Shown: in pieces, positions 1-64,000 of the stretch | How positions within the stretch are numbered: position 1 is the first letter of the stretch | Layout: the number at the start of each line of letters is the position of its first letter | Assembly: GCF_022347785.1 (NCBI RefSeq) | Contig: NZ_JAKRGA010000001.1 | Span: 496,001 to 560,000 of the forward strand | Direction of reading: 5' to 3' | DNA: 64,000 nucleotides | Origin: Psychrobium sp. MM17-31 | GTDB lineage: Bacteria; Pseudomonadota; Gammaproteobacteria; Enterobacterales; Psychrobiaceae | Notes under the pieces: model-generated | The model's input: only the letters and a program-made list of their open reading frames with translations | The model's database searches: none | What the model was told of the DNA's origin: nothing | Program-made: the position numbers and the translations under genes

Positions 1-821
1 GAACAACTCGGGCACGCGATAAAGTTAATACCACGACTACGAATGCGCAGTGATTTTAAAATATCAAAACCAACTTTTATTTCTTCTACCGGATCAGCAG
101 CAAGTGATACACGCAGCGTGTCACCAATGCCGTCATTTAGTAGCATGCCTAAGCCAATAGCCGACTTAACCGCTCCAGCTCTAAATGCACCAGCTTCGGT
201 AATACCAAGATGCAATGGCTGAACGATTTGCTTTGCCAATAAGCGATAAGATTCAACGGCTAGGTGAACATCAGATGCTTTTACTGACACCTTAAATTGA
301 TCGAAGTTCAGACGATCGAGAATATCGACGTGACGCATTGCTGATTCAAGTAACGCTTGCGCGGTTGGCTCGCCGTATTTTTCTTGAATATCGCGCTCTA
401 ACGAACCGCCGTTAACGCCGATGCGAATTGGAATATTTTTGTCACGGGCACAATCTACTACCGCACGAATACGCTCTTCACGGCCGATGTTACCAGGATT
501 AATACGCAAACAATCAGCGCCATATTCCGCCACTTTTAAAGCGATGCGATAGTCAAAGTGAATGTCTGCCACCAGTGGAATTGGTGTTTGCTCTTTGATC
601 ACTTTAAAGGCTTCGGCATCATTCATGGTTGGTACTGATACGCGAACAATATCTGCGCCTGCCGCTGCAATGCGCTTGATTTGAGCAAGCGTTGCGTCAA
701 CATCGCTAGTGCGGGTGTTGGTCATCGACTGAACTGCAATTGGCGCGCCGTCACCGATAGGTACATTGCCTACCATGATACGCGTTGATTTACGGCGGAT
801 GATTGGATTCTCGCTATGCAT
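1..821 (-). CDS. ispG: 4-hydroxy-3-methylbut-2-enyl diphosphate synthase, partial
   Basis: Iron-sulfur enzyme of the MEP isoprenoid pathway that converts MEcPP to HMBPP in the cytosol. The gene runs off the left edge, so about 273 of roughly 370 residues are visible. Translation from ATG at 821 begins [20 protein letters not shown], followed by [14 protein letters not shown] and the rest of the TIM barrel ([14 protein letters not shown] in mid-domain). The frame is cut just after CPSC, the first cysteine pair of the C-terminal 4Fe-4S domain, so the cluster domain is missing only because of the window edge. The start lies 3 bases after the rodZ stop, indicating co-transcription with rodZ and pilW, the usual gammaproteobacterial order. 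The identification is secure. Confidence 0.95.
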
Positions 822-824
822 AAT

Positions 825-1610
825 TTATTGTTCCAGCGGCAAGGTAAAGGTTGCCGTTTCATTTGAAATATAAGGAGTTATATCGAGTATTTGTTGCTGA
901 TAAGTAATCTCGACGGCTGTTGGCGCGCCTAAAATCACTTCAAGCGGCGCAACGCCTATGACGTCAATTGACGTGCCTGCTTTTTTGATGCCGATTGCAA
1001 CAACAGCATTGGTGGCGTCGGTAATTTTTACCCAGCAATCTTGTTTAAATTTGAACGTCGACTCCACGTTAATGGTTTCAATTTCCATCGCTGCGTTTGT
1101 CGCCATTGGCGCTATTGGTAAGCGCGGCGAAGGCTCTAGGGCTACAGTAGTGGTTTCTTCCACTACCACAGGCATTTCATTCATCGCCTGACGCTGCCAC
1201 CACCAAGCAATCACAGCCATTAAAATGACAGTGACTACGCCAAAGGTAATGAGATTTAGGTAATTGTTGTGGGTGTTGTTTTTCGAGCGATTTGAGAATG
1301 TCTGCATCGACTTTAAATCGCCATCACAATGATACTGGGTGCGAAAATGGGCGATCATTTCATCGCAATCTAAGCCCACTAGCGTGGCGTATGATTTAAC
1401 ATAGCCTTTAAAAAATAACGCGTTGGCAGATTCTGGCACCGTGTCTGTTTCGAGCTGCTGAACTACGGCTTTTGATAAAAACAATTTTTGCGCAGCATCA
1501 TCAAGGCTCAGTCCTGCAGCTTGGCGCGCTGCAAGTAATACACTGCCCAGACTCGGCTGAGTTTCGCTTTGCTCACTGTTTTGTTGTGACGTGTCGTCGG
1601 TGTTACTCAT
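825..1610 (-). CDS. rodZ: RodZ-like cytoskeleton/cell-shape protein
   Basis: Bitopic inner-membrane protein that links MreB filaments to the elongation machinery. The 261 residues show the family layout. A cytoplasmic helix-turn-helix domain lies at about residues 20-90 (LGSVLLAARQAAGLSLDDAA). A single transmembrane helix lies at about 117-138 and ends in AWWWQRQ. A periplasmic linker rich in Thr/Val/Pro follows, then a C-terminal DUF4115-type beta domain (about 183-258, starting near FKFKQDCWVKITD). It is shorter than E. coli RodZ (337 residues), mainly in the linker. Its ATG directly abuts the pilW stop and ispG follows 3 bases after its own stop, so the three genes form one operon. What is seen is the domain order and the context; the role in rod shape is taken from the family. 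Confidence 0.9.
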   Translation of the reverse strand: MSNTDDTSQQNSEQSETQPSLGSVLLAARQAAGLSLDDAAQKLFLSKAVVQQLETDTVPESANALFFKGYVKSYATLVGLDCDEMIAHFRTQYHCDGDLKSMQTFSNRSKNNTHNNYLNLITFGVVTVILMAVIAWWWQRQAMNEMPVVVEETTTVALEPSPRLPIAPMATNAAMEIETINVESTFKFKQDCWVKITDATNAVVAIGIKKAGTSIDVIGVAPLEVILGAPTAVEITYQQQILDITPYISNETATFTLPLEQ

Positions 1611-2396
1611 TTAAAATTCTTTTGCTAAATAGGCTTTGGTGGCCGCTGAATTAGGGTATTTTTGCAATAATATGCGTCCCAATTGTTTAGCGATATCCAC
1701 GCTGCCGCGTTTCTGTTCTACTTGAATGGCTAACCACAAGCTTTCAGAAGTTTGACTGTATATTCGGCGATAGTTCCGTAATTGCTGCGCAGCTTCATCT
1801 AATAACCCTAATTCGAGATCTGCTTTGGCCAACCCTAAAATTGAACGTGCGCGAATAGATTCATAACGCAGCACGGCACTTAAATGAGATTTAGCACGCT
1901 GCCATTTTTGATCCCGCAGTGCGCACAAACCAGCATTTTCATAGCTGTTGGCGGTTTGGGTATTTAACGGTGATTCGATGGCTTTAACAAATTGCGCTTC
2001 GGCTTCTTCATAACGGCGATTGTCACACAAGAAAGCGCCGTAGTTATTGCGGGTATTGAAGTTATTAGGAAAATCGTCGAGTGCTTTGCGATAGGCTTTG
2101 TCAGCCAATTCTTCTTCGCCTACTGTTTGATAAAAGTAAGCGTAACTCGAATAAATGCCGTCGAGGGAATCATCGAGCTTTTCGGCGCGCTCTAGATTGA
2201 GCTTTGCTTGAGCAGTATTACCGTTTTTAAGGTATTCGAGCGCGAGTTTAAGACGGGCCATCGCCGCTTCTTTTTTATTGACTGTACGCTCTTGGACTAA
2301 TTCATCAGAGCCAGCAACAAACTCTTGTGTAACACAACCACTTAAACCACCCATGCCTATAATAGCGAGTAATGCAAAATATTGAGGTTTGATCAT
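1611..2396 (-). CDS. pilW: Type IV pilus biogenesis/stability lipoprotein PilW (PilF)
   Basis: Outer-membrane TPR lipoprotein (pilotin) needed for assembly or stability of the PilQ secretin of type IV pili. The 261-residue product has a lipoprotein signal with lipobox LSGC (Cys21). Several tetratricopeptide repeats follow from about residue 45 to 250, for example a helix pair around LEYLKNGNTAQAKLNLERAE and another around NNFNTRNNYGAFLCDNRRYEEA. The position between rlmN and rodZ is the conserved order seen in Vibrio, Shewanella and Pseudomonas. The gene starts 50 bases after the rlmN stop and abuts rodZ. The main pilus genes are not in the window. The assignment rests on lipobox, TPRs and synteny together. 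Confidence 0.9.
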   Translation of the reverse strand: MIKPQYFALLAIIGMGGLSGCVTQEFVAGSDELVQERTVNKKEAAMARLKLALEYLKNGNTAQAKLNLERAEKLDDSLDGIYSSYAYFYQTVGEEELADKAYRKALDDFPNNFNTRNNYGAFLCDNRRYEEAEAQFVKAIESPLNTQTANSYENAGLCALRDQKWQRAKSHLSAVLRYESIRARSILGLAKADLELGLLDEAAQQLRNYRRIYSQTSESLWLAIQVEQKRGSVDIAKQLGRILLQKYPNSAATKAYLAKEF

Positions 2397-2446
2397 GTGG
2401 CCTTGTTCCCTGCTCTGTGTTGTTAAGCTCTGATTTTTAGCGTGTA

Positions 2447-3571
2447 TTAGCGCACCATTGTGACTGAAATTGGCTCGCCTTGCATCTGCTTTTTCGCGGT
2501 GCGCTTAGTACGGTCAACGACATCCCCCACTAGCTGGCCACAAGCCGCGTCAATATCATCACCACGGGTGGTACGAACCGTCACGGTGAAACCGTATTCC
2601 ATCAACACCTTGTTGAAGCGATCAATACGCGAATTACTCGAACGACCGTACGGCGAACCAGGATATGGATTAAACGGAATCAGGTTAATTTTCGCAGGTG
2701 TGTCTTTTAATACTTGCGCTAATTCATGGGCTTGGTCGGTAGAATCATTCACGTGATCAAGCATAACGTACTCGATGGTTACTTTACCGCGGTTAGCATT
2801 TGATTTGGCGATGTAGCGACGAACACCGGCAAGGAATTCTTTGATTGGGTATTTCTTGTTAACTGGCACAATTTCATCACGCAATTCATCGTTTGGCGCG
2901 TGCAGGGAAATCGCTAGTGCAACATCGATTTGATCACCCAACATATCAAGCGCAGGCACAACGCCAGAGGTTGATAAAGTAACGCGGCGCTTTGAGAGGC
3001 CATAACCGTTGTCATCAAGCATTAGTTTCATTGCTGGGACAACGTTTTTAAGGTTAAGCAGTGGCTCACCCATACCCATCATTACCACGTTGGTAATAGG
3101 ACGCTCACCAGTGTCGCCTTTTACGCCAACAACTTGTGCTGCACGCCAGACTTGACCAATGATTTCAGCGACAGATAAGTTGCGATTAAAGCCCTGTTGC
3201 GCCGTTGAACAGAAGGTACACTCAAGCGCACAACCAACTTGTGAAGAAACACACAAGGTAGCACGATCGCCATCTGGAATGTATACCGTTTCAACTTCTT
3301 GACCACCTTCAAGTAGCATAGACCACTTAATAGTGCCGTCATTTGAGCGCTGCTCTGTATTTACCGTCGGCGCTTTTACTTCACACAAACGGTTAAGCTT
3401 TTCGCGCAGTTTTTTGTTGAGATTATTCATCTCGTCGAAGTCCGTTACACCAAAATGATAAATCCATTTCATTAATTGATCGGCACGGAAAGGCTTTTCG
3501 CCAATCTCTGCAAAATACTCACGCAATGCAGGGCGATCAAAGTTTAATAAATTGACTTTTGCGTTGGTCAT
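2447..3571 (-). CDS. rlmN: Dual-specificity RNA methyltransferase RlmN
   Basis: Radical SAM enzyme that methylates C2 of A2503 in 23S rRNA and of A37 in a subset of tRNAs. The 374-residue product carries the CX3CX2C cluster motif at Cys114, Cys118 and Cys121 ([10 protein letters not shown]). It also has the GEPLLN motif ([10 protein letters not shown]) and a C-terminal cysteine at about 344 (DAACGQL), matching the methyl-carrying Cys355 of E. coli RlmN. Length is normal for the family. The start is ATG at 3571. It is probably the first gene of the rlmN-pilW-rodZ-ispG operon, and the MITE-like hairpin lies just upstream of it. Confidence 0.97.
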
Positions 3572-3651
3572 AACGACTCCAAAAAATTACTGCTTAGCTC
3601 TTGAGGGTACAAAGTTTTATACACCAAAGATGTTTTTACCTTTAAGGACTA

Positions 3652-3810
3652 ATACCAATTCCGATAAGTACCTGAACAGTTGTGTTTGCTAGAATTCACA
3701 ATAACTGCGTTGCTCTCAATCCCAATAGCTAGCTATTGCTCAATCGAGCGCCTTGTTCTAGTAAATTCTTCCTAAACACAACAAGACCACTTAAATATCG
3801 GAATTGGTAT
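3652..3810. repeat. MITE-like 159-bp hairpin element with 15-bp terminal inverted repeats
   Basis: The ends are perfect 15-base inverted repeats: ATACCAATTCCGATA at 3652-3666 and TATCGGAATTGGTAT at 3796-3810. The inside is also self-complementary: GTTGTGTTT near 3679 pairs with AAACACAAC near 3774, and the centre (about 3724-3739) is the palindrome CAATAGCTAGCTATTG. The whole element can therefore fold as one long imperfect hairpin. No open frame is present, so it would be a non-autonomous element. No second copy was noticed in this window. Confidence 0.75.
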
Positions 3811-3844
3811 GATAATCATTTCATCCAATCCTTAAACGTAAAAA

Positions 3845-3862
3845 CGGGGGTATACACCCCCG
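3845..3862 (-). terminator. Rho-independent terminator of ndk
   Basis: A stem CGGGGG / CCCCCG with a short TATACA loop lies about 50 bases past the ndk stop. Read on the minus strand it is followed by a run of T (AAAA on the plus strand at 3841-3844). Confidence 0.8.
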
Positions 3863-3911
3863 AATTTTATCATAAATTAGCGCTGAGCTAACTTATTAGA
3901 CGAACTCGATA

Positions 3912-4343
3912 TTAGCGAGTACGTGGACAGATTTCTTCGTCAGAGAAGAAGTACGCGATTTCACGTGCAGCTGACTCTAGAGCGTCTGAACCGTGAACAG
4001 CGTTTTCGTCGATGCTGTCTGCGTAGTCAGCACGTAAAGTACCAGCTAGTGCTTCAGCTGGGTTAGTAGCACCCATGATTTCACGGTTTTTAAGAACAGC
4101 GTTTTCGCCTTCTAAAACTTGAACCATAACTGGACCAGAAGTCATGAACTCAACTAGAGCACCAAAGAAAGGGCGCTCGCTGTGCTCAGCGTAGAAACCT
4201 TCAGCTTTCTCTTGAGAAAGGTGAACCATTTTAGAAGCAACGATTTTTAAACCAGCAGATTCAAAACGGTTGTAGATAGCACCGATGTGGTTTTTAGCAA
4301 CTGCATCAGGTTTTACGATAGAAAAAGTACGTTCGATAGCCAT
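3912..4343 (-). CDS. ndk: Nucleoside diphosphate kinase
   Basis: Cytosolic enzyme that transfers the gamma phosphate between nucleoside triphosphates and diphosphates through a phosphohistidine. The product is 143 residues, the normal length, and begins [18 protein letters not shown]. The catalytic histidine is His117 within NAVHGSDA, the same number as in E. coli. The open frame extends 24 codons further upstream, but the ATG at 4343 has a GGAG ribosome site in front of it and matches the family N-terminus, so the shorter form is chosen. A sigma70-like promoter lies at 4386-4415, which also falls inside the rejected extension. A strong terminator follows the gene. Confidence 0.97.
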
Positions 4344-4385
4344 TATTAGCTTCTCCAAAAAAGGACGTTTAAAAAAATTTGGCGC

Positions 4386-4415
4386 ATTATACGAGATAAT
4401 TATCCGAAGTACCAA
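4386..4415 (-). promoter_or_regulatory. Candidate sigma70 promoter of ndk
   Basis: On the minus strand TTGGTA (4415-4410) and a perfect TATAAT (4391-4386) are separated by 18 bases, about 45 bases upstream of the ndk ATG. The spacer contains the palindrome GATAATTATC. Confidence 0.6.
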
Positions 4416-4547
4416 TACTGCATTAACAATAAGTCATAAATGTGACGAAATCGAATTATGTCTTTGTTTTAATATGAAAGTTCGTTCAGGAATAATTCAT
4501 CGACAACAAATAAAAATGAGCTCATCATTAATTATTAGGAGCTTGTG

Positions 4548-5540
4548 ATGAGAGCACTACTTTTATTTACTCTACTCTTAGCCAACAGCTTTAGTTTTGC
4601 CGCATCTACCGTTAAGCAACAAACGGTAAAACCTGATCCTGCATTAAGTGCACAACAAAACCTAAGCTCATCTAAAAATTCATCAAAAAAGCACACATCA
4701 AAATTCAATGTGGTGTGGTTAGACTCTATTACTAGCAGCAGTAAAATAGATGAAGACAACGATGATTACTCGCAAGATTTAACCGTTACTTTCGACTTTG
4801 ATACCAGCTACCAGCAGATTCCCGTTTACATTGATATGTTTCTTGTCGATGAACGCGATAATCAAACCAAATTAACCACTTCAAAAGACTTTGTACTAAC
4901 AGGCGATTCCATTGCCGACAAGCAGCGTTTTGATATTGTGGTCGATGAAGCGACAGCAACCGGCTATTACAAATTGCTGATTAATATCTATGACGCTAAA
5001 ACCCATCAGTTAATTGATATTGTCGACTATAACAACAACAGTGGTCTTGCCGATATTCGCCTTGAAGGTCATCGTTTTGATCATCACGACACTTTTAGTT
5101 TGTACAACCACAATTACAGCACATCAATTGACCGCGATTTTGATGGCTACTACCAACGCATCGAGCTCAGCTTAGATCTAGATTCAATTTACTCAAGCCA
5201 AGAGTTACAAACAGACATTTTACTCGACGGTAAACTGTTATTTTCATCACGTCCATTTACTGTGTACGGCAGCTCTACAAGCGATGTGCAGACCTTTGAT
5301 TTGTTAGTCCCTTCGCGTTTTTACAGTGGAACTTACGAATTATCGGCTCGTGTCACAGAAGTACTGAGTAGTCATAGAGAGCACAGCACCACCTTCGATT
5401 TAGGCGTAGTAAGCGTAGAGTCAGAATACAACGATCAACCCGTGCATACCGATGTTATTGTTCACGACTCAGGCAGTTTGCACTGGTTCGGCTTATTAGG
5501 CCTTGGTTTGCTAGTAGTGTTGAGACGATTACGACGCTAA
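4548..5540 (+). CDS. Choice-of-anchor H-like exported protein with GlyGly-CTERM-like tail
   Basis: Exported protein of about 330 residues with unknown function. A signal peptide (LLLFTLLLANSFSFAAS) is followed by a Ser/Lys-rich stretch and then two related beta-rich halves. One begins near DSITSSSKIDEDNDDYSQDL and the second near HDTFSLYNHNYSTSIDRDFD; each has a D-x-D-x-D-G-like acidic segment and a YYKL/YELS-type ending. The C-terminus is Gly-Ser, a hydrophobic helix (FGLLGLGLLVVL) and RRLRR, the pattern of GlyGly-CTERM sorting signals processed by rhombosortase. GTG at 4545 and ATG at 4548 are both possible starts; AGGAG at 4537-4541 is better spaced for the ATG. The layout matches proteins called choice-of-anchor H family in Alteromonadales. 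The name is an inference from memory. Confidence 0.65.
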   Translation: MRALLLFTLLLANSFSFAASTVKQQTVKPDPALSAQQNLSSSKNSSKKHTSKFNVVWLDSITSSSKIDEDNDDYSQDLTVTFDFDTSYQQIPVYIDMFLVDERDNQTKLTTSKDFVLTGDSIADKQRFDIVVDEATATGYYKLLINIYDAKTHQLIDIVDYNNNSGLADIRLEGHRFDHHDTFSLYNHNYSTSIDRDFDGYYQRIELSLDLDSIYSSQELQTDILLDGKLLFSSRPFTVYGSSTSDVQTFDLLVPSRFYSGTYELSARVTEVLSSHREHSTTFDLGVVSVESEYNDQPVHTDVIVHDSGSLHWFGLLGLGLLVVLRRLRR

Positions 5541-5628
5541 CAGCACCACGCTTTTATATTAGTTTTCAACGATAAATTAATGTGTTAGTTTAAAAAGTTC
5601 ATCACAGAGAAAATTAAAGGAAACGACA

Positions 5629-5811
5629 ATGGATGATTTACTAACAGTGGACCAAGTTGCTGAATTTCTAGGTATAAGTGACTCACGCGTTCGCCGCTTA
5701 GCCCGTGAAAGTTTATTAAACAATGTTGGCGATGATGCAGAAAACCCGCAGTTTAAAGCGGATGAAGTGAAAAAATATAAAGAGCTAGCTGAACGTATTG
5801 GCGGTATCTAA
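5629..5811 (+). CDS. Small helix-turn-helix (excisionase/MerR-like) DNA-binding protein
   Basis: A 60-residue protein beginning MDDLLTVDQVAEFLGISDSR, the typical first helices of the HTH_17/excisionase-like fold. A short wing (ENPQFKADEVKKYKELAER) follows, where the F-K-A-D-E-V motif corresponds to the FRPEDVEAW-type segment of the family. AAGGAAA stands about 8 bases before the ATG. It is a stand-alone gene closed by a strong terminator, with no integrase or other mobile gene nearby. It is therefore more likely a small regulator than a phage excisionase, and its target is unknown. Confidence 0.7.
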   Translation: MDDLLTVDQVAEFLGISDSRVRRLARESLLNNVGDDAENPQFKADEVKKYKELAERIGGI

Positions 5812-5836
5812 GCCCCAACAGAACAACTAATTCGTC

Positions 5837-5865
5837 AAAGGCCATCACAGCAATGTGATGGCCTT
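5837..5865 (+). terminator. Rho-independent terminator after the small HTH gene
   Basis: A perfect 13-bp stem AAAGGCCATCACA / TGTGATGGCCTTT with a GCAA tetraloop is followed by TTTGTTTT, 26 bases past the stop codon. Confidence 0.9.
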
Positions 5866-5899
5866 TTTGTTTTCCCAGGGGGCTAACTTTATTCAAAGT

Positions 5900-5926
5900 A
5901 AAAAGCCCGAGTGATAACCCGGGCTC
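5900..5926 (-). terminator. Rho-independent terminator of the giant adhesin gene
   Basis: On the minus strand GAGCCCGGG pairs with CTCGGGCTT around a short loop and is followed by TTTTACTTT, about 20 bases beyond the stop at 5948. It faces the terminator of the convergent HTH gene. Confidence 0.8.
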
Positions 5927-5947
5927 TTGTCATATAAACGGCGCTTC

Positions 5948-8900
5948 TTATTCAATAATCATCACTTCAACGCGGCGATTTTTAACACGGCCTTTAAAGT
6001 AATTATTGCTAGCGATTGGCGCGGTATCACCATAGGCCTTTACGCGAATACGCGACTTGTCGATACCCGCGGCGGTTAACATATCGCGAATGTTATTTGC
6101 GCGCGACAATGAGAGCTTAAAATTATATTCGCTGCTGCCTACATTATCGGTGTGGCCAAAGAGTACGGCACGCGATGATGGACTTGCCTTCATTAGCTTT
6201 ATTGCGCGGCTAATTTGCTCACGTCCCCTTGTATCGAGGCCCTGTTCATCATGATCGAATCCGACGTATTCGATAAAGCGTGTACTCGCAACTTTTTCTA
6301 CGACAGGCTTAACCACCTCTTTTTTGACTTTCGCCAATTTTGGAGCCAGTTTAGGCGCTGGTTTTATCGGTGAAGGCTTAGCCGCCTTTTCGCGCGCTTC
6401 AACACCAAAGCGTCGGCCAAAGTGAACGGTAAACATATCGGCATCTTCGTCAATAGTTGTCCATTGAATTCGGCTAAACCAATTCGCGTCCCAGTCATAT
6501 TCAAAGCCAGCACCAAGATGTACAGAATTGCTTTCCACCTGAGTCACTTCAACGTTATGGCCTTTGGTATCTAGTTCACTGCCACCAACAAACGCCAGCA
6601 GACGACCATTGTCAGTTACAGGCCAATATCCCGTCAGTTGCAGACCAATACTGCGATAGTCAATACTCTGGCTATTGCTGATCTCATATTTGTCTAAATT
6701 GGCATAATAGCCTTCAATGGCAAAATATTGATTGAACTGCCAACCAGCGCCGAATTGCCATGCGATGTTGTTTTCTGTATCTAGTTTTACATCATCTTTT
6801 AGCGGCGTTAATGCCGATGCGCCAGCCCCTAGATGCACAAAGCCATGGCTTGAGCGCTCTTTTTTAGTATTGTCTGCTAAAGTGGTTGGAGAGTAGCCAA
6901 CAAGTGACAAGGTACCAACCATGCCAACTACAGCTAGCAACGGCAACTGGCGCATACGACGCGATAGCGCTGCGTAACCTCGATTAAACTGAATTTGTCG
7001 CAACATAAACAACATTCCTAATAATACAAAAATAAAGAGTGATACTGAGCCACCTTTAGTGCCAGTTTTATATTCAGGCTCAGGCGTTGGCTCTGGTTTT
7101 GGTGGTGGCGGAGGTGTCACAGGATCAACTTTCTTCGGCGCTGAAATAGCGACTGGGTCAACGATCATACCGTTAATTAAGCCATCGCTATCATTAGCGC
7201 CACCATCAGTGATTTGTAATAGTAAACACATATGGCCTTGAGTTAAGCCGCTTGTGTAATCATCGATGTCGGTTGAACAGACACCGTCTGACACAGCTGG
7301 CGCAGTGGCAAATGAATCTTCACCACTCACATCGTAATCTTTCCAACCATCAGTCGGGTTGAACTTACGCAAGCTCGCATTCTCAGGAATCGCCTGCGTT
7401 AATGGAATAAAGATTGGGATCATCGCCCCGGCTTCAGGTAGATTTAATGCTTCATAATCGAAAGCGTCTAGGTGATCAAAATCATTATCAAGCGCTAGGC
7501 TCTCATCGACTTTACCTCCTTGACCGTCACCAAACTGCGCGATGCTTTCTTCCGACACCTCACTACCGTTGTTGCCCGCAAGAATAGCCACCACACCGAG
7601 GCGCAGTTTAATGCCGTTTTGCGTCATCATTTTGAAAGTATCTTCGCTAACAATCTTGGTGGGAATAGTTTCTTCCTTATCGCTGTTACCGTTGTCGGTA
7701 TCGACATTATCGGCGACACCGTCACCATCACTATCTTTAACGGCGAGTTCACCACTATCGCTAATATTAACAACATAGTGTGCCGTCGATGATAATGCTT
7801 GACCATTAATGGTGCGAACAACAGTAACAGACACCGGATAGAGACCAGCAACTAACTGACTCACCACAGGCTGCTTGATATCAGTTCCCGATACCGTCAT
7901 GCCGGCATCTGTTAGCGAATCAAGCGTCCAGTTATAAGTCACTTTAGTGGCTGTTAGACCACCAAAGTATGTTTCGAGACCTAATTGGTCGTCGCCAATC
8001 TCAGTCGATTCTACCCACAATACTGGAATATCGTTGCGCAGCGGATTACTGCCCGACTCTATTTCTTCGATATCAGTAATGCCGTCACCGTCACTATCAG
8101 ATTCCGGTGTAATAGATTCACTGTTATCGCCACCCGTTAAGAACTCTTCAACGGCATCGCTAATTCCATCACCATCACTATCACTAATCTGCTTGATAGC
8201 AAACAAGTCTTGTAGCTCTTTTAAGGTTGCCGCTTGACGCACTTCATAGGCATCAGACAAGCCATTAGCATTAAGATCGAGCTCTTTCGTATCCTGACCA
8301 TCGTTAATGGTATCGGTTAAGAAAGATTCAATGAAATCAACCACACCGTCATCATCAACATCATTGTCATCGGCGCGTAATGGGTTACCACCCAAGGTCA
8401 CTTCTAGTGCATCGTTGATGCCATCGTTGTCATAGTCAGCAAATTTCTCCACTTCCCCTTTGCCGTTAACCAAACCAAGTGATTTAAGATAAGCATTAAC
8501 CGTATTGGTTAAACCATTGCTTGCTACCTGTGCACCGTTGTCGGTTGGATCATTGGCATCTAGTGGATCACTGCCACGAGCTACTTCTAATGCATCAGGT
8601 AAACCATCACCGTCGCTATCGGTTGACGGCGAGGTATTTGGCACACTTTGACCGCCAATTGATGCAAGATATGCTTCAACTGCATTAGTTACACCATCAC
8701 CGTCATCATCACCATTACCATTGAGGGTTGGCGAGTTGTTGTCGGTAGACGATGAACCTATGCGCTCTTCAAGCTCATCAGGTAGGCCGTCATTATCACT
8801 ATCCCCTTTAGTAAGATCACTAATCAACACCTTTAACTGCTCAATGGTTCGGGTTGCAGGATTGGCTGCCAAGGCTTTATTAAGCGCATCGAGAACGTCA

Positions 8901-11900
8901 ATGGTGATACCTTTAATACCTAGTTTTTCAAAGTCTTCAACTGTCGGCTTAGTGGAGCTTCCACCGCTTGTTGAATACTCATTGATTAATTTAAGGGCAT
9001 TAATTTCATCAACAATTACTTGAATAGTTGACGGTGTCACAGGCAGTTGCTCAGGCGAAATTCCACCAACACGCTTATTCACCTCTTCGATATTACCGCC
9101 GTTTACGCCTGTCACTCCAATAGCAGTGTATTTATCGACTTCAATAGTAGATGTCGTTCCACCGGTAATGGCGTTATTGACATCATCGATGTCTTTATCG
9201 ATACCATCGAGCACATCAGTCACTTCGATCACTACTGTATTGGTTGCGCTAAGTGCACCATCACTCACCTCAACGCTTAAGGTATAAGTAGTGAGAGATT
9301 CAAAATCAACCGCAGCAAGCAGACTTAACTGACCCGCATCATCAATGGCAAATGTATTATTGAGATTGCCCGAGGTAATGCTGTAGCTAAACTCGGTATT
9401 AACATCAATATCGCTCGCAAATAGCGGCGAACCAACTGCACTGCCAATCGCAGTATCTTCAGCAATGCTAAACTCGGCGTCATCAAGTGTTGGCGGGTTA
9501 TTCACATTAATTACATCAATGCTAAAGCTTGCCAAGCTATCGCTTAATCCTTCGCTATCAGTCACGCTAATCACGATATTGTTGTAGCTGCCCACTTGAC
9601 CGTTCTCCGGCGTTCCGGTTAACACACCAGTTAGGCTATCAAAGGTCATCCAGCTTGGTAGATTCTCAATCGCAAAAGTAAGCGAATCACCAACGTCAAT
9701 ATCACTGGCTGTTGGCGCAAAGGAATAAGTTTGGCCTTCATCGATTTCTGTTACAGGCGTGCCGCTAATGATTGGCGCATCATTAAGATTGTTCACCACA
9801 ATAGTAAATGGTGCTAAATCCTGAGATAAGCCTGCCGTATCAGTCACACTAATCACGATGTCATTGTATTCGCCAACTGCACCATTATCACTGATGCCAG
9901 ATAGTTGACCAGTTGCGACGTCGAAGCTCAGCCATGATGGCTGGTTAGTAATGGAGTAAGTAAGCACGTCACCACCATCGATATCACTGCCTGATGGCGT
10001 GAAGTTATACACGTCACCTTGGTCAATAGTAGCCGATGGCTCTGCGCCAGCACCAACTTCGATAGCAGGCGCTTCGTTAACATCGATAAGGTCAATAACC
10101 AAGGTAGCAGTATCACTAGCGCCTTCAGCGTCTGTCGCACGAACAATTAGCTCAAAACGCGAATTGGATTCATAATCTAATGCTTCGATTTGAGCAACAA
10201 CGACTTCACCATTGGCGTTAATATCAAAAGCATTACCCGTGTTGCCACTGTCGATAGCATAGGTTAATGCGTGACGATCAACATCTTGTGCTGTATGTGT
10301 TCCAATAACACTGCCAACGGCGCTATTTTCAGCAATTGACATAAAGCCGTCGTCATATACAGGATCTTGGTTAGTGTTTTGAACTTCAATGGTAACCGTC
10401 ATCGCGCTCGACAGCTCACCATCATTAACACTAATCACTACATCATCATGCACATTGGCATCGAAGATAGTTGGCGTACCTGTGATTTCACCTGTGTTTG
10501 CATTAATGCTCGCCCATGGCGGTAAATTACTAGCACTAAAGCTCAGCGAATCGTTTTCAATGTCACTGGCTGTTAGTAGCCAACCATAAGCCTGCGCTTC
10601 GACGGCAACAATTGGCGTACCAGATATAACGGGAGCATCATTTACTGCCATCACCGTCATAGGAATAGTTTTAGTGACATCTGGATTACCATCAGCTTTC
10701 ACCGTAAAGGTAATATTCCCGGTGCCATGCTTGTTGGCTTTAGAGCGCAGTGTTAACTGCGCACTGGCGCGACTACTAGAAACAACAAGCGGTGTAACAG
10801 GCTCTAATAAATCGGCGTTATCAACACTCACTTCAACGGTGACCGATGGTTCACCAGCAAAGTCGATGTTTTCTAATGTGACTGTATAAGGCGCGTAATC
10901 TTCATTCAGTGCAATTGATTCCGTCGAGATATTTGGGAAATCAAGTACAGCAGGGATCACAATGTCAAAGCTCTTAACAGCACTTTCACCGTACATATCC
11001 GTTGCAATAAGCTGGATATTAGCAGCACCAAACTGGTCAAGAATACTCGCTACAGACAGGTTGTAAGCCGCATTTTCATAGTCGACAAAGCTTAACTCTG
11101 TAGTTGGCGCAACGCTTACATTAACCACTGAAGGCGTACTGTTGTTTAGTGACAATGTCAGCTTGTCTTTATCGCTATCAGTTACCATAAAGCCTAGTTG
11201 ATAGTCACTAAAGTCTTCTTGCTGTGTCTGCTTAACCAATTCATCGCTAGTGATGGTTGGCGCCACATTGTAATTTGTCACTTCAATCACAAAGTCTTTG
11301 CTTGCATTATTATCATCGCTATCAACCGCGGTTAATGTCACTTGATAGTTATTGTCAGTGTTGGCATCTGCTGGTAACTCAAAATCTTGCGCTGGTAGCG
11401 TAAATTCGCCCGTGGTTGAATCGACGCTAAATAGCGCGGCATCATCACCGGTTAGCGCGTAGCTAAGCTCACCGATATGCTCACCAGTGGTTTGAATAAC
11501 AGGTGATTGATACACCACATTTTCACTAACCTTGGTTGCACCAATATCATTAATGCTGAATGTTGCTGCTTCAACAACATCCGTCACATCGATAGTCACA
11601 ACAGCTGTGTCGCCTAATTCACTGTCGCTCACCTCAATGGTTAGGCTGTATTGAGTTTTGTTCTCAAAGTTAAGTGCGCTTGGCGTTTTTACCGTTAATT
11701 GACCATTGTTATCAATAGCAAACGCATCATCGCCATTACCGTTAGTAATGGTATATGAAAGTGTGGTTGCTGCATCAGGATCGCTAGCACTTAACGGTGT
11801 GCCAACCAAGGTATCAGCCGTACTGTTTTCAGCGATGGCGAAATTTTGATTCGCTAATGACGGCGGTTGATTAACATTAATCACTTCGACATTAAACGCC

Positions 11901-14900
11901 GTTAATGCGGCGTTTGCGTCAGCGTTATCTGTAACCGTAATGACAATATTACTCGTCGTGCCCACGTGGCTGTTATCTGGCGTACCAGATAATTGGCCTG
12001 TTTGGGCATTAAAGTTCGCCCAGCTTGGCTTGTTAGTGATACTAAAGCTCAAGCTATCATTGTTATCGATATCTGACGCGACAGGTGTAAAGCTATAAGG
12101 AGCGTCTTCAAGCACTGATGTTGCCGGTGCACCGCTAATCACTGGTGCATCATTCACATTTACTACTTCGATAGCGAAACTTGCTAAAGAAGCTTTTGCA
12201 CTCGCCTTATCAAGCACACTAATCACAATACCGTTGGTGGTACCAACATCGCTGTTATTCGGTGTACCTGCTAAGGCACCAGTTGCGCTGTCAAAGCTCG
12301 CCCAACTCGGCTTATTAACAATACTAAAGCTCAGCTCATCACCAACATCTTGATCGCTCGCGCTTGGCGTAAAGCTATAAACAGTATCTTGGTTAACGCT
12401 GGTATTTGGCACACCAGAAATTACTGGCGCGTCATTACTATTACTTACCGTAATAGTAAAGGCGGGCAGTGATGCCGTTGCATTGGCTTTGTCCTTCACC
12501 GATATCACGATGTTTGCAAAAACGCCGACATCAGCATTTGCTGGCACGCCACTGATTTGGCCGCTGCTGGTATCTAATGACAACCACGACGGTAAATTAG
12601 TCGCGCTAAAGGTTAGCTCATCGTTTACGTCAATATCATTGGCACTTGGAATAAAGCTATAAGCTTCACCTTGCAATACACCACCCACTGGTACACCAGA
12701 AATAGTCGGCGCATCATTAACGTTCGTGACTTCAATACTAAAGGCGGCTAAGCTCACTTTTTGATTGGCGGCGTCTTGCACACTAATCACGATATTGGCG
12801 GTTGTGCCAACATCACCGTTGCTCGGCGTACCTTGCAGCACACCGTTTGTGGTATTAAATACCGCCCAGCTTGGCTTGTTGGTGATGCTATAAGTAAGCG
12901 TATCGCCATCGTCGATATCATCACCTTGAGCAGTAAAGCGATATGCGCTGCCCTGAGCAATAGTTGTTGTTGGTGTGCCCGTGATCGTTGGTGCGTCATT
13001 GACGTTATTCACCGTCACGCTAAAGGCAGGTAGAGAAGCCCTAGCGCCTGCAGCATCTTGTACGGTTAACACAATATTGGCGTAACTGCCGACATCGGAA
13101 TTAGACGGCGTACCAGAAATAACCCCAGTTGATGTATTTAGCGTTAGCCAGCTCGGTAAACCAGTTGCGCTAAAGCTATGGTTATCACCACTATCTATAT
13201 CAAGTATGCTCGGGGTAAAGCTATATAAGCTATCTTCGTTTACTGACGACGCAGGCACGCCAGAAATTGTTGGCGCGTCATTGACGTTAACCACTGCAAT
13301 GGCGAACGCAGAGAGACTGGCCTGTGCATCATTGCTGTCAGTTGCCGTGATAATAATATTGCTGTAATTACCAACATCACTATTACTCGGCGTGCCTGAA
13401 AGCTTACCCGTAGCCGTGTCAAAGGCTAACCAACTTGGCCTGCCGGTAATGCTAAAGCTAACGCTATCGCCTAAATCAACATCAACCACACCAGGAGTGA
13501 AGCTATATGCTACGCCTTGGTTAACTGTTGTTGCAGCAACGCCGCTAATCACAGGTACATCGTTGGTATTTTTAACGGTTAATTCAAACGGCGCTAGTGA
13601 GTTACTGCCATTACTGCTGTCGGTGACAGTCAGCGTAATGTCACTATACACACCCACATCGCCATTGCGCGGCGTACCTTCAAGGGTTTGAGTGGCTTGG
13701 TTAATGGTTAACCACGACGGAATATTTGCGCCGCTAATAACATGGGTGTCACCGACATCAAGATCAGAAATAGTTAATTTGAAGCTATAAGCACTGTCTT
13801 CATCGACAAATAATGCAGGGGTACCTGTAACTATCGGCAAGTCATTAACATCAGTTACCGTCACAGTAAATGGCGCTAGCTGTGCTGATAGATTCAGAGC
13901 GTCTTTTACGGTAATCGTAATGTTGCTGTGATCGCCTAAGTCGCTATTTGTTGGTGTACCAGACAAAATACCCGTCGCGCTATCAATAGTTAGCCACGTC
14001 GGTAAATTAGCAGCGCTATAGGTTAATGTATCCCCCGCATCAACATCATTACCTAGGGCGGTAAATTGATAAAATGCGTTCTGAGCGATAGTTGTTGGCG
14101 CAGCGCCGCCGATAGTTGGCGCTTCATTAACGTTAGTTAAGCCAACGGTCACCAATGCTAGATCTGATAAACCACCATTGTCTTGCGCTTTGACCTCTAG
14201 TGTAAATTCAGCGTTAGTCTCATAGTCTAGCGCCGTCACATCATTAACCGTAATTTTACCATCGTTATCAATCGCAAAGGCATTACCTGTGTTACCCGAC
14301 TCAATGGAATACGTGTGAACATCACCGGCGTCAATATCACTAGCGATATGAGTGCCAACTAACGTGTTATTGGCTGAGTTTTCTGCAACAGTAAAGTCAG
14401 TATCTGTATAAACTGGCGCTTGATTAACATTATTAACGTTAATGGTAATCGACAAATTAGCACTTAATGCACCATCAGAAACTGTGATTACCGCATTTGA
14501 ACTACCTTGATCGTTAACCGTTGGCGTACCACTAATTTCACCTGTTGCTGCATTTAGAGTTACCCACGCTGGCAAACCAGTTTGGCTAAATGTAAGTGCG
14601 TTTTTGGCATTATCAATATCATCAAATGTCGGTGTCCAAGCATAGGCTTGAAGCTCGGTTGCCACTGCTGCACTGCCGCTAATCGTCGGTGCGTCATTCA
14701 CAGGGTTTACCGTAATAGTGATGTCTTTTGAAACAGGAGTTTGCCCATTTGCTGTAACAGTAATAGTCGCGGTAGTACTTCCAAATGCATCAGCAATGGA
14801 CTGCAACGTAAACTTGCCTGTTGTGCCGTCGACACTATTTAAGATGACTTGAGAGACAGGTTGCACCACAGTGCTATCGCTAAAACTCACATCTATCGTC

Positions 14901-17900
14901 AAACTCGATTGGCCTGCAAAATCTAAGTTTTCCAGCGACACATCAAAATCCGAGAAATCTTCGTTTAACGAGATATCTAATGAAGCAAGCGTTGGGAAAT
15001 CTAATACCGCAGGAATCGTCATGTTAAAACTAGCAACATCAGTCACGCCATACATGTCAGTGGCTACAAGCTCGATGGCCGCACTACCGAATTGATTATT
15101 TATGGAGTTAATCGCAATGTCATAGTTACCAACGTTATACGCCGCATAATCAATGGCGGTTGTTGGTGAGACACTAACATCAACAATCGTCGGCGCACTG
15201 TTATTGATGCTGAGCGTAATGTCATCTTGATCGGCATCAGTCACTGTAAAGCCAAGTGTGTAATCGGTAAAATCTTCCGCTTGTGTTTGATCCGTTAGAT
15301 TAGTTTTATCGATAACAGGCGCAACGTTGAAATTGGTTACCGTGATAACGATGTCTTTCTCGGCTGTGTTTTGGTCATCATCCGTCGCAGTTAACGTCAC
15401 CAGATAAGTATTATTGGTATCATTATCTGCTGGCGCTTCAAAGTCTTTCGCGCCAAGTCCCAATTCACCGGTCGCCGTATCTAGTGTAAATAGCGTGGCA
15501 TCATCTCCCGATTTAGAGTAAGTCACATTGCCGATTGGTGTGCCGCTAATTGCTGCAACAGGTGATTGATAGACAGTATTCTCAAAAACTGATGTCGATT
15601 CAATATCAGCGATACTAAAGTTCGATATTTCCTGAACATCGTTCACTGTCACAGTAACTGAGGCTGTATCGGTTAACGCGCCGTCACTCACTTCAACTGT
15701 TAATGCGAAAGACTGCCTCTCTTCAAAGTTAAGCGCACTTGGCGTTAATACCTGCAGCTGACCATCATTAGTGATTTTAAATGCGTTATCTCTATTGCCG
15801 CTTGTAATGCTAAAGGTATGGCTATCGCCTATATCAGGATCAACCAAGCTTAGCGCAGTGCCAACATTGGCATTCAATACGCTGTTTTCAGCGATAGAAA
15901 AACTGCCACCACTTAAAGCCGGTGCTTGATTGAGATTAACAACTGTAAGGTCAAAGGCAGCTAACGATGCCGTTGCATTTGCAACGTCTTTGACACTAAT
16001 CACGATATTACTTGTCGTGCCAACATCGTCATTAGTTGGAGTACCAGAAAACATACCCGTCGCCGTATCAAACGTCGCCCAACTTGGCGTCGTTGAGATA
16101 CTAAAGGTAAGTGTGTCGCCAGTATCAACATCATTGGCGGATGGCGTAAAGCTATAAGCACTGTCTTCATTTACAGAAGTAATTGGAGACCCACTGATAG
16201 TGGGCGCGTCATTGACGTTATTTACCGTAAGGTTAAAGGCCGCTAAAAATGCAGTCTCATCTTCACTATCTTTCACGCTAATGACGATATTACTTGTGGT
16301 GCCAACATCATCATTAGTTGGAGTACCAGAAAGCTCCCCCGTCGCCGTATCAAAAGTCGTCCAACTTGGCGTCGCTGAGATACTAAAGGTAAGTGTGTCG
16401 CCAGTATCAACATCATTCGCGGATGGCGTAAAGCTATAAGCACTGTCTTCATTTACAGAGGTAATTGGAGACCCACTGATAGTCGGCTTGTCATTGACGT
16501 TATTTACCGTAAGGTTAAAGGCCGCTAAAGATGCAGTCTCATCTTCACTATCTCTCACGCTAATGACGATATTATTTGTGGTACCAACATCGTCATTAGT
16601 TGGAGTACCAGAAAGCTTACCTGTCGCCGCATCAAAAGTCGCCCATACAGGTTTATTGGTAATAGTAAAAGTGAGGTTGTCTCCTACATCTATATCATTT
16701 GCCGTCGGTGTAAAACTATAGCTAGCATCTTCATTGATAGTGATAGCAGGCGCACCTGAAATAGTCGGCGCGTCATTAGTATTATTAACAGTGATTGCAA
16801 AGCTCGTTAAGTCACTAAATAGACCGCTGCCATCTGTAATTCGAATACTTATATTGGTGTAAATCCCGACATCGTCGTTACTCGGGGTTCCCGATATCTG
16901 GCCAGTATTAGGATTAACCGTCAGCCAAGATGGTGCATTAATTAAACTGAACGTTTTGGTATCGCCCGCATCTACATCATTAGCTGTGGGGGTAAAGCTA
17001 TACAACGCTTCTTCATTGATCGAACCTGCTGGTGTTCCTGTTATCGCTGGCGCTTCGTTAACGTTGGTTAAATTAATTACTACGGAAGCCGTATCGCTAG
17101 CGCCGTGTACATCTTCGGCACGTACCGTTAAATTAAAGCTATTTGACGCAGCTTCAAAATCTAATGCATTGTTCGCTTTAACGCTGATAACGCCACTGCT
17201 ATTTACTTCAAACTGACCATTAGGATCACCAGTAGCAATACTGTATATCAGTACTTCTTCGTCCGGATCTCCCTGTGTCATTGTCCAGAGCGTATTACCT
17301 ACTGCTGAATTCTCTGGCAAAGAAAGTGTTTTATCATTGAGTATTGGCGCTCTATTTAGCGCTAAGGTCGATACTCGAACACTATTGTCGCTGCTGGTAC
17401 TTGCGTTATTCGTATTGTCTTTATAATCACTCACACTATCTGACATGATAGTTGCGGTAACTATACCGTTAGTCGATGCGATCACTTGGACGTCAAACAC
17501 ACGGCCATTGTTAGGTGATTGCTCGGTAATGCCACTACAGCTCGCGATGGCTGAGCCACTTAGTACAATATCGGCGCAGGTAAAGGTCTCTGGTTTTATC
17601 GGCTCATCAAAGGTTGCACGGTAAACTATGGTTCCGTCGCTAGTATCTGGATCAGCTTGGCTGCTAGCTTGCTCTATGCTGACATTAGGCTTAGTCGTAT
17701 CTGCATGCCCTAACATCAGCATATTAGTATCACCACCAAATGGTGTTGGCATAAAGTTATTGCTGCTATCTTTCACCGAGTTCGAATTCATCGCGATAGT
17801 CAACGGGCCGTTATTAGCTGTCGTTAATTCAATGAAATACTTCGTATCATCATGCGGTGTCCCTTCCGTTATAGAATCACAAACAGCGCCTGCCGCACCT

Positions 17901-19765
17901 GCTATTGTGAAATCACCACAAGTTAATGTACTTTCATCGATGGGATGCCCGAACTTCAAACTAAATTTCACTGTAGTTTTATCAAGCACTGGATCTTGCT
18001 GATTAGATGTTTGAGTGAAAGTTACTGTGGTCAGACTATCAACCGGGCGGATCCAAATTGCACCTTTAGCTCCTCGGCCACCATCTGCTTTCTTACCATT
18101 GGTATTCTTACCAAAGATACCGCCACTACCAGCACCACCATATATGTTGCCGTCAAAACCATCTTTGGCCTGCGAATTACTACTACTGACTTTACCGTTG
18201 CCACCGTCTCCAGCACCGTCGGGGAAAAATGCCGTATTAGCAACACCACCACGACCGGGATCAAAACCATTCGCACCATCGCTGCCGTGACCGGCATATC
18301 CACCAGCACCACCGCCAGCACCAGCTTTTAAATTATTCGAATTATCATTGCCATTACCACCGTCACCGCCGTTAAAACGAATTTGCCCGATAGAGTCAGA
18401 CGCTTGTCCGCCAGCAGCTCCCGTTGTTTGACTTGTGGTTTCCGCACTACTTGGGGTTTTACCACCTGCTGCTAGTACCAAAGCATTATTAGCATTCGTC
18501 AGGGTGAAATAACTATCCTCGCCATTTTTTTTTGATTCACCAACATTATTTTTACCGCCAGCGCCAACAAAAACTTTATAAACTTCACCAGGTAATACTG
18601 AAATCACTGAACTTGCAGATGCACCGCCACCGCCGCCACCGCCAGCAAGTGTTGGCCCGTTATTTCCATTACCATCAATCACTGCTTGACCACCGCCTCC
18701 GCCGCCGATGGCTAATACTTCAATCGCATAAACATTACTAGGAACGGTAAATTGACTATCCGATGTATAGGTTTTTAAATCAAAACCTCTGCAATCCTCT
18801 GGGCGTACAACATAGCGTGGTGAAATATCGCTCGTGTTATTTAAATCGCGGATTCGAATGTTAAAAGCCATTCTATTCGAGCTACTACTCTTGTTAACAA
18901 TAACAGGTGAAGAGCTGCCAGAAGCCAATACCATGTCGTTATCATCTATTACCTGCATTTGAGTGACAGTGCCGGAATCATCATGCCAATGAACTTGATA
19001 CTGAAAAGCTCTGTTGTTAAGACACATGCCACGCACTGTATCTATTTCGATATTATCGACATTGTCACGCACCACAAACAGTGACGCACCACAGGTAGCA
19101 AAACTTACTTTGCCATTTTGAACAATGGCTTGATTCGATTCATTAGAGGATATGCCATCGCTACAGCTGGCCAAAAAGTCTTGTGTTAAACCCGATTGCC
19201 CAAGCTCCTGTCCTGCATGCTTGGCGTAAATAGAAACAGGCGTGCCATCGGGGTAATCGACATTAATACTAAGCTCGATAGGTTTAGAAAAAATTAAATG
19301 TTGATCTTTGATGCCAAACTCAAAGGCGTGGACATCGCCCTCTATTTGAAACTGTGAAGCATCACTTTGATGCAAGGTTAACTGACGATAATCTATTGCG
19401 CCGCCAGAATAGCGACTAACCCGTGTATTTTTATGAACTCTCGCATAGAGACTGCCTCTTTCATCATTCACGTTTACCTGTTGTTCAAAAGTAAATGATA
19501 GTTGCTGTTCTTCGCGCTCTACAATACTTAGCGCCTGTTTATCAACTAGATACAGTGGTGTCGTAGAATCTAAAAGAGGAGGTGTTTTTTCTACTAGAAT
19601 GTCAGTAGGCAAAGATTGCTGCTGAGCAACATTACTATCTTGCATCTGCCAATATACCGCACCTGTGCAAACCACTGCACCGATAGCAAATAGTGACTTA
19701 TAAAATGATCGAACAGAACTGTTAAACGACTGTTTATCTGACTTGGATTTAGATACCACATCCAT
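5948..19765 (-). CDS. Giant Ig/cadherin-repeat surface protein fused to an OmpA-like outer-membrane protein
   Basis: An uninterrupted frame of 4605 residues. Order, with rough positions: an N-terminal hydrophobic segment (25-42); a Gly-rich domain with GGGGGG runs (327-568); two SwmB-like Ig domains (570-800); about 28 Ig (He_PIG) and cadherin-like modules with N-D-A-P linkers (805-3515). Then come thrombospondin-3-like calcium motifs such as DSDNDGLPDELEERIG (3650-3930), a PKD-like domain (3912-4002) and a choice-of-anchor U-like domain (4040-4205). A Pro-rich linker leads into GGSVSLFIFVLLGMLFML (about 4240), which resembles a GlyGly-CTERM. Next is a second export-signal-like segment (LPLLAVVGMVGTLSLVG), an eight-strand-type barrel (about 4305-4455), a Lys/Pro linker, and an OmpA peptidoglycan-binding domain (GHTDNVGSSEYN; NRRVEV at the end). 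Start: ATG with GGAGAG six bases upstream. It is probably a surface adhesin anchored in the outer membrane. Function is inferred from architecture only. Confidence 0.85.
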   Translation of the reverse strand: MDVVSKSKSDKQSFNSSVRSFYKSLFAIGAVVCTGAVYWQMQDSNVAQQQSLPTDILVEKTPPLLDSTTPLYLVDKQALSIVEREEQQLSFTFEQQVNVNDERGSLYARVHKNTRVSRYSGGAIDYRQLTLHQSDASQFQIEGDVHAFEFGIKDQHLIFSKPIELSINVDYPDGTPVSIYAKHAGQELGQSGLTQDFLASCSDGISSNESNQAIVQNGKVSFATCGASLFVVRDNVDNIEIDTVRGMCLNNRAFQYQVHWHDDSGTVTQMQVIDDNDMVLASGSSSPVIVNKSSSSNRMAFNIRIRDLNNTSDISPRYVVRPEDCRGFDLKTYTSDSQFTVPSNVYAIEVLAIGGGGGGQAVIDGNGNNGPTLAGGGGGGGASASSVISVLPGEVYKVFVGAGGKNNVGESKKNGEDSYFTLTNANNALVLAAGGKTPSSAETTSQTTGAAGGQASDSIGQIRFNGGDGGNGNDNSNNLKAGAGGGAGGYAGHGSDGANGFDPGRGGVANTAFFPDGAGDGGNGKVSSSNSQAKDGFDGNIYGGAGSGGIFGKNTNGKKADGGRGAKGAIWIRPVDSLTTVTFTQTSNQQDPVLDKTTVKFSLKFGHPIDESTLTCGDFTIAGAAGAVCDSITEGTPHDDTKYFIELTTANNGPLTIAMNSNSVKDSSNNFMPTPFGGDTNMLMLGHADTTKPNVSIEQASSQADPDTSDGTIVYRATFDEPIKPETFTCADIVLSGSAIASCSGITEQSPNNGRVFDVQVIASTNGIVTATIMSDSVSDYKDNTNNASTSSDNSVRVSTLALNRAPILNDKTLSLPENSAVGNTLWTMTQGDPDEEVLIYSIATGDPNGQFEVNSSGVISVKANNALDFEAASNSFNLTVRAEDVHGASDTASVVINLTNVNEAPAITGTPAGSINEEALYSFTPTANDVDAGDTKTFSLINAPSWLTVNPNTGQISGTPSNDDVGIYTNISIRITDGSGLFSDLTSFAITVNNTNDAPTISGAPAITINEDASYSFTPTANDIDVGDNLTFTITNKPVWATFDAATGKLSGTPTNDDVGTTNNIVISVRDSEDETASLAAFNLTVNNVNDKPTISGSPITSVNEDSAYSFTPSANDVDTGDTLTFSISATPSWTTFDTATGELSGTPTNDDVGTTSNIVISVKDSEDETAFLAAFNLTVNNVNDAPTISGSPITSVNEDSAYSFTPSANDVDTGDTLTFSISTTPSWATFDTATGMFSGTPTNDDVGTTSNIVISVKDVANATASLAAFDLTVVNLNQAPALSGGSFSIAENSVLNANVGTALSLVDPDIGDSHTFSITSGNRDNAFKITNDGQLQVLTPSALNFEERQSFALTVEVSDGALTDTASVTVTVNDVQEISNFSIADIESTSVFENTVYQSPVAAISGTPIGNVTYSKSGDDATLFTLDTATGELGLGAKDFEAPADNDTNNTYLVTLTATDDDQNTAEKDIVITVTNFNVAPVIDKTNLTDQTQAEDFTDYTLGFTVTDADQDDITLSINNSAPTIVDVSVSPTTAIDYAAYNVGNYDIAINSINNQFGSAAIELVATDMYGVTDVASFNMTIPAVLDFPTLASLDISLNEDFSDFDVSLENLDFAGQSSLTIDVSFSDSTVVQPVSQVILNSVDGTTGKFTLQSIADAFGSTTATITVTANGQTPVSKDITITVNPVNDAPTISGSAAVATELQAYAWTPTFDDIDNAKNALTFSQTGLPAWVTLNAATGEISGTPTVNDQGSSNAVITVSDGALSANLSITINVNNVNQAPVYTDTDFTVAENSANNTLVGTHIASDIDAGDVHTYSIESGNTGNAFAIDNDGKITVNDVTALDYETNAEFTLEVKAQDNGGLSDLALVTVGLTNVNEAPTIGGAAPTTIAQNAFYQFTALGNDVDAGDTLTYSAANLPTWLTIDSATGILSGTPTNSDLGDHSNITITVKDALNLSAQLAPFTVTVTDVNDLPIVTGTPALFVDEDSAYSFKLTISDLDVGDTHVISGANIPSWLTINQATQTLEGTPRNGDVGVYSDITLTVTDSSNGSNSLAPFELTVKNTNDVPVISGVAATTVNQGVAYSFTPGVVDVDLGDSVSFSITGRPSWLAFDTATGKLSGTPSNSDVGNYSNIIITATDSNDAQASLSAFAIAVVNVNDAPTISGVPASSVNEDSLYSFTPSILDIDSGDNHSFSATGLPSWLTLNTSTGVISGTPSNSDVGSYANIVLTVQDAAGARASLPAFSVTVNNVNDAPTITGTPTTTIAQGSAYRFTAQGDDIDDGDTLTYSITNKPSWAVFNTTNGVLQGTPSNGDVGTTANIVISVQDAANQKVSLAAFSIEVTNVNDAPTISGVPVGGVLQGEAYSFIPSANDIDVNDELTFSATNLPSWLSLDTSSGQISGVPANADVGVFANIVISVKDKANATASLPAFTITVSNSNDAPVISGVPNTSVNQDTVYSFTPSASDQDVGDELSFSIVNKPSWASFDSATGALAGTPNNSDVGTTNGIVISVLDKASAKASLASFAIEVVNVNDAPVISGAPATSVLEDAPYSFTPVASDIDNNDSLSFSITNKPSWANFNAQTGQLSGTPDNSHVGTTSNIVITVTDNADANAALTAFNVEVINVNQPPSLANQNFAIAENSTADTLVGTPLSASDPDAATTLSYTITNGNGDDAFAIDNNGQLTVKTPSALNFENKTQYSLTIEVSDSELGDTAVVTIDVTDVVEAATFSINDIGATKVSENVVYQSPVIQTTGEHIGELSYALTGDDAALFSVDSTTGEFTLPAQDFELPADANTDNNYQVTLTAVDSDDNNASKDFVIEVTNYNVAPTITSDELVKQTQQEDFSDYQLGFMVTDSDKDKLTLSLNNSTPSVVNVSVAPTTELSFVDYENAAYNLSVASILDQFGAANIQLIATDMYGESAVKSFDIVIPAVLDFPNISTESIALNEDYAPYTVTLENIDFAGEPSVTVEVSVDNADLLEPVTPLVVSSSRASAQLTLRSKANKHGTGNITFTVKADGNPDVTKTIPMTVMAVNDAPVISGTPIVAVEAQAYGWLLTASDIENDSLSFSASNLPPWASINANTGEITGTPTIFDANVHDDVVISVNDGELSSAMTVTIEVQNTNQDPVYDDGFMSIAENSAVGSVIGTHTAQDVDRHALTYAIDSGNTGNAFDINANGEVVVAQIEALDYESNSRFELIVRATDAEGASDTATLVIDLIDVNEAPAIEVGAGAEPSATIDQGDVYNFTPSGSDIDGGDVLTYSITNQPSWLSFDVATGQLSGISDNGAVGEYNDIVISVTDTAGLSQDLAPFTIVVNNLNDAPIISGTPVTEIDEGQTYSFAPTASDIDVGDSLTFAIENLPSWMTFDSLTGVLTGTPENGQVGSYNNIVISVTDSEGLSDSLASFSIDVINVNNPPTLDDAEFSIAEDTAIGSAVGSPLFASDIDVNTEFSYSITSGNLNNTFAIDDAGQLSLLAAVDFESLTTYTLSVEVSDGALSATNTVVIEVTDVLDGIDKDIDDVNNAITGGTTSTIEVDKYTAIGVTGVNGGNIEEVNKRVGGISPEQLPVTPSTIQVIVDEINALKLINEYSTSGGSSTKPTVEDFEKLGIKGITIDVLDALNKALAANPATRTIEQLKVLISDLTKGDSDNDGLPDELEERIGSSSTDNNSPTLNGNGDDDGDGVTNAVEAYLASIGGQSVPNTSPSTDSDGDGLPDALEVARGSDPLDANDPTDNGAQVASNGLTNTVNAYLKSLGLVNGKGEVEKFADYDNDGINDALEVTLGGNPLRADDNDVDDDGVVDFIESFLTDTINDGQDTKELDLNANGLSDAYEVRQAATLKELQDLFAIKQISDSDGDGISDAVEEFLTGGDNSESITPESDSDGDGITDIEEIESGSNPLRNDIPVLWVESTEIGDDQLGLETYFGGLTATKVTYNWTLDSLTDAGMTVSGTDIKQPVVSQLVAGLYPVSVTVVRTINGQALSSTAHYVVNISDSGELAVKDSDGDGVADNVDTDNGNSDKEETIPTKIVSEDTFKMMTQNGIKLRLGVVAILAGNNGSEVSEESIAQFGDGQGGKVDESLALDNDFDHLDAFDYEALNLPEAGAMIPIFIPLTQAIPENASLRKFNPTDGWKDYDVSGEDSFATAPAVSDGVCSTDIDDYTSGLTQGHMCLLLQITDGGANDSDGLINGMIVDPVAISAPKKVDPVTPPPPPKPEPTPEPEYKTGTKGGSVSLFIFVLLGMLFMLRQIQFNRGYAALSRRMRQLPLLAVVGMVGTLSLVGYSPTTLADNTKKERSSHGFVHLGAGASALTPLKDDVKLDTENNIAWQFGAGWQFNQYFAIEGYYANLDKYEISNSQSIDYRSIGLQLTGYWPVTDNGRLLAFVGGSELDTKGHNVEVTQVESNSVHLGAGFEYDWDANWFSRIQWTTIDEDADMFTVHFGRRFGVEAREKAAKPSPIKPAPKLAPKLAKVKKEVVKPVVEKVASTRFIEYVGFDHDEQGLDTRGREQISRAIKLMKASPSSRAVLFGHTDNVGSSEYNFKLSLSRANNIRDMLTAAGIDKSRIRVKAYGDTAPIASNNYFKGRVKNRRVEVMIIE
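10075..11880 (-). repeat. Module super-block B inside the giant gene
   Basis: About 600 residues in which six module types follow each other: NQPPSLANQNF, FSINDIGATK, NVAPTITSDEL, LDFPNISTESI, NDAPVISGTPIVAVEAQAYGW, NQDPVYDDGF, then NEAP. The same order recurs at 14120-15930. Boundaries are approximate. Confidence 0.7.
14120..15930 (-). repeat. Module super-block A inside the giant gene
   Basis: The counterpart of the block at 10075-11880, in the same order: NQAPALSGGSF, FSIADIESTS, NVAPVIDKTNL, LDFPTLASLDI, NDAPTISGSAAVATELQAYAW, NQAPVYTDTDF, then NEAP. Copies are diverged at residue level but collinear, which points to one ancient block duplication. Boundaries are approximate. Confidence 0.7.
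15960..16615 (-). repeat. 282-bp tandem repeats within the giant gene
   Basis: Neighbouring Ig-like modules repeat with a 282-base period (94 residues). For example GCACTGTCTTCATTTACAGA occurs at 16158 and again at 16440, and ATTGACGTTATTTACCGTAA at 16211 and 16493. The near-identity at DNA level shows a recent duplication or gene conversion, unlike the diverged modules elsewhere in the gene. Confidence 0.85.
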
Positions 19766-20230
19766 GTTTCACTCTCCGAACTCTATCTTTTACAGAACAA
19801 AGCCAAGAAATATGTAGTGACTCAATGCAGATTAAGACCACTACGACATGAGAAATCTTCCTTGACTTACTACTACAGGTATAAGTACAGGTTAAAACTT
19901 ATACTAAACAAGAGTATATGATGAACAATATAGATTGTATACGGAAAAGTAATTATTCAGATAAGAATGAGACTTTTAGGTAAAAAGCACTAATTTTTAT
20001 AATACTTTTTTACTATCGAAAGATGTATTTCATTGAAGATAATAATTAAACCTTAGTCTAAAGTCATTGAATTTTAAAGATTAACTAATTTACGTGCAAG
20101 TTAACACGCGGGCAAAAAACAAACAACTGCCAACTAACGATTATTTTGCACATAAACTATCAAGCGGCACTTTAGTGATATCGTGTTTAAAATACCAATA
20201 GTAAAGTATTAGATTGGATTTCAGACAAAT
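19766..20230. other. Intergenic region upstream of the giant gene, no gene seen
   Basis: About 465 AT-rich bases between the giant gene start and the rplT terminator. No open frame with a ribosome site was found on either strand. The length suggests an extended promoter or leader for the giant gene, but no clear sigma70 box pair or operator could be fixed by eye. Confidence 0.5.
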
Positions 20231-20256
20231 AAAAAGGAGCCCGAAGGCTCCTTTTT
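20231..20256 (-). terminator. Rho-independent terminator of the infC-rpmI-rplT operon
   Basis: An 11-bp stem AAAAAGGAGCC / GGCTCCTTTTT with a CGAA loop lies 25 bases after the rplT stop. It is symmetrical (A run on one side, T run on the other), so it could stop transcription from both directions. Confidence 0.9.
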
Positions 20257-20280
20257 CAGTAACTCAAAAGAGATTTTGAA

Positions 20281-20634
20281 TTAAAGTGCAGCTTTTGCTT
20301 TTTCAACAAGAACGCTAAATGCATGCTTATCGAATACAGCGATGTCTGCTAAGATCTTACGATCGATTTCAATAGATGCTTTCTTAAGACCGTTGATGAA
20401 ACGGCTGTAAGACATTTCGTTTTGACGTGCAGCAGCATTAATACGAGCAATCCATAATTGACGGAATTGACGTTTACGCTGACGACGGTCACGGTAAGCA
20501 TATTGACCAGCTTTAGTTACAGCTTGGAAAGCAACACGATAAACACGTGAACGTGCACCGTAATAACCTTTAGCTTGCTTTAAAACTTTCTTGTGGCTCG
20601 CGCGAGCCTGTACACCACGTTTTACTCTAGGCAT
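20281..20634 (-). CDS. rplT: 50S ribosomal protein L20
   Basis: Large-subunit protein that binds 23S rRNA and is essential early in 50S assembly. The 117 residues begin [20 protein letters not shown] and keep the family segments [15 protein letters not shown] and [14 protein letters not shown]. It lies 22 bases after rpmI. In enteric bacteria L20 represses translation of rpmI-rplT by binding the mRNA; whether the leader here folds in that way was not tested. Unlike E. coli, the operon ends here with a terminator and pheST does not follow. Confidence 0.98.
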
Positions 20635-20656
20635 TGTTCAAATTCTCCAGTAAGTC

Positions 20657-20854
20657 TTATGCGAAAGGAAGCATACGGTTGATTGAAGGAACGTCCACTT
20701 TGTGGATCATACCTTTAGAACGTAACTGACGCTTACGCTTAGTACTTTTCTTAGTCAGGATGTGACGTAAGTGGTTGTGTTTGAATTTGAAGCCACCAGA
20801 ACCCGTTTTCTTGAAACGTTTCGCAGCGCCTTTACAAGTTTTCATTTTAGGCAT
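20657..20854 (-). CDS. rpmI: 50S ribosomal protein L35
   Basis: Small basic large-subunit protein of 65 residues, beginning [20 protein letters not shown] and containing the family's [19 protein letters not shown]-type segment. It sits between infC and rplT as in most bacteria. About 106 bases separate it from infC, and this gap contains a stable hairpin (20911-20934). That spacing leaves room for the L20-dependent translational control known in E. coli, which is inference here. Confidence 0.98.
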
Positions 20855-20910
20855 AATAAAATCTTCTACTTCGCATTGGGTTAAATTTACATAGCAAGGC
20901 GTACAAAATT

Positions 20911-20934
20911 CAGCCCCAACCTAGGTTAGGGCTG
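20911..20934 (-). terminator. Hairpin between infC and rpmI, possible attenuator or terminator
   Basis: An almost perfect palindrome CAGCCCTAACC / GGTTGGGGCTG on the minus strand is followed by AATTTTGT. The weak T run suggests partial termination or a processing or regulatory hairpin in the infC-rpmI gap, so that rpmI-rplT can be expressed differently from infC. Confidence 0.55.
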
Positions 20935-20960
20935 ACATTGTAACTTTTAAGTTGCCTTAA

Positions 20961-21503
20961 CTATTTCTTTTTCGGTGCTAATACCATTACCATTTGGCGA
21001 CCTTCCATTGCTGGAAAAGACTCCACGTTAGCTAGTTCAGCTACATCATCTTTAATACGATTCAATAACTTAGTACCTAAACCTTGGTGTGCCATTTCGC
21101 GACCACGGAAACGCAGTGTAATTTTCACTTTGTTCCCGTCTTCAAGAAAGCGATTCAGGTTGCGTAGTTTTACCTGATAATCACCTTCGTCAGTTCCAGG
21201 ACGGAATTTAAGTTCCTTGATCTGGACCTGTTTATTCTTTTGACGTTGCTCTTTTTCCTTTTTCGATTTCTCGAAAATGAATTTACCGTAGTCCATAACG
21301 CGACATACAGGCGGCTCGGCATTTGGACTGATCTCAACTAAGTCTAAGTTAGCTTCTTCGGCAGCACTCATGGCTTCATGTAGTGAAACAATTCCTACAG
21401 ATTCGCCGTCTGCGCCAGTTAAACGAACTTCACTTGCGGTGATTTCACCATTTATTTGGTGCAAATTCTTCTTTTGCACTTGTCCTCTTCTTGCGCCTTT
21501 AAT
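20961..21503 (-). CDS. infC: Translation initiation factor IF-3, ATT start codon
   Basis: IF-3 binds the 30S subunit, discriminates start codons and prevents early 50S joining. An in-frame GTG at 21479 would give 172 residues. Reading upstream from it gives ATT at 21503 followed by [12 protein letters not shown], which aligns with MKGGKRVQTARPN of E. coli IF-3 and yields 180 residues, the E. coli length. GGAGG lies 8 bases before the ATT. The rare ATT start is known in E. coli infC, where IF-3 represses its own translation through it, and the same control is inferred here. The core INGEIT...[24 protein letters not shown] and FRGREMAHQ segments are all present. thrS ends 3 bases upstream, and its stop overlaps the infC ribosome site region. 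Confidence 0.93.
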
Positions 21504-21506
21504 CGG

Positions 21507-23441
21507 TTATTCCTCCAGTTGTGTAAGACTACGTGTTTGAATCTCGTTAGTCAGTGCGGCGGTAAATGCTTCTAATGACATTTTACCTAGGTCAACACCA
21601 CTTCGAGTTCGAACGGCAATTTCTTGCGCTTCTACCTCTTTATCACCAATTACAATTTGGTAAGGCACGCGCTTCAATGTGTGCTCACGGATTTTAAAGC
21701 CTATTTTCTCATTTCTCAAGTCTGCTTTGGCTCTAATTCCGTTAGATTTCAATTTATTTACGATATCTGTGACATATTCGCTTTGTTTGTCGGTGATATT
21801 CATCACCACAACTTGCATTGGCGATAACCACGTTGGGAATAATCCCGCGTATTCTTCAATTAAAATACCGATGAAACGCTCAAGTGAGCCCAAGATTGCA
21901 CGGTGAATCATCACTGGTGTGTGACGCTCGTTATCTTCGGCAACAAAAGTGGCGTCTAAACGATCTGGCATTGAGAAATCAAGCTGGATTGTACCACATT
22001 GCCATGCACGACCTAGACAGTCGTGAAGCGTGAACTCAATCTTAGGACCGTAGAACGCGCCCTCACCCGGCTGAAGTTCGTACTCAAGTTCGTTTTTCTC
22101 TAGTGCTTCGCGCAGCGCTTGCTCAGCGTTATCCCACACTTCATCACTACCTACACGCTGCTCTGGGCGCGTTGATAGTTTAATGGCGATATCTTTAAAA
22201 CCGAATGTCTCGTAACAATCGAATACCATCTTGATACAGTCTGTTACTTCATCCAAAATTTGTTCGTTAGTACAGAAGATATGGGCATCATCTTGAGTAA
22301 AAGCACGCACACGCATTAAACCGTGTAATGCACCCGATGGCTCGTTACGATGACAAGAACCAAACTCTGCCATACGCAACGGTAAATCGCGGTACGATTT
22401 TAAGCCTTGGTTAAAAATTTGTACGTGACCCGGACAGTTCATTGGCTTGATAGCGTAATCGCGCGCTTCACTGTGTGTTGTGAACATGCCGTCGGCGTAT
22501 TTGTCCCAGTGACCCGATTTTTCCCACATTGTGCGATCCATGATTTGCGGACCTTTCACTTCTTGGTAATCGTATTGGTTTAGTTTTTCACGAACAAATG
22601 TCTCAAGTTCGCGGAATACTGTCCAACCATCGTTGTGCCAGAACACCATACCCGGTGCTTCTTCTTGCATGTGGTAAAGGTCAAGATGCTTACCAATTTT
22701 ACGGTGATCGCGTTTCTCTGCTTCTTCTAAACGTTTTAAATAAGCTTTTAATTGCTTCTTATCTGCCCAGGCTGTGCCGTAAACACGTTGTAGCATTTTG
22801 TTTTTCGCATCACCGCGCCAGTAAGCACCAGCCACTTTCATGATCTTGAAATGGTGACAGTGTTTCATGTTTGGTACGTGAGGACCGCGACACATGTCGA
22901 TGTATTCTTCGTGGTGATATAAACCTGGGCGTGCATCTTTGTCGATACCGTCGATGATTTCTAGCTTGTAGCTTTCACCGCGCTCTTCAAAAACTTTGCG
23001 CGCTTCATCAACTGATACTTTCTTGCGAATAACGTCGTAGTTAGTCTTGGCCAGTTTTAGCATGTGCTTTTCAAGCTTGGCTAAATCTTCAACCGTTAAT
23101 GAGTGCTCCATGTCGATATCGTAGTAAAAACCGTTATCAATGGTCGGACCGATGGCCATTTTGGCATCAGGCCATAGTTGTTTCACCGCGTGACCAATCA
23201 AGTGGGCACACGAGTGACGAATGATTTCTAGACCGTCTTCGTCTTTTGCGGTAATGATTTCAATGGCGCTATCTTCGGTGATTAGTTCACAAGCGTCTAC
23301 GCGCTGACCATTGATGCGACCTGCAATACAAGCTTTCGCTAAGCCTGGGCCGATGTCCGCCGCCACATCCATAATAGATACGGCATTGTCGAAAGAACGT
23401 TGGCTGCCATCTGGCAGTGTAATTGTAACTGGAGTACTCAT
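21507..23441 (-). CDS. thrS: Threonyl-tRNA synthetase
   Basis: Class II synthetase charging tRNA-Thr. With the ATG at 23441 the product has 644 residues (E. coli 642) and begins [20 protein letters not shown]. It has a TGS domain (1-62), an editing domain with the [16 protein letters not shown] zinc-type motif, the catalytic core ([10 protein letters not shown] and the motif-2 [20 protein letters not shown] region) and a C-terminal anticodon-binding domain. The frame is open 45 codons further upstream, but that stretch has no family match, and AGGA precedes the chosen ATG. It is followed immediately by infC. In E. coli thrS represses its own translation through a tRNA-like leader; nothing comparable was demonstrated here. 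Confidence 0.97.
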
Positions 23442-23636
23442 TAAGCTAATTCCTAACAGTGGTGACCTATACCAAAGATCACATGTCTTTTTTATTAAAA
23501 AGGTAGTGCCGATAATCATAAAATTACGTCGGCATAAAACGTTTTCCTTTTGTTCGCCAAACGTAGGCGGGAGCAAAAGGCGGCTAATTCTACCTTATTG
23601 CCTATATAACAACAATGATCAAAGGCTAAAAACAAA

Positions 23637-23659
23637 AAAGCCAGCATAATGCTGGCTTT
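23637..23659 (-). terminator. Rho-independent terminator of the DEAD-box helicase gene
   Basis: Stem AAAGCCAGCA / TGCTGGCTTT with a 3-base loop, followed on the minus strand by TTTTTGTTTTT. It lies just past the helicase stop at 23678 and separates it from thrS. Confidence 0.88.
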
Positions 23660-23677
23660 CTATTACATCGCAATGAC

Positions 23678-25537
23678 TTATTTGTCGCGACGGTTACCGC
23701 GATTATCGCTGCGATTGCCACGAGACTCGTTGCGCTGACCACGATGGCCTCTGTTATCGCGGTCACGGCGGTTGCCGTTATCACGACGATTACCATTGTC
23801 ACGGCGGAAACCACCTTCGCGGTTGCCATCACGGTTACCACCGCGCTCACCACGACGTGGACGGTCATCCGGTAAGGTACCTGATTGCAGTTTGGTAAGC
23901 TTCATTGGCTTAGAGCACACAAATGACTTGTAAAGGTGATTTAGTGTCTCTTTAGGCATATCTGCTGGTAATTCAACAGTGGTGTAGCTATCGTGTAGAC
24001 GAATGCCACCAATGAATTGGCTATCGATATTCGCTTCGTTGGCAATAGCACCAACCACGTTTTTAACCTGTACGCCATCTTCACGGCCAACTTCCATGCG
24101 GTAAGTATCCATGTTGATGTTTTGACGCGGCTGACGTGGTCCACGTTCACGACGGTTACCGCGATCTTCGCGGTCACGACCACGGTCATCACGATCACGA
24201 CGTGCAGGACGTTTTGGCTCTGGCTCAAGTTGCAATGGCTTATCTTTTTGCGCCATAAATAACAAGGCAGCAGCAATTTCTTCAACTGTAGCTTCATCTT
24301 CTGCGGCAATTTCTTGGCTCAGTTTGCGGTAGAAATCTAAATCTTCAGTTTTAATTACGTTATCTAAGGTCTCACGGAAACTAACGATACGCTTAGCAGA
24401 GATATCATCGCGTGATGGTAAGTCCATCTCAGCGATCTTATGGCGTGTTAGCTTCTCGATAGTGTAAAGCATGCGCTTTTCACGTGGTGCTACGAATAAA
24501 ATTGCGCTACCAGTACGACCAGCACGGCCAGTACGACCGATGCGGTGAACATAAGACTCGGCGTCATAAGGAATATCGTAGTTAATAACAAGATCTAAAC
24601 GCGGAACATCAAGACCACGCGCCGCAACATCAGTTGCGATTAAGATATCAAGCTTGCCGTCTTTTAGGCGATTAATAGTGCGCTCACGCAATTGCTGAGT
24701 CATGTCACCATTGATAGCAGCAGCGCTGTAACCACGAGCTTCTAACTTCTCGGCGATTTCAACCGTCATAGTCTTAGTACGCGAGAAAATGATTACGCCA
24801 TCGTAAGTCTCGGTTTCTAAGATACGCGTTAGCGCTTCCATCTTAGTGTTGCCGCGTACGAACCAGTAACGTTGGTCAATGTTTTCAACCGTTGCTGTTT
24901 TCGCTTCAATTTTCACGTGCGCCGGATCATTCATGTAGCTGTTACCAATGCGCTTGATGCTGTCAGGCATAGTTGCTGAGAACAATGCTGTTTGCTTGTC
25001 CTTTGGCGTCGCCTTCATCATAGTTTCAACGTCATCGATAAAGCCCATGCGTAGCATCTCATCAGCTTCGTCAAGTACTAGTGCCTTAATGCTATCAAGC
25101 TTAAGCGTGCCGCGATCTAAATGATCTAATAAACGACCTGGCGTACCAACAATAACTTGTGGACCGCGTTTAAGCGCTTTGATTTGCTGTGGGTAAGCTT
25201 GACCGCCGTAAATTGGTAAAACGTGGAAGCCTTTGATGTAACGTGAGTAAGCTTGGAAAGCTTCAGCCACTTGAATAGCTAGTTCGCGCGTTGGCGCCAT
25301 CACTAGAATTTGTGGCTCGCTGCGTTCAACATCGATATTGGTTAATAACGGCAGAGCAAAAGCAGCGGTTTTACCGGTACCTGTTTGTGCTAATGCCATC
25401 ACATCTTTGCCTTTTAGCATGTGCGGGATAGCCGCTTCTTGCACAGGCGAAGGACGCTCGTATCCAAGGTCTGCGAGTGCTTTGTGTAGAGGCTGAGCTA
25501 GCTCTAAATCGCTAAAAGTGAGAGTCGATTCTGACAT
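23678..25537 (-). CDS. deaD: ATP-dependent RNA helicase of the DeaD/CsdA type
   Basis: DEAD-box helicase acting in ribosome assembly and mRNA decay at low temperature. The 619 residues start MSESTLTFSDLELAQPLHKA; an 11-codon longer reading was rejected because family members start here. Motifs: AQTGTGKT (50-57), PTRELA, VLDEADEML, SATMP, and HRIGRTGRAGRTG. After the helicase core come a charged RD-rich linker, a DbpA/CsdA-type RNA-binding domain (around NVVGAIANEANIDSQFIGGI) and a long Arg/Gly/Asn-rich tail (RRDNGNRRDRDNRGHRGQ). The length and RNA-binding domain favour DeaD over RhlE or SrmB. It stands alone with its own terminator. A TATAAT-like box on the minus strand at 25576-25571 is a possible -10. 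Confidence 0.92.
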   Translation of the reverse strand: MSESTLTFSDLELAQPLHKALADLGYERPSPVQEAAIPHMLKGKDVMALAQTGTGKTAAFALPLLTNIDVERSEPQILVMAPTRELAIQVAEAFQAYSRYIKGFHVLPIYGGQAYPQQIKALKRGPQVIVGTPGRLLDHLDRGTLKLDSIKALVLDEADEMLRMGFIDDVETMMKATPKDKQTALFSATMPDSIKRIGNSYMNDPAHVKIEAKTATVENIDQRYWFVRGNTKMEALTRILETETYDGVIIFSRTKTMTVEIAEKLEARGYSAAAINGDMTQQLRERTINRLKDGKLDILIATDVAARGLDVPRLDLVINYDIPYDAESYVHRIGRTGRAGRTGSAILFVAPREKRMLYTIEKLTRHKIAEMDLPSRDDISAKRIVSFRETLDNVIKTEDLDFYRKLSQEIAAEDEATVEEIAAALLFMAQKDKPLQLEPEPKRPARRDRDDRGRDREDRGNRRERGPRQPRQNINMDTYRMEVGREDGVQVKNVVGAIANEANIDSQFIGGIRLHDSYTTVELPADMPKETLNHLYKSFVCSKPMKLTKLQSGTLPDDRPRRGERGGNRDGNREGGFRRDNGNRRDNGNRRDRDNRGHRGQRNESRGNRSDNRGNRRDK

Positions 25538-25849
25538 ATTTCGGGGTACCGGGCTAAAAAAAGGGCGCAAATTATAACGCTTAATGTGGTTATAGGATAG
25601 TCATTATTGGAATTAATTCCGATTTGGCGGGGATTTAGCGGCATTGATCACACGCTTTCTGGGCGGTTTTACAATTATTTGACAAAAATCATGCCAAAAT
25701 CGTTAAACGTGAAATATTTCCCCTTTTACTAACAAATGAAATTGACAAATCGGTGGCAAATGATGCATCTTCCTACTTATCACCTAAATAGATTAGCTAC
25801 ACACATTTTGTAGCACTTAAGTACTAGAAAATAATGGATTGCTAATCCT
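25538..25849. other. Divergent intergenic region, deaD and fapA-like gene
   Basis: About 310 bases between two divergent starts. On the minus strand a TATAAT (25576-25571) with no good -35 may serve deaD. On the plus strand TTGACA at 25742-25747 has no convincing -10 at the right distance. No reading frame or RNA gene was recognised. Confidence 0.4.
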
Positions 25850-27505
25850 ATGCTCAGCAAAGATACCCTTGATATCTCTAACGACAAGATATCTATCAAT
25901 ATTGTCGCGCAAGAAAGCGAAATAAAAGCGATAGAGATTTGTCAGTTGTTACGGCGACTTAAAAACAATGATCTCATGGAGCTTGACGAAAACATCGCCC
26001 AAGCAGCGGACATGATCAATCAACTAACCCGTGACCATACCGCTAATGTCGTGAGTGATATCGTTATCGCCCAAGCCAAAGATGCTAGTTTAAGCGTTGA
26101 AATCATTAACGATGATATGAAAGCGATAGTGACAGTCAACGCGCCTTGGGGTGGCAAGCATGTACGCAAGAAAGATCTTGAACACTTTATTGTATTGCAA
26201 GGCATTACTTCAGGCATACAAACCGAGTATTTTGATGAACACTTAAAGGCAGCCGAGAAATTAAAACCCGGCCAAACCTATCAATTTGATGCAGCTATCG
26301 GTCAAGCCGCCATCGATGGCAATGACAGCGAGTTTAAAATTCTCGTTGGCACCATGGAAGATCGAGAGCTAAAACCGCAACAACGTGCTAATGGCAAAGT
26401 GGATATGCACGACTTGGGCGAAGTCACCACAGTTGCGGTAAATACGCCGCTGATTGAACGTATTCCACCAACCGAAGGTAAAGCAGGATTTACCGTCTTT
26501 GGTAAGGCGCTCGCGCCAACTCCCGGTGAAACTTTCGAATTTACTGTCAACGATGGTACACAAATATCGTCAGATAACAGTAATCTACTGGTAAGCGCAA
26601 TTGAAGGTGTGCCGCGCCTTTATCAAGGTTCAATCGCCATCAACGATACCTTAAAGGTGAAAAACGTTGATATTGGTTTTGGCAATATTGATTACAAAGG
26701 CAACGTGGTGGTGCAAGGCGATGTCTGCGAAGGCATGACAGTAAAAACACAAGGGGATATTACCATTGGCGGCTGCGTTAATTCCGCCACCTTAATCGCT
26801 GGCGGTAATATTATTGTTGAGCAAGGTATTTTCGGCAAAAAGCGCCGTGAAGACGAATCCCTCACTTGTCATGTAGAAGCCGAGGGAAGTGTTAGCGCGC
26901 AATATATGCAGTATGCCGAGCTCTCAGCAGGCGTGAATGTTGAAGCGCAAACGCAGTTATTACATTGTCATGTCACTGCAGGCGATAGCGTGAAAGCCGC
27001 CAACAAAGGCGCGACCAAAGGGACGATATTCGGCGGCCATATTACGGCTAAAAATAAAGTGTCCTGTGTAGAGCTAGGCGGTAATGCCGGTAGTAAAACC
27101 GAACTAACCCTAACCGCAGAGCTTGGTAGCGTGCGTGAAAAACTCGATGCTCATCAGGAAACACTCAATAAAGAATTTAAAGTTTTACAACAACTTATAG
27201 CTGCTCACGACAAGGTCAAAGGCATTGATTCAAAACAAGAAAAAAAGCAGCTATTAAGCAAGCTAAAACGCAATATCGATAAGAAAGTGGCCATTATTGT
27301 TTCTGTTAAAAAAACCATGGCATCGCTAAATGAGCAGATTGCTCAAGCACGGGAATCTATGAGTATAGTTACTAAAAAAACCTTGTATGACGGCGTAAAA
27401 ATCACCATGGATAATTGTGAGTCACAGACGCTTGAGCAATATAAAGCCATTAAAATCACACTGTCCGATGGCGCCATTACCATCGGTTCGTTGAAAGAAG
27501 ACTGA
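25850..27505 (+). CDS. FapA family protein (DUF342)
   Basis: A 551-residue cytosolic protein of the FapA/DUF342 family, named after Flagellar Assembly protein A of Vibrio vulnificus. Residues to about 170 form the variable N-terminal part. A FapA core with repeated beta-helix-like turns follows: KVKNVDIGFGNIDYKGNVVV, GDVCEGMTVKTQGDITIGG, and ATLIAGGNIIVEQGIFGKKR. A coiled-coil region lies at about 415-505. No flagellar genes are nearby, so a flagellar role is not supported by context. It converges on the TonB-receptor gene with only 17 bases between the stops. No clear ribosome site precedes the ATG, so the start is less certain than the family. Confidence 0.82.
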   Translation: MLSKDTLDISNDKISINIVAQESEIKAIEICQLLRRLKNNDLMELDENIAQAADMINQLTRDHTANVVSDIVIAQAKDASLSVEIINDDMKAIVTVNAPWGGKHVRKKDLEHFIVLQGITSGIQTEYFDEHLKAAEKLKPGQTYQFDAAIGQAAIDGNDSEFKILVGTMEDRELKPQQRANGKVDMHDLGEVTTVAVNTPLIERIPPTEGKAGFTVFGKALAPTPGETFEFTVNDGTQISSDNSNLLVSAIEGVPRLYQGSIAINDTLKVKNVDIGFGNIDYKGNVVVQGDVCEGMTVKTQGDITIGGCVNSATLIAGGNIIVEQGIFGKKRREDESLTCHVEAEGSVSAQYMQYAELSAGVNVEAQTQLLHCHVTAGDSVKAANKGATKGTIFGGHITAKNKVSCVELGGNAGSKTELTLTAELGSVREKLDAHQETLNKEFKVLQQLIAAHDKVKGIDSKQEKKQLLSKLKRNIDKKVAIIVSVKKTMASLNEQIAQARESMSIVTKKTLYDGVKITMDNCESQTLEQYKAIKITLSDGAITIGSLKED

Positions 27506-27522
27506 TCGCTCAAATAGACTCG

Positions 27523-29481
27523 TTAGAATTGGTACTTAAGGCTTAAATTGACCATACGCCCTAGTGCACTAGATGTAGTAAACAATTCAGAGTCGCGAGG
27601 AAATTCTACCAATTGATTATTAGTTAAGTTTTGCCCGACGATGCTCAAAATCAATTCATCTTGTAGGTGCCAGTTAATTGATAAATCTACCACCTCATAT
27701 GCTGGTGTTTCGAACCAACTGTGCTTGCCAACGAATTTGGCGAGTAATTGCATTGAGACATCTTGATGCGGCGAGTACTGCACTCTGGCATAGAACTGCG
27801 TGTTGTCGTAATCCGATGACGTCACATTCACTTCTAAATGCGCTAAATCATCGAGTTCGTAATCAAGATAGGAGTAACCAATTAACGCATTAAGTTCAGG
27901 TGTAACTTGCCACCCCAATGCAACATCATAGCCATAGGTCGTTGCCGTGCCTTCATTGACCAAGGTGTTAACCACAGTAGGAACGCCGTTGATTAATTCA
28001 CCGGTAATTCGACCGATAAATATTGAATCTAAATCTGTGTGAAATGCCGAGACATTGACATTAAAGTCTTCAGTTACATACCGATAGCCAAGTTCTTTAC
28101 TCGTTGAGTAATCAATAGCATTTTTGCTACTTGCCCGTAAAATTAGTGCCGTTGAGTCCACGTCATTGGGAAATGGTGCACTAAAGCTGACATCTTGATC
28201 GGTATTGATCAACGTGCGATAACCTTTAGAGTAAGCCCCCCAAATGGAATGTTGAGGATTTATTTGATAATTAAAACGAGCACTTGGCGAATCTTCCCAC
28301 TTCTCCATCAACGCCATATAGTCAAAGCGTGCACCAACAATTACCTTCAACCGTTCGTCAAAAAACTTTAATTCATCTTGAACGAAGGCTCCCCTATTTA
28401 TTGAGCTAAGTCTAATAGCCAAGCTGTTGTCGGGAAAATCGCCTTCATTGGACACATAATCAGCGCCAAAAGACAACAGATGTTGTCCCATTTGATAATT
28501 CGCCGCGGTGTTAAAAGCAATCACTCTTTGCGAATTATCTGAACCATCAACGCCCCACTTCACTCGATTACCATAAAGCTGTGAATACCATTTTAAGCCA
28601 TTGTCAAAAGTGTGGTCGACTCGAAAGTTATAATTGGTATGGCGCGAGTGACTTTCGCCATTTTGATAATACAGCCGATTTGTCGCAGGATTGGTTAAGC
28701 GCTCTACTATACCGTCGGTATTTTTACGCTGAAGAATTTGTGCTTTAAAAGAGCTTTTTTCACTGTATTGCAAGTCGTATTGTGCGCCAACGTGATGCCC
28801 TTTAGTGTAGTCATTAGGCAAGATATCAACGCCAAACTTTTGCTTAGTTTTAGATTCATTGCCGCGAATATAACCGCCAAATAGGCGAAAACTGCTGACA
28901 TCATCAATTTGCGCGCCATAACGCAAATTCACCATTTGTTCGATTTCGTTGCCGACAGACGCACTCAGTGACACGCCTTGCGTATCAGCGGTATGACGCG
29001 AAATGATATTCAAAAGTCCGTTGTTTGAGCTGTTGCCCCATAGGCTACCGCTGGGACCACGTACCAACTCAATGCGTTCGATATCTTCGACTGGAAAATT
29101 TAAAGTTTCCCACGAAATACCATTAACGATAGGATCAGATACATTTTGCCCATCTATCATCACCAATACATTGCTGTTAAAGCGACTAGCAGCAGATCTT
29201 ACCGAAATGGCCCACTGGTTATTATCAATACGTCTGGCATCGACGCCCAATAACAGTTTAAGTAACTGAGGTAAACGCGTATAACCAGAAAGCTCAATGT
29301 CGCGACGCTCAAGTACAAAGATACTGGCAGGTGTACCATCAATAGCCTGAGGACGTTTCATCGCCGAAGTTGTTTCAACTTCCAGTGACATCAATTTCAT
29401 TAAATCATCGTCAATCGACAGGTTTTGAGCCTGTACCCCACCACTAATCACAGTCGCACCAATGAGCAGTCGCTTCAACAT
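27523..29481 (-). CDS. TonB-dependent outer-membrane receptor
   Basis: Outer-membrane beta-barrel receptor of 652 residues. A signal peptide (LLIGATVISGGVQAQN) leads to a plug domain with TPASIFVLERRDIELSG, VLVMIDGQNVSDP and IERIELVRGPSGSLWGNSS, then NGLLNIISR and a barrel ending in a C-terminal Phe (LSLKYQF). It is small for a TonB receptor. The ligand cannot be read from the sequence. It is the third gene of an apparent operon: YfiR-like protein, diguanylate cyclase, receptor, with 9 bases after the cyclase stop. Such a link suggests a surface signal or nutrient state feeding c-di-GMP, which is an inference. Confidence 0.88.
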   Translation of the reverse strand: MLKRLLIGATVISGGVQAQNLSIDDDLMKLMSLEVETTSAMKRPQAIDGTPASIFVLERRDIELSGYTRLPQLLKLLLGVDARRIDNNQWAISVRSAASRFNSNVLVMIDGQNVSDPIVNGISWETLNFPVEDIERIELVRGPSGSLWGNSSNNGLLNIISRHTADTQGVSLSASVGNEIEQMVNLRYGAQIDDVSSFRLFGGYIRGNESKTKQKFGVDILPNDYTKGHHVGAQYDLQYSEKSSFKAQILQRKNTDGIVERLTNPATNRLYYQNGESHSRHTNYNFRVDHTFDNGLKWYSQLYGNRVKWGVDGSDNSQRVIAFNTAANYQMGQHLLSFGADYVSNEGDFPDNSLAIRLSSINRGAFVQDELKFFDERLKVIVGARFDYMALMEKWEDSPSARFNYQINPQHSIWGAYSKGYRTLINTDQDVSFSAPFPNDVDSTALILRASSKNAIDYSTSKELGYRYVTEDFNVNVSAFHTDLDSIFIGRITGELINGVPTVVNTLVNEGTATTYGYDVALGWQVTPELNALIGYSYLDYELDDLAHLEVNVTSSDYDNTQFYARVQYSPHQDVSMQLLAKFVGKHSWFETPAYEVVDLSINWHLQDELILSIVGQNLTNNQLVEFPRDSELFTTSSALGRMVNLSLKYQF

Positions 29482-29490
29482 AAGAGTTCC

Positions 29491-30732
29491 TTACTGATAT
29501 ATCAAAAATTGATTTCGGCCTGACTGCTTCGCTTGATACATCGCAGCATCAGCGCGCGCTTTTAAGACATCGAAATCTTGACCATGAGTCGGATAAATAG
29601 CAACGCCTAAGCTCATGGTCATTAGCATAGGGCGATCCAAAATATTAAAAGGTACTTGGAATACATCGATAATTCGACGGGCTATTTCCGATGCGTCGTC
29701 ACCGTCTTCGAGCATAAATAACATGGTAAATTCGTCGCCACCAATCCTAGCGACAGAATCCATTGCTCGACATTGTTTTTCTAATCGTTGGCCCACCTGA
29801 CACAACAACTCATCGCCAGCAGCATGGCCATAGGTATCGTTAATGTCCTTAAATTTATCTAAGTCGATAAACATTAAGGCAACTTTAGTGTTATCGCGGT
29901 TTGCAGCAGCAATGGATTGTTTAAGGCGATCTTCATATAAAGCGCGGTTAGGAAGTTTGGTTAAATTATCGTAATAGGCCTGATTTTCCAATTGCTTGTT
30001 AAGCGCCTCAAGATCACGTGTACGCTCTGCGACTAAGGCTTCTAATGCCATTTCGCGATCATTAGTTTTTGCCAACATGTCGTTAAAAACATCCTGCAAT
30101 AAAGCAATTTCGCCAGAGGCAACAGTTTGCGTTCGTTTGCTGTAATCGCCGCTGTCGGAAATCTCACTGGCCAAGGTCGCAAGCTCAATAATTGGCGTCG
30201 CAAAGCGCCGTTGTACCCACAATGACAACACAAATGAAAATACTAACGAGATAAAAATGACTGCAACCACAACGGTTAAATACACACGAATAGATTCTTT
30301 TATTTGCGTGTTGTTAACGACTAATATTAACTCTCCCGCTCGCTTGTCATCGATATAAAGCGGGGTCTTTATCGCGTAATACCCCATGTCGTCAACCACA
30401 GATTCATCGCTAAATTCACTGTTGCCGAAATCAACAAAGGATTGACCTAATTCATCAGTGACTTTGGCATATTCAACCATGTCATTTGTTTGCAGTGCAT
30501 CCAATAGCGTTTGCGCTGACTGCGTATCGTTAAACACAACTGCGGCGGTAATATTGTCTGCTAACACGTCACTAATGACCGATATTTCTTTGGTCATTCG
30601 TTGCTGTGCGGCGCGATATTCATTGATGCTAAGACCGGCAATGGCAATTAATATTGAAACCATGCTTACCGAAACTATTAACGCAACGATTTTCTGACCC
30701 ATTGAAAGCTTGAGAAGTAGCTTATTAATCAC
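29491..30732 (-). CDS. Membrane diguanylate cyclase (CHASE8-like/HAMP/GGDEF)
   Basis: Inner-membrane enzyme making cyclic di-GMP from two GTP. The 413 residues contain TM1 (13-34), a periplasmic sensor of the YfiN/CHASE8 type (about 35-148, with NITAAVVFNDTQSAQTLLDAL), TM2 (150-173), a HAMP region (174-226), a short coiled coil, and a GGDEF domain. The active-site motif GGDEF is intact at 331-335. An inhibitory I-site RAMD lies at 322-325, five residues upstream, so product feedback is expected. The start overlaps the yfiR-like gene by 4 bases, implying translational coupling. By analogy with Pseudomonas YfiBNR, the periplasmic YfiR-like partner probably represses it. This is inference from domains and adjacency. 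Confidence 0.92.
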   Translation of the reverse strand: MINKLLLKLSMGQKIVALIVSVSMVSILIAIAGLSINEYRAAQQRMTKEISVISDVLADNITAAVVFNDTQSAQTLLDALQTNDMVEYAKVTDELGQSFVDFGNSEFSDESVVDDMGYYAIKTPLYIDDKRAGELILVVNNTQIKESIRVYLTVVVAVIFISLVFSFVLSLWVQRRFATPIIELATLASEISDSGDYSKRTQTVASGEIALLQDVFNDMLAKTNDREMALEALVAERTRDLEALNKQLENQAYYDNLTKLPNRALYEDRLKQSIAAANRDNTKVALMFIDLDKFKDINDTYGHAAGDELLCQVGQRLEKQCRAMDSVARIGGDEFTMLFMLEDGDDASEIARRIIDVFQVPFNILDRPMLMTMSLGVAIYPTHGQDFDVLKARADAAMYQAKQSGRNQFLIYQ

Positions 30733-31280
30733 TGGCCACCTCCTTCGCTTTGAGTAATTCGGGCTAATCGCAGCAAACTAGCATTTATTGTTAAATTCGA
30801 TGATGCGACTCTTGAGGGGTTGATTTCAAAACGGAGTTTATTGTCGGCAAGGAAGAAATTGATATGACTCATCGACTGACTCATTCCCCTACTCTCACTG
30901 ACAATCAATAAATTATCAGTCGCTAAATCGTTATTATGGGCAAGCCATTGTGCAGCGGATGATTTGTCAATAAACAGCAAATCACAATCTTGAGCGTCGT
31001 ATTTTTCAACAACACTAAAAGAAGGCTTTAAATCGAACCAGGTTTCATTGGCGAGTTTTGAGGAAAAAATATCGCTGATCTCGACATCGCTGACACAAAA
31101 CCGAAAGCGTTTGCCAGCGAAATGATCCCAGCGGGTATAACGGACAAAATTGGCGATGAAGGCGGCTTTTATATGATATTCACGCTCGTTAACGCTAGCG
31201 GCAGGAGCCGCAAAAGAAAGGTTCTGTAAACAGAAATATAGAGCGAGAAGTAACAACAAACGCATCATAGATATCCGCAA
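30729..31280 (-). CDS. YfiR-like periplasmic protein (DUF4154)
   Basis: A 183-residue protein with a signal peptide (LLLLLALYFCLQNLSFA, cleavage near residue 25). The DUF4154/YfiR signature begins at REYHIKAAFIANFVRYTRW. Two cysteines remain in the mature part (RFCVSD and AQDCDLLF), which could form a disulfide. The C-terminal LRFEINPSRVASSNLTINASLLRLA segment is the family's last conserved block. In Pseudomonas aeruginosa YfiR sits in the periplasm and represses the diguanylate cyclase YfiN. Here the next gene is a YfiN-type cyclase overlapping by 4 bases, which strongly supports a partner role. ATG at residues 5 or 6 could also be the start. Confidence 0.87.
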   Translation of the reverse strand: MRISMMRLLLLLALYFCLQNLSFAAPAASVNEREYHIKAAFIANFVRYTRWDHFAGKRFRFCVSDVEISDIFSSKLANETWFDLKPSFSVVEKYDAQDCDLLFIDKSSAAQWLAHNNDLATDNLLIVSESRGMSQSMSHINFFLADNKLRFEINPSRVASSNLTINASLLRLARITQSEGGGQ

Positions 31281-31618
31281 TTACAATATTAGCGAGCTGC
31301 GATCACAACGAAATTCACCGCACTATTCAAATTTTAACTCCTTGTCTTATTTTGATAGATACCAAGTAACGAAAGTTGAAAAAACACTATAGCTCAACGC
31401 CAAGTTAATAATATGAAGCTTGGTATTACATTTCATTTGAACTGCAAACTAATACATTTGTTATAGAAAGGTACAGTCAGTGGTACAAATGTTAGCACAT
31501 AATAAAGTAATCGACAGACAAATGTCGTGATAAACGATTCTTTGCGTATGAATATTGATTTTTATAGGTTTATTTAGAAATTTTTAGATATTGAACTGCT
31601 AACGAATGCTAACAGAGT
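31281..31618. other. Intergenic region between yfiR-like gene and tRNA-Glu cluster
   Basis: About 340 AT-rich bases with no supported gene. The only structure noticed is an 8-base inverted pair ATACCAAG (31359) and CTTGGTAT (31419). No terminator with a clear T run was found for the tRNA-Glu operon that ends here. Confidence 0.45.
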
Positions 31619-31694
31619 TGGCGTCCCCTAGGGGTTTCGAACCCCTGTTACCGCCGTGAAAGGGCGGTGTCCTAGGCCACTAGACGAAGGGGAC
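31619..31694 (-). tRNA. tRNA-Glu (TTC), copy 6 of 6 in transcription order
   Basis: A 76-base tRNA with encoded CCA. The anticodon loop CTTTCAC carries TTC and the acceptor stem is GTCCCCT / AGGGGAC. It appears identical to the five other copies and is the most distal in the operon. Confidence 0.97.
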
Positions 31695-31724
31695 CCATGG
31701 ACTGTTTTATCGATTGTGCAATGT

Positions 31725-31800
31725 TGGCGTCCCCTAGGGGTTTCGAACCCCTGTTACCGCCGTGAAAGGGCGGTGTCCTAGGCCACTAGACGAAGGGGAC
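31725..31800 (-). tRNA. tRNA-Glu (TTC), copy 5
   Basis: Same 76-base sequence with anticodon TTC and encoded CCA as its neighbours, separated from them by short unrelated spacers. Confidence 0.97.
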
Positions 31801-31840
31801 ACATTAATTGCATCGATAAATGCTTGCTTGAAATAAAGAT

Positions 31841-31916
31841 TGGCGTCCCCTAGGGGTTTCGAACCCCTGTTACCGCCGTGAAAGGGCGGTGTCCTAGGCC
31901 ACTAGACGAAGGGGAC
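31841..31916 (-). tRNA. tRNA-Glu (TTC), copy 4
   Basis: Same 76-base sequence with anticodon TTC and encoded CCA. The spacer on either side is about 40 bases. Confidence 0.97.
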
Positions 31917-31960
31917 ACAGTTTCTTTACTTAAAGCAAAATTGTCATTTGTATTATATGT

Positions 31961-32036
31961 TGGCGTCCCCTAGGGGTTTCGAACCCCTGTTACCGCCGTG
32001 AAAGGGCGGTGTCCTAGGCCACTAGACGAAGGGGAC
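31961..32036 (-). tRNA. tRNA-Glu (TTC), copy 3
   Basis: Same 76-base sequence with anticodon TTC and encoded CCA. Confidence 0.97.
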
Positions 32037-32087
32037 ACAGAGCGCTTAGTTTTCAAGTAAGCATAATACTTTTGATGAGAATAATAG

Positions 32088-32163
32088 TGGCGTCCCCTAG
32101 GGGTTTCGAACCCCTGTTACCGCCGTGAAAGGGCGGTGTCCTAGGCCACTAGACGAAGGGGAC
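32088..32163 (-). tRNA. tRNA-Glu (TTC), copy 2
   Basis: Same 76-base sequence with anticodon TTC and encoded CCA. Confidence 0.97.
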
Positions 32164-32193
32164 ACATATATTACTATCATCGGTGTTATTAAT

Positions 32194-32269
32194 TGGCGTC
32201 CCCTAGGGGTTTCGAACCCCTGTTACCGCCGTGAAAGGGCGGTGTCCTAGGCCACTAGACGAAGGGGAC
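32194..32269 (-). tRNA. tRNA-Glu (TTC), copy 1
   Basis: Same 76-base sequence with anticodon TTC and encoded CCA. It is first of the six and lies 20 bases downstream of tRNA-Ala, with which it is probably co-transcribed. Confidence 0.97.
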
Positions 32270-32289
32270 GCATCTTAATAACTAGTTAG

Positions 32290-32365
32290 TGGTGGAGCTA
32301 TGCGGGATCGAACCGCAGACCTCTTCGCTGCCAGCGAAGCGCTCTCCCAGCTGAGCTATAGCCCC
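32290..32365 (-). tRNA. tRNA-Ala (GGC)
   Basis: A 76-base tRNA with encoded CCA. The anticodon stem-loop CTTCG-CTGGCAG-CGAAG gives anticodon GGC. It is the first gene after a consensus sigma70 promoter and heads the tRNA-Ala/tRNA-Glu operon. In E. coli alaW/alaX (GGC) also sit beside gltX. Confidence 0.97.
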
Positions 32366-32416
32366 TCTACTAACTACGTTGTTCAGGAGGATGACTCATC
32401 CCTGACAACGAGGCGC

Positions 32417-32445
32417 ATTCTATGCACCTCTCGTAAAAGAGTCAA
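32417..32445 (-). promoter_or_regulatory. Sigma70 promoter of the tRNA-Ala/tRNA-Glu operon
   Basis: On the minus strand TTGACT (32445-32440), a 17-base spacer, and TAGAAT (32422-32417), followed by a GC-rich GCGCC discriminator as in stringently controlled stable-RNA promoters. It lies about 50 bases upstream of the mature tRNA-Ala. Confidence 0.85.
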
Positions 32446-32540
32446 CTCATTTTTTTTAAATTATTACTACTCGATAAAAAAATGCGCACTTCGTTGAATC
32501 TTTAAACGTAAACCCTTATTACACCCTGTATTTTGCGCAT

Positions 32541-32568
32541 AAAAAAAGCATATCCGAAGATATGCTTT
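32541..32568 (-). terminator. Rho-independent terminator of gltX
   Basis: Stem AAAGCATATC / GATATGCTTT with a TTCG tetraloop followed by TTTT on the minus strand, 36 bases beyond the gltX stop. Confidence 0.88.
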
Positions 32569-32603
32569 TATGCTGTTCTACTAAATAGTATTAATAGAAA
32601 GAA

Positions 32604-34013
32604 TTAACCTTCCAAACGAGCACGACAAAACTCAACAGCTTTGGCAATGCGCGCAACACTGCGCTCTTTACCTACAAGTTGTAGTGTCACATCTAAAGAT
32701 GGTGACTGCCCTGCCCCTGTTACGGCAACGCGAAGTGGCATCCCCACTTTACCCATACCAATTTCTAACTCTTTAGCCGTTTCATCAATTGCATTGTGTA
32801 AGTTTTCTAATGACCACTCTTCTAACGCAGCGAGTTTCTCACCAACTAATTGCAATGGCTCAAGCGCTACACCACGTAAATGCTTCTTCGCTGCTGCTGC
32901 ATCGAACTCTTCAAAGTCTTCATAACAGTAACGCGACTGCGCTGCTAATTCTTTAAGGGTATTAACACGCTCGCCTAATGCCGAAACAATGGCTTCTAAC
33001 GATGGACCATTCGACGTATCAATGTTTTGATCATCCATGTGCCAGCTTAAGTATTTAGCAACATGTGATGGCTCACTAGTTTTAATGTAGTGATTGTTTA
33101 ACCACAATAACTTGTCAGTGTTAAAACCAGACGCTGCTTTATTAATAGCATCTAGTGAAAATAGCTCTTTCATTTCATCAACACTAAATACTTCTTGCTC
33201 ACCGTGAGACCAACCTAAACGCACTAAGTAATTAAGTAGTGCTTCTGGCAGATAACCATCATCGCGATATTGCATAACACCTACAGCGCCGTGACGCTTA
33301 GATAGCTTCTTGCCATCGTCACCTAAGATCATAGATACGTGAGCGTATTCAGGAATCGGCGCGCCTAATGCTTTTAAGATATTAATTTGACGCGGTGTGT
33401 TATTGATATGGTCTTCACCACGCACAACATGAGTGATGCCCATATCCCAGTCATCAACAACTACACAGAAGTTATAAGTTGGGCTGCCGTCAGTACGTTG
33501 AATGATAAGATCGTCAAGCTCACTGTTAGCAATAGTAATGTTGTCACGCACGTGATCGTCAAATGATACTTCACCCTCCAATGGGTTTTTAAAGCGAATT
33601 ACGTGAGGAACATCTGTTGGCTGCTCAGCCAAGTTACGACAGTGACCGTCATAACGTGGTTTTTCACCTGCCGCCATTTTCTCTTCGCGCAACTTATCTA
33701 AACGTTCGCTTGAACAGTAACAACGATACGCTTTGTCTTCTTCAATTAACTGAGCAATCAACTCTTTATAACGATCAAAACGCTTAGTTTGGTAGTAAGG
33801 ACCTTCGTTCCATTCTAGACCTAACCATTCCATACCTTCCATAATGGCGTCGATAGCTTCTTGAGTTGAGCGTTCAATATCCGTATCTTCAATACGCAAT
33901 ACAAATTCGCCACCAAGTTTTTGTGCAACAAGCCAAGAATAAAGAGCAGTACGGGCACCACCAACGTGTAAATAACCAGTTGGACTCGGTGCGAAACGTG
34001 TTTTGATTGTCAT
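32604..34013 (-). CDS. gltX: Glutamyl-tRNA synthetase
   Basis: Class I synthetase charging tRNA-Glu; its product also feeds haem synthesis. The 469 residues start [20 protein letters not shown], with the HIGH-type motif as HVGG and the KMSKS-type motif as KLSKRHGA. A zinc-type segment ([20 protein letters not shown]) is present. An upstream TTG two codons earlier is in frame, but the ATG is the usual start. It lies beside six genes for its own substrate, tRNA-Glu, and is divergent from the tRNA-Val cluster, an arrangement close to that of E. coli gltX with alaXW and valUXY. It has its own terminator. Confidence 0.98.
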
Positions 34014-34262
34014 AATCAACAGTAACCTTAATTAGTGCTATCTATAGCAAGCTATAAATAAAGCAGAAGAAAAATAATTGCGTTGCCATAACTACAATAA
34101 TGATATGGCTGATATGGGGCAGCATTTTAGCAATTTACACCACAACTACAATCAAGTTTGCCTGTGAATGTGAAATATTCGATTGAAATTGTTCCAAAAT
34201 GGAATTATTTTGTTCAACTTGATGCAAAAGTCACCGCTTGGTGGTAATTATCAAAAAAAGCG
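34014..34262. other. Intergenic region between gltX and the tRNA-Val promoter
   Basis: AT-rich, no gene recognised. It should hold the gltX promoter on the minus strand; no convincing box pair was fixed. The tRNA-Val promoter begins at 34263. Confidence 0.45.
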
Positions 34263-34290
34263 TTGACTCTAAATCGAGTCTCTCTATAAT
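34263..34290 (+). promoter_or_regulatory. Sigma70 promoter of the tRNA-Val operon
   Basis: TTGACT at 34263-34268, a 16-base spacer, and a perfect TATAAT at 34285-34290, followed by ACGCTCCCGA, a C-rich discriminator typical of stringently controlled tRNA operons. The first tRNA-Val begins about 70 bases downstream. Confidence 0.87.
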
Positions 34291-34362
34291 ACGCTCCCGA
34301 AACGACGAGACAGCAAATGCTTTTTCATCACCTTCTAATTTATAGAAGTAAAACAAAGACCC

Positions 34363-34438
34363 GGACGATTAGCTCAGTTGGGAGAGCATCGCCCTTACAA
34401 GGCGAGGGTCACTGGTTCGAGCCCAGTATCGTCCACCA
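34363..34438 (+). tRNA. tRNA-Val (TAC), copy 1
   Basis: A 76-base tRNA with encoded CCA, acceptor stem GGACGAT / ATCGTCC, and anticodon loop CTTACAA giving TAC. Confidence 0.97.
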
Positions 34439-34478
34439 TTCTTTTACTAAAGAATCAAAACATTAGTTATCAAGACCC

Positions 34479-34554
34479 GGACGATTAGCTCAGTTGGGAG
34501 AGCATCGCCCTTACAAGGCGAGGGTCACTGGTTCGAGCCCAGTATCGTCCACCA
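34479..34554 (+). tRNA. tRNA-Val (TAC), copy 2
   Basis: Same sequence as copy 1, 116 bases downstream of it start to start. The 40-base spacer is shared almost exactly with the one after copy 3. Confidence 0.97.
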
Positions 34555-34612
34555 TTCTTCTACTAAAGAATTAAAACATTAGTAACTTTGTTTAGTGTAA
34601 AACAAGACCCTT

Positions 34613-34688
34613 GGACGATTAGCTCAGTTGGGAGAGCATCGCCCTTACAAGGCGAGGGTCACTGGTTCGAGCCCAGTATCGTCCACCA
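34613..34688 (+). tRNA. tRNA-Val (TAC), copy 3
   Basis: Same sequence as copy 1, with anticodon TAC and encoded CCA. Confidence 0.97.
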
Positions 34689-34729
34689 TTCTTTTACTAA
34701 AGAATTAAAACATTAGTTATCAAGACCTT

Positions 34730-34768
34730 GTACGATTAGTGCAGGTTAAGAGCGGAGAGCATCGCCCT
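34730..34768 (+). pseudogene. Truncated tRNA-Val 5' half
   Basis: GTACGATTAGTGCAGGTTAA and then GGAGAGCATCGCCCT repeat the acceptor, D-arm and start of the anticodon stem of the neighbouring tRNA-Val genes with small insertions. The copy then breaks off and continues as TTCTAATTTATAGAAG, a repeat of the leader in front of copy 1 (about 34333). It is a recombination scar between two units of the cluster. Confidence 0.8.
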
Positions 34769-34808
34769 CTTCTCACCTTCTAATTTATAGAAGTAAAACA
34801 AAAGACCC

Positions 34809-34884
34809 GGACGATTAGCTCAGTTGGGAGAGCATCGCCCTTACAAGGCGAGGGTCACTGGTTCGAGCCCAGTATCGTCCACCA
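34809..34884 (+). tRNA. tRNA-Val (TAC), copy 4
   Basis: Intact 76-base copy with anticodon TAC and encoded CCA. Its last 30 bases are the first unit of the 140-bp repeat array that follows. Confidence 0.97.
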
Positions 34885-34948
34885 CTTCCCCTTTTCTTAT
34901 TTTTCCAAGATTTAAACTAACTCTGATTCTAGAGTTATATCTCTTTTT

Positions 34949-35024
34949 AAGATTTGCGAGAGAGCATCTTCAACTCTTTACAACCCGAACCGAATCACTG
35001 GTTCGAGCCCAGTATCGTCCACCA
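34949..35024 (+). pseudogene. Decayed tRNA-Val, array unit 1
   Basis: The 3' part (T-arm, acceptor strand, CCA) is identical to tRNA-Val. The 5' part keeps only AGAGCATC and TTACAA islands at about the right distances, so the acceptor stem cannot pair. The 5' limit is approximate. Confidence 0.75.
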
Positions 35025-35088
35025 CTTCCCTTTTTCTTATTTTTCCAAGATTAAAACTCACTCTGATTCTATAGTTATATCTATTTAT

Positions 35089-35164
35089 AAGATTTTCGAA
35101 AGAGCATCTTCAACTCTTTACAACCCGAACCAAATCACTGGTTCGAGCCCAGTATCGTCCACCA
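35089..35164 (+). pseudogene. Decayed tRNA-Val, array unit 2
   Basis: Same structure as unit 1, with an intact 3' third including CCA and a degenerate 5' part. The 5' limit is approximate. Confidence 0.75.
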
Positions 35165-35228
35165 CTTTCCTTTTTCTTATTTTTCCAAGATTAAAACTCA
35201 CTTTGATTCTATAGTTATATCTATTTAT

Positions 35229-35304
35229 ATGATTTGCGAGAGAGCATCTTCCACTCTTTACAACCCGAACCGAATCACTGGTTCGAGCCCAGTATCGTCC
35301 ACCA
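35229..35304 (+). pseudogene. Decayed tRNA-Val, array unit 3
   Basis: Same structure as units 1 and 2, with the 3' third intact through CCA. The next unit lacks even the 3' third. Confidence 0.75.
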
Positions 35305-35660
35305 TTCCCCTTTTTCTTATTTTTCCAAGATTAAAACTCACCTTTACTCTATAGTTATATCTATTTAGAAGATTTGCGAAAGAGCATCTTCAATTCTTTA
35401 CAACCCAAACTGAATCGCCGAGCGGAGCTTCATCTACCACTCGTACTTTTCTCGTCATGTCAAAAATGGCTTGTATCGTCAAATCTTATCAAATGCTCTA
35501 TTTCTAACACCAATGCATCATTTTCCACAGAATAATGCGAAATAACGTTGTTTTTATTGATAATTTCTTAGCGATAATTTGCTCTTTTACCGATGTAGAC
35601 TAACCTTACATAATTGTATAAAAAACACACACGATGAATCGCTGTGTAAGGAAGACTAAT

Positions 35661-36158
35661 ATGTGTTTAACGACACCGCTCGTTAGCAATGCGCTATCAC
35701 TTAACGCAGCACCTAAGCTAATGGAAATGATGAACTTAATGCCAAGCATTGGCCAAGGCGTAGATCATTGTATTAACGATTTAGTGCATGCGTTATGTGA
35801 CTCAGCAAACCAAACAGCGGCCAATAAGCTAATTAATAATGATCTATGTATGTTCTGTGATGAAATATTTTCTATGGTTCGTTCTAGGATGCCGCAAGTG
35901 CTCGAAAAATACAGTGACGACATTGATGATCTTAGTGAGTCAGGAGAATTAGATAGAGCAAATGAGTTAGCAACAAATATCCACTTTCTCTTCCCATCAC
36001 TAGCACCACTAAACAACGAGTTAACCAATCAACAAATATTAGCTTATTGTAATGTAATACGATGCGATAATTTATTAATCGATGAATATCTATCGATTTT
36101 CAAACCACTCTACGACAAAATTGAAGCTAGTAGGACTTATGCTAAAGCTGCAAATTAA
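35661..36158 (+). CDS. Hypothetical protein, 165 residues
   Basis: Not recognised. The ATG at 35661 (MCLTTPLVSNALSLN) has AAGGA 8 bases upstream and is preferred to an ATG nine codons earlier. The product is soluble and mostly helical by composition, has no signal peptide, and contains five or six cysteines including C-M-F-C (NNDLCMFCDEIFSM) and NVIRCDNLL. Acidic runs (KYSDDIDDLSESGELDRANE) occupy the middle. It stands alone between the tRNA-Val array and a minus-strand gene, and codon use looks like that of its neighbours. No function can be offered. Confidence 0.6.
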   Translation: MCLTTPLVSNALSLNAAPKLMEMMNLMPSIGQGVDHCINDLVHALCDSANQTAANKLINNDLCMFCDEIFSMVRSRMPQVLEKYSDDIDDLSESGELDRANELATNIHFLFPSLAPLNNELTNQQILAYCNVIRCDNLLIDEYLSIFKPLYDKIEASRTYAKAAN

Positions 36159-36289
36159 CTCCTATTAATATTAATTCAACTAAAATTTAATATCCTTAAA
36201 ATCCGAAAATTCCCACAAAGAACATAAAATCACTACGATTATTATCCCATCATCAACTAAAACACTATATTGAACTGTCTCTAGTTAAA

Positions 36290-36904
36290 CTACTCTAGGA
36301 AAGGCAAGGTCAAACTAAATGCACCGCGCAAATCGCCGGCATTAAAACCAATGGCTTTGTCTTGCGGATAGAGCAATCTTATTTGCTGCAACAACTGCGG
36401 TTTGATATTTGTTCCATGACAAGTTAAACAGGGTTTCTGCGCTGTCGGAATCGCTTTCATATAGCGTAAGTAACGCTTATTGCCCCGTTCAATTATCGCT
36501 GAAGCTTCTAACGCTTTTGGGTTAACACCTTGCTGTTTTTGCGACTCGAAATGTAAAAGTACCGACTTTTCCCAATCAGACGGCATATTCGCCTGACTGC
36601 GGGGCTTTAGACTGGTGCGACTAACTTGCCATTTACTTTGGTTATTCACCGCTTTAGTTATTGACGGCACCGATACATTGCATGCCTTTAATGCGCCGGC
36701 TGGACCAGAAGATTTTAATGCCGGTTTAAGGGTATTTTGCAGCGCGCTGGCATAAGATTTAGTGAGTGTTCTAGCTTGAGCAATCTGCGTGTTATACCCT
36801 TGAGCGACCTGCTCAACAGACGCCATATCTTGGGCATTAACGCCCATGACTGCCAAGCTACTAGTGGAGAATAACGCCATCAATTGACGAGATACAATAG
36901 CCAT
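36290..36904 (-). CDS. DUF3365 (Tll0287-like) c-type haem protein
   Basis: Exported protein of 204 residues with a signal peptide (LMALFSTSSLAVMGVNAQ). The DUF3365/Tll0287-like region runs to near the end, and a single haem-attachment motif CLTCH lies at 159-163 (KPCLTCHGTN). The segment NAGDLRGAFSLTLP is the usual C-terminal block. The family is a PAS-like haem-binding domain, free or fused to sensor kinases; a role in redox sensing or electron transfer is inferred. It is a single gene with no partner cytochrome next to it. Confidence 0.82.
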   Translation of the reverse strand: MAIVSRQLMALFSTSSLAVMGVNAQDMASVEQVAQGYNTQIAQARTLTKSYASALQNTLKPALKSSGPAGALKACNVSVPSITKAVNNQSKWQVSRTSLKPRSQANMPSDWEKSVLLHFESQKQQGVNPKALEASAIIERGNKRYLRYMKAIPTAQKPCLTCHGTNIKPQLLQQIRLLYPQDKAIGFNAGDLRGAFSLTLPFLE

Positions 36905-36989
36905 TATTATACATACCCAACCTTAAATTAGAAAAAACTAATATAACAATCACTGAGTAAAAGGCAAATAGACTTTAAGCTAAAAAGTT

Positions 36990-37451
36990 TTACTTCTTCT
37001 CGCTCACCCATAGCTTGATGTGACCATTAACCACTTCAACATCATTTGCATCGAAAGCAGTCACTTCCACCAATAAATCCCCCGGCTGCCACGCGTCTTC
37101 AGGGACTTTAGCAACACAACGAATATCGGTGCCAGCTTTAGCAACATAGTTAACGTCCATGCCTTTAGGAAGCCAACGCAAATGCTTGGGAATTGACGCT
37201 TCAGCCATCATGCCCATTGCTAGTTCTAATCCGTTACACACAGCAATGGCGTGAACTGTTTTTATGTGATTATGCACACTGCGCTTTTTCTTAATCACAC
37301 ACTCACAATGATTGGCTTTAAGGGTAATAATTCGCGAATCAATGCTATTAAAATACGGCGCTTTAAAACCGATCATTCGAGAAAATAACCATTGTCCCGC
37401 TGGCCAATTTGAAACACGTTCATAAAGTTTTAGAATTTTGTTTTTATTCAT
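36990..37451 (-). CDS. DUF4442 hotdog-fold protein (thioesterase-like)
   Basis: A 153-residue cytosolic protein with the hotdog-fold signature of the DUF4442 family. A long N-terminal helix is followed by YFNSIDSRIITLKANHCECV, then HNHIKTVHAIAVCNGLELAM, which holds the central helix and an H-N-H motif in the place of the usual active-site loop, and strands to KLWVSEKK. Related proteins act as acyl-CoA or acyl-ACP thioesterases, but the substrate is not known. It lies 85 bases upstream of the DUF3365 gene in the same direction, and no functional link is evident. Confidence 0.75.
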   Translation of the reverse strand: MNKNKILKLYERVSNWPAGQWLFSRMIGFKAPYFNSIDSRIITLKANHCECVIKKKRSVHNHIKTVHAIAVCNGLELAMGMMAEASIPKHLRWLPKGMDVNYVAKAGTDIRCVAKVPEDAWQPGDLLVEVTAFDANDVEVVNGHIKLWVSEKK

Positions 37452-37549
37452 AAGTTTTTATCTATAACCTTTTTATTTTTAAATAGTTTTCATTGCGATT
37501 TTATCACTACAGACTATCATTAGAGCTAAGGTATTTAACAGAGTAAATT

Positions 37550-38746
37550 ATGACAAAGGCAGTCATTCCCAAGGATTGGTGTGAAGAAGCTCACCAACAT
37601 TGGCTTAATGAAGATAAGGGTCAATGCATCAAACTCACCATTGAAGCACTCAATCAGCATGGCGTTGTTAAGCCCAAAGGCTTATACGAACAGATTTCCT
37701 ATTACTTATACCTATCAGATGATTTTAAATCTGCGGCCTTTTTTATCGAACAAGGCTTAACGCATTACCCAGACGACAAGCAAATGGGTAGCAATTTAGT
37801 CAGTATTTATAGTCAGCTAAAGCGCCATCAAGAGGCCATTGAGGTGGCTGAAAAACTACTCCGTAGTGGTGTTGAAGACAGTAACCTGCTAGATGCCTTG
37901 TGCTCGTCCCTCTATCAGTCTAAACACTATCAACGTGCTACTGAAATAGGCACAAAGTCGCTGACTTTAAAAGATAAGCGCTATAGCCAGAACCCGCCCC
38001 AGCTCAAGTTAAACTTAGATATCTGCTACAGCTCAGTAGCTCAAAAAAACAAAGTCATCGCGTATTCGCTGTGGGGCAACAATCCGCGATACATCAATGG
38101 CACACTGCGCAACCTTATCTTAGCGAAAGATATCTATCCTGACTGGCAGGTTTGGCTCTATTTAGATAACTCAGTCGATGAAGCACATATCGAAGCGTTT
38201 AAACAGCTTGGCGCCATTATCCATCGTCAGCCCGAAAATCAGAGTATTAAGCAAAAATTGTGTTGGCGTTTTCTCGTTGCAAGTGATCGCCGCGTTGGCT
38301 ATTTCATGGTGCGCGATGCCGATTCAGTCATTAACCCTCGAGAATTCCAAGCGGTTGAGCATTGGCTAATCTCACAAAAACCTTTTCATATTTTGCGCGA
38401 CTGGTGGTCCCACACAGATTTAATACTCGCAGGAATGTGGGGAGGTATTAGCGGTGTCTTACCGCCCATGGCGCCGATGATCGAGTCATTCCAAAGTGGC
38501 AAAATGATGACGCCACATATTGACCAGTGGTTTTTAGGTCAAGTGTTGTGGCCTACGATTAAAGATCACAGCCTCATTCACGATCGATGTTTTAAGCATG
38601 CGCTCTCAACACCGATGCCAGGGATAAATCCAGGCGATATTCGCCATATTGGTAGCTGTGAATACACCCAAGACAGCGCGAAACAGGAAGCTTATTTAGC
38701 CCCTTGGAAACAAATGCTCTACGCAGGAACTAACACCGAAAAATAA
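37550..38746 (+). CDS. TPR protein with glycosyltransferase-like C-terminal domain
   Basis: A 398-residue cytosolic protein. Residues 1-150 form TPR-like helix pairs (SAAFFIEQGLTHYPDDKQMG, AIEVAEKLLRSGVEDSNLLD). From about 168 an alpha/beta domain begins with KVIAYSLWGNNPRYINGTLR, continues with YPDWQVWLYLDNSVDE, and carries a D-x-D-like RDADS near residue 255. Then come HILRDWWSHTDLILAGMWGG and a His-rich end. That order (start strand, DxD, W-rich acceptor region) resembles GT-A transferases acting on glycans, but no catalytic assignment is proven. It stands alone and is followed by a terminator. It could also be a nucleotide-sugar-binding protein without activity. Confidence 0.6.
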   Translation: MTKAVIPKDWCEEAHQHWLNEDKGQCIKLTIEALNQHGVVKPKGLYEQISYYLYLSDDFKSAAFFIEQGLTHYPDDKQMGSNLVSIYSQLKRHQEAIEVAEKLLRSGVEDSNLLDALCSSLYQSKHYQRATEIGTKSLTLKDKRYSQNPPQLKLNLDICYSSVAQKNKVIAYSLWGNNPRYINGTLRNLILAKDIYPDWQVWLYLDNSVDEAHIEAFKQLGAIIHRQPENQSIKQKLCWRFLVASDRRVGYFMVRDADSVINPREFQAVEHWLISQKPFHILRDWWSHTDLILAGMWGGISGVLPPMAPMIESFQSGKMMTPHIDQWFLGQVLWPTIKDHSLIHDRCFKHALSTPMPGINPGDIRHIGSCEYTQDSAKQEAYLAPWKQMLYAGTNTEK

Positions 38747-38750
38747 TCAA

Positions 38751-38779
38751 AAAAATAGCCAATTAACTTGGCTATTTTT
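38751..38779 (+). terminator. Rho-independent terminator after the TPR/GT-like gene
   Basis: A 12-bp stem AAAAATAGCCAA / TTGGCTATTTTT with a short loop, 5 bases after the stop. It is symmetrical, so it may also end the convergent sod operon. Confidence 0.87.
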
Positions 38780-38810
38780 GTTTATTATTCTCGAACAATT
38801 TGAATTGCCG

Positions 38811-39098
38811 TTAAGTTGGATTAACTATCCAGCGCACTTTTCCGAGTATTTGGGTGGGTTTAATACAGCCCATTTGTTCAACTGACAAACTGGCATGACT
38901 GTCACCTGCCAAATAGAAACCACTAATATTATCACCCCAGATAATACGTTTAACGATGGGGCCATAATAAGGATGCTCTACCTGAACCACATCGTTAACT
39001 TGATACAAAGGAGCAGGTTTTACAAACAAATAAGCACCATGCTTAATCGCCGGCAACATACTGCGTCCTGCTGCTTTTATAATCTGGTACCCGAACAT
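38811..39098 (-). CDS. sodX: NiSOD maturation peptidase (S24/S26 type)
   Basis: A 95-residue serine protease of the signal-peptidase-like S24/S26 fold. The catalytic pair can be read as Ser13 (AAGRSMLPAI) and Lys50 (YGPIVKRII). The small size and the position 6 bases after sodN match the NiSOD maturation protease, which removes the propeptide so that His1 and Cys2 can bind nickel. It lacks a clear membrane helix. It is the last gene of the operon. The family is clear from motifs and the role from adjacency. Confidence 0.85.
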   Translation of the reverse strand: MFGYQIIKAAGRSMLPAIKHGAYLFVKPAPLYQVNDVVQVEHPYYGPIVKRIIWGDNISGFYLAGDSHASLSVEQMGCIKPTQILGKVRWIVNPT

Positions 39099-39104
39099 CG
39101 TAAA

Positions 39105-39605
39105 TTAGTTAAGTTTTGGGTAAACCAGCTCTTGTGCTGGCGGATAAGGTGATACCGCGCGAAATACTTCAACGCCCTTGGTTGCCCAGAAAATCTCAGC
39201 AAAGCGGTTAACCAGCTCCAGTAACTCCAATGTTACCGCTCTATCGATATGCTGCTTGGCCGCTGATGTTTTTAGCATAATAGAATGAACTAGTTGGTGA
39301 ATTTCTGGAAATGCATCTAGCTGAGGCTGCTTAATATAATCCCCCCAAATTACCCGAACCTCTTCTTTAACTTTATGCCCATGCGTTTCTTTTTCGCTGA
39401 CTAAACGCGAAAATTGCGCCTTATCATTAGCAGTCCAATCGGACTTTTGATTGAGCTCTTCAAGAAGGTCAACCATACGGATCATTGTTAAAACCGCTAG
39501 CTGCGCTGAAATTGGATCGTAAATCTTACAGGGAATATCGCAGTGAGCTGATACGCGCTCAAAACCCATTTTTGCATCTAGCTTGTTGAGTAACTTAAAT
39601 AACAT
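39105..39605 (-). CDS. sodN: Nickel-containing superoxide dismutase
   Basis: Converts superoxide to oxygen and hydrogen peroxide with a nickel centre. The 166-residue precursor has a 20-residue leader ending in ERVSA, and the mature protein begins HCDIPCKIYDP. His1, Cys2 and Cys6 of that nickel hook are all present; the usual form is HCDLPCGVYDP, so the variable positions Leu3Ile and Gly7Lys differ. The rest is helical, as in the family's four-helix bundle. The enzyme is a homohexamer in Streptomyces. Upstream genes are only 8 bases and 38 bases apart, and a Fur-like site heads the operon, which suggests use when iron is scarce. Confidence 0.95.
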   Translation of the reverse strand: MLFKLLNKLDAKMGFERVSAHCDIPCKIYDPISAQLAVLTMIRMVDLLEELNQKSDWTANDKAQFSRLVSEKETHGHKVKEEVRVIWGDYIKQPQLDAFPEIHQLVHSIMLKTSAAKQHIDRAVTLELLELVNRFAEIFWATKGVEVFRAVSPYPPAQELVYPKLN

Positions 39606-39613
39606 ATCGCCTC

Positions 39614-39823
39614 CTAGCCGTTGTCTTTATTGCGTTTTTCAAGCTGCTTCTTACGCAATTTGTAGCTGATGACAGCTCCTACAATAAGAACTGGCGCAGC
39701 CCATAATAGATGAATTAATCCTGCACTCGGATGACTGTGATCATGGCCTTCGTGTGCCATGCTAGCGAAAGAGACTAATGTAAATGAAAGTGCGACTAAC
39801 GCATAAAAAGCTCGGTTAAGCAT
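39614..39823 (-). CDS. Small His-rich membrane protein of the sodN operon
   Basis: A 69-residue protein with a signal peptide (ALVALSFTLVSFASMA), a histidine cluster HEGHDHSHP right after the predicted cleavage site, one transmembrane helix (LLWAAPVLIVGAVISYKL) and a basic tail (RKKQLEKRNKDNG). The histidine cluster suggests binding of nickel or another metal on the periplasmic side. The gene lies 8 bases before sodN, so a part in nickel supply or NiSOD function is likely but unproven. No named family was recognised. Confidence 0.75.
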   Translation of the reverse strand: MLNRAFYALVALSFTLVSFASMAHEGHDHSHPSAGLIHLLWAAPVLIVGAVISYKLRKKQLEKRNKDNG

Positions 39824-39861
39824 GAAGTTCCCCTAATAATAATTGAGCATAATTAATTAAG

Positions 39862-40290
39862 TTAATGAAATTGATGAGCAGGCGTCGATAGCCATTCTTT
39901 ATTGAGATTAAGTGTGTTAATACAACCATCGCACATTGGATTGCGCTGCCCGTATTCCAATAATGGCTGCAACGTAATTTTAGCTGTCAACATCAATTGC
40001 TGATGGAAGCGCTGAGAGCATGCGCCTTGTTGAATCAGCTCCAACACTCGTCGGTGCGGAATCGTTAAATAACGCAACGCTTCGCACTCAAGTCCCTGCT
40101 TTTCAAATAACGACGATAGATTGTGCTGGCCAGCAATCCACGCTTGCAGCAACTCAATATTCTCTGCGTCGTCATTCCATAAGTCTTCGATGATATCTAC
40201 CGCTTGATAATAAGATTGTTCAGCATCGAGCCACGATTGCTCGTGAAAACTATCGTTTCCTAGCGCCATCATCATTTTCCACTGATCCAT
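39862..40290 (-). CDS. Hypothetical TPR-like protein, first gene of the sodN operon
   Basis: A 142-residue cytosolic protein, largely helical, with a TPR-like first pair (GNDSFHEQSWLDAEQSYYQA). The C-terminal part contains C-D-G-C (NPMCDGCINTLNL) and ends in a histidine-bearing tail (PAHQFH), which may bind metal. It resembles small DUF2753-type proteins of Vibrio and relatives only in general shape; that match is not certain. It starts 15 bases downstream of the Fur-like box and begins the operon with sodN and sodX. Confidence 0.65.
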   Translation of the reverse strand: MDQWKMMMALGNDSFHEQSWLDAEQSYYQAVDIIEDLWNDDAENIELLQAWIAGQHNLSSLFEKQGLECEALRYLTIPHRRVLELIQQGACSQRFHQQLMLTAKITLQPLLEYGQRNPMCDGCINTLNLNKEWLSTPAHQFH

Positions 40291-40304
40291 AAAACACCCT
40301 TAAT

Positions 40305-40323
40305 GAAAATAATTATCATTTGT
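40305..40323 (-). promoter_or_regulatory. Fur-box-like operator of the sodN operon
   Basis: On the minus strand ACAAATGATAATTATTTTC matches the 19-base Fur consensus GATAATGATAATCATTATC at 14 positions. A further GATAATTATT-type half site lies next to it (40328-40337 on the plus strand). It sits just upstream of the first gene, where a bound repressor would block transcription. Iron control is inferred; a Zur or nickel regulator is possible. Confidence 0.65.
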
Positions 40324-40473
40324 AACTGATAATTATTCCCGTGTAAAGAGAAACTTTCGATCAATTTAGTGGTCAATGGTCAGTGTGGCGCTTACAAAGC
40401 CTTACGTAACAAAAAGTTCAGATAGATATTATTGAAACCAATTCCGTTAATATTTAAGCTGGCAGAAAGATTT

Positions 40474-41241
40474 ATGAATACTATCCCCAACCAATCTTCA
40501 ATTCCTATGACAGTAACCAATAACAATCAGCAACCTACGTCATCGTTTGAGAAAGCGTCAATCTCGCCAGATAAGCTATCGGTGCAGCTTTCAGATCTTG
40601 GAAAAATCAGTCAAGAAATCGATATGACCGCCAACACTATTGATTCGATATTGATGAGTAATATGTCAGATAGCGATAGAAAAGAAGTTGAGCAAGTTTT
40701 TGCGAAACTCGATGGAATATTCGATGAGAGCAAGAGACAAGATTCAACTTCAGAACACGCTGATAAGTTAATGGCCCGAGCCGATGAGCTAATGGGAAAA
40801 GCATTTGACTCGCTGTCAGATGATAAGAAACAGCAGGTGTTGGATCTTTCTGCCAGAGTTGAACAACTAGAGATGAATATTGCTCAAGCGGAGTATAACA
40901 ACACATATTCTAAACAAGAAATGATGGCGAATTCACAAACGATGGGGATGTCTTCTCCGCAAAACAATCAAGCTGAACTTGTAAACAACGCCTCATCGGC
41001 AAGCAAATCTGATAGTCAATCTGGGGATAAAACACTATCGGCGGCGGCACTTAATAATCTATCAGCAAACGAATTAAAGAAACTACCGCTTAGCGAACTC
41101 AAAAAGTTAAATGCAGCTCAGCTCAATAAACTTTCAACCGCTCAACTCAATATGCTTGAGTTACCACAGTTAAAACAACTATCAAGCGCCGCTAGAGCGA
41201 AGCTCAATGATGCTCAGCTTGCAAAACTTGGCAACCTATAA
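40474..41241 (+). CDS. Hypothetical protein with C-terminal octapeptide leucine repeats
   Basis: A 255-residue protein with no signal peptide or membrane helix. ATG at 40474 (MNTIPNQSSIPMTVTNNN) is preferred to a TTG 14 codons earlier. Residues about 30-150 are helical and charged, with coiled-coil character (SDRKEVEQVFAKLDGIFDES). A Gln/Asn/Ser-rich stretch follows. From about 193 to the end there are eight repeats of eight residues with the pattern L-x-x-L-x-x-x-Glu/Gln: LNNLSANE, LKKLPLSE, LKKLNAAQ, LNKLSTAQ, LNMLELPQ and so on. The function is unknown; such octads occur in other bacterial proteins of unknown role. It stands alone and is followed by a terminator. Confidence 0.65.
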   Translation: MNTIPNQSSIPMTVTNNNQQPTSSFEKASISPDKLSVQLSDLGKISQEIDMTANTIDSILMSNMSDSDRKEVEQVFAKLDGIFDESKRQDSTSEHADKLMARADELMGKAFDSLSDDKKQQVLDLSARVEQLEMNIAQAEYNNTYSKQEMMANSQTMGMSSPQNNQAELVNNASSASKSDSQSGDKTLSAAALNNLSANELKKLPLSELKKLNAAQLNKLSTAQLNMLELPQLKQLSSAARAKLNDAQLAKLGNL

Positions 41242-41261
41242 GCAGGAGCCATTGCCATAAA

Positions 41262-41293
41262 AAAGCCGGTACTCTTTTAAGAGCACCGGCTTT
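41262..41293. terminator. Bidirectional terminator between the octad-repeat gene and thrC
   Basis: Stem AAAGCCGGT.CTCTT / AAGAG.ACCGGCTTT with one mismatch. A and T runs on both sides serve the plus-strand gene and the minus-strand thr operon. Confidence 0.85.
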
Positions 41294-41319
41294 ATCATTC
41301 ATCATCCAGTCGGATTGAT

Positions 41320-42597
41320 TTAGATCGCCATCAAGTGACCGCGCAGCTCACTAAAATCAATCTCGATATCTTTTGATAAGATTTCTTTATCTGCCACATC
41401 AGCCAAGGCTTTTGGTAAGGTGATATGAATATCTAGCACCTCTTCCACCGACTCTTGGAATTTAGACGGATGCGCCGTACACAAGAACACACCTGTCTCA
41501 CCAGCTTGCAGCGAATTATTAAGTGCATATGAAGCAATTGCGCCATGTGGCTCACATAAATAATCGATAGCGTATAAGTCTTTTAAGCCAGCTTCTGTCT
41601 GCGCTTCATCTACCTTAACGCCAGTGATCAGGGATTTATCCCAGAATTTAACCTTGAGCAATTCTTCGATGCGCGGCCAGTTATTTGGCGCCGATACATC
41701 CATTGCATTAGAGCGCGTTGCAACAGTTGGCTCTGGTGACCATTCGCCTGTTGCTAGATAACGTGGCACCGTGTCATTGAGGTTAGTTGCAGCAATAAAG
41801 CGCTTAATAGGTAAGCCCATTGCTTTAGCTAGCATCCCCGCCGTCAAATCACCAAAGTTACCTGATGGGACACTTACTACGACTTCTTTGCGCTCAGCTG
41901 CTGGAATTTTTGCAACCGCTTCAAAAAAGTAACAAATCTGCGCCAAAAGACGAGCGATATTTATAGAGTTTGCAGAGTTTAAGCTAATTGCCTGTTTTAG
42001 CTCTAAATCATCAAAGGCGTCTTTCACTAGCTGCTGACAATCATCAAAGCGACCATTCACCGAATAGGTAGAGATGTTGCCGCCCAGAGTACAGAACAGT
42101 TTCTCCTGCAGCACACTGATTTTCCCTTTCGGATAAAGTACAGCAACATTAACATTATCAAGTCCATAAAAAGCGTGCGCTACTGCCGCGCCAGTGTCAC
42201 CCGAAGTTGCCGTTAAAATTGTCGCTTTTTCATCTTTACACAAATGGTTAAGACACTGGGCTAAAAAACGCGCACCAAAGTCTTTAAACGCCAAGGTTGG
42301 GCCATGTGTTAGCTCTAATGCATAAACACCATCGCGTACTGGCTGAACCGCTAGTGGGAAATTAAAGGCATTGCGCACCATAGTCTCAACAGTGTCATTA
42401 CCCAACTCGTCCCCTAACAGGGCAGTTAAGATATTAACGCTGCGGGTTACAAAATCTTGTTCAAGTAGTTCATCTACATTGCCTAGCTGTGGAATGTAAG
42501 ATGGGAAAAACAGCCCTTGCTCATCACCTAATCCCAATTTTACCGCTTGAGCAAAAGATACTCGTTGCTCGTTTTTCTTTAAATTATACAGTTCCAC
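41320..42597 (-). CDS. thrC: Threonine synthase
   Basis: PLP enzyme that converts phosphohomoserine to threonine. With GTG at 42597 the product is 425 residues (E. coli 428) and begins VELYNLKKNEQRVSFAQAV read as Met, matching MKLYNLKDHNEQVSFAQAV. GGGAGG stands 6 bases upstream. The longer ATG reading adds seven residues without a family match. The PLP lysine is in TLAFKDFGA and the TSGDTGAA motif is present. The start overlaps the end of thrB by 14 bases, implying translational coupling. It is the last gene of the thr operon. Confidence 0.96.
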   Translation of the reverse strand: MELYNLKKNEQRVSFAQAVKLGLGDEQGLFFPSYIPQLGNVDELLEQDFVTRSVNILTALLGDELGNDTVETMVRNAFNFPLAVQPVRDGVYALELTHGPTLAFKDFGARFLAQCLNHLCKDEKATILTATSGDTGAAVAHAFYGLDNVNVAVLYPKGKISVLQEKLFCTLGGNISTYSVNGRFDDCQQLVKDAFDDLELKQAISLNSANSINIARLLAQICYFFEAVAKIPAAERKEVVVSVPSGNFGDLTAGMLAKAMGLPIKRFIAATNLNDTVPRYLATGEWSPEPTVATRSNAMDVSAPNNWPRIEELLKVKFWDKSLITGVKVDEAQTEAGLKDLYAIDYLCEPHGAIASYALNNSLQAGETGVFLCTAHPSKFQESVEEVLDIHITLPKALADVADKEILSKDIEIDFSELRGHLMAI

Positions 42598-43555
42598 GTT
42601 TTGCCTCCCTACGGGCACCTTGATTATCTAATTTACACACGTGGCTAAAGCCATCGTCGTTTTGAATATAGTTGTCGTTTAAATACTGCGCGAGCTGCTC
42701 AGCCTTGGTGAGATTATCCGTCACCGCAAATAGTGTCGGACCACTGCCACTGATACCGCTAGCTAATGCGCCCATATCGAGCATCGCTGCTTTATTCTCT
42801 AAAAATTTAGGAATGATCGGCCCGCGCAATGGCTCGGCAATCACATCCACTAGCAGCTTAGCGGCAAGTTCGTCGTCACGGCGATGACAGGCATCAACAA
42901 AGGCGCTGAGGTTTTTACCGAACAGCAACGCCGTTTTTAGATCCACCTGCTTAGGCATAATTTCACGCGCTTCACTGGTTGATACTTTGACACCTGAATA
43001 CGCCACCACCCAATACCACTCATCAAAGGTCGGTAACGACGAGCACAATGTCTCTCCTTCTTCCACCATCAACTGCAGGCCACCCAAATAACTTGGTGCA
43101 ACATTGTCATAATGCACGCTGCCGCTAATTTGTCCTTCCAGTTCCCCCATCATGATAAGAAGCTGGCGCTGATTAAAGGCATTGTCGTAAAACTCATTGA
43201 GGGCATAAAAGGCAGCAACCACTGATGCAGCGCTAGAGCCTAAACCGCTGCCCACAGGAAGCTCTTTTTCGAGCACCATTTCAATAGTTTTGGCACTTTG
43301 CCCCTTATTGCGCAATGCCTTGTGATAATGCACAGCGCAGTCATACAAAATATTTTGCTTAGGATCGCTCGGCAGTTTATGCGCGAATTTTCCTACGGTA
43401 TTTACTACAATATCGCCTTGCCCGCCGTTTGTTTCAGAGATAGTGACAAAATCCCCTAACAAACAGCCATCAACTGGTGCAAGCGCGCCGCCGAGCACGT
43501 CAAAACCAACACTGACATTGCCCATAGATGCTGGCGCAAAAACTCTAATACTCAT
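42584..43555 (-). CDS. thrB: Homoserine kinase
   Basis: GHMP-family kinase that phosphorylates homoserine for threonine synthesis. The 323 residues begin MSIRVFAPASMGNVSVGFDV, and the ATP-binding signature PVGSGLGSSAASVVAAF is intact. The C-terminal GISGSGPTLFAV motif is present. It lies 11 bases after thrA and its end overlaps the thrC start. It is regulated with the operon through the upstream leader and attenuator. Confidence 0.97.
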   Translation of the reverse strand: MSIRVFAPASMGNVSVGFDVLGGALAPVDGCLLGDFVTISETNGGQGDIVVNTVGKFAHKLPSDPKQNILYDCAVHYHKALRNKGQSAKTIEMVLEKELPVGSGLGSSAASVVAAFYALNEFYDNAFNQRQLLIMMGELEGQISGSVHYDNVAPSYLGGLQLMVEEGETLCSSLPTFDEWYWVVAYSGVKVSTSEAREIMPKQVDLKTALLFGKNLSAFVDACHRRDDELAAKLLVDVIAEPLRGPIIPKFLENKAAMLDMGALASGISGSGPTLFAVTDNLTKAEQLAQYLNDNYIQNDDGFSHVCKLDNQGARREAKRGTV

Positions 43556-43566
43556 TAATAACCTCG

Positions 43567-46038
43567 TTAAACTTCACGCTGCCACGCAAGCGTTCTTAGC
43601 ATATCGGCAAAAACACCCGCCGCTGTCACTTCATTACCAGCACCGTAGCCACGTAACACTAGTGGAATTGGTTGATAATAACGCGAAGTAAAGGCTAATG
43701 CATTCTCACCGCCTTTGACGCCATAAAGTGGCTGATCAGCAGCAAACTCCTTGATCTGAACCTTACATACTCGCTCATCACCTTCGCCTTCAATGATACC
43801 AACATAGCGTAAAACCTTACCTTCGCTGTTGGCTTTGGCAACACGCTCGGCAATTGCCGCATCAGCTTTTGGCAAATTAGCCATAAACTCTTCAACCGTG
43901 CCAGACGCATCAAAGTCAGCAGGCAACACAGAGTCGACTTCAATATCATCAAGCTCTAATTCCATGCCTGTTTCACGAGCAAGAATCAATACTTTACGCG
44001 CCACATCCATTCCACTTAAATCGTCGCGAGGATCAGGCTCAGTAAAGCACTTATCTTTAGCCACTTGCGTCGCTTGTGACAATGTCATTCCTTCGTCAAG
44101 TTGACCGAAGATAAACGAAAGGGAGCCCGATAATACGCCGCTAAACTCAACGAGTTCATCACCAGCGCTTAACAACTTTTGTAAGTTATCCATCACAGGT
44201 AAACCAGCACCAACAGTGGTTTCATACAAGAAGCGGCGACGCTTTAACAATGCTGCTTGGCGCAGTTTAGCGTAATAATCTTGCGATGATGTATTAGCCT
44301 TTTTATTAGGTGTTACAACGTGGAAACCAGCTTCGAGTAACGACACATACTGATCGGCAATAAATTGGCTCGACGTACAATCAACCACTAGTGGATTGAG
44401 CAAGTGATTATCTTTGGCAAAAGCGATCAAGCGAGCGACATCGTAACCTTCTTGAGCAACAGCGAGAGCCTCACGCCACTGCGACAAATCAATGCCCTCA
44501 GTCGTTAATAACATTTGCTTAGAATTGGAGATACCACAGACGCGAATTGCCGTATTCCGTTTGGCCAAATAAGCCTGCTGCTGACTGATTTGATTGAGTA
44601 GTTCAGCACCGACATTTCCAGCACCTACTAAGAATAAATCAATATATTGCATCGAATTAAAAAAGCGCTGATGACAAGCTTTGATAGCGCGTGAACAGCG
44701 ATGCTGGTCGACAACGGTTGATATCGAGCGTTCTGAACTCCCTTGAGCAATCGCCACGACATTGACCCGCGCTTGGGTTAGTGCTTGGAAAAATTTCGCC
44801 GCCACACCTTGTACCGTTTTCATGCGATCACCAATCACCGAGACAATGGCCAATTGATGACGAATTTCTAACGGCTCTAACAAATCGTTTTTAAGTTCAA
44901 GTTCAAACTCTGCTTCAAGTGCAGCCTTAGCCACCAGATGATCACTTGATGGCACACAGAAACTGATGCTGTATTCACTAGAAGATTGGGTGATCAAGCT
45001 GATTGACACACCTGCCAGCGAGATAGACTCAAAAATGCGTGATGCCATACCCACCATGCCTTTCATGCCAGGGCCAGAAACACTGATCATCGAGATATCA
45101 TCGAGATTTGAGATGGCCTTAACTTGATTCTCATCGTCTTGACGGTCGCTAGACACTAAGGACCCCGGCGCATTTGGATTAAAGCTATTTTTGATCAAAC
45201 AAGGAATGTGATATTGGGCGATTGGCGTGATGGTTTTCGGATGCAATACTTTAGCGCCAAAGTACGATAATTCCATCGCCTCTTGATAGCTTAGCTGCTC
45301 AATGAGTTGTGCATCACTGACAAGACGTGGATCGGCGTTGTACACACCATCAACGTCAGTCCAAATTTCACAACAATCTGCGCGTAAACACGCCGCTAAA
45401 CAGGCCGCCGAATAATCTGAACCATTGCGGCCAAGCGTGACAATTTCACCATCGCTATTTACTGCCGTGAACCCTGGCATTAACCACACACGTGCCGCAG
45501 ATAAATCTTTGCTTTCAACTTTTGAGCGCGATAATTCAATATCCACCTGCGCTTCTAAATAATCACTATTGGCCATCATAAACTCTCGCGGATCGAGAAT
45601 ATCGACACTCAGACCGCGGGCCGCTAGCAGCTGACGCATAATAGCGATAGATAGGCGCTCGCCAACAACGAGTAATTGCGCGCGAATATTATCAGGACAC
45701 TGAGCCAGTAATTTAACACCGTTTAACGTGCGACTGACTAAATCGTATTCAGCGTCCCACACTGCGTCAACTTGTTTCTTATCAAACGCTGGGTACTTAG
45801 CCGCTAAGCCATCAACAATTTGACGAAAAGTTGTTTTTACGCGCTGCAACGCATCTGCGTCGCTCGCGCCGCTGCTATTGCAATCAACGGCTTCAACAAT
45901 GTTGTTGGTGGTTTTACCCGGCGCAGAAAGCACCACGGCCAATTGCCCTTTACCACTTCGTTCAACCAATATATCGGCAACTCGTTCTACTCGCTCCAAA
46001 TCGGCTAACGAGGAACCACCAAACTTCATTACGCGCAT
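43567..46038 (-). CDS. thrA: Bifunctional aspartokinase I / homoserine dehydrogenase I
   Basis: Catalyses the first and third steps from aspartate to threonine. The 823 residues begin [20 protein letters not shown] (E. coli: 820). Kinase domain to about 290 ([20 protein letters not shown]), two ACT regions (about 315-450, with [20 protein letters not shown] and [21 protein letters not shown]), and the dehydrogenase from about 463 ([42 protein letters not shown]). Threonine feedback through the ACT domains is expected. The gene is preceded by a leader peptide and attenuator. The fused form is standard in gammaproteobacteria. Confidence 0.98.
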
Positions 46039-46106
46039 TTCTTTACTCCACTCTTCCTAAATCTAATTTAAATAATTTCTTATCGCTTTTCACATGCTCT
46101 AAAACG

Positions 46107-46139
46107 AAAAAACCCGCGTCGGTTACGGCGCGGGTTTTT
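46107..46139 (-). terminator. thr operon attenuator
   Basis: On the minus strand AAAAACCCGCG and CGCGGGTTTTT form a GC-rich stem with a 10-base loop ending in a run of T, 18 bases after the leader peptide stop and about 70 bases before thrA. This is the position and form of the E. coli thr attenuator. Confidence 0.92.
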
Positions 46140-46157
46140 GCTAAAATCTGTTTTCTC

Positions 46158-46229
46158 TTACAGCGCAAACACCCCTCCGGAAATAATACCGGTGGTAATA
46201 ATAATGTGGGTGTTAGTCAGTGTGATCAT
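46158..46229 (-). CDS. thrL: thr operon leader peptide
   Basis: A 23-residue open frame from ATG at 46229 to TAA at 46158, directly in front of the attenuator. The first 20 residues read MITLTNTHIIITTGIISGGV. It holds five Thr and six Ile codons, so ribosome stalling when Thr-tRNA or Ile-tRNA is scarce should prevent attenuator formation and let thrABC be read. E. coli ThrL (21 residues) has the same kind of Thr/Ile composition and the same role. The weak point is the ribosome binding site, which is only GAG/GA-like. Confidence 0.88.
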   Translation of the reverse strand: MITLTNTHIIITTGIISGGVFAL

Positions 46230-46285
46230 TTCGATTTATGCTCGTTGTTCGCTGCGTTTAATCGCTGTGCTTAATAATTGCCCTT

Positions 46286-46314
46286 TAGAATGACAGATAA
46301 AAAACGTCTGTCAA
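46286..46314 (-). promoter_or_regulatory. Candidate promoter of the thr operon
   Basis: A perfect TTGACA (46314-46309, minus strand) lies about 80 bases upstream of the leader peptide ATG. The matching -10 is poor (ATTCTA or CATTCT at 16-17 bases), so only the -35 element is convincing. Confidence 0.4.
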
Positions 46315-46598
46315 TCACAAATTATTAACAACACAGAAGACTTTAGTCGACCCCAACAAAAAGCTTGATTGATAATTTCAAAAACGTATCTCTTTATTCG
46401 ATTAAACACGCTATAAGCTATATCTCATGGCTTTTTGGTATATACAATCAGTATCGATTTAAGTCTAGCTCACGTCATTATCAAGCAATAGAAATCTTAT
46501 CTATAGTCAACATTTGTAAATTCGTTGTTATTGCGGTTGCATCTAACGCCCAAGTTACATTAAATTTAAACGCACGTTTGCATTTGGAAGTACGATTC

Positions 46599-48341
46599 TT
46601 GTCTAGACTGACTCACGCGATTAAACAACCGCCGTTAACGCCATCCTCGTTAGCTGTGAATATTCTAAAAGGCTTTGAAAAAAGCTATCGGCAATTTTGT
46701 GCAATTACTCAAGACTCTAAAGCCCGCTTTGAAAATCGCGATTGGGCGGGCGTGCAATTAGCCACTAAAGAGCGCCTGCAAAGCTACGAGCGCATGATAA
46801 ACATGCTTTCATCTAAACTCTACAGCCAGCTAGAAACGCCGCAAATATCGACAGAGTTATGGCAACAAACCAAAGATTATTACAGCAGGTTACTCATTGG
46901 CCATCCGCAGGCTAAACAAGCGGAAACATTTTTTAATTCAACGTTTTCAAGGTTGTTTCGTCGTCAAGGTATTAGCCCACAACACATCTATATCCAATCC
47001 CAATCTGACACACAGATTAGTTATCAGAACGAAGATTTATGCCAAGATTTTACCATCGGCGGGATTGTTTCAACCACAATAGAAAGACTTCTAAACTTCT
47101 ATAAGTTTAACAATGCATGGCGGGATTTCGGCGGCGATGTTACCGCCATTAGAATGCAACTCACGCCGCTGATCAAAAAGCACTGTTTTCGTCATATTGA
47201 ATTAATAAAGCACGTCTTTTATCGCAACAAAGGCGCTTACCTGATTGGACGCTTGAAAGGTAAGAAACATCAACTACCTATTGTTTTTGCAATCTTAAAC
47301 GATGACAACGGGCAGCTTTACGTTGATGCAGTGCTCACTCAACGGGATGATTTAAGCATCTTGTTTGGCTTTGCCCGCGCTTACTTTATGGTTGATGGCA
47401 GAGCCACCAGCCAAATCATTGCTTATTTACAAGAGTTAATGCCAAGCAAGCCAAACTATGAATTGTGGTCGGCGCTTGGCTTAGTGAAGCACAGTAAAAC
47501 AGAGTTTTATCGCCAACACCTTGAGCAATTAGCCCACAGTGACGACTATTTTGAAGTTGCAGAGGGAATAAAAGGCATGGTGATGACGGTGTTTACCTTA
47601 CCGTCCAGTGATATCGTTTTTAAAATTATTAAAGATGAGTTTGCGCCTCCTAAACAAGTTACTCACGCCATCGTTAAAGAAAAATATCAACTCGTGAAAG
47701 AGCACGACCGCGTTGGCCGTATGGCTGATACACAAGAGTTTTCTAACTTTCATTTTCCTCGCCACCGCATGTCGCAAGCATTAATCGAAGAGCTTCAAAA
47801 AGTCGCGCCATCACAATTAGTGTTTAGTGATGATGAAGTCATCATCAAACACCTTTACACCGAGCGACGAATGATTCCCCTCAACATATTTTTGCGCAGC
47901 GCCAACCCAACGCAAGTTGACAATGCGATTGATGAATATGGCAATGCCATAAAACAGCTGGCTGCAGCCAACATATTTCCTGGCGATATGTTGTTTAAAA
48001 ACTTTGGCGTAACCCGCCATGGCCGCGTTATTTTTTACGATTACGATGAAATTTGGTATATGCAGCAATGTAAATTTAGAGAATTGCCGCAACCGCAAAC
48101 TTATGAACAAATGATTGCCAGTGAACCTTGGTATAGCGTGGGCAAATATGATGTATTTCCCGAGGAGTTTGCGCACTTTATGCTGGGACAGCCGCGGGTC
48201 AAACGCAGCTTTATGAAATTGCATCCCGAATTGCTCAGCGCGCAATATTGGCGCCAATTGCAAGACAATTTCAAGCGCGGGATTTATCCCGATGTCTATC
48301 CCTATCGCAAACACAAACAATTATCATACAAACCTCTTTAA
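46599..48341 (+). CDS. aceK: Isocitrate dehydrogenase kinase/phosphatase
   Basis: Phosphorylates and dephosphorylates isocitrate dehydrogenase, diverting carbon into the glyoxylate shunt. The frame is open from 46365, but the first 78 codons show no family similarity and there is no ATG near the true N-terminus. TTG at 46599 has GGAAG 8 bases upstream and gives 580 residues (E. coli 578). The family block ILKGFEKSYRQFCAITQDS begins near residue 20. Other signatures are EGIKGMVMTVFTLPSSDIVF (ATP-binding loop), FKIIKDEFAPPK and IFYDYDEIWYM. aceB and aceA are not adjacent, so it is an orphan aceK, as in some other marine Alteromonadales. It is divergent from the thr operon. Family certain, start about even odds. 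Confidence 0.88.
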   Translation: MSRLTHAIKQPPLTPSSLAVNILKGFEKSYRQFCAITQDSKARFENRDWAGVQLATKERLQSYERMINMLSSKLYSQLETPQISTELWQQTKDYYSRLLIGHPQAKQAETFFNSTFSRLFRRQGISPQHIYIQSQSDTQISYQNEDLCQDFTIGGIVSTTIERLLNFYKFNNAWRDFGGDVTAIRMQLTPLIKKHCFRHIELIKHVFYRNKGAYLIGRLKGKKHQLPIVFAILNDDNGQLYVDAVLTQRDDLSILFGFARAYFMVDGRATSQIIAYLQELMPSKPNYELWSALGLVKHSKTEFYRQHLEQLAHSDDYFEVAEGIKGMVMTVFTLPSSDIVFKIIKDEFAPPKQVTHAIVKEKYQLVKEHDRVGRMADTQEFSNFHFPRHRMSQALIEELQKVAPSQLVFSDDEVIIKHLYTERRMIPLNIFLRSANPTQVDNAIDEYGNAIKQLAAANIFPGDMLFKNFGVTRHGRVIFYDYDEIWYMQQCKFRELPQPQTYEQMIASEPWYSVGKYDVFPEEFAHFMLGQPRVKRSFMKLHPELLSAQYWRQLQDNFKRGIYPDVYPYRKHKQLSYKPL

Positions 48342-48399
48342 AGCACATGCGCAAGGGAGTAGACTAGCCGTTTATTTATCATGAACGAGCAAATTTACT

Positions 48400-48912
48400 A
48401 TGCATATCGAAAAAGACATTGTCGTAAGTCTTCACTACCGCCTAACTGACGATCAACATCAAGAGATCGAAAACTCATTCGGCGACGTGCCAATGTCATA
48501 CCTTCACGGCCACAATACAATGATCCCAGGTTTAGAAGCTGCTGTTGAAGGCAAGCAAGCTGGTGACCGTTTAGACGTGACCATTACTCCTGAAAATGGT
48601 TACGGCGAATACATCGACGCTCGCAAACAAGACGTACCAGCATCTGCGTTTGAAGGCTTAGATCCTCAACCTGGTATGCAATTTACAGCCGATACTGATC
48701 AAGGCCCAATGCCAGTAACAGTTGTTGAAGTAACAGACGAATTTGTGACTGTTGATGGCAACCACCCATTTGCAGGTCAAACACTGCACTTTGAAATTGA
48801 AATCGTTGAGCTGCGTGATGCAACACCAACTGAAATCGAACACGGTCATCTTCACGGTCAAGGCGGCTGTGGCCATGACCACGATGAAGGCGAGAGCTGC
48901 TGCAATCACTAG
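48400..48912 (+). CDS. slyD: FKBP-type peptidyl-prolyl isomerase SlyD
   Basis: Cytosolic proline isomerase and chaperone that also handles nickel. The 170 residues contain a split FKBP domain (LHYRLTDDQHQEIENSFGDV at the start, PGLEAAVEGKQAGDRLDVTI) with an inserted flap around residues 70-125. The tail is His/Cys-rich (HGHLHGQGGCGHDHDEGESC) and ends CCNH, the metal-binding tail of SlyD. ATG is preceded by a weak ribosome site. It is transcribed after aceK with a 58-base gap and ends at a strong terminator. Nickel handling could tie in with the NiSOD operon some 8 kb away, but this is only a possibility. Confidence 0.95.
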   Translation: MHIEKDIVVSLHYRLTDDQHQEIENSFGDVPMSYLHGHNTMIPGLEAAVEGKQAGDRLDVTITPENGYGEYIDARKQDVPASAFEGLDPQPGMQFTADTDQGPMPVTVVEVTDEFVTVDGNHPFAGQTLHFEIEIVELRDATPTEIEHGHLHGQGGCGHDHDEGESCCNH

Positions 48913-48927
48913 CCTACAGCAAGCCAT

Positions 48928-48956
48928 AAAAATGCCGCTGTTTAAGCGGCATTTTT
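48928..48956 (+). terminator. Rho-independent terminator of slyD, probably bidirectional
   Basis: A 12-bp stem AAAAATGCCGCT / AGCGGCATTTTT with a 5-base loop, 15 bases after the slyD stop. No other terminator was found for the convergent M36 peptidase gene, so it may serve both. Confidence 0.87.
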
Positions 48957-49037
48957 GTAGGTATAACAGTTCATATTTTTCTCAATTAGGCTACCAATTT
49001 TACAATTGATAACCTTTTATTGAGTTGCGACAACAAA

Positions 49038-52000
49038 CTATTTGATTAAGTTACGACGACGTAACCAAATTAATGGTGCTAATAGTAATGCACTAAAACC
49101 TAGCGAACCACTGCTACTATTTTTCTTAGTTTCAGGTAGCTCAGGAGCTTTATCTGCAACTTCAGTAACCATTACAGTTACTTGCTTAGCAACTGTAACT
49201 GTGCCGTCAGATACAGCAACTTCAAACACTAATTCAGTATCCGCTGATACTTGCGGGGCAGTATAAACAGCAGTAGCACTGTTAACATTATTCAGTGCAG
49301 CATCAGGGCCTGAAATTTGAGTCCAAGTATAAGTTAACTCATTCTCATCAACATCAGAAGCAGTTACGGTCAACTCGCCTGTATTGAAAGCACCACCAGC
49401 ACTAACACGTTCAGCAACACTTTCACCAGTTACTTCAGCAATCATCGGTGCTCGATTATTACACGCGTATATATCACCAGCAATAACATCATGGAACACA
49501 CCCGACTCAATGTTATTAAATCGAATATTATCAATGTACCAACCATCTTCGTTGGCAAATGCATCAGAGCCTAGGCGGAAACGGAATCGAACTTTGTTGC
49601 CATTAAGCGCACTACCGAAATTAACCGATTCATTACCGAAAGCAAAACCTGTAAACGTTTCTCTTTCTGATAAAACTTGGTCTTCATTCTCCTCTAATGC
49701 TCCAGTATAACCAGTAGCAAAAGTACCGCCCATTTTGGTAACATCAGCCCAGTCACCGCCATTAACGCTAACTTCAACTACGCCGCCATCCCAATCTTCT
49801 TCAAGATCAAAGTAATGCCACCAGCTAACAGAGAAGTCGCCATTGTATCCAACTTCAAATTCTTTAGTTTCAAAAGAGACATCTGACTTAAAACCATTAT
49901 TCGTCATACCTAACATTTGGGTGCCAGTGTCCAATCCAAATGAGTCAAAAATTGCTGCTGAGGCTTGATCTAAAAATGCAGTACCTTTTGCATCATCACC
50001 ACCAACTTGAACATTTTCAGTCCAGTTAGCAAAACCAGCGACGCTCTCTACATCATCGAAGTCACTGTTCGCTTTTGGCGTTCTTAACTCAAAATCATAG
50101 TTAACAGTAGCAGTAATTGTTTCTTCAACTGCCTCTACGATATCATCACCTTCTACTAACTCTGGGAAAGTGACTTTAAATCGCAGTTGGTCCGCAATTG
50201 CAGCGCCAGCTAGTGTTATTTCAATAGGTGAAGAAGTTGCGGTAGAGTACGGGGCAAGCGTATCAAATATATACTCACCATCATTAGCGAAAGTAACGTC
50301 TTGTTCAGTTTCCATCACAAGCTTCACTTTTACATTGTTAAGAACTTTATTACCTGAATTAGCTATTTTAACAGTAACAGTACCTGTTTCACCGTTATCT
50401 AAAACGCTGTCATTAGAGCAGTATCCTAAATTACCTTTACGGTAGTCTGTTTCAATTTTAGTGTCTACTAATGAATATGTTGCTAAATCGGTTTTAAATG
50501 ACTCTACAACACCAGAATGAGTATCGTCGAATCTCTCTGGAGATACAGCACCTAAACCCAAGCCACGTTTAGCGAATGCACCTAACATAACTTTATAATC
50601 TTCAACATCTCTCGCATATGCAACAGATAAGATAGCATCACGAGCTTCTGTATAAGTTGGTGCAATAGGAGTCATCTTATAACCCGCAACAAGATAGTCC
50701 ATCATCAAGCTTTGAGCTTCTTTGAAGGTGTAACGTTCATCGTTAATTAATGCAACATAAACTTCCCATAAAGTTAATGCCCAAATTTCACCTGAAGCAT
50801 GTACCTGCGCATTATTTGAACCGACACGTACACCTTCAGGTAAATCAACACCTTGTTCGATATGTTTGAAAGTTAATGGGTTGATATCCATTTGCGTTGA
50901 GTAAGGCGCACGACGAATACCAAAGTAGAAGTTATCTGTATAACCTGAGCCTGTGTAGGCTGCTTGGAATAATTCATTACCTTCGATCTTCGCATCATCT
51001 TCACGAACCATTAGTAATAAAGCATGGAAATCCCCCCAGCCTTCACCCATAGCACGGCCTTGGTTGTTCACTAAACCAGAAGAGTTACCTACTAAACGGT
51101 TAGAGATGTAATGCCCCCATTCATGAGCAACAGTACCATTGTCAAATGTTCCGTCACGATAAGGCGTGTCATTAAACATCGAAATTTTCGAATTACCAGC
51201 TTCAATTGCATCGTAAATAGCTTGGCCGTCTGTAGAGGAAAGTCCCATATTAGGAATTTTTACTGTATCGTCATCGCCGCCCATAGGAGCAGGTGTTTTA
51301 CCATCAGGATCACGAGATGGAGTATTTGCGACTAAAGCACCGATAGCACCCGCGTCTTGAGCAAATTTAACTTTAACAGTGAAGTTACAACCACCACGAT
51401 CGATAATTGCAATCTTGCCAGCTAAATCAGCAGCGTTGGTAGGAGCCTGACAGCCATCATAAACACTTCCACCGTCGGCATCATCACCATCAATCATTCG
51501 CACAACATCACCAACAACAGGCGCAGAAAAACGACGTGCACCAAAATTAGAAACTTGTGTAGATTCTAATAATGTGTCTGAATCACCAACAATAGAGACA
51601 CCGTAATCTTCGCCAATTTCTGAAATGAAGTCATCATACAAATACATTTGCATACGAGGTGATGCACCATCAGCAGGAGTTGCCATATTAGCGTTATTAA
51701 AGCCTGAATTATCTTGTGCTTCGGCTTGAATCGGATCACCTTCTACACCACCACGCCCATAGTTAACTTTCTGAGCATTACCAGCTTTCTCGTCAAAACC
51801 ATGATCATAAAATTGATCATGTAAATAGTTATTAACGTAGAATAAATTAGTAATAGCTGCTTTACGATTATCTACCGAATAATGCTTTTGGTCAGGTTTT
51901 AGCGGATAATCAAACGTGGCATCACTAGTTGTTTCAGCATAGTAATCACCGTTACTAAAACCCGATGGTGCTACAGCATCAACATAGGCTACAACATTAT

Positions 52001-53078
52001 TACCGGATGTTGTCGTAGCATCATCAGCAAGCCATGGATCATTGGTGCTAATAGGACCAGCAACTAAAGATACAAGTTTTGCTTCAGTGATCTCTGTCGG
52101 ATGATCTTTATTTTCTGATTTAGCCACAGGCCAAGGTGACACATCACCAAATGGGCCATCATGTGGAATATTCCCTAACGTAGTATCAGCATACACTCGA
52201 TAGTTAAACGCCTTCTCTGAATTTACCAAATTCTTTTTATACAATACTCGTCCACTATCTGCTGCGATAACATACGCGTAATAATCCGAAGAAAGCTCAT
52301 CCGCTTTTCCTGCCTCAATTTCAACATAATGAGCAGCAATTAGCTTACCGTCTAGCTCATACATTACACGTTTGGCACGTGGTTGATTTAATACTTGATA
52401 AGCTTCACCTTTGGCATCAACAGAGAAACGTTGATATTTCTTATCTAGTGTATCATCAGCTTTAATCTTAAAGTGCTGCTCTTCGCCGCCCATCGCTCTA
52501 AATGCACTTTTAAGCGCTTGCTCCGCGGTTCCAAAGTTAACAGCAGCGTTTGTTGAGTCGATAGAGCGTCTTTCCGCTAAGAAGCCAGATGCAGCAACCA
52601 ATTCACGTTCAGCTGTCATCATAATGTTAAATTCACGATTGAAAACTTCAACGCCATAGACTTCTTGTTTGTATTTAGCAACTAAACTACCGCTTTTCTG
52701 ACGTTGTAGATTACTTAATACTGCCTTATTTTTGAAAGAGCGTTCAGTCGAAACACCAGTTAAGTTGCCTAAATAAAACTCAGCCGCAACTCTATCTCTA
52801 CTCTCTGGTTCAACTCCCTCAAACGAAGGCATAGCTTGGCTTTTAGATGCCCAAATAAACGTAGGACGATTCAAAGAATCATCGAATTGACTTCTCATTC
52901 CACTCACGGTGATTTGTCTATCTAAATCAGCTTTTTTAAGGCCTTGATACAAACCAAATTGTGCGCTCTGAGGTTTTAATGATGCATCGAAAAAGTTAGT
53001 GTTCTCTCCAGCATTTGCCATGCTTGCAAGAGAAGAGCACACAACTAACGAAATCATTGAAGGTTTAAAAAATTTCAT
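49038..53078 (-). CDS. Secreted M36 (fungalysin-type) metallopeptidase with GlyGly-CTERM
   Basis: Exported zinc protease of 1346 residues. Order: signal peptide (about 1-23, ending ASMANA), FTP-like propeptide (about 60-250), M36 catalytic domain with an inserted PA domain (about 500-605, GKIAIIDRGGCNFTVKVKFA), the zinc motif HEWGH at about 650 (VAHEWGHYISNRL) and a later helix with GEGWGDFHALLL that supplies the glutamate ligand. Then come Ig-like and jelly-roll beta domains, one PKD/cadherin-like domain (about 1220-1305), and a tail GSLGFSALLLAPLIWLRRR, a GlyGly-CTERM sorting signal. The family is known as rhombosortase-dependent M36 peptidase. AAGGA lies 9 bases before the ATG. It probably digests environmental protein. 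No rhombosortase is in the window. Confidence 0.92.
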   Translation of the reverse strand: MKFFKPSMISLVVCSSLASMANAGENTNFFDASLKPQSAQFGLYQGLKKADLDRQITVSGMRSQFDDSLNRPTFIWASKSQAMPSFEGVEPESRDRVAAEFYLGNLTGVSTERSFKNKAVLSNLQRQKSGSLVAKYKQEVYGVEVFNREFNIMMTAERELVAASGFLAERRSIDSTNAAVNFGTAEQALKSAFRAMGGEEQHFKIKADDTLDKKYQRFSVDAKGEAYQVLNQPRAKRVMYELDGKLIAAHYVEIEAGKADELSSDYYAYVIAADSGRVLYKKNLVNSEKAFNYRVYADTTLGNIPHDGPFGDVSPWPVAKSENKDHPTEITEAKLVSLVAGPISTNDPWLADDATTTSGNNVVAYVDAVAPSGFSNGDYYAETTSDATFDYPLKPDQKHYSVDNRKAAITNLFYVNNYLHDQFYDHGFDEKAGNAQKVNYGRGGVEGDPIQAEAQDNSGFNNANMATPADGASPRMQMYLYDDFISEIGEDYGVSIVGDSDTLLESTQVSNFGARRFSAPVVGDVVRMIDGDDADGGSVYDGCQAPTNAADLAGKIAIIDRGGCNFTVKVKFAQDAGAIGALVANTPSRDPDGKTPAPMGGDDDTVKIPNMGLSSTDGQAIYDAIEAGNSKISMFNDTPYRDGTFDNGTVAHEWGHYISNRLVGNSSGLVNNQGRAMGEGWGDFHALLLMVREDDAKIEGNELFQAAYTGSGYTDNFYFGIRRAPYSTQMDINPLTFKHIEQGVDLPEGVRVGSNNAQVHASGEIWALTLWEVYVALINDERYTFKEAQSLMMDYLVAGYKMTPIAPTYTEARDAILSVAYARDVEDYKVMLGAFAKRGLGLGAVSPERFDDTHSGVVESFKTDLATYSLVDTKIETDYRKGNLGYCSNDSVLDNGETGTVTVKIANSGNKVLNNVKVKLVMETEQDVTFANDGEYIFDTLAPYSTATSSPIEITLAGAAIADQLRFKVTFPELVEGDDIVEAVEETITATVNYDFELRTPKANSDFDDVESVAGFANWTENVQVGGDDAKGTAFLDQASAAIFDSFGLDTGTQMLGMTNNGFKSDVSFETKEFEVGYNGDFSVSWWHYFDLEEDWDGGVVEVSVNGGDWADVTKMGGTFATGYTGALEENEDQVLSERETFTGFAFGNESVNFGSALNGNKVRFRFRLGSDAFANEDGWYIDNIRFNNIESGVFHDVIAGDIYACNNRAPMIAEVTGESVAERVSAGGAFNTGELTVTASDVDENELTYTWTQISGPDAALNNVNSATAVYTAPQVSADTELVFEVAVSDGTVTVAKQVTVMVTEVADKAPELPETKKNSSSGSLGFSALLLAPLIWLRRRNLIK

Positions 53079-53266
53079 CCAATATATCCTTATGAAATTG
53101 TTATTATTATTTTGATTTTTATTACTTTTACGAATCTTAAGTCTAACAATCTGAAAAATTCGAATAGCACTTATAATCCTTTAGACCTATAATTACAACA
53201 AAAACAATCAATTCTAATTACATTTATTTAACACCGATCACCAATTAATTACTTTGAGGTTATAGT

Positions 53267-53743
53267 TTGAAATTATCTTCAATTGCAGCTTTTACATCTA
53301 TTGCATTACTTACTGCGTGCGATTCTACGAATAACAAAGAATCTACGAATAAGACTTCTCCAACATCTATTCAACCCCTAGAGAAGGAAATCAAGAACAT
53401 TAACCCGTTTGAATTAAAAAAAACGAGATTATTAACGATTAATAATCAAAAATTTGAATTTAATGGAAAAAAACTCACGACAAGTAGCAAGATAAGAAGC
53501 ATTAGAACATCACAAATAGGTAGTATTTCAGGGAGCTTTATTATTCTATCCAAAGAACGACCAACACCTGCTGTCTTAGGCTTACCAATTAATGATGATG
53601 CCAGTCTTGTTTCACCCAATACTTGGCGTTTTACCGCAAATCGTGGCACTGACTTTTTAGCCTTATACAAACAGCTTAAGAGCAAGTATAAAAAAGTAGA
53701 AATGTCTATAAAATATGGTGGAATTGATAGAGAAGAACAGTGA
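53267..53743 (+). CDS. Hypothetical lipoprotein
   Basis: A 158-residue protein with TTG start and GAGG six bases upstream. The signal peptide ends in lipobox LLTAC (Cys18), followed by a Ser/Thr/Asn-rich linker (DSTNNKESTNKTSPTS) and a small beta-rich domain with WRFTANRGTDFLALYKQLK near the end. No known family was recognised. It is divergent from the M36 peptidase gene across a 188-base gap, so shared regulation is possible but not shown. Local base use is AT-rich compared with neighbours. Confidence 0.6.
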   Translation: MKLSSIAAFTSIALLTACDSTNNKESTNKTSPTSIQPLEKEIKNINPFELKKTRLLTINNQKFEFNGKKLTTSSKIRSIRTSQIGSISGSFIILSKERPTPAVLGLPINDDASLVSPNTWRFTANRGTDFLALYKQLKSKYKKVEMSIKYGGIDREEQ

Positions 53744-53769
53744 TTTATTCTTCTCTAGAGATCATTAAT

Positions 53770-54333
53770 TTATTGTGGTGGAAAGTTCTCAAGAATTTCC
53801 GCCACTGCAAGATTAACTTTTTTACTGCGTTTTTCTGGCGTCGATTTAGCACTTAATCGAGTTTCGAAAGAGCCGCGCCATACTAGTTCTTTATTCGGCG
53901 TAACAAAATCAACAATCAAAGAGCCTTCTTTGTATTCTCGCTGCAGGCTATTGAGATTCATATGTACGCCCCAACGTGAGCCGTAATATCCGCGGCCAAA
54001 GCTCCAATAATATGGATGAGTATTTGCAACGTCGCGTTCACGTTTCTTGCTAATAGCGGTGTGAAAATTAACTAATACAGATGCTTCGTTTGGCGCCACT
54101 TTACGCAGGCCTTTAGCGGCTAATTGCTCTTCAATTGCACTGATAATGCGCTTGTTATTAATATCACTATTGAAATATTCTTTATCACTGCCAGCCGGCT
54201 TAGACTCTACTACCCAAGCATAGGTTTTAAGCTGGGAGAAGTTCACCGTCGTGTCATAATCATAGTTCGGTGTTGTTTTACATCCTGTGATTAACACTGC
54301 CAAACCAATCAGTGGGGCAATTGCTATTTTCAT
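53770..54333 (-). CDS. DUF4136-like lipoprotein
   Basis: A 187-residue lipoprotein with lipobox LITGC (Cys18 from ATG at 54333); a 13-codon longer reading was rejected because its start has no signal sequence. The mature part begins with KTTPNYDYDTTVNFSQLKTY, the typical DUF4136 opening. It continues with IEEQLAAKGLRKVAPNEASV, REYKEGSLIVDFVTPNKEL and ends in the LAVAEILENFPP block. The family occurs widely as small outer-membrane lipoproteins of unknown role. It lies 70 bases after a small membrane-protein gene in the same direction. Confidence 0.78.
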   Translation of the reverse strand: MKIAIAPLIGLAVLITGCKTTPNYDYDTTVNFSQLKTYAWVVESKPAGSDKEYFNSDINNKRIISAIEEQLAAKGLRKVAPNEASVLVNFHTAISKKRERDVANTHPYYWSFGRGYYGSRWGVHMNLNSLQREYKEGSLIVDFVTPNKELVWRGSFETRLSAKSTPEKRSKKVNLAVAEILENFPPQ

Positions 54334-54403
54334 ATAAGACTCCTTAAATTCGAATACAGACGAGTGTATCACCTACCGTATTAAACATCGTAATTAATTG
54401 TTA

Positions 54404-54730
54404 TTAAACATCAGCCTTTCGCGGGCGAACGCTAAAGTAGATAATCACTCGCGCTAACGCATATCCCATCCCTAAAAATAACAATAAATCCTCAAAGCCA
54501 ATTAACCACCCAAAGGCTACATAGGCATAAAAGACATATAACTCCCACGGAAAGGCGCTTAGATATTCTTCGCGATATAGCAACAGCTCAGTCCATGGAA
54601 AAATAAAGCCGCACAGCATCATTATAAACTTTGCATCGATGAACTCACCGACCATTATATAGCACAGTGCAAACGAACCAATGGCGACTAAGCGTTTCGA
54701 TTGATAGCGAGAATTATCGTCATCAAACAT
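54404..54730 (-). CDS. Small hypothetical membrane protein
   Basis: A 108-residue protein from ATG at 54730 (MFDDDNSRYQSKRLVAIGSF). Three or four hydrophobic helices can be seen: about 15-30, 36-52, 63-77 and 80-98. A basic end (RPRKADV) follows. No family was recognised. It sits between the GFA-family gene and the lipoprotein gene, all on the minus strand with gaps of 50-70 bases, so a loose operon is possible. Confidence 0.55.
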   Translation of the reverse strand: MFDDDNSRYQSKRLVAIGSFALCYIMVGEFIDAKFIMMLCGFIFPWTELLLYREEYLSAFPWELYVFYAYVAFGWLIGFEDLLLFLGMGYALARVIIYFSVRPRKADV

Positions 54731-54777
54731 CAATATAATCCCTTTGTTGTGAACCTAAAGTGAATAGCAAATGAATA

Positions 54778-55164
54778 CTAATCATCTTCGATGATACAAG
54801 GTGTGTCTAACCAAGGTGCAGCTGATTGTCGGTGCAAGACTTTTATAGAAGAAGCAAGCCTTTGATTGTCTAGCAAGGGCAGCGCTATTGCGACTGATTC
54901 AAGCGAGTAGTTAGGCATGGTCCATTCGATGTTACTGCCACACTTTGCGCAAAACTTGCGTTTAACGCCGGCGCTGGAATCGTAACAAGTGAGTAATTCT
55001 TCGCCTTTGAGGTATATTATATCGCGACGCAAAAATCTCGCATAAGTAGCAAAGGCGGCGCCGTGTTGTTTCTGACACATAGTGCAATGACAATGAGAAA
55101 CTTTTAGCGCGTCGCCTTTAACCGAAAAAGCAATCTCGCCGCATAAACAACTTCCGTGATTCAT
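54778..55164 (-). CDS. GFA/CENP-V family zinc protein
   Basis: A 128-residue cytosolic protein of the glutathione-dependent formaldehyde-activating (GFA) fold. Zinc cysteines appear in order: CLCGE (6, 8), HCHCTMCQK and FCAKCGS. The central aromatic/Gly segment AAFATYARFLRR is also family-typical. Many members are not formaldehyde enzymes, and the substrate here is unknown. It is the second of four minus-strand genes beginning with the CHMI-family isomerase. Confidence 0.85.
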   Translation of the reverse strand: MNHGSCLCGEIAFSVKGDALKVSHCHCTMCQKQHGAAFATYARFLRRDIIYLKGEELLTCYDSSAGVKRKFCAKCGSNIEWTMPNYSLESVAIALPLLDNQRLASSIKVLHRQSAAPWLDTPCIIEDD

Positions 55165-55196
55165 GTCCTTTTACTCCCTAGTTAAGTTTTAAGGCA

Positions 55197-55505
55197 TTAG
55201 CTCTTGAAATAAGTCGCCTTATCGATATCAACAACTTCAACGGTTACCACAGTATCTTCTAGCTCTGATTTTAACGCACTTCCAACTGCTTGCGATAACG
55301 CCAGCTTTTGCGCTACTGTCCTGCCCTGCCAAATTCGCGCTTGTACATGTACAAATTTAGCTGGGATTGAATTTTCATATGACGTCGCTCTAACTTGAAT
55401 ATCCGGTCCAGTAAATAATCCGGATTGACGCGCGGCATTGTCAATAAACGGCAGTAAATCACAAGCCTTAATATTGGCACTGTGTTCAACAATAAAATGA
55501 GGCAT
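55197..55505 (-). CDS. 5-carboxymethyl-2-hydroxymuconate isomerase family protein
   Basis: A 102-residue tautomerase-superfamily protein beginning MPHFIVEHSANI; Pro2 would become the N-terminal catalytic proline after Met removal. The segment FVHVQARIWQGRTVAQKLAL and the end EVVDIDKATYFKS fit the CHMI (HpcD) family, which acts in homoprotocatechuate degradation. No other hpc/hpa genes are in the window, so the physiological substrate is uncertain. It heads the group of minus-strand genes down to the DUF4136 lipoprotein. Confidence 0.85.
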   Translation of the reverse strand: MPHFIVEHSANIKACDLLPFIDNAARQSGLFTGPDIQVRATSYENSIPAKFVHVQARIWQGRTVAQKLALSQAVGSALKSELEDTVVTVEVVDIDKATYFKS

Positions 55506-55703
55506 ATTTCTATCTTATCAGGCATTAACGACAAGCAACTTTATCGCTGCATTTGGCTGCTGTCATCATTTTTAAAAATGTTACATTTACTTACACTTGA
55601 ATAACAATCCTCGTCTGTTTTATATGACATCCCCTTCCCCATAATTTAAAGTATGCTCAGCAGTTTTTCTCACTGTTTAAAATAACAACGATAAGAGATA
55701 ATT

Positions 55704-58700
55704 ATGATAAAAAAAGCACTCAGCAGTGCCGTTATCGCGGGTCTCGTCAGCCAAAGTGCAATGGCTGATCAAACATCCCCGGTGTTAGGCATGCATCACA
55801 AAACGCCTGATTTAATGGCGTTTACCAACGCCACTATTTATACATCCCCGAATGTCAAACTAACTAACGCGACCTTGGTCATCGAAAATGGTCATGTTAA
55901 ATCAGTATCAAAAAACGCTAAGTTGCCAAAAGGCGCGAGTGTTATCGATGCTAAAGGCATGACGATTTACCCAGGATTTATCGACGTTTACTCAGAGTAC
56001 GGCATCGACTACAGCTACCCTAAATCAAAAACACGTGGCCCGGTTTATCGCATTGACCGCATTGGTGGCAATGCAGCCAATGGCGCCATTCACGCCCAAA
56101 TGAACTGGAGTGATTATTTCGCGCCAGATGAAAAAGCCGCTAGCAACTACATTAAAAATGGTTTTACAGCCGTACAAACGGCCAAACACGACGGTATTTT
56201 ACGTGGTCGTGGCGTAACTGTTTCACTAGCTAATGGCATTGCGAATGATTTGGTCTACAACGCGCAATCACAACACTTTGCATCGTTTAATAAGGGCAGC
56301 TCGGCGCAAAATTATCCAAGTTCATTAATGGGAAGTATTGCCCTGTTGCGCCAAACATTTTCAGATGCCAATTGGTATCAAAAGGCGCAAGGTAAATCAG
56401 TGACCTTCGACGGTGATAACATCGAATACAATGCCGCGCTTAACGCCATTGCCAATATCGAAAAGCAAGGTGTTTTCTTCGCCACTCAAAACGAACAATC
56501 GCTGTTACGTGCCGCCGAACTCCTGAAAAAATTTGATATCAACGCCACTTTCCTTGGCAGTGGTTTTGAATACGCTCGCCTCGATGAAATTGGCAAACTA
56601 AACGCCAATCTTGTTATGCCAATGAGTTTTGCTGACAAGCCAACACTGGGCACAACGCAAGGATACGATATTTCACTGGCTGATTTACGCCATTGGGAGC
56701 GTAGCCCTGGTAACCTAGCAGCGCTTGAAGATACTAAACTGACGTTAGCCCTAACAAGTCACGGAACTAAAGGCAGTGAGTTTTTAACCAACCTTCGCAC
56801 CGCCGTGAAACACGGTTTAAGTGAGAAGGCAGCATTAGCGGCACTCACCACTAACCCTGCGAAAATCGCTGGCATCGCCAATGAAGCAGGCCAATTAAAA
56901 GCCGGCTATAACGCTGACTTTATTATTGCTAAAGGCGATATTTTTAAAGACGGAAAAATTGTTTCTGTGTGGACTCAAGGCCAAGCACATCAACTTGTTG
57001 AGCCGAACCATCTTGCGATGAACGGCCAGTACACTGTAAATAGCAAATATAGCAACGAGCCATTAGCGCTGACGTTAGATATTGCAGGCAAAAAAGCGAA
57101 AGTTACTGTCAAGCAAGGCGACAAAACCTTAAAAGCGACTAACGTTGAGAAAACCAGCGACAGTGTGAGTTTTGTCGTTACAGAGAATGGCCAAGCTATT
57201 CGCTACCGCTTATGGCAAGGGGATAATGCGAAACAACTAGAAGGCCGTCAGATCGACGCCGAGCAGCAATCGCAACTTATCACTGCAGTCGCTAAAGCAG
57301 CTACAGATAAAGCAGCGAAAAAAGCAGATGGCGAAGCTATTGAATACGTGGGGCAGCTAACATGGCCAAATCGTGCATTCGGTCAAAGCACCCTGCCAAA
57401 ATCGCAAAAACTGCATCTTAAAAACGCCACTGTATGGACCAGTGAAAAAGACGGTATCTTAGAGAATACCGACGTTATCGTTGCCAATGGCAAGTTCGTT
57501 AAAATTGGCAAAAACCTAAAAACGCCATCGGGATATGAGGCTATCGACGCCACAGGTAAACACATTACCGCAGGTATTATCGATGAGCATTCACATATCG
57601 CCATTTCGCGCGGTGTCAATGAAGGTACTGAAGCGATCACCGCAGAAGTACGTATCGGTGATGTAGTCAATCCAGATGACATTCAGATTTATCGCTCGCT
57701 TGCTGGTGGTACCACTACTGCACAACTTCTTCACGGCAGTGCCAACCCTATTGGCGGTCAAGCGCAAATCATCCAACTAAAATGGGGTGAGTCGGCGCAA
57801 AACATGAAGATGAAAAACGTACCAGGTTCGATTAAATTCGCCCTTGGTGAAAACGTGAAACAAAGCAACTGGGGCTCAGACTATCGCAGTCGTTACCCGC
57901 AAACACGTATGGGTGTTGAAGCGGTAATGAAAGATGCTTTCGTGCGCACAAACGAGTACAAAGCAGCACAGCGTGCTTACGATAAGTTAAGCCGCAGCGA
58001 AAAGCGCAAAACAGCGCCTATCCGCACCGACTACCGTTTAGAAACCATTGACGAGATCTTACAATCTCAGCGTCACGTGCACATTCACTCGTACGTTCAA
58101 TCTGAAATCTTAATGTTCTTACGCTTAGCGGAAAAATTTGATTTCACGGTAACAACCTTCACCCATATTTTAGAAGGCTACAAACTAGCCGACGAAATGG
58201 CCAAACACGGCGCGGGTGGTTCAACCTTTGCTGACTGGTGGGGTTATAAGTTTGAGGTTTATGATGCCATCCCACAAAACGCCTGTTTAATGAATCAACG
58301 TGGCGTATTGACCAGTATCAACTCTGACAGTCCAGATCTACAACGTCGTCTGAACCAAGAGGCAGCTAAGTCAATTACTTACTGTGACATGTCACAAGAA
58401 GATGCATGGAACATGGTGACATTAAATCCAGCTAAGCAGCTAAAAATCGACAACCGCGTTGGTTCTATTAAAGCAGGTAAACAAGCTGACTTCGTGATCT
58501 GGGATCACAATCCACTGTCAGTTTACGCTCGTGCAGAGCAAACGTGGATCGACGGTCGTAAATACTTTGACCTAACCACTGATATGGCAGCGCGTAAGGC
58601 ACAGCGCATTGAGAAATCGCAATTAATCAACAAGCTCATTGCCGATAAATCAGCTAAAACCAGCTCAACAGCACTCAGTGCAACCGAAAAAATGATTCAA

Positions 58701-58766
58701 CCTGTTTGGCATTGTGACGATCAGCATGACACATGGCAACAACACATCGACCATGGAGTACACTAG
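55704..58766 (+). CDS. Secreted two-domain amidohydrolase
   Basis: A 1020-residue exported protein (signal peptide to about AMA, residue 21) with two amidohydrolase-like halves. The first (about 35-435) has the usual entrance MTIYPGFIDVYSEYG, but the metal motif H-x-H is missing (Val-Tyr-Ser instead), so this half is probably inactive. A beta-sandwich-like linker follows (about 445-550). The second half (about 555-1000) has HITAGIIDEHSHIA with an intact H-S-H, then HVHIHSYVQSEILMFL, TFTHILEGYK and TSINSDSPDLQRRL, the metal ligands of the imidazolonepropionase-like/prolidase type. It overlaps the stop region of the next gene's frame and is probably co-translated with it. Substrate unknown; a periplasmic peptidase or amidase role is inferred. 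Confidence 0.82.
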   Translation: MIKKALSSAVIAGLVSQSAMADQTSPVLGMHHKTPDLMAFTNATIYTSPNVKLTNATLVIENGHVKSVSKNAKLPKGASVIDAKGMTIYPGFIDVYSEYGIDYSYPKSKTRGPVYRIDRIGGNAANGAIHAQMNWSDYFAPDEKAASNYIKNGFTAVQTAKHDGILRGRGVTVSLANGIANDLVYNAQSQHFASFNKGSSAQNYPSSLMGSIALLRQTFSDANWYQKAQGKSVTFDGDNIEYNAALNAIANIEKQGVFFATQNEQSLLRAAELLKKFDINATFLGSGFEYARLDEIGKLNANLVMPMSFADKPTLGTTQGYDISLADLRHWERSPGNLAALEDTKLTLALTSHGTKGSEFLTNLRTAVKHGLSEKAALAALTTNPAKIAGIANEAGQLKAGYNADFIIAKGDIFKDGKIVSVWTQGQAHQLVEPNHLAMNGQYTVNSKYSNEPLALTLDIAGKKAKVTVKQGDKTLKATNVEKTSDSVSFVVTENGQAIRYRLWQGDNAKQLEGRQIDAEQQSQLITAVAKAATDKAAKKADGEAIEYVGQLTWPNRAFGQSTLPKSQKLHLKNATVWTSEKDGILENTDVIVANGKFVKIGKNLKTPSGYEAIDATGKHITAGIIDEHSHIAISRGVNEGTEAITAEVRIGDVVNPDDIQIYRSLAGGTTTAQLLHGSANPIGGQAQIIQLKWGESAQNMKMKNVPGSIKFALGENVKQSNWGSDYRSRYPQTRMGVEAVMKDAFVRTNEYKAAQRAYDKLSRSEKRKTAPIRTDYRLETIDEILQSQRHVHIHSYVQSEILMFLRLAEKFDFTVTTFTHILEGYKLADEMAKHGAGGSTFADWWGYKFEVYDAIPQNACLMNQRGVLTSINSDSPDLQRRLNQEAAKSITYCDMSQEDAWNMVTLNPAKQLKIDNRVGSIKAGKQADFVIWDHNPLSVYARAEQTWIDGRKYFDLTTDMAARKAQRIEKSQLINKLIADKSAKTSSTALSATEKMIQPVWHCDDQHDTWQQHIDHGVH

Positions 58767-58768
58767 TG

Positions 58769-60076
58769 ATGACAGCTCGAATTTCTAAATTACAACAGTG
58801 GATGCTAGGCGCTGCCTGCGCGCTAACCATGGGCGGCGCAGCTGCCCACGATATGGTGCCGGGCAAACCACAAAGTGCGCCAATTTTAATTAAAGGTGCC
58901 ACACTACACACCGTTAGCAATGGTGTATTAAACAACAGCGATATTCTGCTTAAAGACGGAAAAATTGCTGCCATTGGCCAGCAGCTAGCACAGCCTGCAA
59001 ACGCGCAAGTTATTGATGGCAACGGCAAACACGTCTACCCGGGATTAATTTCTACTGTGAGCCAACTTGGTCTACGTGAAATTGAAGCGGTACGCGCAAC
59101 AGTCGATATTACAGAAGTCGGTGAAGACAACCCACATCTGCTTGCAGAAGTTGCCTATAATCCTGATTCTGAAATCATTCCAACGATTCGCGCTAACGGT
59201 ATTACCCACGTGCAAGTGACGCCAAGCGGCTATATGCTGGGCGGCCAATCATCGGTGATCAACCTCGATGCATGGAATGTTGACGATGGCGTTGTGAAAT
59301 CAGCAGTAGGTGTTCACCTATTTTGGCCGTCTAAGCCAGGCTATTGGGTGTCGAAAGAGCGTATGCCAAAGGCACTTAAATCCTATCACAAGCGTTTAGA
59401 TCGTTTGCAAGATTACTTCGCTCAATCAAAGCGCTACGCCACTGCCTACAAAGCCGATAAATCAATCGAGCAAGATATCCGTTGGCATGCAATGTTAGGG
59501 TTGTGGAACAAAGAGAAAATCTTATTTGTTCACGCCGATGCCATCAATGAAATCGAGCAAGCGTTGCGTTTCGAGCGCAGCCACGATCTCAACATGGTAA
59601 TCGTTGGCGGCCGCGATGCATGGCTAGCTAAAGAGCAAATCGCAGCGCAAAAAGTGCCAGTGATTTATACGCATGCCTTTGGTATTCCAGCACGTGGTGA
59701 TGAAGACATCGACCAAGCCTTTAAAACACCAAGCGAGTTAAAAGAAGCTGGAGTGACTGTTGTTATCGGTTACGAAAGCGCATGGGACAGCCGTTCACTT
59801 GCATTTGCAGCAGGCATGGCCGCTAAATACGGTCTAGGTAAAGAAGCAGCGCTAGAAGCCATTACGCTAACGCCTGCTAAATTACTTGGTGTCGATAACA
59901 AACTTGGCTCACTAGAGGTTGGTAAATCAGCGTCTATCATCATTACCAATGGTGATGTGATGGACTATCAAACCCATCGCGTTGGCCAGATGTTTATCGA
60001 TGGGCGCAAGGTTGATCTTAACAACCGTCACCGTCAACTTTACGACAAATACCAACAAAAAGTTGCAAAAAAGTAA
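58769..60076 (+). CDS. Secreted amidohydrolase-family protein, degenerate metal site
   Basis: A 435-residue exported protein. ATG at 58769 (GTG at 58766 is also possible) follows GGAG 11 bases upstream; a reading from 58733 overlaps the previous gene and lacks a signal peptide. The signal peptide is MLGAACALTMGGAAAHDMVP-like. The amidohydrolase fold begins at ILIKGATLHTVSNGVLNNSD, but the entrance reads HVYPGLISTVSQLGL, where H-x-H should be. Downstream VIYTHAFGIPARGDEDID, GVTVVIGYESAWDSRSLAFA and LTPAKLLGV are kept. It resembles the first half of the preceding protein more than its second, suggesting a partner subunit. The two genes are adjacent and form an operon ended by a terminator. Confidence 0.78.
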   Translation: MTARISKLQQWMLGAACALTMGGAAAHDMVPGKPQSAPILIKGATLHTVSNGVLNNSDILLKDGKIAAIGQQLAQPANAQVIDGNGKHVYPGLISTVSQLGLREIEAVRATVDITEVGEDNPHLLAEVAYNPDSEIIPTIRANGITHVQVTPSGYMLGGQSSVINLDAWNVDDGVVKSAVGVHLFWPSKPGYWVSKERMPKALKSYHKRLDRLQDYFAQSKRYATAYKADKSIEQDIRWHAMLGLWNKEKILFVHADAINEIEQALRFERSHDLNMVIVGGRDAWLAKEQIAAQKVPVIYTHAFGIPARGDEDIDQAFKTPSELKEAGVTVVIGYESAWDSRSLAFAAGMAAKYGLGKEAALEAITLTPAKLLGVDNKLGSLEVGKSASIIITNGDVMDYQTHRVGQMFIDGRKVDLNNRHRQLYDKYQQKVAKK

Positions 60077-60105
60077 AAGCTATTACTATTAAGTAATTAG
60101 CCCAC

Positions 60106-60148
60106 AAAGCCACTTTATTATTTTTAAACAAATATTTAGTGGCTTTTT
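60106..60148 (+). terminator. Rho-independent terminator of the amidohydrolase operon
   Basis: AAAGCCACT pairs with AGTGGCTTT across a loop that itself contains partly pairing AAATA/TATTT-type sequence, and is followed by a T run, 30 bases after the stop. Confidence 0.75.
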
Positions 60149-60212
60149 TAATGCCTAACTCTCGAATGTTAAGCCTAGGTTAAAAAAAGACTATTTTTTA
60201 GGCCGATAATAA

Positions 60213-60240
60213 TTGACTCACCTACTTTCGTCGATATAAT
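60213..60240 (+). promoter_or_regulatory. Sigma70 promoter of the cold-shock gene
   Basis: TTGACT at 60213-60218 and a perfect TATAAT at 60235-60240 with a 16-base spacer. A start near 60247 would give a 5' leader of about 156 bases before the csp ATG, close to the 159-base leader of E. coli cspA. The rest of the 326-base gap to the amidohydrolase gene contains only its terminator. Confidence 0.75.
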
Positions 60241-60402
60241 AATTTTCAGCTTGTTAGTAAATCTGATATTTATGCTCAACCTCGATGTTCTACCTCTGGC
60301 TTAGATCTCGCCTTGTTTCTCATAAGTAATAGCAACGCTTACAACGCTTAACCGATAGAAATAATCGGTACAAAATACTAATGAAATTTATAGGATATAA
60401 CT

Positions 60403-60609
60403 ATGTCTAAAACGACTGGCACCGTAAAATGGTTCAACGAATCTAAAGGCTTCGGCTTCATTTCTCAAGAATCAGGTCCAGATGTGTTCGCACATTTTAG
60501 CGCAATCAACGCCGAGGGTTTTAAAACTCTTGCTGAAGGCCAAACTGTAGAGTTCACTGTAACTCAAGGTCAAAAAGGTCCTCAAGCTGAGAACATCACT
60601 GTAGTTTAA
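60403..60609 (+). CDS. Cold-shock protein of the CspA family
   Basis: A 68-residue single-domain nucleic-acid-binding protein, acting as an RNA chaperone. RNP1 is KGFGFI ([11 protein letters not shown]) and RNP2 is VFAHFSAI; the usual second motif has VFVHFSAI, so one alanine replaces a valine. AGGA lies 8 bases before the ATG. A long leader (about 156 bases) and its own promoter suggest cold-dependent translation or stability as in E. coli cspA. A strong palindromic terminator follows. Which csp paralogue this is cannot be told. Confidence 0.93.
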
Positions 60610-60630
60610 TTACTGCATCTTGATGAATTT

Positions 60631-60660
60631 AAAAAAGGGTAAGCATGCTTACCCTTTTTT
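60631..60660 (+). terminator. Rho-independent terminator of the cold-shock gene
   Basis: AAAAAAGGGTAAGCA / TGCTTACCCTTTTTT is a perfect 30-base palindrome with a T run at its 3' side, 21 bases after the stop. Confidence 0.88.
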
Positions 60661-60708
60661 GTTGCCTCAATCAAAGCTACACTAACTACTTTTTCAAGCG
60701 CTACTATT

Positions 60709-61410
60709 ATGCTCGGATCCACAACCATAGAACCAATTGGCATCTTATCTTCACCTTTTAAACAAAAGTTTTCTATTCCGCGTCAGCCTAATTTGGCTCC
60801 AGCAGCCAAGGGGACTATCACTTTGTGTGACGGTTATAATTCACCGGAAATGGTACGCGACTTAGAAACATTTTCTCACTTGTGGCTACTTTTTGGTTTT
60901 CACGAAAACGCGAGTAAGGGTTGGCAGCCACTAGTGAGACCGCCGCGGTTAGGCGGCAATAAAAAGACTGGCGTACTTGCGACTCGCTCCACGTTTCGTC
61001 CCAACGGACTTGGTATGTCAGTTGTAAAACTAGAGCGCGTTATCACAGATAACAATAACGTATGCATTGCAATTAGCGGCATGGACTTACTTGACGGTAC
61101 GCCAATATTCGATATTAAGCCCTATATTAGCTATAGCGACGCAATTGAAGCAGATTGTGGCTTCGCGCCTGATGCTCCCAACTTAAAAGCCGTAGCCTTT
61201 TCATCTGCGGCATCTGATTTTATCAATAACAACACACTACCTGACGAATTTGAGAGTCTGGTGATACAAATTCTGGCGCAAGATCCTCGTCCCGCGTATA
61301 AACAGCAAAAAGACGACGATAAAACCTATAGTGTGCATCTTTACGACTACGATATTCACTGGCGGGTTATCGGTGACAAAATCAATGTCATAAATATTGA
61401 AGCTATCTAG
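60709..61410 (+). CDS. trmO: tRNA (t6A37-N6)-methyltransferase TrmO
   Basis: A 233-residue member of the YaeB/TsaA family that adds the N6-methyl group to t6A37 of certain tRNA-Thr using SAM. Features: IEPIGILSSPFKQKFSIPRQ near the start, SHLWLLFGFHENA, TRSTFRPNGLGMSVVKLERV, and DGTPIFDIKPYISYSDAIEA, the conserved SAM-binding and active-site region of the family. The C-terminal half (about 155-233) is the extra domain seen in the E. coli protein. It stands between the csp gene and proS. The identification is secure from these motifs. Confidence 0.92.
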   Translation: MLGSTTIEPIGILSSPFKQKFSIPRQPNLAPAAKGTITLCDGYNSPEMVRDLETFSHLWLLFGFHENASKGWQPLVRPPRLGGNKKTGVLATRSTFRPNGLGMSVVKLERVITDNNNVCIAISGMDLLDGTPIFDIKPYISYSDAIEADCGFAPDAPNLKAVAFSSAASDFINNNTLPDEFESLVIQILAQDPRPAYKQQKDDDKTYSVHLYDYDIHWRVIGDKINVINIEAI

Positions 61411-61482
61411 TTACACTGCCCTTTTCACCTGTTACAATCCGCCTTTAATTTTTTGTTTAATCACTTTTTAAAGGCGTTCACA

Positions 61483-63201
61483 ATGCGTACGACTAGCTAC
61501 TTATTAGCCACTCAAAAAGAAACTCCAAACGATGCTGAAATCGTCAGCCACCAATTAATGATCCGCGCCGGCATGGTTCGCCGCCTTGCTTCAGGATTGT
61601 ACACGTGGCTACCCTCGGGTTTGCGAGTGATGAAGAAAGTGGAAACTATCGTTCGCGAAGAAATGGAACGCGCTGGTAGCGTTGAAGTATTAATGTCAAT
61701 GGTTCAACCTGCTGACTTATGGGCGGAAACCGGCCGTATCGAACAATTTGGTCCAGAGCTACTTCGCTTAAAAGACCGTCACGAGCGTGACTTTGTATTA
61801 GGCCCAACTCACGAAGAAGTCATTACGGATATGGTTCGCAACCAGCTTAAAAGCTACAAGCAATTGCCAATGAATCTGTTCCAAATTCAAACTAAATTCC
61901 GTGACGAGGTTCGTCCACGCTTTGGTGTAATGCGCTCACGTGAATTCTTAATGAAAGATGCCTATTCTTTCCATCTTTCAGACGAGTGTATGGAAAAAAC
62001 CTATAACGTAATGTTTGATGCCTACTGCCGCATCTTCGACCGTTTAGGCTTAAAATACCGCCCTGTATTAGCAGACAGCGGCAGCATCGGCGGCGCGTTA
62101 TCTCACGAATTCCATGTATTAGCGGATTCTGGCGAAGATGCCATCGTATTCTCTGACGGCTCAGACTACGCTGCGAACATAGAAAAAGCCGAAGCATTAG
62201 CGCCAGAAGGTGAGCGTGCAGCGCCATCTCAAGAGCTTGCAAAAGTAGATACGCCAAATGCTCGTTCTATCGAAGATGTTGCCAAACTATTAGATATCGA
62301 CGCGACAACTACAGTGAAAACACTGCTCGTGAAAGGCGACAGCGAAGAAGCGCCAGTGATTGCATTAGTACTACGTGGCGATCACGAACTAAACGATGTT
62401 AAAGCTGAGAAAGTTGACGGTGTTGCAGCGCCATTTGAATTTGCCACTGACGAGCAAGTGAAAGAAGCCGCTAAAGCAAGCCCAGGTTCTATTGGCCCTA
62501 TTGGCTTAAACATTCCAGTATTTGTTGATCGTTCAGCTGCTCACTTAAGTGACTTTGTCTGTGGTGCCAACGAAAATGGCGTTCACTTTACTGGCGCTAA
62601 CTGGGTTCGCGATGTTGCCTTAGAAGATGCGCAAATCGTTGATATCCGCAACGTTGAAGTTGGCGATCCTAGCCCATGTGGTCAAGGTAAACTAGACATC
62701 GCTCGTGGTATCGAAGTAGGTCATATCTTCCAACTTGGCGACAAATACGCGCAAGCCATGGGCGCTGGTGTGTTAAACGAGCAAGGTAAACAGCAGATCC
62801 TTAACATGGGTTGTTACGGCGTTGGTGTTTCACGTATTGTGGCTGCAGCAATCGAGCAAAACCACGACAAACACGGCATTATCTGGCCACAAGAAATTGC
62901 TCCATTTAAAGTGGTTATTGTGCCAATGAACATGCACAAATCAGAAACGATTAGCGATGCAGCGCACAAGCTATACAGCGATTTACAAGGCGCTGGTATC
63001 GAAGTGTTATTTGACGATCGTAAAGAGCGCGCTGGTGTTATGTTTGCCGATATGGAATTAGTGGGTATTCCACATACTATCGTTATCGGTCAAAAGAGCT
63101 TAGACAACGGCGTGTTTGAATATAAATCACGTCGCGATGGCGAAAAGCAAGAAGTAGCGATTGGCGAAATCGTTGATTTCTTAAAGCAGCAACTTGCTTA
63201 A
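61483..63201 (+). CDS. proS: Prolyl-tRNA synthetase
   Basis: Class II synthetase charging tRNA-Pro. From ATG at 61483 the product has 572 residues (E. coli 572) and begins [21 protein letters not shown] 10-codon longer reading from 61453 was rejected on family length and start. Motifs: [39 protein letters not shown] (motif 2), a bacterial editing (INS) domain (about 225-410) and [13 protein letters not shown] (motif 3), then an anticodon-binding domain. A strong symmetrical terminator follows. It is a single gene. Confidence 0.98.
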
Positions 63202-63218
63202 TTAAGTCATAAACGAAC

Positions 63219-63244
63219 AAAAGGCAGCTACTGAGCTGCCTTTT
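63219..63244. terminator. Bidirectional terminator between proS and the hydrolase gene
   Basis: Stem AAAAGGCAGCT / AGCTGCCTTTT with an ACTG loop, 18 bases after the proS stop. A/T runs on both sides fit the two convergent genes. Confidence 0.88.
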
Positions 63245-63258
63245 TTATTTCCTCAACA

Positions 63259-63834
63259 CTATATTTTCTCGACACTTACTTCCCCAACACTTATTTCCTT
63301 AACATAGTGCCAATATGCAGCTTCATCAAACACCGACAATTGGCGATTCATAAATCCATGCGCTAACGGCAGCTGACGAGCAGAAACCATCTCTTTATTC
63401 GACACCTTTTCAATCACAGGTGCTAAATCAAAATGCGCTTCTTTGGCGGGAAAAACTATCGTTAGCGGCTTAAGCGGCACTAACCCCTGATAGTGGCGGA
63501 TCCGCCCCGGATAAAAACACAGAGCCTTTTCGACATGTGCAGCCGATGAGTCATTTGCTAATACACGCCAGATGGCGCTTGCTCCAGCGCTAAAACCAAT
63601 TAATCGACACGGCTCTGTTTGATTAACAAGTATTTGAGATAAAGACGCGATATAAGCGTCTAGGCCACCGTTGTCGATAAAACACTGATAGGCTTGTTCT
63701 TGACTGGCAAACTGATGTTCGATACCTAGATAAGGGTCGACAATTAATGTGTCAGCAGGTAACTGACAGTCTTGAATAAACTGAAGAAGAAATTGATTAC
63801 GGCCAAAAATGTCCGTAGCTATAATGGTGCGCAT
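63259..63834 (-). CDS. Alpha/beta hydrolase-like protein
   Basis: A 191-residue protein with an alpha/beta hydrolase core. The nucleophile elbow is GFSAGASA (about residue 78-85, Ser at the centre), preceded by a short strand (CRLIG). An acid strand LTIVFPAKEAHFDLAP follows, and a late His occurs in ARQLPLAHGFMNRQL, where Ala-His-Gly-Phe matches the catalytic His region of dienelactone-hydrolase-type enzymes. It lacks a signal peptide. The substrate is unknown. A likely AraC-type regulator gene begins upstream in the same direction, 39 bases away. Confidence 0.72.
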   Translation of the reverse strand: MRTIIATDIFGRNQFLLQFIQDCQLPADTLIVDPYLGIEHQFASQEQAYQCFIDNGGLDAYIASLSQILVNQTEPCRLIGFSAGASAIWRVLANDSSAAHVEKALCFYPGRIRHYQGLVPLKPLTIVFPAKEAHFDLAPVIEKVSNKEMVSARQLPLAHGFMNRQLSVFDEAAYWHYVKEISVGEVSVEKI

Positions 63835-63873
63835 AATGAGAACTCACAAAAATCGATTATACCGCGAATGTTG

Positions 63874-64000
63874 TTATTTATGCGCTTGTTTTTGCATTAA
63901 TTTAAATGCCTTAGGTGTAAAGCCAAAACACTCTTTAAACGTACGGCTGTAATGTGCGCTGTCGGCGAACCCGTAATCATGCGCGACGATTGTTATCGAG
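63874..64000 (-). CDS. AraC-family transcriptional regulator, C-terminal part
   Basis: Only the last 41-42 codons are in the window. They read VAHDYGFADSAHYSRTFKEC, then FGFTPKAFKLM and a short tail. This is the second helix-turn-helix of an AraC/XylS DNA-binding domain: the GF-D-S-YFSR-FK--FG-TP pattern is kept. The frame runs off the right edge. It lies just upstream of the hydrolase gene on the same strand and may regulate it. The effector and full length cannot be seen. Confidence 0.85.
   Translation of the reverse strand, partial: SITIVAHDYGFADSAHYSRTFKECFGFTPKAFKLMQKQAHK

Follow-up and report, generated by a model that had tools for sequence, protein, structure and literature searches.

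Repeats with a conserved core behind valine tRNA genes: a putative tRNA-Val-derived tandem trailer element in two families of one order

Tandem repeats that end in copies of a tRNA 3' end are, to our knowledge, known mainly from one locus of Escherichia coli, and their role there is unsettled. A stretch of 64,000 nucleotides from the genome of Psychrobium sp. MM17-31 (hereafter the window) carries units of this kind behind the last of four tRNA-Val genes, and the question raised by this locus is whether the units are tRNA copies on their way to decay or whether they have been kept for a function. A full-text literature search, evaluated at the level of titles and abstract openings, found no description of such repeats behind tRNA-Val.

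The window array is a repeat of a spacer plus a broken tRNA. The exact 140-base period of the units after the fourth tRNA-Val, noticed in the first-pass annotation, was confirmed with Tandem Repeats Finder, which reports period 140, 4.0 copies, 93% matches and 0% indels at 34855-35416. The operon and the array comprise the following features, the bit scores being those of R1, a sequence-only model built from 12 units.

32604..34019, minus strand: gltX-like gene (presumably gltX), syntenic marker, relatives of whose protein were fetched
34263..34290, plus strand: predicted sigma-70-like promoter of the tRNA-Val operon, TTGACT-16-TATAAT (consensus scan, 11/12 positions)
34363..34438, plus strand: tRNA-Val(TAC) 1
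34479..34554, plus strand: tRNA-Val(TAC) 2
34613..34688, plus strand: tRNA-Val(TAC) 3
34809..34884, plus strand: tRNA-Val(TAC) 4, which opens the 140-bp register
34885..35024, plus strand: repeat unit 1, made up of spacer, core and tRNA 3' end
34958..35003, plus strand: core of unit 1 (57.1 bits; unit used in the model)
34995..35024, plus strand: tRNA-Val 3' end copy of unit 1
35025..35164, plus strand: repeat unit 2
35099..35143, plus strand: core of unit 2 (55.3 bits; unit used in the model)
35135..35164, plus strand: tRNA-Val 3' end copy of unit 2
35165..35304, plus strand: repeat unit 3
35238..35283, plus strand: core of unit 3 (56.3 bits; unit used in the model)
35275..35304, plus strand: tRNA-Val 3' end copy of unit 3
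35305..35416, plus strand: truncated repeat unit 4 (spacer and core; tRNA 3' end missing)
35379..35416, plus strand: core of unit 4 (32.5 bits; unit outside the model)

All four tRNA-Val(TAC) genes are intact. The promoter call is supported by the position and quality of the site and not by the number of such sites, the consensus scan having found three promoter-like sites where 5.5 would be expected in the 2-kb region. The 30-base tRNA-Val 3' end (TCACTGGTTCGAGCCCAGTATCGTCCACCA), searched for with up to three mismatches, has seven occurrences in the genome, of which four belong to the tRNA genes and three lie at 34995, 35135 and 35275; the reversed control gave no match. The earlier claim that every unit carries an identical tRNA 3' end holds for units 1-3, whose copies equal the tRNA gene at 30/30 positions, but not for unit 4, where the 3' end is gone after its 5' part and 12/30 positions agree. 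Over the 46 bases before the 3' end the units resemble each other at 40-44 positions, as against 7-8 of 46 when compared with the tRNA in register. The spacer downstream of the intact tRNA-Val 4 is identical to that of unit 1 at 58 of 64 positions, so this gene is itself part of the same repeat register.

Directly before tRNA-Val 4, at 34729-34808, there is also a broken tRNA-Val copy that comprises just the 5' half and is joined to a duplicate of the operon leader (34320-34362). On the far side of gltX, the minus strand carries a row of six tRNA-Glu(TTC) genes and one tRNA-Ala(GGC) gene (31619-32365). A 174-codon reading frame without a Pfam match lies at 35634-36158; its counterpart in genome G007 (G numbers denote genomes and L numbers loci throughout) is 31% identical, other syntenic neighbours there being 42-92% identical. 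At 38811-39605, a nickel superoxide dismutase gene adjoins a small S24-type peptidase gene.

A pattern taken from the middle of the unit matches three of the nine genomes of the window's genus. At the syntenic site of G007 there is an array with 119-bp spacing, the core sequence being present and the contig starting inside the array, and G005 has a single full-length broken tRNA-Val copy carrying the same middle sequence; within the genus, no unit was found behind tRNA-Val in G002 and G008, and none was recognisable in G006. Among 394 genomes of the order, a 26-base pattern from this middle (up to three mismatches) matched six, three of them from f7, i.e. the family other than the window's (the two families are labelled f1 and f7 here), and its reversed control matched two of the 394. 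The matches lie directly behind tRNA-Val(TAC) in G320 (five, 100 bp apart), G136 (three, with 121 bp spacing) and G233 (two, with 113 bp spacing). In f7, R1 found 47 of 395 genomes, representing 14 of 52 genera, and 38 of these 47 have 2-7 matches. With stricter filters, at which weak matches are lost, R1 matched 8/394 genomes across the order, all from f1 or f7, and 2/369 across the class, both from these same families. The distribution of the core is patchy, 348 of the 395 f7 genomes being without an R1 match and six of the nine genomes of the genus without a pattern match, draft gaps included.

From f7, 48 regions were fetched, and R1 made 159 matches in 54 sources, of which 150 matches from 53 loci were aligned (alignment A3), with L227 dropped. 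tRNA-Val(TAC) is in view at 42 of the 53 loci; the 129 units there are without exception on the same strand as it, and 128 of them have tRNA-Val as the closest tRNA upstream. Of these units, 113 follow the operon, and the remaining 16, at 13 loci, precede another tRNA within 600 bases. Nine of the 11 loci without tRNA-Val(TAC) in view have a unit less than 200 bases from a contig end, whereas L202 is 478 bases from one and L184 has a tRNA-Val 3' half upstream. The presence of arrays in single-contig assemblies (G320, G136, G473, G523 and others) is evidence against an assembly artefact. The first-pass annotation had taken the lack of an array at the orthologous site in relatives as the mark of a neutral local duplication; in many relatives an array does sit there, at the tRNA-Val(TAC) operon beside gltX. 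As far as these comparisons can tell, the repeats form a tandem trailer element that belongs to the valine tRNA operon, derives from tRNA-Val and is present in two families of one order.

Each unit consists of an AT-rich spacer of free sequence, a C-rich core at the place of the former anticodon arm, and the 3' end of the operon's tRNA with CCA. The core in the 5' part of the unit reads AGCAYCTTCWACTCTTTACnnCCC (in a longer, approximate reading AGCAYCTTCWACTCTTTACnnCCCGnnCCRARTCA), and tRNA-Val lacks its centre. Its mean pairwise identity is 0.852 (19 columns, 53 loci), a value inflated by most loci having been found by the core itself, compared with 0.320 for the 30 bases of spacer upstream (50 loci), which is close to the 0.313 obtained after shuffling. 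The f7 loci entering the counts of core identity, spacers, 3' ends, terminators and placement were all found by R1, the spacers themselves being unselected. In a less biased sample, the exact tRNA-Val 3' pattern was found in 39 of 118 genomes, 21 of which are also R1-positive (hand count). As the gltX protein of the f7 loci is 65-73% identical to that of the window, neutral DNA is expected to be saturated at this distance.

The 5' half of the unit had been described as merely decayed beside a maintained 3' end. This description does not stand, given that the middle of this half is the core, kept across genera and missing from the donor tRNA, and given that G005, G007 and G233 combine an intact core with a damaged 3' end. 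The upkeep of the 3' end mostly extends to the relatives, where the 129 of 150 units whose 3' tail could be recognised deviate from the tRNA at 336 of 3870 sites (8.7%). The T-stem GG is often AA or AG with the facing CCC unchanged, so the T arm is often unable to form. Conversion from the intact genes could account for the maintained tRNA 3' end; it cannot explain the maintained core, because the intact genes lack the core centre and conversion acts within one genome. The conservation of the core across related genera points to a putative RNA signal that has not been described before.

As to the origin of the units, the tRNA 5' half is retained in front of the core in G233, G005 and L212 (genome G483). 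The unit at L212 (1753-1836) has a whole tRNA-Val body in which the anticodon arm alone is replaced, by the core, and by eye the acceptor, D and T arms all remain able to form. With these intermediates in hand, the ancestor was likely a whole copy of tRNA-Val whose anticodon arm was exchanged for the core; in many lineages the 5' half would then have disappeared and the remainder been amplified. Units without the core have also been encountered. Behind tRNA-Val, L245 (about 1639-1935, G291) has a tandem array with the tRNA 3' end closing its units, and L258 (about 1725-2247, G077) has repeats of ~175 bp that contain the tRNA 3' end and a variant middle, GCCCGCTTATTCAATGCCCGG. At L044 (Motilimonas cestriensis), the last tRNA-Val is directly followed by one broken tRNA-Val copy that has the tRNA 3' end and differs in its middle. 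Repeats of this type thus seem to form recurrently.

The suggestion that the layout of the E. coli tyrT repeats recurs here on another tRNA was borne out when E. coli itself was checked, the last 20 bases of tyrV recurring three times downstream in MG1655 at 178-base spacing, with one mismatch. Both systems have tandem same-strand units behind intact tRNA genes that end in a tRNA 3' end with CCA, as do three of the four units of the window. The E. coli repeats differ in deriving from tRNA-Tyr, in lacking the core motif (not found within four mismatches in the 700 bases read) and in carrying the annotated tpr frame in the unit, whereas the 140-bp period here shifts the reading frame from unit to unit. 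The rtT family is among Rfam's curated models. At gathering scores, tRNA was the only Rfam family matched in the window; among weaker matches, HPnc0260 (32.3 bits, the gathering score being 59) overlaps the array on the opposite strand and SNORD43 falls outside it. The array units of L147-L149 and L120 had no Rfam match even below gathering. The array is laid out like rtT and is not filed as a member of the rtT family. The structure of the tyrT element is among the matters treated in PMC8250186.

Three candidate features of the units were considered and set aside. A coding role is at odds with a period that is not a multiple of three and with a one-base deletion in the core of G005, and the array holds a single reading frame, TTG-started and of 86 codons, which runs across units. 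A conserved structure in the core was likewise rejected, as RNAalifold predicted no base pair within it and the z values of six single-sequence folds range from -1.64 to 1.11; many cores, not all, allow an upstream hairpin with a CACC end to be drawn by eye. Antisense pairing to 16S rRNA was provisionally dropped as a conserved feature, the longest antisense match being at most 9 at 39 of 53 loci; CTTTACAACCCG is complementary to a 12-base stretch of 16S rRNA (present in G320), and matches of at least 12 occur at 14/53 loci, which are related by descent, as against 5/1060 shuffles.

The base composition of the arrays is skewed, with a C/G ratio of 1.95-2.94 at six loci. The pooled spacers have 709 C and 350 G, and 23 of 26 loci have more C than G in them. 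Changes in the tRNA-derived 3' end affect G at 139/650 sites and C at 108/1419; counted once per locus, G>A is found at 57/240 and C>T at 49/528 (Fisher P 2e-7, for loci that are not independent of each other). The core plus the 3' end does not fold more weakly than mononucleotide shuffles (mean z 0.18, 50 loci). By our own criterion, none of the 38 loci with trailing units (55 loci minus 11 without tRNA-Val and six without a trailing unit) has an intrinsic terminator between the genes and the array. One weak terminator lies within an array and there are six candidates in the next 350 bases (fewer bases having been read at contig ends), of which that of L198 alone looks convincing; in the window, the scan returned two candidates, both on the opposite strand.

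The C-over-G bias, the lack of predicted pairing in the core and the missing intrinsic terminators suggest an unpaired Rho site, possibly one acting with Nus factors. The array would be transcribed from the tRNA-Val promoter as a trailer of the operon, as suggested by same-strand units following the genes with no intrinsic terminator between. The repeated, G-poor, C-rich and unpaired core RNA might then load a protein that acts in the elongation or termination of transcription, Rho being the likeliest candidate; the boxA-like stretch CTCTTTA of the core could bind NusB-S10 alongside, and the bound factor would end or tune the tRNA-Val transcript. We favour this reading tentatively, considering it rather likelier to be wrong than right. 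Rho-dependent termination is known from the E. coli tyrT repeats, and Rho-dependent terminators in general share with the arrays a C-rich, G-poor RNA and, here, the lack of an intrinsic terminator between operon and array; they differ in that the array has a fixed core, a tRNA-derived tandem layout and some units between tRNA genes. A rut site is C-rich, G-poor RNA that requires no fixed sequence, so the core appears over-conserved for Rho alone, and its fixed sequence suggests a recognition more specific than at an ordinary rut site. Counting against a Rho site are also the 16 units that precede a tRNA gene, since a true terminator would cost the next tRNA, and the kept tRNA 3' end with CCA (91% of sites in the 129 units with a tail), which Rho loading does not need. 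Moreover, regions behind tRNA-Val without the core are C-rich as well (C/G above 1 at 27 of the 28 loci read, 31 having been taken and three having no downstream sequence), and intrinsic terminators are also missing from many relatives outside the Enterobacteria-type operons (at 19 of 39 loci), so the array is unnecessary for that property.

The main rival of Rho/Nus loading is a small RNA or sponge present in multiple copies, whereby units would be cut from the tRNA-Val precursor from CCA to CCA and the core would pair with mRNAs or with another small RNA. We deem it somewhat unlikely, although the tyrT repeats of the same layout carry an annotated small RNA, RttR, the unpaired core comes mostly in 2-7 copies with the CCA-ending 3' end kept in most units, and many differences between cores are C/T or A/G, as pairing to G or U would permit. 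The 3'ETS-leuZ sponge derives from the 3' external transcribed spacer of a tRNA transcript, is present in a single copy and is not itself tRNA-derived. An array RNA derived from the trailer would share with it the origin from a tRNA transcript, but would differ in its multiple, tRNA-derived copies, and no long complementary partner was found here in 13 genomes. In these, a search for 17-nt complements tolerating G-U pairs (up to one mismatch) hit the arrays and four single sites (in G655, G464, where there are two, and G469) without a recurring place, and the reversed control also gave four; nor does any Rfam family besides tRNA match the arrays at gathering scores. A sequence-specific site or decoy of the boxA type, at which NusB-S10 bound to the repeated CTCTTTA would alter elongation through the operon or be titrated by the operon's transcript, we consider quite improbable on its own. 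The boxA consensus is YGCTCTTTAACA. Core variants TRCTCTTTA resemble it, as they partly do the boxA-like site in the rrn leader of G320 (AGTTCTTTAACA), and units between tRNA genes would suit antitermination. Like boxA of rrn operons, the core has CTCTTTA in unpaired RNA of a stable-RNA operon, but it lacks the AACA end, is repeated and mostly sits at the operon's 3' end; its conservation extends well past the boxA-like stretch (CACCTTCT, CCCG, CC), and CTTTACAA is partly descended from the tRNA anticodon loop.

Neutral decay and attachment sites both fit poorly. Under neutral decay, a broken tRNA copy would have been amplified by unequal crossing-over and its 3' ends equalised by gene conversion, as the homogenisation of the spacer after tRNA-Val 4 with the array, the recurrence of the process (the core-less units of L245 and L258 and the broken copy of L044) and the patchiness of the core would all allow. 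Conversion within a genome cannot, however, hold the core alike over 15 genera in which the spacers are at shuffled identity, and we judge this explanation improbable. The proposal, made in the first reading of the locus, that the units are a cluster of attachment sites left by elements integrating at the tRNA-Val 3' end has in its favour that tRNA 3' ends are frequent integration targets in general. It has become very unlikely indeed: a scan of 15 neighbouring proteins at six loci, five of them with units, revealed no integrase, 50,697 phage records gave no match, and the four plasmid records that match do so over just 31-43 query bases starting at the tRNA 3' end. Ten viral contigs contain the 17-base core centre, with R1 covering positions 8-25 alone, and a spacing of ~100-140 bp leaves no room for elements.

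In a broader formulation, which we regard as quite possible though short of probable, the core would be a new sequence-specific RNA signal that grew from a tRNA-Val copy, unpaired sequence replacing the anticodon arm, and the tandem array would act as a sponge or loading array that couples a transcription factor or a small RNA to the level of the tRNA-Val transcript in a clade of related genera. The rtT-like layout now appears as a family, occurring in 15 genera with a different tRNA and a conserved core. This core offers a defined sequence for mutation and for use as bait, and it makes the function of such repeats testable. Copies of tRNA genes that look decayed can, it would seem, harbour a conserved RNA element.
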